Below are positions 1 to 43,304 of a stretch of DNA of 43,304 bases, piece after piece. The number at the start of each line of letters is the position of its first letter. The stretch's first letter is position 1. Source of the stretch: a virus; IMG/VR virus record IMGVR_UViG_3300038441_000470, positions 1 to 43,304 of that record. One strand, given 5' to 3'. Made by a program: the position numbers and the translations under genes. The notes beneath the pieces are model-generated. The model did not search any database. It was not told the DNA's origin and saw nothing but the letters and a program-made list of their open reading frames with translations.

Positions 1-69
1 GTAGTTGGCGGGGGAGGGGGCAGCCGTACCAGACACGCCCCCCTCTACCGTAGTAGCCCCCATTAAGTG
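1..69. repeat. 69-bp terminal direct repeat, left copy
   Basis: These 69 bases are identical to the last 69 bases of the window. The repeat lies between the two convergent gene arms. It contains a G/C-rich imperfect hairpin (14-21 pairing with 37-45, one bulged C, 15-nt loop) that could stop transcription from both sides, although no T tract follows. It may be a true short terminal repeat or the overlap left by assembling a circular or circularly permuted genome. Confidence 0.9.
14..45. terminator. possible bidirectional hairpin terminator at the convergent junction
   Basis: A G-rich arm (14-21) pairs with a C-rich arm (37-45) around a loop of about 15 nt. It lies between the stop of the last plus-strand gene (circularised) and the stop of the last minus-strand gene. 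There is no poly-T, so an intrinsic terminator is only a suggestion from position. Confidence 0.35.
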
Positions 70-242
70 AAGTGTTGCACCAGCTGTGCTGCAGCCTGGA
101 CAATGACGACAACCACGGCCACCGGGATAACCACACTGGCTTTCGGTGGCTGCGCTTCTACTGCCCGCTGCAGGTTGCTAAGGCATGCTTCAATCCGTGC
201 CAGACGCTCGCGGATTAATGTGATTTCCTCGTTAGTGTCCAT
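63..242 (-). CDS. small coiled-coil single-pass membrane protein (XhlA/holin-accessory-like)
   Basis: A 59-residue protein. Residues 3-33 form a charged amphipathic heptad helix (NEEITLIRERLARIE and onward). A proline-containing linker follows, then one hydrophobic segment near the C-terminus (ASVVIPVAVVVVIVQ). This N-coil/C-membrane layout resembles XhlA-type lysis accessories, but homology is not proven. The start at 242 is preferred over 248 or 263 because a GGGGGAG ribosome site lies 8 nt upstream. It is the last gene of the left arm, just after the ejection-protein genes, so it could act in lysis or in genome entry. Confidence 0.7.
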   Translation of the reverse strand: MDTNEEITLIRERLARIEACLSNLQRAVEAQPPKASVVIPVAVVVVIVQAAAQLVQHFT

Positions 243-259
243 CGGCATATCTCCCCCTA

Positions 260-2827
260 TCAAGGCAGCACACGCCCTGTCTGTCCAGTTTCGGCACCAG
301 CAGCTGTGCCGGCTGCGGTGTTGTATTGGCGGGCCAAGTCGTCCAAGAACTTGCCTACCTGTGCATTGGTGCCGTTCTTTGACAGCGCGTTGGTACTGAA
401 CAATGCTCGTTTGCCTGCGTCACTCGTCATGAGCCAGCGCAGGAAGCCTGCGGACCCCAGCCCTACAGCCGTGTTCACCGGGCCGACTGCCACAGCACCC
501 AGGCCTACACTGCCCAGGCCCAGCTGGCCACCCAGCATCGGTGCATACTTCTCCAGGTGCTCGGGCGAGGCACTGCGCAGCATGCCCATCAACCGGATCA
601 CACCGTCGATGCGCTGCTGGTCACCCTTGAAGAACTGGGCGTACTCTGTGCTCTCCAGCCCTTTCTTGAACTTCTCGGGGCTGAAACGGCCCTGATCGGT
701 AGCGTTGTCGAGAGCCTGGCGGACGATGCCGTAGCGCACAGCTTGGCGGCCTTTGTTGTCCAGGGCCTTGAACAGCTCTTTGGCCGCATAGTCACCCCGG
801 CCCTCGGCCTGGGCGCGAATAAATGTGCCGTAGATTTTATCGGGGTCGTCCGAGGTGAGCGCCTGTGCCAGCTTGCCTTTCTGGTATGGCACAACGTGAC
901 GCTTGTAGAATTCCTGCGCCCGAGTGTTGGCTTCGCGCAGGCCGGGCGTGTTGGCTGCGAACGTGTCCATGTCATCCTCCACCGCCTTGGCGATGTCCTT
1001 GAGGAACAGCATCGAGCTGTCAGTCGTCTCGTTCGTGGTCGCGGCATCCAGGCGCTTGCGGATGTCAGACCGGAAGGCGCGCATGCGAGCGTAGGTGTTG
1101 GGCACAGCTTGAGCGTCTTCCGGCGTGCCCTCGAACCGGCGCACAGCTGCTTCGACAGCATCGTCGCCCACCGTGGCACCGCCACTTTCAAGCTGGGAGC
1201 GCCAGCGCTGCAGCAGGTTAAGCGAAGGGTTGTCCACGTCCACCACTGTGCCCATGCGCGCTACTGCGTCGTCCAATGCACCGAGGGTCTTGGTTGGCGC
1301 GACGTGGGCGTCACCGGCGATGCTGGCCACGTCGTTAAACAGGCGATCAGCCGACAGCTTCATCTGCAGCCAGCCCAGGTTGCCACTGGCCTGCATGATG
1401 GCGCGCTCGTCGGTACCGGCGTTGTCGATCATGTCGACGATCTTGCGGGCCTCGGGTGCGCGCATGCTGTTGCCGCTGGCCAGGGCCTTGAGACGGTCGA
1501 GGCCCATGTACGACATCTTCTGCAGCGACTTGTACTCTTCGTCGCGCAGCTGCTGTGCCACACGCTGTGCACCTTCCTGCTGCTCTTTACGGAAGGGGGC
1601 CATCGACAGGCCAGGAATCCGCGTGTTCTCCATAGCGCCTTCGACGCCGGTGATCATCTTGTTCTCTGGCGCGATGTCACCAGCTGACAGCTTGATGCCA
1701 GCCTGCTTTGCAGCATCGAGCGCGGACTGCGCTTCTGGCGTCAGCTGGTTCTGGATGGCACCAGTAGCACGGCCGATGCCCTTGGCAGTCAAGCGGCCTA
1801 CGCCCTCGGCCACAGGGCCAAGCGCTGCGCCGAAGCCTACCTGCTGTGCCTTACCGCCCAGCACAGAGGAACCATCCTGCGTGTTCACCGGCATGCCACC
1901 AGCTGCGATACCACCGCGCATCATGGACATGACCAGCGCCTGCCCTTTCGGGCCGAGCTTGGCCACCCATGCCGGCATACCACCTACACCAGCAGCCTGA
2001 CTGGCGGGGGATACGATGTTGCCCACCAAACGACTGGGGTCGAAATCGCCTCCCCCGAGTTGCTTGCGCTGGGCCTCGTACTGGTTCTCGCGCTGGGCGA
2101 TGTCTTCGTTAATCGGCAGGCCGCTGTAGGTGAGGTGGCGCTGCACGCTCTCTGGCAGCACAGACCCCAGCACCTGGGTAGCCGCGTCATTGATGTCGGT
2201 GAACATACCCTGCTTCAGGCCGCCCAGGGTCCGAGCTGCCGCGTTCACCATGCCGCTGTCACTGGCCACGTTCGGCTGTGCTTCCGGCGTGCGCACTGCT
2301 TCGTCCTGAATAGCGCCAGGGATAGGCACATCACGGTCGCCCATGTTGGCAGTAATCTTCGCGATGTAGTCGCGGGTTTCCTTGGGCAGCTTGTCCATGC
2401 CGTTCTTGGCCAGGTTACCCGGCCCCCAGTTGTACGCGGCGAGCGCACGTTCGACGTTACCGCCGTTGGCCTTGAGCTGCTGTGCCAGGTAGCGCACGCC
2501 ACCGTCGATGTTCTGCACAGGGTCGAACGGGTCAGCCACGCCTTGGTCAGCGGCAGTGCCTGGCATCAGCTGCATCAGGCCCTTGGCACCGACTGGCGAT
2601 ACTGCTTTGGGGTTGAAACTGGATTCCTGCTGCACCACAGCGCGAACCAGACGGGGGTCGACGCCGTACTGCTGCGCCTTCGCCTGGATCAAATCGCTGT
2701 AGTCGCTGTTAGGTTGCTCCGTCCTTGGAGCGGCTGGCGCTGGTTGACCGGCGAACTTAGACCAAGGCCCCTGAGTCGGGGCCTGTTGCGGTGTAGCTTG
2801 TTGAAACTTCTCCCATGGACCAGCCAT
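260..2827 (-). CDS. internal virion (ejection) protein with lytic transglycosylase domain
   Basis: An 855-residue protein. Two GPWxKF motifs at the N-terminus (residues 3-8 and 20-25) precede an SLT/GH23 transglycosylase domain at about residues 42-155. The catalytic glutamate is E68 in QQESSFNP, followed by GLMQLMPG (83-90) and AAYNWGPG (130-137). The remaining 700 residues are mostly helical with an Ala/Gly-rich hydrophobic stretch near 745-785. Such proteins travel in the capsid, enter the host envelope and open peptidoglycan for DNA entry. The ATG at 2827 overlaps the upstream stop as TAATG with GGAG upstream. The longer frame to 2842 is less likely. Confidence 0.9.
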   Translation of the reverse strand: MAGPWEKFQQATPQQAPTQGPWSKFAGQPAPAAPRTEQPNSDYSDLIQAKAQQYGVDPRLVRAVVQQESSFNPKAVSPVGAKGLMQLMPGTAADQGVADPFDPVQNIDGGVRYLAQQLKANGGNVERALAAYNWGPGNLAKNGMDKLPKETRDYIAKITANMGDRDVPIPGAIQDEAVRTPEAQPNVASDSGMVNAAARTLGGLKQGMFTDINDAATQVLGSVLPESVQRHLTYSGLPINEDIAQRENQYEAQRKQLGGGDFDPSRLVGNIVSPASQAAGVGGMPAWVAKLGPKGQALVMSMMRGGIAAGGMPVNTQDGSSVLGGKAQQVGFGAALGPVAEGVGRLTAKGIGRATGAIQNQLTPEAQSALDAAKQAGIKLSAGDIAPENKMITGVEGAMENTRIPGLSMAPFRKEQQEGAQRVAQQLRDEEYKSLQKMSYMGLDRLKALASGNSMRAPEARKIVDMIDNAGTDERAIMQASGNLGWLQMKLSADRLFNDVASIAGDAHVAPTKTLGALDDAVARMGTVVDVDNPSLNLLQRWRSQLESGGATVGDDAVEAAVRRFEGTPEDAQAVPNTYARMRAFRSDIRKRLDAATTNETTDSSMLFLKDIAKAVEDDMDTFAANTPGLREANTRAQEFYKRHVVPYQKGKLAQALTSDDPDKIYGTFIRAQAEGRGDYAAKELFKALDNKGRQAVRYGIVRQALDNATDQGRFSPEKFKKGLESTEYAQFFKGDQQRIDGVIRLMGMLRSASPEHLEKYAPMLGGQLGLGSVGLGAVAVGPVNTAVGLGSAGFLRWLMTSDAGKRALFSTNALSKNGTNAQVGKFLDDLARQYNTAAGTAAGAETGQTGRVLP

Positions 2828-4038
2828 TATTGCTTGCTCCACGAATTAGGATCTGCCGGGTCACCGCCATTATAGCGGTACCCTTCCATCACTGTGCCCA
2901 CTTCCGGCGCGCCTGGCACAGCTTGCTTCTGTTGCTGGTTGGGCGGGTTGTAGGCGCCGACGATGGCGTTGTAGTTGTCGGCCGCCTCTGTCTTGGCGCG
3001 CAGCAGTGTGTCGCGGTACCGGGCCAGCTCTGCACGAGCACTGCCGGCATCCTGTGCCTTGTCCAGGTTCATGGCACTGGACTGCACCACCTTGATGTCG
3101 TTATCGGACACAGGGGTCAGGCGGATGCCTTGGTTGCCCAGGCGCACGAGTTCGGTGAGGCCAGACTTAGCCTTCAGGCGGTCCAGCTTGGCGCGGGCGT
3201 TCGCCGCGTCCATGCCCGGTGCGTTCGGCAGGAAGCCCTGCACACCGAAGTTGGCGTCGAGGCCACTGTCTGGTTTCAGCAGCTCGTCGACAAGGCTAAC
3301 CGCGTCGTCGATTTGCGTGTTGGCACCGCGGTAGCCGTTGGTGAGGTCAGCCAGCTTAACGCGGTTGTCGAGGGCAGATTTAGCTGCCTTGCGCGCCGAG
3401 TCGGTGACCATCGCCTGCACACGTTGTGCTGCGGTCTGCTGCTGGTCCTGCTGCAAGTTAAACTCTTGCGGCTTATACTGCATGTCCTGCTCGGTTTTCT
3501 GCACATACGCTTGCGCGCGGGCCTGATCCGGCTTGGTGTACGCCGGGCCTGCGTCGTAGCCACCCGTCTGCGGGTTGTAAATCTGCTGCTGCACTGTGCC
3601 GTCTGCGTTGTACCGCTCGAAGACGCCAGGCATGGTTGGTGGCTTCTGCGCAGGGTTGATCTTCTGCAGATCGGCCGCAAAGCTAGTGTCGCCGGTCGCT
3701 TCCAGCAGCGCACGAGCCTGCGGGTTGTTGGCCAGGAAGTTGGGGTCGCTCTTGACCATATCGCGCACAGCTTCGCGCTGCTTCTGCTGCTGGGCCATGC
3801 CGTACTGGCGCAGGTAGAGTTCCTGGGCTTGCTGTTCGCGCAGGAGCTTCTGCATGTCCATCTGCTGTTGCTGGTACTGTGCCTGCTGCATACCGCCAAG
3901 GGCACTGCCCATGCGTGCACCGAACCCTGGGTTGCCAGGCATCTGGCCAGAGTTCAGCAGCATCTGGATGCCCAGCTGGCCGGTGGGGGTGTTCAAACCC
4001 CCCAGGCCCTGATTCAGCATGTCCATGATCCCAGCCAT
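2827..4038 (-). CDS. internal virion protein, coiled-coil rich (probable ejection protein)
   Basis: A 403-residue protein. The N-terminus is Gly/Met/Gln-rich, with a long Q-rich coiled coil at about residues 45-95, and further helical Ala/Lys/Asp segments to the C-terminus. No enzyme motif is visible. It sits between a Gly-zipper protein and the transglycosylase protein. Podoviral ejection proteins typically come as three consecutive genes, so the call rests on position, size and composition. The start has AGGGGG about 4 nt upstream. Its stop shares bases with the next start (TAATG), implying translational coupling. Confidence 0.7.
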   Translation of the reverse strand: MAGIMDMLNQGLGGLNTPTGQLGIQMLLNSGQMPGNPGFGARMGSALGGMQQAQYQQQQMDMQKLLREQQAQELYLRQYGMAQQQKQREAVRDMVKSDPNFLANNPQARALLEATGDTSFAADLQKINPAQKPPTMPGVFERYNADGTVQQQIYNPQTGGYDAGPAYTKPDQARAQAYVQKTEQDMQYKPQEFNLQQDQQQTAAQRVQAMVTDSARKAAKSALDNRVKLADLTNGYRGANTQIDDAVSLVDELLKPDSGLDANFGVQGFLPNAPGMDAANARAKLDRLKAKSGLTELVRLGNQGIRLTPVSDNDIKVVQSSAMNLDKAQDAGSARAELARYRDTLLRAKTEAADNYNAIVGAYNPPNQQQKQAVPGAPEVGTVMEGYRYNGGDPADPNSWSKQ

Positions 4039-4047
4039 GACGCCCCC

Positions 4048-5418
4048 TTACCCAAACAGACCCATCAAGGCACCGAGACCGGCGCCGACGCCCATGCCCA
4101 GCGGGCCGCCGATAGCGCCACCAGACGCACCAGCTACCGCGCTTCCCAGTGCACCACCACTCAATGCACCGCCCAGGCCACCCATCAGCCGGTTGCCGCC
4201 ACCACCCTGCTGCGACGACATAGTTTGACCACCAGCTGCGCCGTTGAGCATCGAGAGGTAGTCGCTGATCATCGTGTACGGCAAGTTCTGGTTGTAGTTC
4301 CAGCGGTTTACGTTCGCGTCCAGCTGCTGCTGGTCCATGGCCGTCAGGTTCTGGCCGAGGCCTTGCGTCAGCTGGCCAGGGTACGCCAAACCTTGCTGCA
4401 CACCGCCTGCCAGGGCTGCCGATTGACCGAGGCCCTGAAGTCCGGTTGCGTTCTGTGCCTGGCCGAGGTTGCCCAGCTGGCCGTACAAGCTGCCTTGCTG
4501 GCCGGTTGCGCCCTGGCCGAGCTGGCCCAGGTTGCCGTAGAGGCTGCCCTGCAGGCCGGCCATGTTGGCGCCCAGGTTGCCTGCGTTGCTGGTGGCACCG
4601 AGGCCCATACCAGCCATGTTGGCACCGAGGCTGCCCGAGGCCTGGAGCGCGTTAAGCCCCTGTGCATACGCGGCGTTGCCCATGTTCGCAGTGATGTCGC
4701 CCACGGTGTCTTGGTACCCGCGTGCGGCGATACCCTCGGCGATACCCTGGCGGCTGCCACCCATCTGGCCAGCGCCCTGGGCACCCTGCTTGATGCCAGG
4801 CAGAACCTGTTCGGTGAACTGCTGGGTTACCGGGCGGATAGCCGACTGCACAGCTGCCTGGAAATACGGGTTGTTGGCCGGGTCGCCTGCTGCGTTGAGC
4901 TGGCTCATGGCCGAGTTGGCGCTGCTTGCGCCCTGAGAAGCGAGGTTCTGGCCGGACGCCATAAGCTGCTGGGCCGCGTTGTTCGCGGTACCGGTAGACC
5001 AGCCTTGTGCGTTAGCCAGGTTGGCCATGCCCTGGGCGCCGCCCTGTGCCATGCCGTTGCCCCAGCCGAGAGAGTTGGCCAGGCCGTACATGCCATTGGC
5101 ACCGAGATTGGCGTTGGTCGCGCCGATGTCGCTCTGTGCCGAGGCGTTGCCGGTCATCTGGTTGAGCGCGTTGGCTGCTTGGTTACCGATGCCCTGCATG
5201 CCGTTGATGGCCGCGAGCTGCTGGTTGATACCTTGGTACTCCAGCGCGTTCGGGTTGGCCACGGTGCTGCCTGGGTAGTACTGCGGACCTTGGGCACCGT
5301 TTCCATACAGTTGGTTCAGCTGTTGATAGGCACCGAGCAAGTAGGGTTGCACGCCTTCCCACGGGTCCGCCTTCTGCACAGTTGTGGTATTCCCACCGCC
5401 ACCGCCGCCACCAGACAT
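4048..5418 (-). CDS. Gly/Asn/Gln-rich internal virion protein with glycine-zipper tail
   Basis: A 456-residue low-complexity protein. A short poly-Gly start is followed by many degenerate repeats of the type GNLGxxxAGLQGSLYGNLGQ between about residues 200 and 350, visible in DNA as GC-rich near repeats at 4440-4640. The C-terminal 45 residues form GxxxG-type glycine zippers (GALGSAV, GAIGGPLGMG, GAGLGALMG), suited to membrane insertion. With the two genes downstream it probably forms the ejection-protein set that makes the trans-envelope channel. The start is the ATG at 5418 (GAGGG upstream, TAATG overlap); the in-frame 5457 start would overlap the upstream gene by 40 nt. Confidence 0.7.
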   Translation of the reverse strand: MSGGGGGGGNTTTVQKADPWEGVQPYLLGAYQQLNQLYGNGAQGPQYYPGSTVANPNALEYQGINQQLAAINGMQGIGNQAANALNQMTGNASAQSDIGATNANLGANGMYGLANSLGWGNGMAQGGAQGMANLANAQGWSTGTANNAAQQLMASGQNLASQGASSANSAMSQLNAAGDPANNPYFQAAVQSAIRPVTQQFTEQVLPGIKQGAQGAGQMGGSRQGIAEGIAARGYQDTVGDITANMGNAAYAQGLNALQASGSLGANMAGMGLGATSNAGNLGANMAGLQGSLYGNLGQLGQGATGQQGSLYGQLGNLGQAQNATGLQGLGQSAALAGGVQQGLAYPGQLTQGLGQNLTAMDQQQLDANVNRWNYNQNLPYTMISDYLSMLNGAAGGQTMSSQQGGGGNRLMGGLGGALSGGALGSAVAGASGGAIGGPLGMGVGAGLGALMGLFG

Positions 5419-5828
5419 TAGAGTACCCTCACGACATAGGTTTGACGTTCGTCCCAATAATTAGGCATCGCCCTGGAGAACCCACGCCGCGCCATAGACG
5501 ACATGGTACTGCATCCCATAGCTTTTGCCCACTGGGCCAGCTGTTCTGTATGGCCCAGCCAGTCTTCGTGGAATTCACCACACCACATGAAGACCCCCAG
5601 CTCTTTACAGCGCGGGTAGACCAGAACCTCCGTCAGCACGACGCTGACGAGTTTGTCCCAGTCCTCCACCACAAACAGCTGCAGCTTTCTGTCCATGACC
5701 AAGGTCAGGATGTCGTCGGTGCTCCAGCGGTGCTCCTTGGCCTTGTTGAGGCATCGGGTCACGAACGGGGCCACCATAGGCCAGATCCCAGGCACTGCAT
5801 CCACTGGCACACCGACGAGGGGCGTCAT
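5418..5828 (-). CDS. small GNAT-like protein of the tail/ejection module
   Basis: A 136-residue protein. The order of elements (helical N-terminus, paired beta strands around LQLFVVED and VVLTEVLVYP, then a helix with QLAQWAKAMGC and a final RRGFSRAMPNYWDER strand) resembles the acetyltransferase-like proteins often found next to podoviral internal virion genes. The acetyl-CoA loop is not obvious, so an enzymatic role is uncertain. It is coupled to the downstream Gly-zipper gene by TAATG and follows the QM-repeat gene by 4 nt. Confidence 0.55.
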   Translation of the reverse strand: MTPLVGVPVDAVPGIWPMVAPFVTRCLNKAKEHRWSTDDILTLVMDRKLQLFVVEDWDKLVSVVLTEVLVYPRCKELGVFMWCGEFHEDWLGHTEQLAQWAKAMGCSTMSSMARRGFSRAMPNYWDERQTYVVRVL

Positions 5829-5832
5829 GGCG

Positions 5833-6267
5833 TCAGTACCGATTCACGACAGGGCGAGGGGCGATGCCACCACCCTGTGCGAGATAGCCGCGCTGTGCCT
5901 GGGTCTGACCGCCCATGTTGGCGCCCATAGCACCGGCCATGGGGTTGCCGACCATCATCTGCGGCGACTGCTGCTGTTGGCCCTGCTGCATCTGCTGTTG
6001 GCCCTGCTGCATCTGCTGTTGGCCCTGCTGCATCTGCTGTTGCTGCTGGAGCATCTGCAGGAGCGGGCCGAGCTGTTGCATGTTCATGCCCGGCATGCCA
6101 GGCGCGCCGCCCTGGCCACCGTTGAACAGGCCACCCAGCATGCTCATCAGACCGCCCTGCTGGGCCGGGCCTGCGGGCTGGGCCATCTGACCACCCATGC
6201 CACCTTGCTGGAGCATCTGCCCGAGGCCGAAGCCTACCCCACCGCCACCTGCCATTTCGCCTGCCAT
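5833..6267 (-). CDS. Gln/Met/Gly-rich low-complexity virion-module protein
   Basis: A 144-residue protein with a Gly-rich N-terminus and a central tract of seven-residue QQQMQQG-type repeats, encoded by a perfect 21-nt tandem repeat. No domain is recognised. Its position among tail and ejection genes suggests a minor virion or assembly protein. Repeat number may vary between isolates through slippage. Confidence 0.6.
   Translation of the reverse strand: MAGEMAGGGGVGFGLGQMLQQGGMGGQMAQPAGPAQQGGLMSMLGGLFNGGQGGAPGMPGMNMQQLGPLLQMLQQQQQMQQGQQQMQQGQQQMQQGQQQQSPQMMVGNPMAGAMGANMGGQTQAQRGYLAQGGGIAPRPVVNRY
5971..6054 (-). repeat. 21-nt tandem repeat inside the QM-rich gene
   Basis: Three exact 21-nt units start at 5971, 5992 and 6013, with a fourth diverged unit at 6034. 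Each unit encodes seven residues, so the reading frame is kept whatever the copy number. Confidence 0.9.
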
Positions 6268-6276
6268 GATAACCCC

Positions 6277-6513
6277 CTAGAGCTTTACCCAAGCCCCGCT
6301 AACCCGTTGATAAAGCCCACCGCCCACACCGGGCGCCCAGTCTGTGCCATCTGCAAACACTACCATGCCGTCGCGTGGACGGTCTGGTTCAGCGTGCAGC
6401 ACATCGAACTGCAGGCCAGCTGGTTGGTCAATCGACCCGGCGATGCGCTGCAGCTCGTCGTACAGCCACTGCGGTGTAATGCCCTCGCCTGGGAATGTTG
6501 GGATGTAGTTCAC
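6277..6513 (-). CDS. small tail-associated protein of unknown function
   Basis: A 78-residue acidic protein with a Pro/Gly-rich middle and the terminal pattern GGGLYQRVSGAWVKL, a beta-rich ending often seen in short virion proteins that precede fibre or nozzle genes. Its start overlaps the stop of the nozzle gene by 4 nt (ATGA), so translation is coupled. No catalytic motif. Confidence 0.65.
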   Translation of the reverse strand: MNYIPTFPGEGITPQWLYDELQRIAGSIDQPAGLQFDVLHAEPDRPRDGMVVFADGTDWAPGVGGGLYQRVSGAWVKL

Positions 6514-8126
6514 AGGTAAGCCCCCGCTGGCTCGTACTCGATTTCGTAGCTAAGCAGGTCGATTTGGGTGTCGGCGTCCGACATGATCTGTACGCTGACG
6601 AACCGGCCACGACGCAGCACAGTGATTTCGGCCGTGTTGTTCGTCATCTTGGCAGTGGACTGCCAGACCAGGTTGCTATCGATGTCGGTCTGCACGGCCA
6701 CCTTGAAGGTGATGTCGTTGCTCGACCCGCCATCGACGGTGCGGAAACGGATGCGGCGGATGAACTTCACGGTTTGCAGGTCGATGGCACGGTTGCCATC
6801 CACGACCTTGCCTGGCAGCTGCCAGATGCCCTGGCGCTCGACCATGAACGGGAGCGTGCTGCCCAGCTCGGTGGACCCAAACTCGGTCTCGATGACGCCC
6901 GTCATAATTTCAGGGGAGGTCAGCACCAGCTTGCGATCTGGCGGCAGGCTATCAAGTTCGCCCCAGGTGGTGTTGATCGAATCCCATGTGCTGGTGACAG
7001 TGTTCCAGGTCAGCACATAGTCGCTTGACTCGATGCCGGCCACCACACCGCTGGAGGTGTTCGGCAGGTCGCGGACGCCCCAGGTGTCTTTACGCCAGTT
7101 CCACAGCAGGGCCTTGCTGGCGTACTCGTCTTCGCCGGTCGGAATACAGATCCAGATTTCGGTTGTCACGGGGTTGGCGACGACGTACATGCGCTCGTAG
7201 CGGGAGCCGTCAACATTCTCACGCAGCCACCGGCGCCACTTGTCCTGGGCGATGGAACGGATGCTGTTGCCGTCGTGCACATAGATATCGAGGTCGTTGC
7301 CGACGAAGCAGTGGTAGTTCTCGAACGCGGCTACGCAGCGCTTGGCCAGGATGCCGACGCCACTGAAGATTTGGTAGAAACGGAAGATGAACGCGCCACC
7401 GATGAACTGCATGCCGTAGACAGCATCGTCCTTGTAGATGATGTTCACGTCACGCAGCGGCAAGCAGTCGATGTTCGAGCCGTTGGTCTCCGACAGGGAG
7501 GTTTCACCGGCGTCGGCCGTGGTGTCGGATTCGTCCCAGGTGTGCGGCGCGGTCAGCGGGTCAGCACTGGCCGACCACTTGACCATCTGGCGGTATCGGG
7601 TTGTGCCCTTGGTTACGTCCAGCGCCACCAAGTAGTCGCGGTAACTGCGCAGTACGTTGGCGCGGGTGGTGATGGTGGTTGGCCAATTTGGCAGGTCAGA
7701 CAGCCGGCAAGACGCGGTGGGCGTCAGCTGGATCTGCGGAACGTCCACACCGTTGTTCAGGAACAGCAACCCACCCAGCACACCACCAGTCCACAGCGCC
7801 GTAGCGTCCGTGCTGTACGGCTGCACTGTGCCCGACAGGGTTGCCCGAGTCAGGTCATAGTGGGTGTTGTTGTTCGTGGTGTAGACCGAGGTCAGCCCGG
7901 CGTAGCAGATGAACTGCGATCCATCGAACGTGGTGTGGGCGAACAGGCTGTAGGCGCTGGTGGACAGGCTGCCCTGCACAGCTCGGGAGCCGCGCACCTT
8001 CGACGCGGTGTAGCCGTCGAACCGCACGTTGCGGCCGTCCGACCATGCGCCCTCTGGCAACTTGCGGGCGTTGACATCGGCCTGCAGCCCGATGCTGCCT
8101 ACGTTGTCGATCACCCGAAGTGGCAT
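6510..8126 (-). CDS. tail nozzle / hub protein (P22 gp10-like)
   Basis: A 538-residue beta-rich protein. The start (MPLRVIDNVGSIGLQADVN), the NVRFDGYTASKVRGSR segment and repeated short blades with aromatic and glycine residues match the tail hub proteins of P22 (gp10) and SU10-like podoviruses, which close the portal-adaptor channel and form the tail tube. Gene order (adaptor, fibre, small protein, nozzle) supports it. The assignment comes from pattern and context, not from an alignment. Confidence 0.75.
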   Translation of the reverse strand: MPLRVIDNVGSIGLQADVNARKLPEGAWSDGRNVRFDGYTASKVRGSRAVQGSLSTSAYSLFAHTTFDGSQFICYAGLTSVYTTNNNTHYDLTRATLSGTVQPYSTDATALWTGGVLGGLLFLNNGVDVPQIQLTPTASCRLSDLPNWPTTITTRANVLRSYRDYLVALDVTKGTTRYRQMVKWSASADPLTAPHTWDESDTTADAGETSLSETNGSNIDCLPLRDVNIIYKDDAVYGMQFIGGAFIFRFYQIFSGVGILAKRCVAAFENYHCFVGNDLDIYVHDGNSIRSIAQDKWRRWLRENVDGSRYERMYVVANPVTTEIWICIPTGEDEYASKALLWNWRKDTWGVRDLPNTSSGVVAGIESSDYVLTWNTVTSTWDSINTTWGELDSLPPDRKLVLTSPEIMTGVIETEFGSTELGSTLPFMVERQGIWQLPGKVVDGNRAIDLQTVKFIRRIRFRTVDGGSSNDITFKVAVQTDIDSNLVWQSTAKMTNNTAEITVLRRGRFVSVQIMSDADTQIDLLSYEIEYEPAGAYL

Positions 8127-8130
8127 TGTC

Positions 8131-8409
8131 TTACTCCTGGCTGTTCACTGCGGCCTGTGCAGCATCAGCGAAAGAGACGATCTTGTCGCACTCTTCCTGG
8201 CTAACTGCAGCCGCGCTCATGGAAGTCAGGTGCCGGTTTACCTCGTCCAGCTGATCCTGCACTGGCACACCTGGCATTACACAGGTGCGGTGCCACTTCT
8301 CGTCCAGCAGGATATCTTCGAGGTAAACCTGCACGGCGAAGCGCAGGGAGACGACGCCGCTGCGGTCTACGCTGATTTGGTCGAGGATAGTTTTGCGCTC
8401 GATGCTCAT
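8131..8409 (-). CDS. small conserved-type tail module protein, unknown function
   Basis: A 92-residue protein. The N-terminus reads as a beta-strand cassette (ILDQISVDRSGVVSLRFAVQ), typical of short proteins beside fibre genes. The C-terminal half is acidic and helical. It is closely spaced between fibre and nozzle genes. No motif gives a function. Confidence 0.65.
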   Translation of the reverse strand: MSIERKTILDQISVDRSGVVSLRFAVQVYLEDILLDEKWHRTCVMPGVPVQDQLDEVNRHLTSMSAAAVSQEECDKIVSFADAAQAAVNSQE

Positions 8410-8419
8410 TTGTCGTGCC

Positions 8420-9646
8420 CTATGCAGTAGTGCGGTAGGTGATGTTCATCATGAACGCCACGTTGTTGCCAGATACGTGGTTGCTTGCTGCCAGCGCCGC
8501 CTGGGCGTTGTTGGTTACACCCGCTGCCACCACGTCGGCGTTGCTCACGCCAACTGCCAGGCGGGCCTGCAGGGCACCAGCACCTGTGCTCATTTGGCTG
8601 AAGGACACGGCACCGTAGTGGTCGACATCGGCTGAGGCGAACGGCCACCCGGTGATGAACAGGGAGCCAGCTGCGGTGGTATGGGTGAACGTGCTGGTGG
8701 TCAGGTTGAACGCGGCATGCACCTGCTTGCCCACCTTCTGGTAGACCCCTGTACGCGACGAGTAGGCCAGCGACTGGTCACCTGGGGCACCGAACGAGAT
8801 AGCCGGGGTCCAGGTGCCCTCTTCGTAGTCGTCGAGGGTGTTGGCGTCGGTCGACGCGTTCTGGCTGGCCGGGAACTTGATCTGGCCGTTGAGCAGTACG
8901 ACGGAGCTGGAAACAGTCAGCGTGCCCGCGATGCCCAGGTTGCCGTTAATCAGGGCGTTGCCGCTGATCGACAGGTTGCCCGCGATCATGGCGTTACCGC
9001 TGATCGACAGGTTGCCGGTGACGATCACTGTGCCGGAAATCGAAACGCCCGACTTGAACGTGGCCTGGCCAGATACCGACAGGGTGCTAAGCAGCGATGC
9101 GGCGCCGGATACGGTCAGGGTGCTGGCCAGCGTTGCGGCACCGGACACTGACAGGGTGCCGTCCATGCGAACGTTGTTGTTGAAGATGTAGCCACCGCCA
9201 GAAGCATTGGCCGGGAATACGAAGCCAGTCCAGGCGCCGTTGCCGATGTAGACGGCTCGCGCGAAACTGGTGTTGATGACGGCCATCGCAGTCGTGCCGT
9301 TGATCGAGTTGGTGCCGCTGGGCACAACGGAAATGTTGCCGTTGGTGATGGCCAGGAAGTCGACGTAGAAACCTGCAGTGATCGAGGCGGACGGCGGCAG
9401 GGTCATTACCACAGTGGTGGTGGCCGAGCCGGATGCCATGAACAGGTTGGTGTTCCACGTAGAGCTGATCGACACGGCAACGTCCTGGCGCACAGGGCGG
9501 CCGAGCACAGTGCCGAGGTTGGGCAGCGAACCCTGCACGCATGCCTTGATCAAGCGCAGGTGGTCGTCGCCCTGGCCCACCGGGTCCGAGCTGGTCGGGT
9601 TGGTGACTGTCAGGTCATTGATCGTGGTACCGGTTTCGAGTGGCAT
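8420..9646 (-). CDS. tail fibre / appendage protein
   Basis: A 408-residue protein. The N-terminus (TINDLTVTNPTSSDPVGQ, then QGDDHLRLIK) is the anchor common to many podoviral and siphoviral tail fibres. Residues about 165-270 are a run of degenerate repeats of the SGNALINGNLGIAG type, consistent with a triple beta-helix shaft. The sequence YEEGTWTP near residue 285 marks the usual start of a C-terminal receptor-binding tip. It lies between adaptor and nozzle genes. Near-identical DNA segments recur at about 8935-9150. Confidence 0.85.
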   Translation of the reverse strand: MPLETGTTINDLTVTNPTSSDPVGQGDDHLRLIKACVQGSLPNLGTVLGRPVRQDVAVSISSTWNTNLFMASGSATTTVVMTLPPSASITAGFYVDFLAITNGNISVVPSGTNSINGTTAMAVINTSFARAVYIGNGAWTGFVFPANASGGGYIFNNNVRMDGTLSVSGAATLASTLTVSGAASLLSTLSVSGQATFKSGVSISGTVIVTGNLSISGNAMIAGNLSISGNALINGNLGIAGTLTVSSSVVLLNGQIKFPASQNASTDANTLDDYEEGTWTPAISFGAPGDQSLAYSSRTGVYQKVGKQVHAAFNLTTSTFTHTTAAGSLFITGWPFASADVDHYGAVSFSQMSTGAGALQARLAVGVSNADVVAAGVTNNAQAALAASNHVSGNNVAFMMNITYRTTA

Positions 9647-9655
9647 GGCGTCACC

Positions 9656-10273
9656 TTACAGACATGGTTTGATGCGACGGGAGCCGCGACGTTGGACGGT
9701 TTTTTCGTCGAACTTATCGAGCACGTCGGTAAGCCGGCCCTGGATCTGCATCGCCTCTGGATAGTCCTTGATGCGGTTGGTCAGCAGGTCGACTTTCGCG
9801 TGCAGACGGATGATTTCCTCTGCCTCGGTAGTCCAGACGCCGCTGGCGCTGTTACTCGAAGTGATCGACTTGCGCAGGCTGTACCAGGCAATGGCGGTGA
9901 ACGTCCGCGCTGGAATCGGCTCTACGAGCAGCTCATCAGCGTTGACGGTGAAGAAAGTGGGGTCGCCCGTAAATTGCGATTGCAGGTTGGCGAATTCGCC
10001 GGGGGTCCGGTACAGCATCGCCTCTGTGTTCTGGTTGTAGACCAGCTGCAGGTTGTGGATCTGGCTGCGACCGGGCAGAATCGCTTCCATCGAGTAGGCC
10101 CCAGTCGCTGTCAAAAGCACAGTTGCTGGGGCGGTCTCAAGGAACCAGAAGTCGTGGTCGTTGTAGTAGCCGATGGCAGAGAAGATGGCGTCGGTAATGT
10201 CCGTGTCGAACGTAGTTGCATCGATCTGCAGCTCACGGGCAATACGCGTTTTCATCATCCCCAAGGTTGCCAT
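9656..10273 (-). CDS. head-tail adaptor (SU10/P22 gp4-like)
   Basis: A 205-residue protein. The N-terminal helical segment (MATLGMMKTRIARELQ, then DITDAIFSAIGYYN) is typical of adaptor proteins that dock 12-fold under the portal in SU10-like and P22-like phages. A beta-rich centre and a C-terminal helix with RIKDYPEAMQIQG follow. It lies upstream of the fibre and nozzle genes as expected. It has a good GGGGAG ribosome site 9 nt before the ATG. Confidence 0.75.
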   Translation of the reverse strand: MATLGMMKTRIARELQIDATTFDTDITDAIFSAIGYYNDHDFWFLETAPATVLLTATGAYSMEAILPGRSQIHNLQLVYNQNTEAMLYRTPGEFANLQSQFTGDPTFFTVNADELLVEPIPARTFTAIAWYSLRKSITSSNSASGVWTTEAEEIIRLHAKVDLLTNRIKDYPEAMQIQGRLTDVLDKFDEKTVQRRGSRRIKPCL

Positions 10274-10296
10274 GACTCACTCCCCACTGACCCGAT

Positions 10297-10389
10297 TCAA
10301 TAAGCGCCCATAGGCGGGCGCGGTTTGCTTGGCTTTTTGGTACCGGCTTTTGGTGCCGGCTTTCTCGACTTCTTGGCTTTCTTGGACAT
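10297..10389 (-). CDS. tiny Lys/Pro-rich protein (30 aa)
   Basis: A 30-residue peptide that begins MSKKAKKSRKPAPKAG; about a third of its residues are Lys or Arg. AGAGGA lies 8 nt before the ATG, and the frame fits neatly between the GT8-like gene and the adaptor gene. The basic, proline-rich make-up suggests nucleic-acid or virion binding, but nothing is proven. Confidence 0.55.
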   Translation of the reverse strand: MSKKAKKSRKPAPKAGTKKPSKPRPPMGAY

Positions 10390-10425
10390 TGGCTTGATCC
10401 TCTGTACATGCGCATAGGCCCGTTG

Positions 10426-11166
10426 TCAATCACCTTCCGTATTTAACCACAGGTCAGTCAGCCAGTCGATGTTCTTCTCGCCACCGGCTTCTTGCGGCAC
10501 ACCGAGCATGTCAGCCAGTTCCAGGTACCATTCCTCGGCGTAGTCGCGGCGGTTGTAGCCGTCAAAGCAAGGCGTGCCCAAGGTGTAGTGCACAATGCAC
10601 GGCTTGACCTTGGTCATGTACGGGTACTCGATGGCCAGCCAGTTCCACAGGAGGTTCAAGTGCTTGATGTCCTCGCCCACCAGCCAACTGAACCTGTGCA
10701 GGTAGGCGCCTGTCTGCTTGGCCACAAACTCAGGCGTCAGAATCCTGTTCATAGGGTGCCCGCAGTTCCACAGGATCACCGACGACCAGTTCTTGCGTGG
10801 GTAGTCTTCGTTCGGCGAGCCGAGGTACTTGGTGCTCTCGGCGGTCTTGTAGTGGTGCATGGCCACTTGGACCGCGCAGCTCTCGTCGCGATGCGCCCAA
10901 AGCTCAGCGATGTCCTCTTGGCACAGCATGTCGCCGTCAGCAAAAATAGCCCAGCCGTCAAAGCCGCAGAGATACGGAACCAGAAAACGGCTGTAGATAA
11001 ACGCGTTGGAACCATCGGTGTGTTCCTCGGTGTACAGGCCCTGCAGGGTGTTCAACGCCAGGGGGGTGATCGCCACCGGCTCGCTGGCGCGGGTGATGAC
11101 GCTGTGCGCGAATACGTTGAAGGCCACGGCCTCGCGGGGGTCGTGGCCCACAAACAGGCGGATCAT
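10426..11166 (-). CDS. GT8-like glycosyltransferase
   Basis: A 246-residue protein. It starts with a Rossmann-like strand (MIRLFVGHDPREAVAF) and carries a DxD metal/sugar-nucleotide site at residues 77-79 (FADGDMLC), followed by an acceptor-side WNCGH segment and a late HYTLGTPCFDGY segment. This order is that of family 8-like retaining transferases. It would move a sugar from a nucleotide donor to an unknown acceptor. The start overlaps the methyltransferase stop (ATGA), so the two are translated together. Targets may be virion proteins or host surface glycans (inference). Confidence 0.75.
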   Translation of the reverse strand: MIRLFVGHDPREAVAFNVFAHSVITRASEPVAITPLALNTLQGLYTEEHTDGSNAFIYSRFLVPYLCGFDGWAIFADGDMLCQEDIAELWAHRDESCAVQVAMHHYKTAESTKYLGSPNEDYPRKNWSSVILWNCGHPMNRILTPEFVAKQTGAYLHRFSWLVGEDIKHLNLLWNWLAIEYPYMTKVKPCIVHYTLGTPCFDGYNRRDYAEEWYLELADMLGVPQEAGGEKNIDWLTDLWLNTEGD

Positions 11167-11696
11167 TTGTAAGCACCGCCGTAGGTGCGGCCGGCGATCA
11201 CCACACTGTGCTCGGGGATGGCCCGGAAGTCGGTGATGTCGAAGTGGTTTCGCACGTTCTCGAACCAGAAATACGGCTCACGGACGAGTAGGTGAGCATT
11301 GCGGCCATCGCTCAGTACCCGCTTGGCCGGACGACATGCAATCTGGAAGTAGAACCCTTTGGTGCCGAGGGATGCCAGATGCTGGAGTACGTCCTGCAGG
11401 CAGATTGGCTCGATATGCTCCAGCACATCGGTGCACACCACCAAGTCAGAAGGCGCAGGCTCAGCGGCGAAGGCCGGAATGGCTGGGTCGTAGTTGGTGA
11501 ACGGTAGCGGCGACACGCGCTTAGCATGCGCTGCCAGGGTTCCTTTCCCGCAGCCATAGTCGAGAACGGATTCAGCACCAAGCCGGCTGGCCATTGCGAG
11601 AACGTCTTGCAGGTGTTTGTATCCACGTTCACCATACCCCTGACTGTCGGTGTGTTGACGGGCGTTCTCGGCGCGATAGTGGTCTGTGATCAGCAT
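11163..11696 (-). CDS. class I SAM-dependent methyltransferase
   Basis: A 177-residue protein. Motif I, the SAM-binding loop, is VLDYGCGKGT at residues 44-53. A motif II-III region follows with DLVVCTDVLEHIEP, typical of small-molecule or sugar methyltransferases. DNA methyltransferase signature motifs are absent. The ATG at 11696 lies inside the stop region of the TPR-glycosyltransferase gene and has GGGAG upstream. Position between two glycosyltransferases suggests it caps or modifies a glycan. Confidence 0.8.
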   Translation of the reverse strand: MLITDHYRAENARQHTDSQGYGERGYKHLQDVLAMASRLGAESVLDYGCGKGTLAAHAKRVSPLPFTNYDPAIPAFAAEPAPSDLVVCTDVLEHIEPICLQDVLQHLASLGTKGFYFQIACRPAKRVLSDGRNAHLLVREPYFWFENVRNHFDITDFRAIPEHSVVIAGRTYGGAYK

Positions 11697-13048
11697 TTGG
11701 TGGACTCCCGGCACAGTTTGTCGATTGCTTTCTTGGCTTCAGCGAGCGGGTGGCCCCAGTCGCCGTCTTTGAGCTGGCGATGCAGCTGAACGCTGCCGTA
11801 CCATACCATCTTGTCCTTCTGGCCATAGCGCCAGCTGGAGTACAGCGGGGTCAGTACGTGCGTCGGAATGCCGATGGCACCGCCCAGGTGCACCAGCGTC
11901 TGCGCTACGGTGACGATAGCGTCACAGGCAGCCACCATGGCAGCCTGCTCGTCGAGGTCACCCCCAGTCGACTCAGGGAAGAACAGAAAGCCGTTCTTGC
12001 GGGCCTCGGCCTCGGCGTGTGGGCCGTACTGCAGCGACACAGCGGTGCCCCGCTTGCAGAAGTCCAGCGCCTTGGCGTTAATGCTGCGCTGCTGGATGCG
12101 GGTCTCTTTTGCGCCACCCTGCCAGGCCACGCCGATGATCGGCTTCTTGCCACCCTCCTGGCAGAACCGTTTGCGCCAGTACGCTACACGCTCCGGGTCC
12201 GGCTTGAGGTACGGGGTGCCTGGGAAGTGTTCGTCGGCCTGGCGGAACGTCATGCCCAGGCTGCCCAGCGGCACAACGGCATCGAACGGCGCTTCGTGGG
12301 CGCGCATGGCCGCCTCGTTGCCGTAGGTGGCGACACCGAACGACCGCTCTACCAGGTCCATCAGCCGCGGCTCGACCTCCACCACGACTTCCTTGTGCAT
12401 GGCGATGAGGTCTTGCAGCATCGAGAGGAACATCACCTCGTCACCCACGCCCTGCTCACCGTGCACCGCAATGCGAAGGCCAGGCGTCTTGCCGTCCCAC
12501 ACCGGGCAGCCCAGGTTACGGCGGGTGCTGACGGTCTGCACACGGGCATCGAACCTGTGCTCATGGTCGCGCCAGGCTTCTGGCCACCGCTGCTGGGTCA
12601 GCAGTGCCAGTGCCCGGTTCCACTTAGCGTTGGGGCTTTCCGGCTCCAGCTTGAGCGCCTGGCTGACGTACCCAAGGGCCTTCTCGGGCCGCCCGTGGTC
12701 GCTGTACACGCTGGCCAGGTTGTTGTAGGCAGCGCTGGACGGCTCCAGGGCGATTGCGCGGTCCCAGGCAGCGCAGGCCTGCTCGTACATGTTCTCGGCG
12801 CGGTAGGCACAGCCGAGGGCCACGTAGGCCTCTGCGTGCGGCTTTACCGACACGGAATTTGACAGCAGGTTGATAGCCACGCCATTGGCGCCCTGCCGCA
12901 CAGCGATGTCGCCCATCAGGAACAGGATGCCCGCGTTGAACGGGTCGTTGTTCAGCAGCTGGTTGTACCGGTTTGCGGCACCGGTCAAGTCGCCTGCGCG
13001 ATGCAGGTCAACCGCCTCGTTTAGAAGCGCTTGAAATACATTATCCAT
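11690..13048 (-). CDS. TPR protein with C-terminal glycosyltransferase-like domain
   Basis: A 452-residue protein. Residues about 3-165 contain roughly four tetratricopeptide repeats (for example AEAYVALGCAYRAENMYEQA, then SAAYNNLASVYSDHGRPEKA). From about residue 180, PVWDGKTPGLRIAVHGEQGVGDE opens a GT9/GT41-like GT-B domain, with later motifs GVAWQGG and CDAIVTVAQTLVHLGGA that match the nucleotide-sugar half. The TPR arm usually selects protein acceptors. It leads a three-gene cassette with a methyltransferase and a GT8-like enzyme, which is unusual between capsid and tail genes. It follows a 47-aa basic ORF by 18 nt. Confidence 0.8.
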   Translation of the reverse strand: MDNVFQALLNEAVDLHRAGDLTGAANRYNQLLNNDPFNAGILFLMGDIAVRQGANGVAINLLSNSVSVKPHAEAYVALGCAYRAENMYEQACAAWDRAIALEPSSAAYNNLASVYSDHGRPEKALGYVSQALKLEPESPNAKWNRALALLTQQRWPEAWRDHEHRFDARVQTVSTRRNLGCPVWDGKTPGLRIAVHGEQGVGDEVMFLSMLQDLIAMHKEVVVEVEPRLMDLVERSFGVATYGNEAAMRAHEAPFDAVVPLGSLGMTFRQADEHFPGTPYLKPDPERVAYWRKRFCQEGGKKPIIGVAWQGGAKETRIQQRSINAKALDFCKRGTAVSLQYGPHAEAEARKNGFLFFPESTGGDLDEQAAMVAACDAIVTVAQTLVHLGGAIGIPTHVLTPLYSSWRYGQKDKMVWYGSVQLHRQLKDGDWGHPLAEAKKAIDKLCRESTKC

Positions 13049-13066
13049 GGTGTTAGACCCTTTTGG

Positions 13067-13210
13067 TTAGTCGCAGAAAGGCTGCTTTGGCGCTTTCTTC
13101 TGGCTCGGCTGGACGTTGCCAGTCGGCATGACCACCTTGTCGTTCTTTGGCTGGTACGACTCCTGATCAGGAGCCGGCTTCTTGGTTTCACCGCTGCGCT
13201 TGTCGATCAC
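13067..13210 (-). CDS. small basic protein (47 aa, GTG start)
   Basis: A 47-residue Lys/Gln/Pro-rich protein (starts VIDKRSGETKKPAPD, ends PKQPFCD). It has an AGGT site 9 nt before the GTG and begins 15 nt after the end of a strong terminator. Its bias resembles the 30-aa basic ORF at 10297. Unknown role. Confidence 0.5.
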   Translation of the reverse strand: MIDKRSGETKKPAPDQESYQPKNDKVVMPTGNVQPSQKKAPKQPFCD

Positions 13211-13225
13211 TTTGATTTACCTCAT

Positions 13226-13247
13226 AAAAAAGGGCGCCGAAGCGCCC
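13226..13247 (-). terminator. strong UUCG-loop intrinsic terminator after the capsid/decoration genes
   Basis: On the minus strand a GGGCGC stem, TTCG tetraloop and GCGCCC stem are followed by six T residues. This classic Rho-independent terminator lies about 70 nt after the decoration gene stop, so capsid and decoration messages can be made in excess of tail genes, with leak-through to the downstream genes. Confidence 0.9.
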
Positions 13248-13253
13248 AAGGGT

Positions 13254-13270
13254 TTGTCCACCATGGACAA
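13254..13270 (-). repeat. 7-bp inverted repeat (TTGTCCA/TGGACAA)
   Basis: A perfect 7-bp stem with a 3-nt loop lies between the decoration gene and the terminator. It may add stability to the 3' end of the capsid message or form part of a short RNA made from the promoter-like site next to it. Confidence 0.6.
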
Positions 13271-13279
13271 CATTCTAGA

Positions 13280-13311
13280 GCGCTTCGCCGGAGTATACCC
13301 CAGCGAAGCGC
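13280..13311. repeat. 9-bp inverted repeat flanking a -10-like box
   Basis: GCGCTTCGC at 13280-13288 is the reverse complement of GCGAAGCGC at 13303-13311, with 14 nt between. The loop contains TATACT on the minus strand. It can be a hairpin at the 3' end of the decoration message or an operator around a promoter. Confidence 0.75.
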
Positions 13312-13321
13312 AATCCGTTAA
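13292..13321 (-). promoter_or_regulatory. possible sigma70 promoter inside the decoration-gene 3' end
   Basis: On the minus strand TTAACG (4 of 6 to the -35 consensus), 18 nt, TATACT (5 of 6 to -10). The -35 overlaps the stop codon of the decoration gene. Transcription would start near 13285 and meet the terminator about 40-60 nt later. Confidence 0.35.
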
Positions 13322-13779
13322 GCCTCGTCCATGGTGTACATCACGAACCCGTTCACGGAGAACGAAGACGTGGTAGTACCGGCCTGGATGGAGACTTTGA
13401 GCAGGGCGTACTGCACTGCCGCGTCATCCGACAAGCTGATCTTGGTCGGGGCGAACAGGCTGGCGGTGGTTGGACGGAACAGCACAGATCCGCCAGTAGC
13501 CGACAGCACCTGGGTGCCCATGTCCACGATAGCCGTTGCCGAGCCGTCGCCGTCCTTGGCCACGAAGATGTGCAGGGTTGCCTGGGTATCAGCCTTGTGG
13601 CCCACACGAGCCACGAGGTCGATTACAGTGGCCCCGTTGGGGATCTTGCAGCCCAGGATCACATCGCCTGCAGCACCAGAGGTGCCGCCCGCGAAAAGAA
13701 CCTTGCCGCATTGAACGCCGGTTTGGTACCCCTTGGCAGGAGCACCAACAGTTGCGGCGCTGCTAGTGATAGTAGCCAT
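13318..13779 (-). CDS. capsid decoration / minor head protein
   Basis: A 153-residue beta-rich protein, rich in Ala, Thr, Gly and Ser (ATVIDLVARVGHKAD, TKISLSDDAAVQYALLK, SFSVNGFVMYT). It directly follows the major capsid gene by 16 nt with an excellent AGGAG site. In phages with N4-gp56-type capsids a small beta protein in this position is usually a decoration or cement protein. The terminator downstream suggests high expression together with the capsid. Confidence 0.65.
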   Translation of the reverse strand: MATITSSAATVGAPAKGYQTGVQCGKVLFAGGTSGAAGDVILGCKIPNGATVIDLVARVGHKADTQATLHIFVAKDGDGSATAIVDMGTQVLSATGGSVLFRPTTASLFAPTKISLSDDAAVQYALLKVSIQAGTTTSSFSVNGFVMYTMDEA

Positions 13780-13795
13780 TTGCCGTTACTCCTGA

Positions 13796-14857
13796 TTATG
13801 CCAAGGCTGGCGCGTAACCCACGAGGGTCAGCACACCGTAGTCGGCGCCATTGAACTGGGCTTTCTTCATGCCGAAGATCATCCCGCCTTCCACGCCGAG
13901 CTTGTTCTTGTAGTCGAACAGCTCTTCAGTCCAGCTCACGCTGGAGCCACCATCCTGGCCGTAGCCCAGCAGCAGGGCTTGCGCACCGCACAGTACCGCA
14001 CGGCGGTAGTTGGCAGTGGTGCCGCTGTTGGGGGTGCCCAGGCCGGTCATATCCGGCAGACGGGTGGTTTCGTGGAAAATCACGTTGTTGTACACACCGA
14101 TGGCGCCGGTGAAGATACCGGATTCCTTGCCACCCTGTACCTTGGCCTTCTCGATGTCTGCCCACTGGGCAGTAGCGGTCTGGCCACGCAGTTGGAATAC
14201 TGCGTTGGTGTGGATGAATGCGACGTAGTAGTCGTCGCCGCCCATGCGGATCGGGCGAATCATCGGGGTGCGAGTCTTAGCGATGGCGACGGCCTTGTCG
14301 AAGTCGCGAAGAGTCAGCGCGTGGGTGGTGGTTGCCGACAGCGAGGCCGCCGTGGTGTGGTCCAGAGGGTACACAACGGTGGTTGGGGCCAGTGCGGCGT
14401 TGTTGCCGGTGTAGCGAGTGTCGGCCACTTGGGTGTTGCCCGACAGCTGGTTGAAGAAACTGGTATCCAGTCGCTCTGCCCACCAGTCGGTCAGGCCCAA
14501 ACGGGCTTCTTCACGCACCGAGAACGGCACACGTTGTTCGCTCATCTTACCGGCCGAGCGCACAGCGTGGCGCAGCTGATTGATGAACAGGTCATCGTAG
14601 AAGGTGACCAGTTGTTCTTCGCTGCCTTCCAGGGTGTTGTCACCCTGCACACCGTCACCGGTCAGCAGCATGCGCAGGCCACAACGTACGCGGTCGCCTG
14701 GGCCTTTCTGCAGGTCGGTTTTCAGGTAGACGATGCTGTTGGAGTCCGTGCCGATGAACTTGCTGAACCAGGTTTGCTTCAGCGCTTCGTGCAGGAGTTT
14801 GCGGCTCCAGATTTTGACCGCAAGGGGGTGGTTTACCCCGTAGCTGGTATCTGCCAT
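13796..14857 (-). CDS. major capsid protein (N4-gp56 family type)
   Basis: A 353-residue protein. The N-terminus (MADTSYGVNHPLAVKIWSR, then KLLHEALKQTWFSKF) and the segment DRVRCGLRMLLTGDGVQG match the N4-gp56 (DUF4043) capsid family of HK97 fold, as do the central GDDYYVAFIHTNAVFQLR and the late RAVLCGAQALLLGYGQDGG. The ATG at 14857 has a TTTGAGGAA ribosome site 8-10 nt upstream; the in-frame 14896 start does not. A promoter-like pair lies about 140 nt upstream, giving the capsid its own transcription. Confidence 0.9.
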   Translation of the reverse strand: MADTSYGVNHPLAVKIWSRKLLHEALKQTWFSKFIGTDSNSIVYLKTDLQKGPGDRVRCGLRMLLTGDGVQGDNTLEGSEEQLVTFYDDLFINQLRHAVRSAGKMSEQRVPFSVREEARLGLTDWWAERLDTSFFNQLSGNTQVADTRYTGNNAALAPTTVVYPLDHTTAASLSATTTHALTLRDFDKAVAIAKTRTPMIRPIRMGGDDYYVAFIHTNAVFQLRGQTATAQWADIEKAKVQGGKESGIFTGAIGVYNNVIFHETTRLPDMTGLGTPNSGTTANYRRAVLCGAQALLLGYGQDGGSSVSWTEELFDYKNKLGVEGGMIFGMKKAQFNGADYGVLTLVGYAPALA

Positions 14858-15035
14858 GACGGCGTTCCTCAAAGAGATTAGGGTTTGGTTTCCCAAATAT
14901 CGTTGGGTAGGACGCCCGGCCTATCGTTGACTGGGGAACGGACACCGGCTTGACGTAGCGGCGAGACGAGCGCAACTTTAGCTGCGAGGACTTCAATATT
15001 GCACGAACGCTCACAACTATCAAGAGGTTAGAGCT
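14858..15035 (-). other. capsid gene leader (5' UTR) region
   Basis: A gap of about 280 nt between DUF3310 and the capsid gene, unusual in this compact arm. It holds a minus-strand promoter-like pair (14995-15023), an untranslated leader of about 130 nt for the capsid message, and a plus-strand micro-ORF (15036-15137). I see no terminator after DUF3310. Confidence 0.6.
14995..15023 (-). promoter_or_regulatory. possible sigma70 promoter for the capsid gene
   Basis: On the minus strand TTGATA (15018-15023, 5 of 6), a 17-nt spacer and AATATT (14995-15000, 4 of 6). Start of transcription would be near 14988, leaving a leader of about 130 nt. Confidence 0.5.
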
Positions 15036-15137
15036 ATGACGTTCAAAGAGTTTGTGACCGGCCTGTGGGCCAAAACCAAGCTGGCCGCAGCTTGGGTGTG
15101 GGGCAAGTTGGCACAGTGGCTCAAGCCTGCCCCGTAA
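15036..15137 (+). CDS. Trp-rich cationic micro-ORF on the opposite strand (33 aa)
   Basis: A 33-codon plus-strand frame within the otherwise minus-strand left arm, starting MTFKEFVTGLWAKTK. It has AGAGG 8 nt before the ATG, stops with TAA two bases before the converging DUF3310 stop, and has mostly G/C third positions, as in real genes here. Four Trp and four-five Lys in an amphipathic pattern suggest a membrane-active or binding peptide. No clear plus-strand promoter is visible, so expression is uncertain. Confidence 0.4.
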   Translation: MTFKEFVTGLWAKTKLAAAWVWGKLAQWLKPAP

Positions 15138-15139
15138 CC

Positions 15140-15505
15140 TCAATCGCCGGCAGGGAAGCCGACACCCAACGCGTCACTTGTCCTTCCGCTGCTAGACACA
15201 GCACGCATGTTCGGGCACACCAGGCCACCATGGCCGAGCTGGTCGCCACACACAAGGCACGGAGGCCGCGCAGTTGAGTTTATGGCTACCGTGTTCGGGT
15301 AACGCAGCTCCAGCAGCAGCTGCAGCTCGTGGATGGCCTTTTCGATGTCCTGGCGCCCCTTGCCACCAGGCTTGTCGTGCCGCGTCATGCGCTTGACCAC
15401 CGAAGCTTCCAAAAACTGCAGCTTGTTGGCTTCGATGTACTGGACAGGCTGGATGCCGCCGTTTAGGTAGTGGTTTCCGCCCACTTGCGTATCAAGTGCG
15501 CCCAT
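15140..15505 (-). CDS. DUF3310-type protein
   Basis: A 121-residue protein. Residues 7-70 (GGNHYLNGGIQPVQYIEAN, then VVKRMTRHDKPGGKGRQDIEKAIH) match the DUF3310 family of small phage proteins of unknown role, sometimes labelled nucleotide-kinase-like. A C-terminal zinc-ribbon-like CLVC...VCPN pair follows. It is placed between scaffold and capsid genes, while DUF3310 genes usually sit in early or metabolic regions. The start is 2 nt after the scaffold stop. Confidence 0.8.
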   Translation of the reverse strand: MGALDTQVGGNHYLNGGIQPVQYIEANKLQFLEASVVKRMTRHDKPGGKGRQDIEKAIHELQLLLELRYPNTVAINSTARPPCLVCGDQLGHGGLVCPNMRAVSSSGRTSDALGVGFPAGD

Positions 15506-15507
15506 GG

Positions 15508-16464
15508 TCAGAACGCCGGCCGGGTGGCGTTGTCGCGCATGGACTCGAACAGCTTGTCGAAGTCGTCCTGCGGCATGTTGGCGATGTCCTTGGCAGTGAG
15601 CTTGCCCTTCTCGTCTGGCGCGCGGCCAGCGGCCGGAATGCTCGACAGGCTGGTAGGTGGGGCCTTCGCTGGCTGCTGCTGGGTAGTCGTGTCGGTAGCC
15701 GACGGAGCATAGCGCAGGGCCTTAGCCATGCCGTACAACACCTCGGCAGGGTTCTTGCCGTTGGACAGCGAATGCTGCACCAGGGCAAGGCTGTCCCGGC
15801 CAAGCTGCTGGGCACATTGTTCTGGCGAGAAGCCGAACGCTGCGTACTCAGCCATTTTGACCGACTGGAAGTGCGCCACTGCCGCGTCGTAGTCAGGGGT
15901 CACCTCGCGGAACGAGGCCTCTTGGGCGGCGGCAGTAGCGGCCATTTGGTTGAACTGCACCTGTTGCTGCTGGTGCTGGCCCTGGCCTTGCAACTGTTGC
16001 TGCAGCTGTTGCAGCTCGCGCTGGAACTGTGCTTTCAGCCCGTTGATGTGGCCAACTGGGTCATCGATGAAATCAGGCAGCTGCTCTACCTGCGGCTGCT
16101 CCACCTTTGGCGGTTGACCCTGCAGCTCCAGAATCTTGGTCATGCGCTCCAGCAAGGCCGTGTTTTGCGTGACCAGCTCACGCTCGCGGTCCTGCAGCTG
16201 CTTGCGCAGATTGCGCTCTTCCTGCAGCGCGCCCAGCGGCACATGCTTGCCACCTGGCTGCGACTGATCGTCCTCGTCGGTGGTACCGTCGTCGACTTGG
16301 GGGTCTTTGCCGTCCGAAGCGTCCTTGACTGGTGGCTGCTGGGCCAGCGCTTCAGGGCTGCCGGCGTCTGGAAGCTCGGCTTCGTTCACTTCGCCTTGAC
16401 CCCCGAAGAACGCGGAGGTATCCAGGCCTTCCGGTGCGCAGAACAGCTGTTTCAACTTGAACAT
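15508..16464 (-). CDS. capsid scaffolding protein
   Basis: A 318-residue, highly charged, Gln-rich protein with long coiled coils (about residues 75-115 and 140-185, including a QQLQQQLQGQGQHQQQQ stretch) and a basic-acidic C-terminal tail. Scaffolds of P22-like and N4-gp56-type phages have this composition and lie just upstream of the capsid gene. The ATG at 16464 is chosen because AAGGGA lies 9 nt upstream; the frame opens at 16500 without a ribosome site and would overlap the upstream gene. Confidence 0.8.
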   Translation of the reverse strand: MFKLKQLFCAPEGLDTSAFFGGQGEVNEAELPDAGSPEALAQQPPVKDASDGKDPQVDDGTTDEDDQSQPGGKHVPLGALQEERNLRKQLQDRERELVTQNTALLERMTKILELQGQPPKVEQPQVEQLPDFIDDPVGHINGLKAQFQRELQQLQQQLQGQGQHQQQQVQFNQMAATAAAQEASFREVTPDYDAAVAHFQSVKMAEYAAFGFSPEQCAQQLGRDSLALVQHSLSNGKNPAEVLYGMAKALRYAPSATDTTTQQQPAKAPPTSLSSIPAAGRAPDEKGKLTAKDIANMPQDDFDKLFESMRDNATRPAF

Positions 16465-16483
16465 GGTGGTTTCCCTTGGTTGG

Positions 16484-18259
16484 TTATAACAGCATTGCAA
16501 TCATGATCATGTCCAGATCGTCGTCTGGTTCTAACACTTCTACCTGCGGCAGTGGTTCTGGCGGTGGTGCCAATTTCGGCGCCATCTTGGCCAGCGAATC
16601 TACCAGCAGCGTAGACCGTTCCACGTAGTCCGGGGTTTCGACCACTCGCGGCATGGGCTGCGGCTTCAGGTCGTCAAACATCCGGTCAACAAACGGCACT
16701 TGCTCGACAGAAGGTACAATGAATTTCTTGCGTTGAACAGCCCTTGCGCCACCACTGCCCGCCCCGTCGTCTCGCTGGGCTGGCTGCGGTACCGGCGTCA
16801 GCACAGTTGCGGTGGCTGCCAGCTGCAGGTTGGTGAGCGTGTTCAGGAACTGGCCGACGACTGGTGGCACGTCGGTTACGGTACCCGCGCCAGTCAGGGT
16901 AACCGGGGCCAAAGTAACGTTGTAGACGCCAGCCAGTGGCAGTACGCCAGTGGCGGACAGTGCGATAGCGCCCAGTGTGTTGTTGAACGACCCGGCTACC
17001 GGGGTGGTGCCGGTGGCGGCCAGTGTCGCTGCGCCCAGGGTGTTGGCGAACGACGACGTGTGCGGCACAGCTCCTGCACCAGCCAGGGCCACGGCGCCCA
17101 GGGTGTTGGAGAACGTAGCGTTTAGCGTTACGGACGCTGCGCCGGACAGCGCGATAGTGGCCAGGGTGTTCGAGAACGAAGCGTTACGCGGCGACGACCC
17201 TACCCCAGCCAGCGTGGCGTCTGCCAAGGTGTTCGAGAACGACGCGTTACGCGGCGACGTGCCGGTTGCGGCCAGGGTGAGCGCCGCGAGCGTGTTGGAG
17301 AAAGTGCCGTTTGCCGACGCCGCGGCCACTGTGCCGGTGGCGGCCAGGGTGATCGGGTCCAGCGTATTGGCGAAGGTGCTGTTACGCGGCGACGTGCCGG
17401 TGGCAGCCAGGGTGGCCGCAGCCAGGGTAGCACCGTCGAACTGGTCCCAGTTCAGCGTCTGGTCGTCCCAGGTGCCCGCTATGGCACTCCAGCCCACCCC
17501 GCCCAGCTGCCCCTCTGTGACGAAGCCAGGCGCCGTTATGGCCCCCACTCCCGAGAACGTTAGCGTGTCCAGCGTCTGGCCGAAACTGCAGCTGATCGAC
17601 GTCACGGCCGGCGTGCCAAACGTCAGCGTGCTGGTGCTCAGCTCGAAGAAACTGGCGTGGTTGGTCACCACGGCGTCTTGCGTCAGGTTGACCGTCGTGC
17701 CATCCCAGTAGAACCCACACTGGAGCGACGTGCCCACGGCCTGGGTGAACAGATTCCACACTTCGCAGATGATCACGTCGCCAGCATCGGCCGACAGGGT
17801 GACAGTGGACGTGATGCTAGCCCGGTTGACGCGAATTGACAGCGCGGCACTCGGCTCTGCGTCACCGACCATTGCCAAGCCGTCCACCAGCGTGCCGATT
17901 TTGGTACCGGTGCTTGGGCGCCAAACGTAGGCGTTGATGCGCATGTCGGCGCCGATGTTCATCGACGCGCTGGACTCGCGGTTAGCGATGTTGAACAGCA
18001 GCGGTTGCGGTGGGATTACCTGCGCTACGTTGAGCGTGTCGGAACAGAACATGGCACAGAAGCCGACCTGCGCCACCACCGTCGCAGACGACGTGATCGA
18101 CCGCACTACCTGCGCCGTACCGGTCAGCGAATTCATCGTCCGCAGCGTGTTTGCCGTAGGGGCGAGAATAGTGGCCGTCAAGGCAGCGCTCTGCTCTGCA
18201 GACGGGAACGTGCCGGTTAGCGCGTTCGTCGCGTCGTGCAGAAAGAGCCGGCTTGGCAT
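16484..18259 (-). CDS. repeat-rich head/virion protein (possible head fibre)
   Basis: A 591-residue protein. Residues 1-270 are a beta-sandwich-like domain (MPSRLFLHDATNALTG; AYVWRPSTGTKIGTLVDG). Residues about 277-486 are roughly ten repeats of 21 residues with consensus xSFxNTLGxxTLAATGT. A charged C-terminal tail (residues 490-591) is Pro/Asp-rich. The start overlaps the stop of the 132-aa head gene as TAATG. Position between portal and scaffold suggests a virion surface fibre or adhesin; function is not established. Confidence 0.65.
   Translation of the reverse strand: MPSRLFLHDATNALTGTFPSAEQSAALTATILAPTANTLRTMNSLTGTAQVVRSITSSATVVAQVGFCAMFCSDTLNVAQVIPPQPLLFNIANRESSASMNIGADMRINAYVWRPSTGTKIGTLVDGLAMVGDAEPSAALSIRVNRASITSTVTLSADAGDVIICEVWNLFTQAVGTSLQCGFYWDGTTVNLTQDAVVTNHASFFELSTSTLTFGTPAVTSISCSFGQTLDTLTFSGVGAITAPGFVTEGQLGGVGWSAIAGTWDDQTLNWDQFDGATLAAATLAATGTSPRNSTFANTLDPITLAATGTVAAASANGTFSNTLAALTLAATGTSPRNASFSNTLADATLAGVGSSPRNASFSNTLATIALSGAASVTLNATFSNTLGAVALAGAGAVPHTSSFANTLGAATLAATGTTPVAGSFNNTLGAIALSATGVLPLAGVYNVTLAPVTLTGAGTVTDVPPVVGQFLNTLTNLQLAATATVLTPVPQPAQRDDGAGSGGARAVQRKKFIVPSVEQVPFVDRMFDDLKPQPMPRVVETPDYVERSTLLVDSLAKMAPKLAPPPEPLPQVEVLEPDDDLDMIMIAMLL
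16802..17431 (-). repeat. 63-nt (21-aa) tandem repeats in the head fibre-like gene
   Basis: About ten diverged 63-nt units in tandem, each coding a pair of beta strands with a conserved NTL core and LAATGT turn. One unit has three extra residues. Several units share long identical stretches such as the TFSNTL and SPRN segments, suggesting recent duplication. Confidence 0.85.
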
Positions 18260-18657
18260 TACGCGTTACCGTCAGTGGTGGTCCAGGTGGTCACGTTGAC
18301 AGTTTGGCCACTCACGATGCTGGTGTTGTCCAGCGACAGGTCACCAGTACCCTGGCCGACGCTGCCCTGCATGTGGCAGGTCGTGCCCGCGCTGTCCTTG
18401 AGGCGAAAATGTGCTGCAGTGCCGGTACCGCTCGCAGTGCCCGTCCAGGTGCCTGCCAGGGTGCTGGCCCCACTCGACGCGGCGTTGGCCCAGTCAGACG
18501 GCAGGGTCAGCTCGGCCAGCAGGGTGCCAGAGTCCGCTGCGGCACAGTTGGCGGGTTGTGCGCCAGTGCGGATCTGCAGTTTTGGCGACGTGCCCACCGT
18601 AGACTCCACGGCGTTGATGCGGGCGTTTCGCAGGGTGACCCCCAGCTGAATTGCCAT
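18259..18657 (-). CDS. small beta-rich head-module protein
   Basis: A 132-residue protein rich in Ala, Thr, Gly and Ser. Segments MAIQLGVTLRNARINAVES, KLQIRTGAQPANCAAADSG and AAHFRLKDSAGTTCHMQGSV form a pattern I recognise from conserved phage head-module proteins of unknown function. Probably an immunoglobulin-like or beta-sandwich virion protein. It follows the portal stop by 3 nt and is coupled to the repeat-rich gene. Confidence 0.7.
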   Translation of the reverse strand: MAIQLGVTLRNARINAVESTVGTSPKLQIRTGAQPANCAAADSGTLLAELTLPSDWANAASSGASTLAGTWTGTASGTGTAAHFRLKDSAGTTCHMQGSVGQGTGDLSLDNTSIVSGQTVNVTTWTTTDGNA

Positions 18658-18660
18658 GAG

Positions 18661-20865
18661 TTATTCCCCCTGTTTGACGGTGAACGAACGGCCCTTGCCG
18701 TCCGAAATTGTGCGTGGTGCTGCCTGCATGGCCACAAGCTTCTCCATGATGGCCGTCAGGGCCTGCAGCGCGGACTCGTTGGCGCCAGCCTCCTGCTTGC
18801 GGTTCTCGTTCTCCTGGCCCTGCTGCTCGCTCTGCATGACCAGCTGGGCGGCCTGGCTCTCTTGCTGCAGCTGCATCTGCCCAGCTGCCTTGGCGCGCTC
18901 GATGGCCATGTCCGCTTCGATTTCCATGCTTTTCAGCTGGATATTGGCCTGCAGCTCCATGATTTTCAGCTGGATATTGGCCTGGGTCTCCTGCTCCTGC
19001 AGCTGCAGCTTCTGCTGGCCCTCGGCCTGATCCATCTGCAGCTTGGCCATGTTTTCCTGCTGCTTGGTCTTGAGGGTCTGATTTTCCTTCTGCAGGGCGC
19101 CCAGTTGCTCCTGCATCTGCTGCATCTGCGCTTTGGCCTGCGGCGACATACCGCCCTGCTCTTCCGCATATTTCAGCCAGTCGTCGACCAGCGCGCGTGG
19201 CAACGGGGCGTACTCCAGTACCTGGGGCGGCACAGGAAGTCCGAGGTTGGCTGCGACCGGCAGGAGCTGCTGCATAGCGATCCAGGTGCGTTCTTTCTGG
19301 TCAGGGCTGGTAGGCGCCTCGTCGACCACGATGTCGTACTTCAGGGTGCCTGGCGCGCGTGCCAGCTGCACATAGCGGGCGTCCTTCGTACCGACGATGC
19401 GGATCAGGCGGTTGTCGCTGATGAACTCGTCGATGAACTGCAGCAGCACACGGGTTTGCTGCTTGCGGTACAGGCGCAGTGCGTTGAAGAACTCGGCCAG
19501 GGTAGCGATGGCGGCCTGTTTGCGCTGGTGCTCCAGCACACCAGGTTGCTCGCGGCTGGCCATGCCCAGGAACTCCAGGTTGACACCGGCCACCTGCGGC
19601 AGGGACGCCACGGTGAAGTCGAGCAGCTGATTCAGCCCTGCAGGAACGCCTGCGTTGGTGCGCTCTTTGATCTTCTGCAGGCCGTCTCGTTTCAGCCAAA
19701 CGATGCTGCGCGGGTTCGCCCAGTCGTTTTCTGCGTTGGCCTTGTCGACGAAGGCATCCGCCTCGGCCAGGAGGCCGCCTTTCGCCTGGCTGGCCACCAC
19801 GTCGGCCATCGAGCTGAAAAACTTGTTGATCCAGCGCTGTGGGTCCATCAGGTCGCGGATGAAGCCGTACCAGCTGCCGTTGTTGCGGTCGCGGATGCCG
19901 GTAATCGGGTTGAACGTGAAGCCACGGCAAGGCAGCTCGGCCTCTTCCAGCTCGGTACCGCCCGAGTAGATCAACTGGCGGTACTGGCGATGCTTGACCC
20001 GTGCCCCATCCAGCACAATGCCGTTGGCAGCGAACTTGGCGGCGATTTCGTCGTAATCGTCCTCGGAAACCTCTTCCACGGAGCCGGTCAGCGGGTTCGT
20101 GAAGGACATGAAATAGGCCGTTTTGACGTACTGGAACTGCACAACTGGAATGTTTTTGGTGTGGACGATGTTTCCACCTTCCGCCTCGTAGTTGTGCGCC
20201 TCAGTGGCGTCATGGGCCTTGCCGAACAGGTCTTCCAAGAACTCAGTGTCGGTGGTAGCCGTCGCGGCAATCTCGTCGGCCTTTTTCTTGCCCCAAACGT
20301 CCCTGATGGTCTCGTAGGGCAGCCACTTGATGCGGGCGTTCCAACGGCGATCTGCCAGGCCGCGTTTGCGGGCCGACGTATCCCAGCGCATGTGCGCCGG
20401 GTCGACGCGCTCGATGACGATTTCGCCTTCGGGGTCTTCCTCGGTCGTGAACAGGGTTTCGGTCCAGCCCAGGCCGCAAATCAGCATGTCCTTGAACGCG
20501 TCCGACTCTTCGTCGTCGGCGTCACAACTCTCGCGGACGTAGCGAATGGCCGCGTTGCGCACATCGGCCACACCGCTGTCGTTGACTTCACGGGCGAAGA
20601 CGGTAGCCGCGCTGCGGGTGCTCGTTTCCAAGCCGCAAATGCCACGGATGAAGCCCGCTACGCGGTTGAAGGTGAAAATGGGGCGCTGATCGGCTTCGAG
20701 GTCGTTGCGCACAGTGGGATCCCACTGGTCACCAGCGACCAGGCCGTACGACTCGGTGGTCTCGCTGCGCCAGTCCTGGGTCTCTTCCAGGCATGTGGCC
20801 ATCTTCTGGCGTGCCCAAAGGACCAGATCACTCGCTGTCTTGCTGCTTTCGTCGTAATCGGCCAT
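18661..20865 (-). CDS. portal protein (P22-type)
   Basis: A 734-residue protein, close to the 725 residues of P22 portal. The N-terminal helical region (SDLVLWARQKMATCLEE; YGLVAGDQWDP), the FTFNRVAGFIRGICGLE segment, and the wing/stem region around GYIRDLMDPQRWINKFFSSM-like helices fit this family. The C-terminal 150 residues are a long coiled coil that may form a barrel as in P22. It contains an 11-residue repeat (IQLKIMELQAN / IQLKSMEIEAD). It is the dodecameric DNA gate. It starts 8 nt after the terminase stop. Confidence 0.9.
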   Translation of the reverse strand: MADYDESSKTASDLVLWARQKMATCLEETQDWRSETTESYGLVAGDQWDPTVRNDLEADQRPIFTFNRVAGFIRGICGLETSTRSAATVFAREVNDSGVADVRNAAIRYVRESCDADDEESDAFKDMLICGLGWTETLFTTEEDPEGEIVIERVDPAHMRWDTSARKRGLADRRWNARIKWLPYETIRDVWGKKKADEIAATATTDTEFLEDLFGKAHDATEAHNYEAEGGNIVHTKNIPVVQFQYVKTAYFMSFTNPLTGSVEEVSEDDYDEIAAKFAANGIVLDGARVKHRQYRQLIYSGGTELEEAELPCRGFTFNPITGIRDRNNGSWYGFIRDLMDPQRWINKFFSSMADVVASQAKGGLLAEADAFVDKANAENDWANPRSIVWLKRDGLQKIKERTNAGVPAGLNQLLDFTVASLPQVAGVNLEFLGMASREQPGVLEHQRKQAAIATLAEFFNALRLYRKQQTRVLLQFIDEFISDNRLIRIVGTKDARYVQLARAPGTLKYDIVVDEAPTSPDQKERTWIAMQQLLPVAANLGLPVPPQVLEYAPLPRALVDDWLKYAEEQGGMSPQAKAQMQQMQEQLGALQKENQTLKTKQQENMAKLQMDQAEGQQKLQLQEQETQANIQLKIMELQANIQLKSMEIEADMAIERAKAAGQMQLQQESQAAQLVMQSEQQGQENENRKQEAGANESALQALTAIMEKLVAMQAAPRTISDGKGRSFTVKQGE
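18930..18995 (-). repeat. 33-nt tandem repeat in the portal C-terminal coil
   Basis: TTTTCAGCTGGATATTGGCC occurs at 18930 and again at 18963 on the plus strand, offset 33 nt. It encodes an 11-residue hendecad step in the coiled coil. Confidence 0.85.
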
Positions 20866-20873
20866 TGTGAACC

Positions 20874-22316
20874 TCAGCTGGACATAAACCCGCTGCTACG
20901 GCGCGGGCGGCGAACGATCTTTTTGGCTTCCCATTCGTCGGAAGTCACCAGAGACCCCGCGAATGTTAGCAGGAATGCGTCCGCCCGGTCAGGGGATGGC
21001 ACACCGCGCTCAAGCATTTCCTTTTTCGATTCTACGACGATTTTGCCGGTGGACGTAAGGGAGTAATGCACGTCTGTCAACTCCCCAACCAAATAATCGT
21101 CTTTTGGCATGGTGCAGGCGTTGGTGCGGAACCACTCACTACCCTGCCACCACAGCCAATCCCGCATGCGCTGCAGGCGGTGCGCATCGCCCCGTGGCGG
21201 TGCCTCGCCAGCGTTCACGCCGACGACTGGCAGCCCCAGTTCGGCCAGACGGTCGACCACCCCGGCCCCCAGGCCGCAAACGTCGACGATGATTTCGTAT
21301 GGCCGCTCGTCCTTGGGCGTGTTTTCGTACTCGTGAACGATGATCCCGACCGTCTCCATCAGCGAGACGTTACCCCAGGTCTTGATCGGCTCCAGCAGGG
21401 TGTTGCCCTTGCGCTTGGCCATGGCGTTGACGCACTGTCCGTACCGAGCAGGGTCCACGCCCCAAATCGCCTTCACAGGGGTCGGTTCTACGTCTCGCTC
21501 GATGGCCGGCTCGACGATGGACAGTGGCATCAGCACGTCGGCCGCTTCGTGCGGGAACTCGCCCAGCACACGCACGCGGTAGACGTTCGATTCCTCGCCG
21601 TACTGGGCTTTCATCTTGTTGATGTAGTTCGGGTGGACCCGGCTAGAGTCCTCACAGCTGACGCGGATGCAGTGGAACTGCGCCCGGTTCTTGTGGTGCG
21701 AATCGTAGAAATATCCGTTGGTCCGGGTCGGGTTACCACACATCAGCGACTTCGCGCCGGGGGTTGACAGCGCACCTTCCAGGGGCTGGAAAATCTCGTT
21801 CGGCACACCAGAGGCTTCGTCCACGAAGAACATGATGTTTTCGCTGTGGAACCCCTGCAGGGCGTCCGGGTTTTCCTTGCGCGCGGTACGTGCCACGGCA
21901 AAACACTCGTCCGGCGCCAGTTTCAGGTACAGCCGGTCGCTCGTAATCTCGAACAGCTCGGATAGCTGGGCCGTCATCCGGCGCCGCCACACAGCCAGCT
22001 CGGACCACAGGATGTCTTCCAGCTGGTGGGAGGTCGGGGCGGTGCAGGGCACTTTGCAGGGAAAGTGGGTGGCGGTGTACCAGAGGATCATCCAGGCCTC
22101 AAAGGCCGTCTTCCCCACACCGTGGCCCGAGCGAATCGAAACGTGGTCATGTTCGACCATCGACCGCATGCCGGACAGCTGCCACGGCTCGATTTTCTCG
22201 ACTTTCAGCACATCGCGAACAAACACCTGCGGGTTTCGACGCCAGAGCGTCAGGGTTTCCTGTGCGCGCTGCTGCAGCCGTGCGTTGTCACCCTGATAGA
22301 TAATGGAATCAGTCAC
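20874..22316 (-). CDS. terL: terminase large subunit
   Basis: A 480-residue packaging motor. Walker A is SGHGVGKT (residues 63-70), Walker B IMFFVDEA (161-168, D166/E167), and the coupling segment is CGNPTRTNG (193-201). The C-terminal RNase H-like nuclease has WGVDPARYG (D288), IIVDVCGLGAG and PDRADAFLL. All are present, so ATPase and nuclease are likely active. The start is GTG at 22316, overlapping the small-subunit stop by 8 nt. The family suggests headful or short-repeat packaging; the sequence alone does not decide. Confidence 0.95.
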   Translation of the reverse strand: MTDSIIYQGDNARLQQRAQETLTLWRRNPQVFVRDVLKVEKIEPWQLSGMRSMVEHDHVSIRSGHGVGKTAFEAWMILWYTATHFPCKVPCTAPTSHQLEDILWSELAVWRRRMTAQLSELFEITSDRLYLKLAPDECFAVARTARKENPDALQGFHSENIMFFVDEASGVPNEIFQPLEGALSTPGAKSLMCGNPTRTNGYFYDSHHKNRAQFHCIRVSCEDSSRVHPNYINKMKAQYGEESNVYRVRVLGEFPHEAADVLMPLSIVEPAIERDVEPTPVKAIWGVDPARYGQCVNAMAKRKGNTLLEPIKTWGNVSLMETVGIIVHEYENTPKDERPYEIIVDVCGLGAGVVDRLAELGLPVVGVNAGEAPPRGDAHRLQRMRDWLWWQGSEWFRTNACTMPKDDYLVGELTDVHYSLTSTGKIVVESKKEMLERGVPSPDRADAFLLTFAGSLVTSDEWEAKKIVRRPRRSSGFMSS

Positions 22317-22791
22317 TTACGATTTCCCCATCGACAATATCGTCGCCCTGTCGACTGCGGTCCAGTTCCTCGAAGAAGCTGGCGGTCGATGCGTCGTTGT
22401 CGATGGTGGGTTTGTGCTGCACGGCCGGGGTCTCTGTCGTTCCCCGTTCCAAAACTGCTTGATTGCCCGAGAACGCGGCCAGCACATCCAGCAGCGAGTG
22501 GGCGTCGGCGCCTTTGCGCTCTTCTTCGGAAACCGCCCTGGGCATGCCCATGATGCGGTTGGCAAACTCCTTGAAAATCCGAAACTTGATGTTCACGTCC
22601 GTCGCGGTGCGAAACTCGTGGACCATGCCCAGGATCATTTCGTCGAAGTAGGGAACCATCGCCTTGCGGTAGGCTTCCTGATCCTGGCGCCGGTGATCGC
22701 TGACGTTATCCGATTGGGCAGAACGAACTTTGGCCGGATTTAACCGGCCAACCATTTCGAGCTTGAATCCAACAACCGGTTCGTCACTCAT
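22309..22791 (-). CDS. putative terminase small subunit
   Basis: A 160-residue acidic, helical protein just upstream of and overlapping the large terminase gene. No HTH is obvious (residues 20-45, RSAQSDNVSDHRRQDQEAYR, are helical). A central helix has FDEMILGMVHEFRTATDVNIK and the tail is acidic. Assigned by position and size, typical for TerS; sequence identity is weak. It overlaps the resolvase-like gene by 8 nt. Confidence 0.55.
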   Translation of the reverse strand: MSDEPVVGFKLEMVGRLNPAKVRSAQSDNVSDHRRQDQEAYRKAMVPYFDEMILGMVHEFRTATDVNIKFRIFKEFANRIMGMPRAVSEEERKGADAHSLLDVLAAFSGNQAVLERGTTETPAVQHKPTIDNDASTASFFEELDRSRQGDDIVDGEIVSD

Positions 22792-23308
22792 TTTGCTTCA
22801 GCCCCGCCTCGGCTGCCCTGCGCAGCATATCGAATATCTCAATAAACTTCGACATAGGCAAGGCAATCCACCATTCCTCGGACTTTCGGCGCCAGGCTAC
22901 GGTCGGAATTTTGTCCGTACCTTTCACAGAACGAATCACCTGCGACTGCCAGGCAGGCATGGACACCGTTTGCTGCGACTTCACTTCGATAGCGAACGGA
23001 CCCCAGTCCACGTCATGCCCACCGTCCCTGCTCTGCCCGATGTTTCGCGATACGTCATCCCCCGTGATACCCGCGATCAACTGGCAGACTTCACGCTCGC
23101 CGCGTGCTCCTTTCGCCCTGGCCCCACGGCCAGATACGCCCCCGCTCTTCTCCGGCATTTCCTTCGGAATGTCGTCGAAACCCGTCATGTCTTTGATCCC
23201 CTGCATGTGGTTGGCAAGCCGGCACGCCGGGGTGCAGAAGATACCCCGTGCCCGCTGTGCGATGAACGGAGTGCCACACCATTTGCAGACCCTTTCAAAC
23301 TTCGCCAT
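22784..23308 (-). CDS. zinc-finger plus Hjc-like PD-(D/E)XK nuclease
   Basis: A 174-residue two-domain protein. Residues 1-35 hold a C8-x2-C11 / C25-x3-C29 zinc knuckle (CKWCGTPF, FCTPACR). Residues 68-145 are like Holliday-junction resolvases of the Hjc type: KGARGEREVCQ (E71/E73), GGHDVDWG (D99, D101) and FAIEVKSQ (E108, K110), giving the complete catalytic set. It could resolve branched replication intermediates before packaging. The ATG at 23308 is preferred over the GTG at 23314. It sits where other phages have an HNH packaging nuclease. Confidence 0.8.
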   Translation of the reverse strand: MAKFERVCKWCGTPFIAQRARGIFCTPACRLANHMQGIKDMTGFDDIPKEMPEKSGGVSGRGARAKGARGEREVCQLIAGITGDDVSRNIGQSRDGGHDVDWGPFAIEVKSQQTVSMPAWQSQVIRSVKGTDKIPTVAWRRKSEEWWIALPMSKFIEIFDMLRRAAEAGLKQNE

Positions 23309-23310
23309 GG

Positions 23311-23562
23311 TCACTCACTCAGCATTTTGTCCGTCAAGATGACCTGCCCCATGTTCAGCAGGCCCAGCACTTCCACGTCGCCCTTGCACCCGGCACCAAA
23401 GTTCCACAGTCGCCAGCCCCCGTCTTCACCCAGCACCACCAGCACAGCTTTGGCGTAGTTGGGTACGGTCCCCGACTCTATGTCGTCTGCCAGCGTACGC
23501 ATGAACTTCACCGGATCGGCCTGCAGGCTCGGGCTGCAGATCGGAACCACCTTGAGGCTCAC
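23311..23562 (-). CDS. conserved-type small phage protein, unknown function
   Basis: An 83-residue protein starting (GTG) VSLKVVPICSPSLQADPV, with a hydrophobic central strand (AKAVLVVLGEDGG) and an aromatic WRLWNFG segment. The start is uncertain: GTG at 23562 follows the lysozyme stop by 2 nt, while an alternative GTG at 23583 would overlap it; neither has a clear ribosome site. Function unknown. Confidence 0.6.
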   Translation of the reverse strand: MSLKVVPICSPSLQADPVKFMRTLADDIESGTVPNYAKAVLVVLGEDGGWRLWNFGAGCKGDVEVLGLLNMGQVILTDKMLSE

Positions 23563-23564
23563 GA

Positions 23565-24065
23565 TCAGTACTCTGCCGGCCACTGGCCGTTGAGCATGGT
23601 CTGCGCGTGTCGCTTCGCCCGGTTAGGGGTCTGCTTGGCCCACAGGCTGGCCAGCATGCCGGCCTTGGCGTTACCCCAGGACGCCTGGGCAATATGCCCC
23701 AGCGTGTTCTTGAACTTGGCCACACCGTCCAGGCCCATCTGGTAACACATGCTCAGCAGCACACAGATTCTCGGGTCGGCATAGTCACTCACACCCGGTG
23801 CAGTCAGACTGCGCAGCTTGTTCAACGCCCTGCGGATGTCGACGTAGGCCGGATTGGTGTCGATCTGCGTGGTGAGATCGTCCAGGTTGCAGCGAACCCA
23901 CACCTCGGCCACTGCACGCGGCACCGTGAACTGGTACTGGCTCAGGCTTGCGCCCTTTGGCCCGATGCGCTGGCCCAGGCCGACTGTCGGATACCCCTCG
24001 CTGCACAGGTACGGCTTGAGGCGGTAACCTTCCTCGTGGTCGATCAGGTCGTAGAAGTCAGTCAT
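23565..24065 (-). CDS. endolysin, T4-type lysozyme (GH24)
   Basis: A 166-residue muramidase. The catalytic layout is E12-8 residues-C21-5 residues-T27 (HEEGYRLKPYLCSEGYPTVG), with Cys in the place of T4 Asp20, a variant within the known E-8-D/C-5-T pattern. The C-terminal lobe QMGLDGVAKFKNTL and TPNRAKRHAQTMLNGQWP closely follow T4 lysozyme. No signal peptide or SAR segment is visible, so it should need a holin. The ATG at 24065 overlaps the upstream membrane ORF stop; a longer frame to 24113 is not used. Confidence 0.95.
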   Translation of the reverse strand: MTDFYDLIDHEEGYRLKPYLCSEGYPTVGLGQRIGPKGASLSQYQFTVPRAVAEVWVRCNLDDLTTQIDTNPAYVDIRRALNKLRSLTAPGVSDYADPRICVLLSMCYQMGLDGVAKFKNTLGHIAQASWGNAKAGMLASLWAKQTPNRAKRHAQTMLNGQWPAEY

Positions 24066-24171
24066 CGTCGCGATCCCGGTAGCAGTCGATGAACGCGGCA
24101 ACCGCCACGGCACAAACGATCAGCCCCATCACGCTGATGGTGATCCAGCCGGCCAGGTCAGTACTTGTCAT
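24058..24171 (-). CDS. tiny membrane protein upstream of endolysin (37 aa)
   Basis: A 37-residue peptide: short head (MTSTDLAGW), one transmembrane segment (ITISVMGLIVCAVAVAAF), then an acidic tail with RDRDDD. It overlaps the 31-aa ORF upstream and the endolysin start downstream, so all are coupled. A pinholin, antiholin or spanin-like role is possible, but no family is recognised. Confidence 0.6.
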   Translation of the reverse strand: MTSTDLAGWITISVMGLIVCAVAVAAFIDCYRDRDDD

Positions 24172-24253
24172 CGCGGTCACTCCCAGGGTCAGATTTCGCC
24201 AGTGCGTACAGCACTGCGAATAGGAACAGCCAGCCCAGCACCGTGCCGATCAT
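24158..24253 (-). CDS. tiny membrane protein (31 aa)
   Basis: A 31-residue peptide with a hydrophobic N-terminus (MIGTVLGWLFLFAVLYALA) and an acidic tail. It overlaps the preceding 22-aa frame by ATGA and the next frame by 14 nt. Likely inserts in the inner membrane; a small holin or lysis regulator is plausible. Confidence 0.55.
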   Translation of the reverse strand: MIGTVLGWLFLFAVLYALAKSDPGSDRDDKY

Positions 24254-24318
24254 GGCTGGCTCGCCGCCAGTGTGTGCGCTACGTTGAACAGGGTCTGGCG
24301 GGCGTCTTCGTAGCTCAT
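24250..24318 (-). CDS. tiny ORF at the head of the left arm (22 aa)
   Basis: A 22-residue frame (MSYEDARQTLFNVAHTLAAS...) that starts about 30 nt after the predicted transcription start of the left promoter and ends in an ATGA overlap with the next ORF. It may be a real microprotein or a leader that delivers ribosomes to the lysis ORFs. Confidence 0.4.
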   Translation of the reverse strand: MSYEDARQTLFNVAHTLAASQP

Positions 24319-24354
24319 GGTGGCAACCCTCTGCGTGGTTCGGCTTTGGTGGTC

Positions 24355-24383
24355 AGTATCGTTGGCGTTGATCTGCGTGTCAA
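24355..24383 (-). promoter_or_regulatory. left-arm sigma70-like promoter
   Basis: On the minus strand a perfect TTGACA (24378-24383), 17 nt, and GATACT (24355-24360, 4 of 6 to TATAAT). Long A/T tracts just upstream (24385-24406) look like an UP element. It would start the lysis/structural arm near 24348. Confidence 0.7.
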
Positions 24384-24431
24384 GCGGATTTTTCAAAAAA
24401 TTTTTCGGGGGAATTTTGGGGCTTAGCGTTG

Positions 24432-24443
24432 GCGTTTCAGAGG
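24432..24443 (+). repeat. 12-bp direct repeat GCGTTTCAGAGG, copy 1
   Basis: Exact copy of the 12-mer at 25129-25140, with further similarity just downstream. The two copies bracket the iteron region. Confidence 0.75.
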
Positions 24444-24497
24444 TTGGATTAAAAATTTTAGTCCAGGGTTTAAACGATACCCGGATTTCGAACTTCG

Positions 24498-24995
24498 GGC
24501 ACAGATTTTCACTAGCTGGTCACGATATAAATCGCAGTCAAAAGGACGATACCCCGGTGGGTACGGTCCCCGTTTTTCGACCCCCGCGCTGGAACCCGCG
24601 TGCTAGAGCCTGCGCTTCAGGTTCGTTAGCTCGCTATCATCCATACAGATAAAAGTACAACGCTGTAAGTCCTTGAATCAATGGGCGCCATACAGATCAT
24701 ACAGTTCTTGGCACAACGCTAAATGGGCACCGCACACGGATAATACGGTCGCATACAGATGGTCCATACGGATGCAGCCGCTCTAGCACGCCGGCCTTAC
24801 AGATCCATACAGAAAACCCCCCTATTCTACTGAGCATATATATAGAGCATATACTCTATTTTTAGGTAACCTTCAAGATATAGAGTTATATGTATGTAAT
24901 GTATGCCACTGTGCCAAGCCCCCATTCCATGTGCCCTCCAGCTCCCATACAGAAGCCCCAAAGGATCTGTATTCACCTACAGATACATCTGTGTG
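24498..24995. repeat. array of CATACAGAT-like iterons
   Basis: Plus-strand copies (exact or with one or two changes) begin at 24498, 24642, 24689, 24698, 24733, 24752, 24765, 24796, 24806, 24946 and 24976. Inverted copies lie at 24965-24973 and 24987-24995. Exact CATACAGAT occurs at 24642, 24689 and 24752, and two copies touch directly (24689-24706). Spacing is irregular, so this resembles a protein-binding array rather than a satellite. Confidence 0.85.
24831..24906. other. AT-rich island with GAGCATATA repeat and TAGAG/CTCTA hairpin
   Basis: About three quarters A+T in a roughly 60% GC genome. It contains GAGCATATA twice (24832 and 24845) and an inverted TAGAG/CTCTA pair, and lies between iteron clusters. 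It would be an easy melting site. Confidence 0.75.
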
Positions 24996-25022
24996 CAAAG
25001 CCGCAATTCACCCCATCCTAGA

Positions 25023-25069
25023 GTTAAAACACCGACTACTTTTAACGATACTTTAAGTTAAATTTAACT
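25023..25069. promoter_or_regulatory. palindromic GTTAAA operator-like array
   Basis: GTTAAAA at 25023 is inverted at 25040 (TTTTAAC, 10-nt gap), and AGTTAAATTTAACT at 25056-25069 is a perfect 14-bp palindrome. The cluster lies about 90 bp upstream of the right promoter, a typical place for an activator or repressor site. Confidence 0.55.
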
Positions 25070-25128
25070 GTGCCCACCGTAAACCAAGCCCCCAAGACCC
25101 CCAAATCCAGCAAAAAGCGCCCCATTTA

Positions 25129-25140
25129 GCGTTTCAGAGG
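25129..25140 (+). repeat. 12-bp direct repeat GCGTTTCAGAGG, copy 2
   Basis: Second copy of the 12-mer at 24432, ending 19 bp before the right promoter -35 box. Confidence 0.75.
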
Positions 25141-25159
25141 CTAGACGATAAACGGTATA

Positions 25160-25188
25160 TTGACATCCCGGCACAACGCGCATAACCT
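25160..25188 (+). promoter_or_regulatory. right-arm sigma70-like promoter
   Basis: A perfect TTGACA at 25160-25165. The -10 is either CATAAC (25181-25186, 15-nt spacer, 4 of 6) or TAACCT (25183-25188, 17-nt spacer, 3 of 6). A small hairpin GGGTG/CACCC (25198-25212) sits between the likely start and the ribosome site of the first gene. Confidence 0.6.
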
Positions 25189-25227
25189 ACAAGTCATGGG
25201 TGATCGGCACCCGAAAAGGAGCCCAAA

Positions 25228-25488
25228 ATGAAGCCTATCGTTTATAACGTTACCGACGCCGCCGACTGTCTAGTCATTGGTGCAACGTATGAAACCCGCC
25301 CAAGTGGGCGCATGATCGAGTTCAGAAACACCAAGACAAACGTAATTGTGCACCAATGGCCGCACGACGTTGAGCGGTTCATTGCACGCGGTGCTTTGGT
25401 GGAGGTGGACCAGACCCAAAGCGCGGCGATGCACTGCGAAGTCGTCACCAAGCTGTGCCATATGCTGGCCAGCCACTACATCTACTAA
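25228..25488 (+). CDS. first early protein, unknown function
   Basis: An 86-residue protein (MKPIVYNVTDAADCLV...). A beta-rich first half with FRNTKTNVIVHQWPHDVERF looks like a small OB/SH3-like fold, but no family is recognised. AAGGAG lies 6 nt before the ATG, directly downstream of the right promoter, so it should be among the first phage proteins made. Confidence 0.7.
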   Translation: MKPIVYNVTDAADCLVIGATYETRPSGRMIEFRNTKTNVIVHQWPHDVERFIARGALVEVDQTQSAAMHCEVVTKLCHMLASHYIY

Positions 25489-25531
25489 GCAACAAGGCGC
25501 CGCAATGACAGCGGCAACGGGAGAAAAGAAC

Positions 25532-26509
25532 ATGGCACATTTAATCGACATGACCAACGGCCGCGCGAACATGGCCTATGCAGGCGAGACCCCGTGGCAC
25601 GGGCTTGGCCAGGAGCTTACCCACGGTGCCAGTATTGACCAGTGGCGTGTGGAGGCCGGTTTGGACTGGCACGTAGGCCGCGCACAGGTGGCGTTCAAGC
25701 CCGAGGGCCGGGGTGTATTCGTCAAGGGTGACAGCGAAGTGCTGTACCGCGACGACACGTTCGCGCAGCTGGGCATTGTGACCGACCGCTACAAAGTGGT
25801 GCAGCCATCGGCAGTACTCGAGTTTTTCCGCGATATCGTCGGTACCGGTGGGCTGGAGCTGGAGACCGCTGGTAGCCTGGACGGCGGGCGCAAGGTGTGG
25901 GCAATGGCTCGCACTGGGCATGCGCTGGCTATCCGTGGCCAGGACCGCGTGGACGGCTACCTGCTGCTGAGCACATCGTTCGATGGCTCCATGGCCACTC
26001 GTGCACAGTTCACCAGCGTGCGAGTGGTGTGCAACAACACGCTTAGCATCGCCACGGCATCGAGCAAGGGCGCAGTCGTTGTGCCACACAGTGCCACCTT
26101 TGACGCCACCGGCGCCAAGATTGAGCTGGGGCTGCTGGGCAGTGCCTGGGCTGACTTCGACGACAACGCAAACGCGCTGGCTGGGCGTGGGCTGACCAAC
26201 AAGGAAGCCATGGCGCTGATTCTGAGCGTGATGGAGCCGGACCTAAAGACCACTGACGAGGCCGAGAAGTTGAGCACCCGCCGCGCCAACCAGATCAAGA
26301 CCATCTTTGACCTGTACAACTACGCCGGGCGCGGTGCCAACCTGGCATCGAGCAAGGCCACTGCCTGGGGCGTCGTGAACGCGGTCACCGAGTACGTAGA
26401 CCACCAGATGGGCAACAACGCCAATAACCGCTTCCGCTCCGGCCAGTTCGGCACCGGGGCACAGCTCAAACAAACCGCGATGGCCAATGCACTGAAATTG
26501 GTCGCGTAA
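25532..26509 (+). CDS. DUF932 / phage-plasmid-like protein
   Basis: A 325-residue protein. Motifs TPWHGLGQELTHGASID (about residues 18-34), LGIVTDRYKVVQPSAVLEFF, GQDRVDGYLLLSTSFDGS and RVVCNNTLSIA are characteristic of the DUF932 (TIGR03299) family found on phages and plasmids. The molecular role is not established in general. The ATG at 25532 is chosen because GGGAG lies 8 nt upstream; the frame is open further upstream. It is the largest of the earliest genes. Confidence 0.85.
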   Translation: MAHLIDMTNGRANMAYAGETPWHGLGQELTHGASIDQWRVEAGLDWHVGRAQVAFKPEGRGVFVKGDSEVLYRDDTFAQLGIVTDRYKVVQPSAVLEFFRDIVGTGGLELETAGSLDGGRKVWAMARTGHALAIRGQDRVDGYLLLSTSFDGSMATRAQFTSVRVVCNNTLSIATASSKGAVVVPHSATFDATGAKIELGLLGSAWADFDDNANALAGRGLTNKEAMALILSVMEPDLKTTDEAEKLSTRRANQIKTIFDLYNYAGRGANLASSKATAWGVVNAVTEYVDHQMGNNANNRFRSGQFGTGAQLKQTAMANALKLVA

Positions 26510-26553
26510 GATTTCCCAAGGGCAAGGACGCCCGCCTAATTTCCGAGGTGACC

Positions 26554-26586
26554 ATGGTACACGTTCTTGCAGACTACTGGGCATGA
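26554..26586 (+). CDS. 10-aa leader peptide overlapping the next gene
   Basis: MVHVLADYWA then TGA, overlapping the next start as ATGA. Its initiation context (GAGGTGACC then ATG) is the same as that of the gene at 27426, so ribosomes very likely start here. Probable role: coupling translation into the 50-aa ORF. Confidence 0.45.
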   Translation: MVHVLADYWA

Positions 26587-26735
26587 GAAAGCGTCCGCCC
26601 ACCAAAGCCAGAAACAAACCTGTGCCATGCTGGTGCGATGGCTACTGGTTCCCGCACAGGGTAAGCGGTGGGGCTTGCAAGTACGTCGAGCACGGCACCC
26701 CAAAGACCTACGACCTTATGCCAATGAGGGATTAA
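26583..26735 (+). CDS. small basic Cys/His protein (50 aa)
   Basis: A 50-residue protein with a basic N-terminus (MRKRPPTKARNKPVP) and a Cys/His set (CWCDGYWFPH ... GACKYVEH) that could bind zinc. It has no own ribosome site but overlaps a 10-aa leader. Function unknown. Confidence 0.55.
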   Translation: MRKRPPTKARNKPVPCWCDGYWFPHRVSGGACKYVEHGTPKTYDLMPMRD

Positions 26736-26737
26736 AA

Positions 26738-26797
26738 ATGGGCTGGATTTTACTGCTGGCTGTTCTGTTCGTTCTCTACACCTACGGCGATGCTTGA
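26738..26797 (+). CDS. 19-aa membrane micropeptide
   Basis: MGWILLLAVLFVLYTYGDA: almost entirely one transmembrane segment. GAGGG lies 7 nt before the ATG, two bases after the previous stop. The length and good ribosome site argue for a real inner-membrane micropeptide. Confidence 0.5.
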   Translation: MGWILLLAVLFVLYTYGDA

Positions 26798-26800
26798 GCT

Positions 26801-27055
26801 ATGCCTACTATCAAAGACCTGCAGGACGCGGCCGAGCGCGTGCCAACCACCACACCACCGGCTGATCATGACCCGATTGTCTTGCACAGCTTGAACATTG
26901 CAGGCAATCTGCACGAGGCCAGCACGGCGCTGAATAGCCTGGGCCTGGCGCCCTACGTGCTGGTGATGCAAAGCAACGGCGGCAACTACACCGTAGTGGT
27001 CCTGCGGCTGCCCTTGAGCGAGAAGCTCGACCTTCAATCAAGAAAAGTACTGTAA
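26801..27055 (+). CDS. early protein, unknown function (84 aa)
   Basis: An 84-residue protein. A polar Pro/Thr stretch (VPTTTPPADHD) precedes a likely helix and a terminal beta segment (YTVVVLRLPLS). Starts 3 nt after the micropeptide stop, so it is probably coupled. No family recognised. Confidence 0.65.
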   Translation: MPTIKDLQDAAERVPTTTPPADHDPIVLHSLNIAGNLHEASTALNSLGLAPYVLVMQSNGGNYTVVVLRLPLSEKLDLQSRKVL

Positions 27056-27066
27056 GGGGATCCACC

Positions 27067-27411
27067 ATGAGCATCAAAACACAAATCCTGAAAGCGTGGC
27101 GCGGCACTGACCCCGAGAAGAATGACCGCGTTGCCGTGTTTGGCCTGCACAACATCGACACTGACGTGCTTGAAGCCTGCGTGTGTATTGACGACCCGGC
27201 CGACAACCCGTGCACCCTGGCCGACTTGCCGGACCTGTTCAAGTTGTATTGGCAGATGGGTGCGTTCAAGATGGGTGCACCGCAGCAAATCGCGCTCGAC
27301 TTCCTGAAACGCCCCGACACTGTGCTGCAGTGGGCTGAAGAAGTCGAAACCGAGCACGTCGACAAGGATGGAGTACCAATCCCCGACGATGCCAGCCAAA
27401 CCCTGCACTGA
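27067..27411 (+). CDS. early protein, unknown function (114 aa)
   Basis: A 114-residue acidic protein (MSIKTQILKAWRGTDPE). Mixed alpha/beta with KLYWQMGAFKMGAPQQIALDFL in the middle. AAGGGG lies 7 nt upstream of the ATG. No family recognised. Confidence 0.7.
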   Translation: MSIKTQILKAWRGTDPEKNDRVAVFGLHNIDTDVLEACVCIDDPADNPCTLADLPDLFKLYWQMGAFKMGAPQQIALDFLKRPDTVLQWAEEVETEHVDKDGVPIPDDASQTLH

Positions 27412-27425
27412 CCCCCGAGGTGACC

Positions 27426-27755
27426 ATGAAAACGTTCAAACTTGTCGCAAAGCTTGGCACTGACCCTGTAGACGGCCTGGAGACCTACCTGGTCACCCTG
27501 TTCGATGATCAGGGCACCGTTCAAGGCGCCAGCGGCTTCGTCAAAGACGACGCGACCGACTACCTGTGCCAGGACGCCGAGTGTTTCACCATGCACCTGG
27601 CCCTTGACGCGGTGTATATCGGCGCCATGAACGACAAGGCAGAGGCCCTCATTGCGGCCCTGGCTGACGCGCCGGTGTTGTGGGAGACCGAGGTACCGGG
27701 CGACATGGAAGACGGCACGGATACGGGCGACAACTCGCCCCAAGCGGTGAGCTAA
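27426..27755 (+). CDS. acidic early protein, unknown function (109 aa)
   Basis: A 109-residue strongly acidic protein (MKTFKLVAKLGTDPVDGLE; EDGTDTGDNSPQ tail). The ATG at 27426 with GAGGTG 3-4 nt upstream is preferred to the GTG at 27420. A high acidic charge could mimic nucleic acid, as in some phage inhibitors, but nothing more supports that. Confidence 0.65.
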   Translation: MKTFKLVAKLGTDPVDGLETYLVTLFDDQGTVQGASGFVKDDATDYLCQDAECFTMHLALDAVYIGAMNDKAEALIAALADAPVLWETEVPGDMEDGTDTGDNSPQAVS

Positions 27756-27756
27756 G

Positions 27757-28029
27757 GTGTACGTCAAGATGTATCAGGGTGAAGACCCTGTGGCGCGAGA
27801 CGAGGACTCATATTTCGCGGTGATCAACAACAAGCTGGTGGCGCCCTGCGCAGTGAGTAGCGACACAGAAACATACTGGGCATCGCACACCGGATTTGCA
27901 AAGCTGATGCGGTACCTGCAGGCCACACGCGGCAACGGTATCATCGAGCAGATGGCTGTGCCGATCAGCTCACCAGCAGCGCAGCGCGCCATTGCCAAAG
28001 GTGTGTTGCTGTGGGAAGGGCTTGTCTAG
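27757..28029 (+). CDS. early protein, unknown function (90 aa, GTG start)
   Basis: A 90-residue protein (VYVKMYQGEDPVARDED). GTG at 27757 is used here; ATG at 27769 is an alternative. The C-terminal coding end overlaps the next frame by about 29-38 nt. Confidence 0.55.
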   Translation: MYVKMYQGEDPVARDEDSYFAVINNKLVAPCAVSSDTETYWASHTGFAKLMRYLQATRGNGIIEQMAVPISSPAAQRAIAKGVLLWEGLV

Positions 28030-28369
28030 CAAGTACGCGGCCGCCATAGCACGCGCAAGGATGCGCCCCGAGTTCCACCACTTGATCGACGTGATGTGGG
28101 AACTAGGGTGGAAAACAGGTCGCCCCACGGATACCGGCTTACCCCGTGTGTTTTTCAAGGAGGTAGAGGGCACACGGTACGAAGTGAAGCGCAGCCCGCA
28201 GAGCACCTGGCGGGTACGCAAGAAGCTGCCAGACCTGTACGTAGGGCGCTACATTTTCCCCCAGTGGGGGTGGGTACTGCCCGAGGCGTTCGATACAGCT
28301 GCAGGCGCTGCGCTGTGGTTTGATCGGGTAGTACAGCCTATGGTGAAATTAAAATTGAGGATGAAATAA
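28001..28369 (+). CDS. early basic protein, unknown function, start uncertain
   Basis: About 122 residues, basic, with Trp-rich segments (VMWELGWKTGRP; GRYIFPQWGWVLPEAF). There is no ATG with a ribosome site: candidate starts are TTG 27992, GTG 28001, TTG 28022 (directly after GGGAAGGG) and ATG 28061. It may be expressed by coupling or as a +1 extension of the preceding gene. Confidence 0.55.
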   Translation: MCCCGKGLSSKYAAAIARARMRPEFHHLIDVMWELGWKTGRPTDTGLPRVFFKEVEGTRYEVKRSPQSTWRVRKKLPDLYVGRYIFPQWGWVLPEAFDTAAGAALWFDRVVQPMVKLKLRMK

Positions 28370-28370
28370 A

Positions 28371-28601
28371 ATGCGCGTCACGCTTGACAAGCTGCCAATC
28401 GGTACCGGCAGTCTGCTGTTTCACATCACCACCTACGACCGGCTAGACAGTGGTTTGCCAGGCACAATGCGCATGGTAGCGGCGGACAACATGGCACAGG
28501 CACTGTACCTGGCGTGGGTGGAACATTTTGACGACACTGAGCCGCTGGACCTGGAGCGTTGCGACGGGTACCTGATCGGTCACATTGAAAGGAGCCTGTA
28601 A
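28371..28601 (+). CDS. early protein, unknown function (76 aa)
   Basis: A 76-residue acidic protein (MRVTLDKLPIGTGSLLFH). GAGGA lies 9 nt upstream, and it begins just after the preceding stop. No family recognised. Confidence 0.65.
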   Translation: MRVTLDKLPIGTGSLLFHITTYDRLDSGLPGTMRMVAADNMAQALYLAWVEHFDDTEPLDLERCDGYLIGHIERSL

Positions 28602-28602
28602 C

Positions 28603-28824
28603 ATGACCGACTACAAAGATGCACTCGAAAACCTGCTGAAATTCGTGTTCGATCAGGCGAAGAACCACCCTGACGCTGAGCAGCGCGAGCTGGCCACCAA
28701 GGTGAGCGGTGACTTCGTGTTCGCGGCGCTGATGTCCATCGCCACGAAAGGAGCGGCGAAGGCACCGACTGGCGACCGCACCAACGTGGTCGACCTGCCC
28801 ACTGGCCGTGAACCTGGAGCCTAG
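28603..28824 (+). CDS. early protein, unknown function (73 aa)
   Basis: A 73-residue helical protein (MTDYKDALENLLKFVFDQA). AAGGAG lies 8 nt before the ATG at 28603. The in-frame 28585 start is weaker. No family recognised. Confidence 0.65.
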   Translation: MTDYKDALENLLKFVFDQAKNHPDAEQRELATKVSGDFVFAALMSIATKGAAKAPTGDRTNVVDLPTGREPGA

Positions 28825-28826
28825 CC

Positions 28827-28925
28827 ATGGAAACCATCACCCTGGAAGACGCGTTCTGCGTGATCGGCATCTGCATCGCCCTGTGGTGCATCCTCTTCGT
28901 CTGGCGCCACGGCGGTCCGCGATGA
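28827..28925 (+). CDS. small single-pass membrane protein (32 aa)
   Basis: METITLEDAFCVIG then a hydrophobic Cys/Trp segment ending in a basic tail (VWRHGGPR). GGAG lies upstream, and it overlaps the next gene by ATGA. The positive C-terminus predicts an N-out/C-in orientation. Role unknown. Confidence 0.55.
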   Translation: METITLEDAFCVIGICIALWCILFVWRHGGPR

Positions 28926-29167
28926 GCCTGCTGCTGGTAGTGAAGAGCTACCAAGGCACAGTGGCGCATTGGTACGACACAGCCAGTACCAACATTAACA
29001 GGCGCCAAGCTTTGTGCGGCGAACAAGCCAGGGGGCGCAGCAAGTGGATGCAATGGCGCGACCAGAGCACCGAGGGCAAAAATGTCTGTGCCCAGTGCGC
29101 CAAGATCAAGGCTGCAAAGGAGGGCCTGGACAAGCTGGGCCTTGTGGAGGTGAAGCGTGAAGACTGA
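28922..29167 (+). CDS. small zinc-binding protein, paralogue of the 32340 gene
   Basis: An 81-residue protein: LLLVVKSYQGTVAHWYDT, then ALCGE and a CAQCAKIKAAKE ending. The order (GT..HW..ALCG..C..C.K.KA) is repeated in the gene at 32340. Three or four cysteines could hold zinc. Shares its start with the preceding stop (ATGA). Confidence 0.65.
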   Translation: MSLLLVVKSYQGTVAHWYDTASTNINRRQALCGEQARGRSKWMQWRDQSTEGKNVCAQCAKIKAAKEGLDKLGLVEVKRED

Positions 29168-29489
29168 CCCCCGCCAGGCCTGCGCAAACGAGCAGCAGCG
29201 GCTGCTGTGGGCACTGGTGCACGACGCGGTGGCGCATCCGCTGATGGCGTTGCTGGGCTGGCCGAAGTGGGCGCTGCGCTTCCATGATTGGACAAGCCAG
29301 AAGGCCTGGCCAAGAGCGCAGAAGCGGCAAGGCAAGGGCATCGTTCACCGCACGCTGGTGTTCGAGCATGCACAGATGGTGGAGAAGGAACTGCGGCGGC
29401 AGGGCTGCCCGTTTTGCACCACCGCTGAACCGCACTACCATGACGACGGCAGGATCTTCTATATCTACGAGGTGGAGAAGTTGGGTTAA
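29157..29489 (+). CDS. early protein with CxxC, unknown function (110 aa, GTG start)
   Basis: A 110-residue basic protein. Helical Trp-rich N-terminal half (LLWALVHDAVAHPLMALLGW) and a C-terminal CPFCTTAEPHYHDDGR zinc-like cluster. GTG at 29157 has GGAGGTG 5-7 nt upstream and overlaps the preceding stop by 11 nt. Confidence 0.65.
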   Translation: MKTDPRQACANEQQRLLWALVHDAVAHPLMALLGWPKWALRFHDWTSQKAWPRAQKRQGKGIVHRTLVFEHAQMVEKELRRQGCPFCTTAEPHYHDDGRIFYIYEVEKLG

Positions 29490-29592
29490 GACCATTGGTC
29501 GTAAAGCGGGAGTAATAGGGGATCAACCCGGCGTCCAAGGCAGTACGGATGACCGATAGAGCAGGGAGCCATGTCATACAGAGGTAACCACC

Positions 29593-29805
29593 ATGAAACC
29601 AACTGACTACAGGTACCCAATCGACCAGACCATCTATACCGAACGTCTCATAAAAAAGGTTAAAGAAGCGAGAGAATGTGTACACACTGCCGTCGAGCTG
29701 CGACAGCTCGGGTACCCAGCCATGGCGGCCTGGGAAGACAGTCTGAAGCGGCAGTGCATGAAGGAAGCCAGGTTGATCAAGACTTTAATTGAGGACAAAA
29801 GATAA
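29593..29805 (+). CDS. early protein, unknown function (70 aa)
   Basis: A 70-residue basic helical protein (MKPTDYRYPIDQTIYTER). Codon use is less GC-rich at its start than its neighbours. AGAGG lies upstream. Its stop overlaps the next start (TAATG). Confidence 0.65.
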   Translation: MKPTDYRYPIDQTIYTERLIKKVKEARECVHTAVELRQLGYPAMAAWEDSLKRQCMKEARLIKTLIEDKR

Positions 29806-30008
29806 TGAGCATACCGAACAAGTACCACTCCAGCGGCCGGATGTACACGGCGCGGGAATCCATCGAGCGTCGCCGTGCGCTGGCTGGTGCCTATGTGCAC
29901 GCGCAGCCCAAGGCGTACAACCGTCCGTACGATGAAGGCCGTAATGCCAAGAAGCGCATGGCCCGCACGCTGGGTTACAAGTCGCTCAAACAGTGGGAAC
30001 GGCACTGA
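29805..30008 (+). CDS. small basic early protein (67 aa)
   Basis: A 67-residue Arg/Lys/Tyr-rich protein (MSIPNKYHSSGRMYTARES). Probably nucleic-acid-binding from composition. Coupled to the gene before it. Confidence 0.6.
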   Translation: MSIPNKYHSSGRMYTARESIERRRALAGAYVHAQPKAYNRPYDEGRNAKKRMARTLGYKSLKQWERH

Positions 30009-30050
30009 CAAACGCTGTGCCAAGGACGGCACCACCAAGGGAAACCCACC

Positions 30051-30560
30051 ATGAAATGCGAGAAACACGGAATCGAAATGGAGTGGCGCGGGTCACTGGT
30101 AAGCGGCAGCATGCACTGCGACCACTGCGCCGCTGGCAAGTCAGCACCGGAGACGGCATTGGAGTTTGGCAACAGAATACACAGGGAGTTTGAACGCAAG
30201 TTCAATTTCGACCCAGGCAGCGAGCAGGTGCAGCCATGCAGCAAGAGCGCACACGACCCGATAGCCGAGGCCATAGCACAGGGCAAGCAAGCAGTGCAGC
30301 CAATCCCGCAGCCGCTGTACGCGTCTCATTTGAAGTACCCGCACCCTACGGACGACCCATCGTTCGCGAGGGCGCGGACCAAGGCCTGCGAAGCCATGTT
30401 GGACGATTTAAGGCGTGGGCACCCGCAGTCGTACTGCCCATACTGCGACCAGACCGTAGGCCAGGAGCACTTAGCACCAATGCCAGGCACGCAAGCTGGA
30501 TTGTGCAGCGACGAGTACCTGCGAGACCACCAGATAGCTGTTAGCAAGGGGCACCCATGA
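30051..30560 (+). CDS. early protein with two zinc-ribbon-like clusters (169 aa)
   Basis: A 169-residue protein. An N-terminal C-x2-H ... CDHC cluster (residues 3-26) and a C-terminal CPYCDQTVG ... C cluster (about residues 128-151) flank a Pro/Gln linker. Such paired ribbons suggest a nucleic-acid or protein scaffold. The stop overlaps the next start. Confidence 0.65.
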   Translation: MKCEKHGIEMEWRGSLVSGSMHCDHCAAGKSAPETALEFGNRIHREFERKFNFDPGSEQVQPCSKSAHDPIAEAIAQGKQAVQPIPQPLYASHLKYPHPTDDPSFARARTKACEAMLDDLRRGHPQSYCPYCDQTVGQEHLAPMPGTQAGLCSDEYLRDHQIAVSKGHP

Positions 30561-30706
30561 AACCGAGAGCGCGACAATTCTACTGCGGCCTGTGGACCTT
30601 GACCTGGCGTTCTGCGCGGTACGACGCCATCAAGCGCACCGTGTCTGGCACGTCCCTGCAGCAGGTGTGGGATCGCTACAAAAACGACATTGACTTTGGA
30701 GCCTGA
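30557..30706 (+). CDS. small basic early protein (49 aa)
   Basis: A 49-residue protein (MKPRARQFYCGLWTLTWRS). Basic and aromatic; coupled to the zinc-ribbon gene by ATGA. No family recognised. Confidence 0.55.
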   Translation: MKPRARQFYCGLWTLTWRSARYDAIKRTVSGTSLQQVWDRYKNDIDFGA

Positions 30707-30751
30707 CCGGCACCACTATCAGCACAACAATAACCGCTGGAGCACACCACC

Positions 30752-31021
30752 ATGAAACAGATCCTCAAAGCCGTAGTACTGTCCATCGCTGCCCTGACCC
30801 TGGGAAACGTCGTAAAGGCCGACACAGCGAAAGTTACGTCCGAGCCGTTCGGCTTTCGCTGCGAAGGGCCAGAGCTCGGATTCACGATCAATGGCTGTGC
30901 CGAAAAGCTGATCGAAAAGTGCCCGGACGGCGTGGTGATACTGGCGGAGAAGCACACCAAGCCAGAGGAAACTCCAGCGGTCGTCGAGGGTATCGCGGCC
31001 TGCGCGATAAAGCCTATATGA
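30752..31021 (+). CDS. exported four-cysteine early protein (89 aa)
   Basis: An 89-residue protein with a clear Sec signal peptide (MKQILKAVVLSIAALTLG, cleavage likely after VKA at residue 23). The mature part has Cys37, Cys49, Cys57 and Cys84, fit for two disulfides in the periplasm. GGAG lies upstream. Exported early proteins can block superinfection or alter the envelope; here the role is not known. Confidence 0.75.
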   Translation: MKQILKAVVLSIAALTLGNVVKADTAKVTSEPFGFRCEGPELGFTINGCAEKLIEKCPDGVVILAEKHTKPEETPAVVEGIAACAIKPI

Positions 31022-31233
31022 AACAGCCGGACTTCACGCCAGCACAGCCATGGCGGTTCATCGCCGGCGATGTGATAGCGCGTGCGCCGGTAGTGCCAAG
31101 GCGTCTGACATCGACCATCTGTGCCGGACGCCTGGACAAGTACACCATAGACTGCATGATAGCGACGGTCGAGACGGCCAAGATACTGAACCGCATTGCC
31201 GGCAAGCACGACCATCACGGGGTGCCATCATGA
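31018..31233 (+). CDS. small basic early protein (71 aa)
   Basis: A 71-residue protein (MKQPDFTPAQPWRFIAGDV), overlapping the exported protein stop by ATGA. No family recognised. Confidence 0.6.
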   Translation: MKQPDFTPAQPWRFIAGDVIARAPVVPRRLTSTICAGRLDKYTIDCMIATVETAKILNRIAGKHDHHGVPS

Positions 31234-31430
31234 GCACGATTGAAGAGAAGGAGCGCGACCGGAAGTTCATCGAAGAACAGGTCGAGCGCTACCTTAAACA
31301 GGGCGGTAAGATCCGCGAGATTGAACCCGGCGTCAGTAACGACGTGATCGACTACTGGGGCGAAACGAACCGGGAGGTTGACGAGAATGAAGTCTATCGA
31401 GGACTGGACCAGAGAGTTGGCAGAAGCTAA
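31230..31430 (+). CDS. early regulator-like protein (66 aa)
   Basis: A 66-residue charged protein. The RYLKQGGKIREIEPGVS segment resembles a motif of small phage-borne proteins that have sometimes been called transcription regulators. Confidence in the function is low. Overlaps its neighbours at both ends. Confidence 0.55.
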   Translation: MSTIEEKERDRKFIEEQVERYLKQGGKIREIEPGVSNDVIDYWGETNREVDENEVYRGLDQRVGRS

Positions 31431-31635
31431 CAACGCGCCAAAGCACAAGCCGGGCGTGTCGGTAACCTGGGAAATGCTGGAGTACGCTGGAGAAGTGTCG
31501 GTCGATGTTCTTGGCCGCGTCACCGCCCGGTGCCAGGGGTGCGGGGATTGGACCGAAGTAGATTGTGACCCGCACCAGTTCGACGCCGCTTATCACTACT
31601 GCAACAAGGGAGGACCGTCACCATGCTGCCCGTGA
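31387..31635 (+). CDS. zinc-ribbon-like early protein (82 aa)
   Basis: An 82-residue protein with CQGCGDWTEVDC and a later HYCNKGGPSPCC cluster. GGAGG lies 9 nt before the ATG at 31387. It overlaps the preceding gene by 44 nt and the next by 13 nt, an exceptionally tight arrangement. Confidence 0.6.
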   Translation: MKSIEDWTRELAEANNAPKHKPGVSVTWEMLEYAGEVSVDVLGRVTARCQGCGDWTEVDCDPHQFDAAYHYCNKGGPSPCCP

Positions 31636-31949
31636 AAACTTCTGGTTGGATGGTCAACCTTGCAATGCGCCGCGTCGAGCCAGTTACCGCCGAAGAAAGC
31701 CCGTTCAATACCGGCACATACGGCAAGTACCGCGCGCCTAAGCGGACTTGGATGCTGCACGCCGAGAGCGTGCACGCTACCCGCCTGGACGCGCTGAAAT
31801 GGCTGCAGAAGCGCATGTGTGACCGGCACAGGGGTATGGTCGAGGCTCTGCGCAAGTATCGCGACGAGCTGTCGGCAGTCGATACAGCTGTGCTGATCGA
31901 GCAACGTTCGCAGGAGCGCCACACCGGACCAACGAGCTGGCTGCCATGA
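31623..31949 (+). CDS. basic early protein, unknown function (108 aa)
   Basis: A 108-residue basic helical protein (LDALKWLQKRMCDRHRG in the middle). GGGAGG lies upstream. Overlaps its neighbours at both ends. No family recognised. Confidence 0.6.
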   Translation: MLPVKTSGWMVNLAMRRVEPVTAEESPFNTGTYGKYRAPKRTWMLHAESVHATRLDALKWLQKRMCDRHRGMVEALRKYRDELSAVDTAVLIEQRSQERHTGPTSWLP

Positions 31950-32194
31950 GCGAATTCCAGACTTCGAGCACCCGTAAAGCACAGAAGCAGCACAAATGCC
32001 AGTGCTGCTACAAACCAATCGAACCCGGCACGCAGTACGTAAGGCACGCTGGTTGTAATGACGGCGATTTCTACTGGTTCGTCTTCCATGAAAATTGTGG
32101 TGCACTGGTGCAAAAGGTAGCCGACTACATCGGCGAAGCGATAGACCCCGGCGAGGCTATCTACTTGGCAGAAGAGTACGGGGTGGAATTATGA
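31946..32194 (+). CDS. zinc-ribbon early protein (82 aa)
   Basis: An 82-residue protein: KCQCCYKPIEPGTQYVRHAG, then FHENCGALV. This C-x2-C / H-x3-C ribbon is a recurring type in phage early genes. Overlaps the previous gene and the next by ATGA. Confidence 0.65.
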   Translation: MSEFQTSSTRKAQKQHKCQCCYKPIEPGTQYVRHAGCNDGDFYWFVFHENCGALVQKVADYIGEAIDPGEAIYLAEEYGVEL

Positions 32195-32343
32195 CCTGCT
32201 TTGAAGAAGGCTACGCGGCCAGGCTGAAAGGCCAGAGCGAGGAAGCCAACCCCTACGACTTCGACGAGCAGCCGTACTCACACAGGAAGTGGAAAATGGG
32301 CTGGCATGCGGCAACCAAGTACCTGCGGGAGAGCATGCGATGA
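32191..32343 (+). CDS. ribosome modulation factor (RMF)-like protein
   Basis: A 50-residue protein that follows the RMF pattern: G7-Y8-A, G14-x-S16, P21-Y22, W34, G37-W38-A (EEGYAARLKGQS ... PYDFDEQ ... WKMGWHAATKYL). RMF binds and dimerises 70S ribosomes; CrpP is a related short type. If real, it could shut off or store host ribosomes or act on another target. Starts in ATGA overlap. Homology is by motif only. Confidence 0.6.
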   Translation: MTCFEEGYAARLKGQSEEANPYDFDEQPYSHRKWKMGWHAATKYLRESMR

Positions 32344-32546
32344 ACCTGCTGAGAGTGCGAAAGAACGGCGGCACAATCGTGCATTGGAAAGAGTTCAGCA
32401 AGGGCCGGGCGCTTTGCGGAGCGAACCACGGAAACCGCAACATAGGCCGGTCGTGCTGGGTAATAGTGCTAGCGGAAGACGGCCAGTTCACGAAGTTGTG
32501 TTCACTGTGCCTGAAACGCAAGGCGGAACTGGAGCGCTTGCCATGA
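32340..32546 (+). CDS. small zinc-binding protein, paralogue of the 28922 gene
   Basis: A 68-residue protein: LLRVRKNGGTIVHWKEFSKG, ALCGA, CSLCLKRKAELE. Same ordered motif as the gene at 28922, so the two probably derive from a duplication. Overlaps the RMF-like and the following gene by ATGA. Confidence 0.65.
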   Translation: MNLLRVRKNGGTIVHWKEFSKGRALCGANHGNRNIGRSCWVIVLAEDGQFTKLCSLCLKRKAELERLP

Positions 32547-32797
32547 AACGAGTCTACTACGTTGTGTGCCCAGGCTGGATCGAGAGCAAGAACGACGGGC
32601 AGCGCCACTTCATCGGCGCCATGCAACTGATGAACCTGTACGGCCTGAATACGCGGCGACACGACGTGCACATCGAGCCAAGCGCGTCGTGGGAGTTCCA
32701 CGGGTGGAACCCACCAACTGATGCCGTCTACCTGCGGCCACGATACCACGGCGATTACACGGAGCAACCAGTCTATGAAACCGACACCAGAAACTGA
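32543..32797 (+). CDS. early protein, unknown function (84 aa)
   Basis: An 84-residue protein (MKRVYYVVCPGWIESKNDG), with HFIGAMQLMNLYGLN, a pattern of short phage proteins without assigned role. ATGA overlap with the preceding gene. Confidence 0.6.
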   Translation: MKRVYYVVCPGWIESKNDGQRHFIGAMQLMNLYGLNTRRHDVHIEPSASWEFHGWNPPTDAVYLRPRYHGDYTEQPVYETDTRN

Positions 32798-32930
32798 CCG
32801 CCACTACCGCCAGGCGATGGGGCTGTCCATGTGCGCACGCACCTTCGCCAGCCTGGGTAAGTGGTTCGATGCGCACCGCTGCCTGGAGAAGGCCAAACAG
32901 CACTGGATCAAAGTTGAGTGGTTGCCATGA
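32775..32930 (+). CDS. small early protein (51 aa)
   Basis: A 51-residue helical protein (MKPTPETDRHYRQAMGL) with GGAG 9 nt upstream. Overlaps the gene before by 23 nt and the next by ATGA. Confidence 0.55.
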   Translation: MKPTPETDRHYRQAMGLSMCARTFASLGKWFDAHRCLEKAKQHWIKVEWLP

Positions 32931-33511
32931 AAAAGAACGAATTTATGATGGTACCGCGTGAGCTGGATGTCGAGGGTGCCAGGGATTTCTACAACGAGCA
33001 CTGGACAGGCCGGTGCGAGGATCTTTGGCCGCAGCTCTTGGATTACGTGAAGGCCAAGCCAGCCGAGCAGCACCAGGGCGAGCCGGTGGCGTGGATGGCC
33101 TGGATCAAGTTAGGTAGCCTTGCAGGGCAATTGATCCAGGTCGAGCATGCCACCAATCTTAATCCGAAGTTGTACGAGGGGCCGTTCCCTGTATTCCGAC
33201 ACGCCGACCCTGGCGAGATTGAGCGGCTGCGCGCAGAGGCTGGCCAGCACAAGCTGGCAATGGACGCTGCCTGCGGTGAAATCGAGGCCCTGCGCGCCCA
33301 GCTGGCCGAGCGGGATGCCCTGCTGCGTGAGGCTTACAATGAGCTGGCTAAAAATGCCGTCCAAGACATACCTGAAGTATTAATGGACAAAATCGACGCC
33401 ACCCTACCCGCCAGCGCAAAGCCGAGCGCGCCGAAGTGCAGAACCTGCAATGGTACTGGGCTGGAGTATGACAGCGGTGCTGCGCATCCGTGCACGGACT
33501 GTAAGCCGTGA
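32927..33511 (+). CDS. coiled-coil protein with CxxCxGxG zinc tail
   Basis: A 194-residue protein. Residues about 95-145 form a coiled coil (EIERLRAEAGQHKLAMD; IEALRAQLAERDALLRE). The C-terminal CRTCNGTGLEYDSG ... CTDC resembles the DnaJ-type zinc centre. ATG at 32927 overlaps the preceding stop. Function unknown. Confidence 0.65.
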   Translation: MKKNEFMMVPRELDVEGARDFYNEHWTGRCEDLWPQLLDYVKAKPAEQHQGEPVAWMAWIKLGSLAGQLIQVEHATNLNPKLYEGPFPVFRHADPGEIERLRAEAGQHKLAMDAACGEIEALRAQLAERDALLREAYNELAKNAVQDIPEVLMDKIDATLPASAKPSAPKCRTCNGTGLEYDSGAAHPCTDCKP

Positions 33512-33834
33512 TACCCGATGGCTGGGTGCTGGTGCCAGTTGTGCCCAGCGAACGGATGCTGACGGAGTTCAGCGGTGTGTGGGCGCCGTGGCTACCAAAG
33601 AAACGGCGCGAGCTGGAGCTGAAAGCCTACGCCGACATGCTGGCCGTGGTGCCGACAGCTCCAGTGGGTGACAGCAGCCAGGTGCAAGCCCTGCAGGCAC
33701 AGATTCGCCGGCTGTACAAGGAGCTGGACATATCGAAAGCGGAAACAAAAAAGGCCTACAAGAAACTCAAGTACGCGTGGGACAAGATCCGCGCTCTAGA
33801 GGTGCACAATGAACGGACCGATTCCATTCACTGA
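33508..33834 (+). CDS. coiled-coil early protein (108 aa, GTG start)
   Basis: A 108-residue protein: an N-terminal tryptophan-rich part (IPDGWVLVPVVPSER) and a C-terminal coil (QALQAQIRRLYKELD). Starts GTG in ATGA-like overlap (GTGA). Overlaps the HTH gene by 26 nt. Confidence 0.6.
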   Translation: MIPDGWVLVPVVPSERMLTEFSGVWAPWLPKKRRELELKAYADMLAVVPTAPVGDSSQVQALQAQIRRLYKELDISKAETKKAYKKLKYAWDKIRALEVHNERTDSIH

Positions 33835-34321
33835 CCGGCAGCTGTTCACCATGGCCACCCTGTACGCACGCGGTGAGGGCGTGAAAACCATTGCCGAGAA
33901 GTACGGCGTAGCGCACACCGTGATCAGGCAAAGGCTGATGACCTTGGGTATCCGACTGCGCCTACGCGGGGCACCACGCGTGAAGGACATGGACCTGGAC
34001 GTGCTGGCCAAGGCCCACGCCCTGCGCAAAGAAGACTACTCGTGGCGCTGGATAGCCAGGCAGCTCGGCCAGCCTGACCACCTGCGGCTTGCCCAGGCAG
34101 TCGGACGGGCGGCGCGCAACGGGCTGTTAGGTGCGCACAACAAGTACCATAATGGTCGACCCGGCATCGCCTACTTCGACCTGATGCTGAACTGTGCCAA
34201 AGCGATGCACGAAGACGGCCTGACCTGGCCAGTCATTGCCCAGGCGTTCGGCGCGTCACCTACTGCCCTTAACCACGCTGTATCGACGATGGAACAGGTA
34301 CCGTATGAATCCTGCGCTTGA
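33809..34321 (+). CDS. HTH DNA-binding protein
   Basis: A 170-residue basic protein. At least one clear helix-turn-helix (residues 11-50, LYARGEGVKTIAEKYGVAHT) and two similar helical units later (SWRWIARQLGQPDH; TWPVIAQAFGASPTAL). Position immediately before the primase gene makes it a candidate origin binder or late/early switch. AGAGGTG lies upstream. Confidence 0.7.
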   Translation: MNGPIPFTDRQLFTMATLYARGEGVKTIAEKYGVAHTVIRQRLMTLGIRLRLRGAPRVKDMDLDVLAKAHALRKEDYSWRWIARQLGQPDHLRLAQAVGRAARNGLLGAHNKYHNGRPGIAYFDLMLNCAKAMHEDGLTWPVIAQAFGASPTALNHAVSTMEQVPYESCA

Positions 34322-35150
34322 ATACTTGGCCAAGAGCTGGCTGGTCATCCCCCTGCGGGTTGGTGAGAAGGTGCCGGCTGTGAAGTGGATGGGGCTGCAG
34401 GATCTGCGCCCGCCGTTCACCAATGCATTCGCCAACCCCTGGCAGAACAACCCCAGGTTCGGGCTGGCCGTGCTGATGAAACCGTCCGGGTTGGTCTGCG
34501 TCGACTGCGACAGCGAAGCTGCCGTGCGTGAGGCCATGGGGTTGTGCCAGGAGCCGTGCAACAACATCGTGCTGAGCCGCAACGGGGCACACTTCTACTA
34601 CACGCTGCCCACAGGTGTGCCGGCGCTGCGCCGCATCCAGTGTGGAGCCAGCCAGAAGATCGATATCATGGCTGACGGCTACATGGCTGCGCCGCCGTCC
34701 ATCCACCCCAGCGGGCACAAGTACCAGTGGGTGCAGCAAGGCCCTTTGCAGCCACTTCCCGAGTGGGCGTGCAAGTACCTGTCCGAGGTCAAGGTCAGGT
34801 CCATATCGAGCCTGGGGATCACCCCCGAGGACGCCATGGGGGCATGGCCGCACAACGACGAAGACATGAAAGCGCTGCAGATCGCTTTGAAGGGCGTGAA
34901 CCCGACACTGTATAAATATCTAGCAGGCACAGATAAACCTCTTGATAGATCAAAGGCTTTGTGGTTGCTGACCAACACCCTTATTCGTTTAAGGATTAGA
35001 GGTGGCCCCGGTACACCACAAAAGTTGGATGACAAGAGCATCGCCAAGATCGTATGGTATGGGACTCTCGGTGAGAAACCCCGGCAAAGAGGGTGGCAGT
35101 GGCTCTGTGACGAGATATCCCGCGCTAGGCTTGAGCTGACGCCCGATTGA
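34305..35150 (+). CDS. Prim-Pol (AEP) primase
   Basis: A 281-residue protein. Bifunctional primase/polymerase core: LVIPLRVGEKVPA at the start, VCVDCDS (D67/D69 metal site), SRNGAHFYY (H96) and PPSIHPSG (130-137). The C-terminal 80 residues are a small helical extension with more AT-rich codons (about 34906-35060). Makes primers for the polymerase at 36525, together with the helicase next to it. Overlaps the HTH gene by 17 nt. Confidence 0.85.
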   Translation: MNPALEYLAKSWLVIPLRVGEKVPAVKWMGLQDLRPPFTNAFANPWQNNPRFGLAVLMKPSGLVCVDCDSEAAVREAMGLCQEPCNNIVLSRNGAHFYYTLPTGVPALRRIQCGASQKIDIMADGYMAAPPSIHPSGHKYQWVQQGPLQPLPEWACKYLSEVKVRSISSLGITPEDAMGAWPHNDEDMKALQIALKGVNPTLYKYLAGTDKPLDRSKALWLLTNTLIRLRIRGGPGTPQKLDDKSIAKIVWYGTLGEKPRQRGWQWLCDEISRARLELTPD

Positions 35151-35165
35151 CCCCAAGGTGAGAAC

Positions 35166-36515
35166 ATGACAACCACAATTGACAATGAGTCGCGGGAGTT
35201 GTTGAAGCAGATTTCACAAGACTTCATCAAGTTCGACGGCGGTTCTGCACCTATGGCCTTCCATATCGAGACAGGCGACAAGCTGGGCAAAGAGGGGTTC
35301 ATCGACTATTGTGCTACGCACTACGGAGACGTGGTGTTCATCGACCAAACCGGCGCCGAAGTTGACCGCGCGTCCAGCGGGTCGATCTGGTGGCAGTGGA
35401 AGGACCATTCGCGCCGGGCGGTACGTCGCATCATCATGGAGCCTACCGAGAGGCCAGAGCACGAGGGCAACCCGGAAGAGTTCAACCGTTGGTTTGTGCT
35501 CAAGAAGACCATGGCCGAGCCGGATTACAATGCCACAATCAACGACGCGGCACCGTTCATCGAGCACCTGATGACGATCAGCGACGGCGACCAGATCGGC
35601 GTCATGTACTTCCTGAATTGGTTGGCACAGCTCTACCAATACCCGAGCACCAAGATTCCTGTGGCCATCATGATGTACTCGAAGTTCGGCGGCGTGGGCA
35701 AAAACCTGATCCAGAAGCTGATGGTCAAGGTGTTCGGCAAGCCACTGGTAGCCGGAGTGTCCGGCAAGCGTCTGCAGTCCAATTTCATGGACGCTATCGA
35801 GCACAAGCGGTTGATTTTCATCAACGAATTGGCGCGGTCTGACCGGGCTGACGGGTACGAAGACTTCAAGACGCAGATTTCCGAGGAAGATACGCAGTTC
35901 GAGGGCAAAGGCCGGGCTGCACGGGAAATCCGAAACATCGCGCACTACATCATCACCACCAACAACATCGATTGCTTGCCGCTGATGCAGAACGACCGCC
36001 GCATCGCTGTGCTGATGACCGTAGAACGCCCGCTGGAAGCGGCCTATTACCGGGCGTTCATTGCCTGGGTGAATGGCCCCGGCGCCGGCATCGTGGCCAA
36101 CCTGCTGCGCACCTGGGAGTTCCCGGCCGACTGGGATCCGTACGCACCAGCACCGCAGACCATGGCCGCGCTGACCGTGCAGAAGGAAGCCTGCGGGCCG
36201 CTGCAGGGCCTGATTGAGCAGCTGGTAGAGGAAAGCATCCCGCCGTTCGACAAGGACGTGGGCCGGCCGATGGACCTGTGCATGCAGATGGCCACCTTGT
36301 ACGGTGCCAGCATCGCCAAGGGTGCAGTGGTTAACAATAAAACGCTGCCAAAGATCCTGTCCGCACTGCCTGGGGCACAGTACTTGCACCTCTCGTTCAT
36401 CAAGGCCGATGGCTCGCGAACCACGGCGCGGGCATGGTGTTGGCGCAACCAAGAGAAGTGGGCAAAGATGACACAACAAGAAATTGCAGAGGCAATGGGC
36501 CTAACTAAAACATAG
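35166..36515 (+). CDS. replicative SF3 helicase (D5/DUF5906-like)
   Basis: A 449-residue protein. Walker A is SKFGGVGKN (residues 172-180), with Asn in the usual Ser/Thr place, as often in this family. Walker B is KRLIFINEL (residues 214-222, E221), and sensor IITTNNID follows. The 160-residue N-terminal part likely links to the Prim-Pol. It unwinds at the fork as a hexamer. AAGGTGAG ribosome site upstream. Confidence 0.85.
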   Translation: MTTTIDNESRELLKQISQDFIKFDGGSAPMAFHIETGDKLGKEGFIDYCATHYGDVVFIDQTGAEVDRASSGSIWWQWKDHSRRAVRRIIMEPTERPEHEGNPEEFNRWFVLKKTMAEPDYNATINDAAPFIEHLMTISDGDQIGVMYFLNWLAQLYQYPSTKIPVAIMMYSKFGGVGKNLIQKLMVKVFGKPLVAGVSGKRLQSNFMDAIEHKRLIFINELARSDRADGYEDFKTQISEEDTQFEGKGRAAREIRNIAHYIITTNNIDCLPLMQNDRRIAVLMTVERPLEAAYYRAFIAWVNGPGAGIVANLLRTWEFPADWDPYAPAPQTMAALTVQKEACGPLQGLIEQLVEESIPPFDKDVGRPMDLCMQMATLYGASIAKGAVVNNKTLPKILSALPGAQYLHLSFIKADGSRTTARAWCWRNQEKWAKMTQQEIAEAMGLTKT

Positions 36516-36524
36516 GTATCCACC

Positions 36525-38381
36525 ATGTTCTTATGGAAAGATTACGAAACCTACTACGACAACGACTATAGCCTCAAGAAGATGACCCGCACCATGTACC
36601 TGAACGATCCTCGTTTCAAGGCGCATGGGTGTTCCTTCGCGATGGACGACAGCGACCCGTTTTGGGTGACCGGCTCCGACTTGCCGGCCTTCTGGAAGGA
36701 TGTGGGGCCGCACGTCACGGGCATGTGCTGTCACAACGGCCTGTTCGACCACGGCATTACAGCCAAGTTTTTTATGCCAGAACGAAAGGAACTACACGAC
36801 ACAATGTCGATGGCACAGGTGGCGCTGATGCGGCGCTTCCCAGGCCTGCGCATGAGCCTGGCTGCCCTGGCACAGAAGCTGTTCCCGAACGACCCGGCCA
36901 TGCACAAGTTCGAGGGCGTGCTGCCCGAGTTCCAGGGTGTGTGGCAGCTGGACCGGGCGCAGGAAGGGCGCATGGCCGACTATGCCAACCAAGACAACTT
37001 CGTCATGCGGGAGATTTACCGCTGGCTGATGAAGAACAGCGACACGCCGTGGCAGCGGGTACTGCGCGACATCCACCTGACCCTGAGCATGGGCGTTTAC
37101 CCTGTGCTTGAGATGAACACCGATCTGGCCGCGGCTGTGTACCGGAGCGAGCTGGCTGCCAAGGAAAAGGCAGTGGTCGAAATGAACATCGAGCGGTCGC
37201 ACCTGCGGTCCAATCCGAAGTTCGCTGCGCTGCTGCTGGCCAACGGCATGACTGAAGCCGAGCTGCCGACCAAGCTGAATGCGAAAGGCGACGTGACCTA
37301 CGCCTTCGCCGCTAAAGACCCGGACTTCGTGCGCCTGGCCGACCACCCTATCGCCAACATTCGCGCGCTGTACGAGCTGCGCATTGGCGAGAAGTCGGCA
37401 CAGATCATGAATCGGTCCTACGTTTTCAGCCAGCTGCCGTCACCTGTGCCTGTGCCGCTTGTGGTCGCTGCTGGGCACACCGGGCGCCACGGCGGCGACG
37501 AGTACAACCTGCAGAACCTCAAGCGCGGCAGTGACCTGCGCCGCTGCATCCGCGCAGCGAAGGACCACAAGATTCTGGTGGGGGATGCCAAGCAGATCGA
37601 GCTGCGCGGCAACGCTTGGTTCTGCGACGAAACAACCCTTACCGACCTGTGGGCCATCGACCCCAACTACGACGTGTATAGCGACCTGGCCACCGTGATC
37701 TACGGCCGGACGATCACCAAGGCCAACGAAGACGAGCGCTTCAACGGCAAGACGGGCGAGCTGGCCTGCCAGTACGGGGCGGGTGAGGAACGCATCGCAG
37801 CAGCCCTGGAGACGGCCACACCACCTGTGCCACGGGAAGAGGCACGGCGCCTGGCACCGATCATCAAGCGGGCGTACCGGTCCAAGCGGACCAAGATCGT
37901 GGCGATGTGGAAGTGGCTAAACGACACGGCCATCAAGGCCATGGCCGGCATGATACCGCCCGTCGAGCACAAGGGTGTACGCTTCGAGTTGCACCGCGCC
38001 ATCCTACCCAGTGGCCGCTGCCTGTGGTACAACAACCTGCATGTGAACGGCAAGGGTGATTGGGTCTACGACTTCGTGGACAAGAAGGGCGGGCGCTGTG
38101 TTGTCTTCGAGAAGAAGCTGTACGGCGGGGCGCTGCTAGAGAACCTGATCCAAGCCCTGTGCTACGACATCTTCATGTTCCAGCTGGACCTGGCTGACCA
38201 GTACGTCGCCCACCCAGCCATGGCCGTGCACGACGAAGGTGTGTTCATGATTCACGAGACGAAAGTGGCACAGGCGATGGCTGACCTGGGCGTGATCTAC
38301 CAATGCGCACCGGCATGGTTCCGGGGCGTCCCTATCCTGGGCGAGTTCAAGTACGGAGACACCTACTATGACGCCAAGTAA
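36525..38381 (+). CDS. DNA polymerase, family A with 3'-5' exonuclease
   Basis: A 618-residue polymerase. Exo motifs: DYET (D6/E8), NGLFD (N71-D75), YANQD (Y153-D157). Polymerase motifs: TGR at about 319-321, motif A DAKQIELR (D354), motif B R405-x3-K409-x7-Y417, motif C HDE (569-571). All catalytic acids are present, so polymerisation and proofreading should work. Motif A has Ala-Lys where DYSQIELR is common. No thumb insertion is obvious. Overlaps the Cas4-like gene by 14 nt. Confidence 0.95.
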   Translation: MFLWKDYETYYDNDYSLKKMTRTMYLNDPRFKAHGCSFAMDDSDPFWVTGSDLPAFWKDVGPHVTGMCCHNGLFDHGITAKFFMPERKELHDTMSMAQVALMRRFPGLRMSLAALAQKLFPNDPAMHKFEGVLPEFQGVWQLDRAQEGRMADYANQDNFVMREIYRWLMKNSDTPWQRVLRDIHLTLSMGVYPVLEMNTDLAAAVYRSELAAKEKAVVEMNIERSHLRSNPKFAALLLANGMTEAELPTKLNAKGDVTYAFAAKDPDFVRLADHPIANIRALYELRIGEKSAQIMNRSYVFSQLPSPVPVPLVVAAGHTGRHGGDEYNLQNLKRGSDLRRCIRAAKDHKILVGDAKQIELRGNAWFCDETTLTDLWAIDPNYDVYSDLATVIYGRTITKANEDERFNGKTGELACQYGAGEERIAAALETATPPVPREEARRLAPIIKRAYRSKRTKIVAMWKWLNDTAIKAMAGMIPPVEHKGVRFELHRAILPSGRCLWYNNLHVNGKGDWVYDFVDKKGGRCVVFEKKLYGGALLENLIQALCYDIFMFQLDLADQYVAHPAMAVHDEGVFMIHETKVAQAMADLGVIYQCAPAWFRGVPILGEFKYGDTYYDAK

Positions 38382-39117
38382 CCAGCTGCGTGTGTGGGGC
38401 ATCACCCGCCTGCGCGATATCCAGCAGTGCCCCCGGCGATTCATGGCCAAGTACGAGTGGAAGCAGTGGATTGACGATGACGAAAACGAGGCGATGAAAC
38501 GCGGCAAGCGCTTTCACAGTGCCGTCGAGGAAGCGATTAAGTGGGGCGTGGTCATGCCCAACGAGCCGATGTTCAAGAACGTCGAAGACTACGTACTGAT
38601 GCTGTGCGACATGAAGGCACAGGGCATCGGCGTCATGCCAGAGTTCAAGTTCGGCATGAACATCGCTTTTCAGATGACCGACTTCTTCAAGGCGCCGAAC
38701 CTGCGTGTTCGCTGCGGCCTGGACGTGATGGTGCGCGACGGTAAGAAGATCCTGATCATCGACTGGAAGACCGGACGCTACAAGCCGGAGCACCTGGAAG
38801 ACGCCGACTTCTACGGCTGCATGACGGACATCGCCCTGGGCGCCACCAGCACCACTGTGCAGTACGTCTACGCCGACGACCCGCAGTGCAGCTTCACCCG
38901 CGACATCACAGACGCCAGCGGCATGGCGCGGCACTTCTATGAGCGCTTCGAGGAAGCCGACAAGTACCTGGCCGACAAGCTGGACAATCCACCGATGAAC
39001 CCAGGCAAGTACTGCGGGTACTGTGGGCATGTACAGTGCCCAAACAACAAGAACGGCAAGGCACAGGCAATTGCCAAGCTGCAGGTGCAGAACGACCAAG
39101 TTCTGTTCAAGGGGTGA
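38368..39117 (+). CDS. Cas4/RecB-like PD-(D/E)XK exonuclease with Fe-S cysteines
   Basis: A 249-residue protein. N-terminal QQCPRRF (C21), RFHSAVEE (H50), GLDV (D119), IIDWKTG (D132/K134), and C-terminal CGYCGHVQC (C216, C219, C224). One N-terminal and three C-terminal cysteines form the Fe-S clasp of Cas4/AddB-type nucleases. No CRISPR array or Cas1/2 is present, so it is likely a replication/recombination nuclease. Lies between polymerase and SNF2 helicase. Confidence 0.85.
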   Translation: MTPSNQLRVWGITRLRDIQQCPRRFMAKYEWKQWIDDDENEAMKRGKRFHSAVEEAIKWGVVMPNEPMFKNVEDYVLMLCDMKAQGIGVMPEFKFGMNIAFQMTDFFKAPNLRVRCGLDVMVRDGKKILIIDWKTGRYKPEHLEDADFYGCMTDIALGATSTTVQYVYADDPQCSFTRDITDASGMARHFYERFEEADKYLADKLDNPPMNPGKYCGYCGHVQCPNNKNGKAQAIAKLQVQNDQVLFKG

Positions 39118-39120
39118 GCC

Positions 39121-40518
39121 ATGACTAGCATCGCCACCCTACTGCAGCCGGAAATCACGCCGCTACCGCACCAGCTGTACACCCGTGAGTTCCTGCTGGA
39201 CAACCCGCGCGCCTACAACCTGTCGAGCTGCGGTAGCGGGAAGACCCTGGGCGGGGTGATGGCGCTGCGTGACCTGTACCTGGCTGGCCTGGAGACCCGC
39301 ATCGTAGTCATCGCGCCTGTGTCGGTGATCCCGTCCACCTGGGTAGAGCACATGGAGCGCTTCGCACCCGAAGTACCTGTGCTGATGCTCAACAAGGCGA
39401 GCAACCGCCGCAAGCTGGTCAAGGACATCTTGACCTTCAAAGGTGTGGTGCTGATCAACCCTGACGGCCTTGAGGCTGTCATTCACGAGCTGGTGGCCTG
39501 GAAGCCTGGCTTGCTGATCATCGACGAGCTGTCCGGCTACTACCGCAACATCAAGACCAATCGGTGGAAGGCTGCCAGCTACTTGGTCTACCGGGCACGG
39601 CCAGCACTGTGGGCCTACACCGGCACGCCGATCACCAAGAACCTGATGGACGCGTATGCGCAGTGCCTGCTGGTCAACCCGCAGATGTTCCCGCCGACCC
39701 GCAGCGGCAAGCCGATGAAGTACGTCGAGTTCCGCGACATGCTGATGACCAACCCCAAGGCACACATCTGGCTGCCGAAGGCTGGGGCCATCGAGCGCGT
39801 GAAGGAAATCATGCAGCCTGCCATCCGCTTCACCCGCGAGCAGGTGATGCAGGACATCCTGACGCCGATCATCATCCGCAAGTCGATCCCGCTGTCCAAG
39901 GAGCAAGAGCAGCTGCTGAAGGCTATGATGGAGCTGGGCAAAGCACAGTACGGCGGGCAGCACATCAACGCCAAGGAGGCGCGTGCGCTGATCACCAAGG
40001 CGCTACAGATCTGCATGGGCGAGGTGTACGCGTCCAGCGGCGAAACCGTCTCTGTGCCAGCACCGCAACGCTTCCAGGCGCTAATGGACATCTTCGACGA
40101 AGTGGAGCAGACGCCCGTGATCGTGGCCGTCAACTACATCCACTGCCTGCTGTCACTGGCCGAAAAAATTCGCTTGCAAGGGTACCGGGTAGCGGTAATA
40201 TATGGGAAGGTGACTCCCAAGGAACGGGGCGAAATCATCAAAGCGTTTCAGGCGGGCGAGATTGATTTTCTTCTCGCCCACCCGCAGACTCTTGCCCACG
40301 GTGTGACACTGACGAAATCCAGCACAGTAGTTTGGTACGGACCGATCTACGATCTGGAGCTAGTGTCGCAGCTGAACGACCGGATTTTCCGGTACGGGCA
40401 GACAGGGCAGCCGCTCATTGTGGAGTTCGAGTCCACAGCTATCGAGCGTCGGGTCTATGCTTCGCTACGCGGTAAACAACAACTATCTGGTTCCTTTATG
40501 GAACTGTTTGGAGAATGA
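39121..40518 (+). CDS. SNF2/SF2-type helicase
   Basis: A 465-residue protein. Motif I SCGSGKT (36-42), II DELS (135-138), III TGTP (167-170), V about LAHGVTLTKSS and VI QLNDRIFRYGQ (about 426-436) are all visible. Members of this type remodel DNA or displace proteins. It follows the Cas4-like nuclease by 3 nt, as in other phages where they may work as a pair. Confidence 0.9.
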   Translation: MTSIATLLQPEITPLPHQLYTREFLLDNPRAYNLSSCGSGKTLGGVMALRDLYLAGLETRIVVIAPVSVIPSTWVEHMERFAPEVPVLMLNKASNRRKLVKDILTFKGVVLINPDGLEAVIHELVAWKPGLLIIDELSGYYRNIKTNRWKAASYLVYRARPALWAYTGTPITKNLMDAYAQCLLVNPQMFPPTRSGKPMKYVEFRDMLMTNPKAHIWLPKAGAIERVKEIMQPAIRFTREQVMQDILTPIIIRKSIPLSKEQEQLLKAMMELGKAQYGGQHINAKEARALITKALQICMGEVYASSGETVSVPAPQRFQALMDIFDEVEQTPVIVAVNYIHCLLSLAEKIRLQGYRVAVIYGKVTPKERGEIIKAFQAGEIDFLLAHPQTLAHGVTLTKSSTVVWYGPIYDLELVSQLNDRIFRYGQTGQPLIVEFESTAIERRVYASLRGKQQLSGSFMELFGE

Positions 40519-40523
40519 CCACC

Positions 40524-40904
40524 ATGAGCGAAATTAGCGAAATGCTAGAACAGTATGTGCAGATTGCCGATTACGTCGACAACGCAGAAGCACAGATCAA
40601 GCCAGCCAAGGAGGCCCTGGCCAACATCAAGGAAGCGCTGCTGGCCAAGATGAACGAAATGGACCTTAACAGCCTCAAAAGCACAGTGGGCCATGCCGTC
40701 ACCCGCGTGAAGACCACCAGTGCCAAGGTCGAGGATGCCGAAGCGTTTTACGACTTCGTGTTCGAGACCGGTGATACCAGCTACCTGACCAAGCATGTGA
40801 GCAAGGACGCGGTAGAGGCATACATCACCGAGCACAACGAAGCACCGCCCGGCGTAACAACCGAGCAGGTGACAACCATCCGTTTTACCCGTGCCAAGAA
40901 ATAA
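40524..40904 (+). CDS. small replication-module protein, unknown function (126 aa)
   Basis: A helical N-terminal coiled coil (EISEMLEQYVQIADYVDNA) and a C-terminal beta part. ATG at 40524 has GGAG 10 nt upstream; an in-frame ATG at 40515 overlaps the helicase stop and is too close to it. Conserved-looking but no function recognised. Confidence 0.65.
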   Translation: MSEISEMLEQYVQIADYVDNAEAQIKPAKEALANIKEALLAKMNEMDLNSLKSTVGHAVTRVKTTSAKVEDAEAFYDFVFETGDTSYLTKHVSKDAVEAYITEHNEAPPGVTTEQVTTIRFTRAKK

Positions 40905-40919
40905 TCGAGGAAACATAAA

Positions 40920-42197
<1,278 letters not shown>

Positions 42198-42242
42198 CCA
42201 ACCACGGCGCAGGGACGCGTCACCCACCATGGAGCACAGACA

Positions 42243-42434
42243 ATGCAAGTAGACGACGACCTGTTCGCCCGTATGGTAGTTGGCATTCAGTTGGCAGCGA
42301 TCACCTTTCGCAAGTACGAAAAGCTGCACCGCGCCAAAGGTACCGAGGACAGCAACCTGAAAGCCGAAGTGAACCGCCACCACGCTGAGCAGCTGGAGGC
42401 CCTGGACAAAGAAGCCATGCAGGTGCGCCCATGA
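42243..42434 (+). CDS. small helical protein (63 aa)
   Basis: A 63-residue acidic helix-rich protein (MQVDDDLFARMVVGIQLAA). GGAG lies upstream, and it overlaps the next gene by ATGA. No family recognised. Confidence 0.6.
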   Translation: MQVDDDLFARMVVGIQLAAITFRKYEKLHRAKGTEDSNLKAEVNRHHAEQLEALDKEAMQVRP

Positions 42435-42604
42435 CCGAGAATATGGTGAAGCCCCTTGTCTACAAGGTGCCTGGCGAAAACCGCTTCGTTTGCAGCATGT
42501 TCATCAAGGGTAGGCCAATGCACGGATACGGTGCTACTATGCGCGAAGCGTACTTCGACTGGTGTGTGCAGGTCTACGGTACGCCCCGCCCAAAACTGGA
42601 GTGA
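42431..42604 (+). CDS. small protein, unknown function (57 aa)
   Basis: A 57-residue protein (MTENMVKPLVYKVPG) with a compact beta/helix pattern and two Cys. Coupled to the gene before it. No family recognised. Confidence 0.55.
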   Translation: MTENMVKPLVYKVPGENRFVCSMFIKGRPMHGYGATMREAYFDWCVQVYGTPRPKLE

Positions 42605-42611
42605 CGCACAG

Positions 42612-43034
42612 ATGAACCCTCTCCTGCTGCCCGGCATCTTCGACATGGCCGGCAAGATGCTTGACCGATTCTTTCCCGACCCAACCGAGCGGGCAAAGGC
42701 TGAATTTGAAATGGTCAAGATGCAGCAGGAGGGGGCGTTCAAGGAGCTGGACGCCCAGCTGCAAATGGCCCTGGCACAGGCAAGGATCAACGAGGCCGAG
42801 GCCAACAACTCCAACCCTTGGGTGTCCGGCTGGCGCCCTGCAGTGGGCTGGATTGGCGTGGCCACCCTGGCCTACCAGTACCTGCTGCGCCCGATGCTGC
42901 CCTGGGCGTTTAGCGCTGCTGGCCACGCTGTGCCAGAGCTGCCAGAGTTGGACGACGGTATGTGGGAAATGGTAGCGCTGATGCTGGGCTTTGGTGGCCT
43001 GCGCACCTACGACAAGAAACGCGGCAACGCGTAG
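42612..43034 (+). CDS. 3TM holin (GTA_holin_3TM type)
   Basis: A 140-residue protein. A coiled amphipathic N-terminal half (DRFFPDPTERAKAEFEM, then QLQMALAQARINEAEAN) is followed by NPWVSGWRPAVGWIGVATL, PMLPWAF and a last hydrophobic helix with MLGFGGLRTYDKKRG. This is the layout of the gene-transfer-agent/phage 3TM holin family. It should make inner-membrane holes for the lysozyme at 23565, although the two are at opposite ends of the map. Confidence 0.85.
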   Translation: MNPLLLPGIFDMAGKMLDRFFPDPTERAKAEFEMVKMQQEGAFKELDAQLQMALAQARINEAEANNSNPWVSGWRPAVGWIGVATLAYQYLLRPMLPWAFSAAGHAVPELPELDDGMWEMVALMLGFGGLRTYDKKRGNA

Positions 43035-43044
43035 AGAGGTTGGT

Positions 43045-43239
43045 ATGAACAAGGGTCTTCTGTTGTGGACGGAGGTTGTTTGCGGGCGCTGCAGCACAAC
43101 GTGTGCTGGGGAGTTCGTTCGCCATGGAAGACGGCAAATGCGGATGGTGAAAGCCGACCTCAAGAAGGACGGCTGGATTATCCGAAACGGTGAGGCTTAC
43201 TGCGTGGCCTGTAAGGCCAACTGGGACAAGCCTCTGTAG
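43045..43239 (+). CDS. zinc-ribbon protein at the end of the right arm (64 aa)
   Basis: A 64-residue protein: CGRCSTTC (C13, C16, C20) and CVAC (C53, C56), with a basic middle. AGAGAGG lies upstream. Its stop codon lies inside the 69-bp terminal repeat, so the window ends directly after the last gene. Confidence 0.65.
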   Translation: MNKGLLLWTEVVCGRCSTTCAGEFVRHGRRQMRMVKADLKKDGWIIRNGEAYCVACKANWDKPL

Positions 43240-43304
43240 TTGGCGGGGGAGGGGGCAGCCGTACCAGACACGCCCCCCTCTACCGTAGTAGCCCCCATTA
43301 AGTG
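43236..43304. repeat. 69-bp terminal direct repeat, right copy
   Basis: Identical to positions 1-69. It includes the TAG stop of the last right-arm gene and the convergent hairpin. Confidence 0.9.

Follow-up and report, generated by a model that had tools for sequence, protein, structure and literature searches.

The non-coding region at positions 24642-24995 of IMGVR_UViG_3300038441_000470, the record of an uncultured bacterial virus, is probably a phage replication origin composed of iterons and an unwinding element. The whole 43.3 kb record (43,304 nucleotides) was analysed and is referred to below as the window. Three features of an iteron-type origin were found in this region: clustered short repeats, an AT-rich element and a layout that is conserved in three relatives (G002, G003 and L009). 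The array sits between two outward-facing gene blocks. The leftward block encodes terminase, portal, major head protein and other virion proteins, with the terminase genes ~3 kb or less from the array, and the rightward block encodes a Prim-Pol, a DUF5906 helicase, a family A DNA polymerase (PolA), an exonuclease and a further DNA helicase, with the replication genes ~9 kb downstream of the array. The virus lineage and the 9-bp word repeated in the array are both undescribed, and the layout is of an already known kind. A blastn comparison of the control region with phages and plasmids and an Rfam search of the region each returned zero matches, and a terminase search of genome contigs found neither a prophage nor a host. 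An exact 69-bp repeat is present at both contig ends (1-69 and 43236-43304) and is probably the overlap of a circular assembly.

In the preliminary description, the array was placed at 24498-24995 and presented as a dense set of copies of the 9-bp motif CATACAGAT. At up to two mismatches, this interval contains 11 plus-strand and 3 minus-strand matches. Thus, the 11 plus-strand copies reported before were recovered, together with the three exact copies (24642, 24689 and 24752) and the touching pair (24689-24697 and 24698-24706), while the inverted copies number three rather than two. The interval had to be shortened: its first ~140 bp (24498-24641) carry no copies, and the true array spans 24642-24995, where 9 plus-strand and 3 minus-strand copies, 12 altogether, were identified at up to one mismatch. 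Because the motif had been picked after looking at the sequence, the comparison with 300 dinucleotide shuffles of the region used the best count reached by any 9-mer; this best count averaged 3.2 and never exceeded 7, so the 12 copies survive and the claim of a dense array stands. Genome-wide, the only 500-bp stretches denser than the array are low-complexity repeats at ~41.4-41.8 kb. Over the whole window, CATACAGAT matches at up to two mismatches are at chance level (76 against 68 ± 8 expected), with no excess near other genes; the array is therefore local and not dispersed over the genome, and dispersed stoperator-like sites were rejected for this reason. The positions bordering the 9-bp core are poorly informative.

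The copies revealed by the motif scan are arranged in two arms. The left arm (24642-24814) consists of CATACAGAT-type copies at 24642, 24689, 24698, 24733, 24752, 24765, 24796 and 24806, every one on the plus strand, with a spacing of 9-47 bp that in several cases is 9-13 bp; a degenerate extra copy, AATACGGTC, at 24742 produces a near-tandem run (24733/24742/24752/24765). The right arm (24946-24995) has copies on both strands, at 24946 (+), 24965 (-), 24976 (+) and 24987 (-), and the last three of these form short inverted repeats. The irregular iteron spacing is a point against an origin. Mid-array, with iteron copies on both sides, lies an AT-rich block (24835-24904), a putative DNA unwinding element. 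In nearest-neighbour calculations, no other 70-bp stretch of the 43.3 kb genome is less stable (-74.8 kcal/mol; mean -108.0, sd 5.3). Copies at 24835 (CATATATAT) and 24888 (minus strand) fall inside this AT run, and both are weak. The cumulative AT-skew of the genome reaches its minimum at 24635, at the array edge, although this switch is not independent evidence because gene direction switches at the same place. The 70-bp segment that ranks second in low stability genome-wide lies at the helicase/PolA gene junction (36501-36570), where a similar dip occurs in L002 (11315).

Another important question is whether the motif is conserved in related phages, since the preliminary description had named a lack of such conservation among the findings that would refute it. 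Relatives were obtained from protein searches and comprise three records of 41-44 kb (G001, G002 and G003) and three fragments (L004, L009 and L011), with terminases 71-79% identical to that of the window; a PolA search retrieved no relatives, and a helicase alignment search retrieved only those already known. All six relatives possess a divergent non-coding region with an AT-rich, low-stability block in the same place. With the search motif defined in the window alone, the control regions of G002, G003 and L009 contain 22 copies of CATACAGAT at up to two mismatches, compared with 4.1 ± 3.0 for 400 permuted forms of the motif, all of which stayed below 22; these three relatives were picked after a first look at the control regions, which makes the permutation figure somewhat optimistic. 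The motif is thus enriched around the AT block in these three relatives, and the preliminary description was not refuted on this point. A position weight matrix test at a threshold of 7 gave 0/200 shuffles for both G002 and L009 and a weak result for G003 (13/200).

The layout of the copies is also shared. G002 and G003 carry plus-strand copies in the left arm, as the window does, and a minus-strand copy at +53 to +55, counted from where the AT block starts, is common to the window, G002, G003 and L009 (0/400 permuted motifs), a coincidence that is not fully independent because this position belongs to the generally conserved edge of the block. In the relatives only, 10 plus-strand and 2 minus-strand copies lie to the left of the block and 2 plus-strand and 8 minus-strand copies to the right (Fisher p 0.008, the orientation bias having been noticed before the test was applied). 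The remaining relatives have other repeats in the same zone: TTTACG-type repeats in L011 and L004, those of L004 being near chance level, and AGATCTTGG-type repeats in G001. Such differences are expected if initiator specificity changes.

Several further elements accompany the array. To the right of the AT block, a conserved element at 24907-24920 (plus strand) reads TGTGCCAAGCC in the window and is TGTGCTAAGCC-like in relatives; relative to the block start, it lies at +63 to +85 in the window, G002, G003, L009 and L011. On the left, the array is bounded by a conserved AAAGGACG element (24540-24575, minus strand), a terminator-like hairpin with a U-tail when read leftward, which is exact in six of seven control regions and has a folding z-score of only -1.2. 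This hairpin may be a terminator that keeps leftward transcripts of the origin region from reaching the late promoter, or else an antitermination target; when contigs were scanned for exact matches to the AAAAGGACG hairpin element, no other contig contained it. Both candidate promoters are predicted outside the array. The leftward one, a sigma-70 promoter from the promoter scan (24355-24383, minus strand, TTGACA-17-GATACT), is ~260 bp to the left, and the rightward one (25160-25188, plus strand, TTGACA-17-TAACCT), which has a weak -10 and was read by eye, being absent from the promoter scan, is ~165 bp to the right.

The rightward operon adjoining the array contains the genes of Prim-Pol, helicase and PolA, which are conserved in G001-G003. 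Prim-Pol, an archaeo-eukaryotic primase (34308-35150, plus strand; PF09250, E 5e-23), is 52-61% identical in these three relatives, and the DUF5906 helicase (35166-36515, plus strand; PF19263), a separate protein related to the helicase of the NrS-1 polymerase, is 51-58% identical; the family profile of the latter matches PDB 6k9c/6k9e with an E-value of 7e-18. The DUF5906 helicase is our candidate for the protein that binds and melts the origin. An origin-binding winged-helix domain was sought at its C-terminus with poor AlphaFold models (mean pLDDT 48.7 for the helicase and 61.2 for its C-terminal domain) and none was demonstrated; Foldseek with the C-terminal domain model found no PDB match at E <= 0.001. 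Just upstream of Prim-Pol, 33809-34321 encodes a protein of 170 aa in which two or three segments are HTH-like. It had been put forward as a binder of the motif, a suggestion that did not survive comparison with the relatives: neither a sequence search of G001-G003 and the fragments nor a Pfam-family search of G001-G003 gave a match, and since the protein was not found in the complete-length G002 and G003, which keep the motif, it is unlikely to be a general binder and was rejected as a conserved one. It could act in the phage of the window alone, as a possible phage-specific regulator. A host DnaA-dependent origin was also rejected, because the control region of the window has no DnaA box (TTATNCACA at up to one mismatch).

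The following course of initiation can be proposed. An initiator encoded by the phage, for which the helicase/Prim-Pol pair or one of its partners is the likeliest candidate, would bind the CATACAGAT iterons, and binding on both sides would melt the AT-rich block (24835-24904). The helicase would load at the melted block, Prim-Pol would prime and PolA would then extend, with replication probably proceeding in both directions, as suggested by the tendency of the iterons to point inward from both sides. The identity of the binder, the function as an origin and the bidirectionality are what we infer.

The same array had been described as either an iteron array or an operator array, and our data favour the former, with the latter as the main rival. 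As an operator array, the CATACAGAT copies would be bound cooperatively by a phage regulator that controls divergent early (rightward) and late (leftward) promoters. The location between divergent operons, the resemblance of the inverted pairs of the right arm to dimer sites and the presence of the HTH-matching protein at 33809 all agree with this; nevertheless, the candidate promoters are predicted 165-260 bp outside the array, there is no surplus of copies near other genes, the HTH protein was not found in the relatives keeping the motif, and a conserved AT block with inward-pointing sites is not explained by the operator model itself. We therefore consider regulation of this kind unlikely. 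An origin is favoured over an operator because the array flanks the least stable DNA, the candidate promoters lie outside it and the motif flanks the AT block in three relatives. The two functions might be combined if the initiator of the origin also autoregulated the early operon through the same iterons. Autoregulation of this type is seen in many iteron plasmids, and here the iterons do lie upstream of the early operon encoding the replication proteins; yet those genes begin only ~9 kb further on, and 165 bp separate the candidate promoter from the closest copy, so we regard the dual role as improbable.

Two other explanations have still less in their favour. A packaging (pac/cos) or partition site, at which the terminase small subunit or a ParB-like protein would bind the repeats, could be suspected from the terminase genes on the left, but no ParA/ParB match was present among the proteins scanned, packaging has no need of an AT block and inward-pointing symmetry, and the 69-bp repeat of the contig ends resembles an assembly overlap; such a site is very unlikely. 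That the array is a product of chance or a low-complexity artefact is scarcely credible: the two weakest copies do fall inside the AT run, but the shuffle and permutation tests refute this explanation.

A replication origin of this architecture has precedents, and the earlier statement that no described counterpart was known is too strong. The closest counterpart in anatomy is the origin of phage P4, and the annotated P4 origin was run as a control through the same tests. It contains six 8-bp type I iterons, bound by the alpha protein, with irregular spacing (10-43 bp) and mixed orientation, is non-coding and lies between divergent operons; its array contains the 70 bp that rank second in low stability in the P4 genome, compared with the least stable 70 bp in the window. 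The replication protein alpha of P4 also combines primase and helicase functions. The repeat itself differs (TGTTCACC in P4, CATACAGAT in the window), and the control region of the window holds no exact copy of the P4 type I iteron GGTGAACA. Moreover, alpha is a single protein with a TOPRIM primase, an SF3 helicase and a winged-helix domain, whereas the window encodes a separate Prim-Pol and DUF5906 helicase, with a primase of archaeo-eukaryotic rather than TOPRIM type. A second, crr-like array, which is a feature of P4, was not found in the window. With such differences in repeats and proteins, the region does not belong to the P4-type alpha/ori systems.

Other known systems share single traits with the window. 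The lambda origin likewise places tandem iterons, bound by the O protein, next to an easily melted AT-rich segment, but these iterons are 18 bp long and lie inside the O gene, and O/P-like proteins were absent among the window proteins scanned. The NrS-1 polymerase starts synthesis at a specific 8-nt sequence in the genome centre, which has two genomic copies (PMC7102993, PMC8718748). Its helicase region is related to the helicase of the window, although Prim-Pol and helicase are fused there in one protein; the recognition sequence TTTGGTTA occurs once in the window genome and not in the control region. Replicons of the pRN1 type and Bordetella phage BIP-1 resemble the window in having a Prim-Pol and an SF3-type helicase, and the origin proposed for them is a stem-loop that follows the replication gene and is stated to lack iterons (PMC4234260). 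This proposal, made for phages with Prim-Pol/SF3/winged-helix replication proteins, argues against an origin by iterons; in the window, by contrast, hardly any non-coding DNA follows the helicase gene (36515/36525), and the candidate array is 10 kb away. In the PLE satellites of Vibrio cholerae, the iteron sequence and the DNA-binding domain of the RepA initiator swap between relatives (PMC8263062). Their iterons also occupy a non-coding region, but the repeats are semi-palindromic, ~30 bp long and unrelated in sequence, and the initiator is of the RepA_N type.

A more specific model is possible but should be taken as tentative: a replicon with a Prim-Pol and a separate SF3-type helicase would fire from inward-pointing 9-bp iterons flanking a melting element, in contrast to the stem-loop and two-site origins described for Prim-Pol replicons, and the iteron sequence would switch between close relatives (ATACAG, TTTACG and AGATCTTGG types) within an otherwise constant origin. 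If this is true, iteron switching among the relatives provides a natural series for how initiator specificity changes, and close relatives with the same layout and different repeats would allow swap experiments on that specificity. The region offers a testable origin candidate in a phage lineage that is undescribed, and more generally among phages that pair an archaeo-eukaryotic Prim-Pol with a separate NrS-1-like helicase and about whose origins little is known; in the literature consulted, a stem-loop has been proposed in one such group, and NrS-1 has two possible sites.

Additional repeats were observed in and around the control region. An inverted pair, CCCGCGTGCTAGAGC / GCTCTAGCACGCCGG (24595-24609 and 24780-24794), encloses most of the left arm, and the control regions of G002, G003 and L004 contain further elements of the GCTAGAGCC type. 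A perfect 13-bp inverted repeat, AACGCTAAATGGG / CCCATTTAGCGTT, is present at 24715-24727 and 25121-25133, and a 27-bp direct repeat (78%), TTRGCGTTTCAGAGG, flanks the region at 24429-24455 and 25126-25152. Finally, the control region of L009 (2535-2603) contains several TTAAATTTAA palindromes, with single ones in the window (~25058) and in G001.
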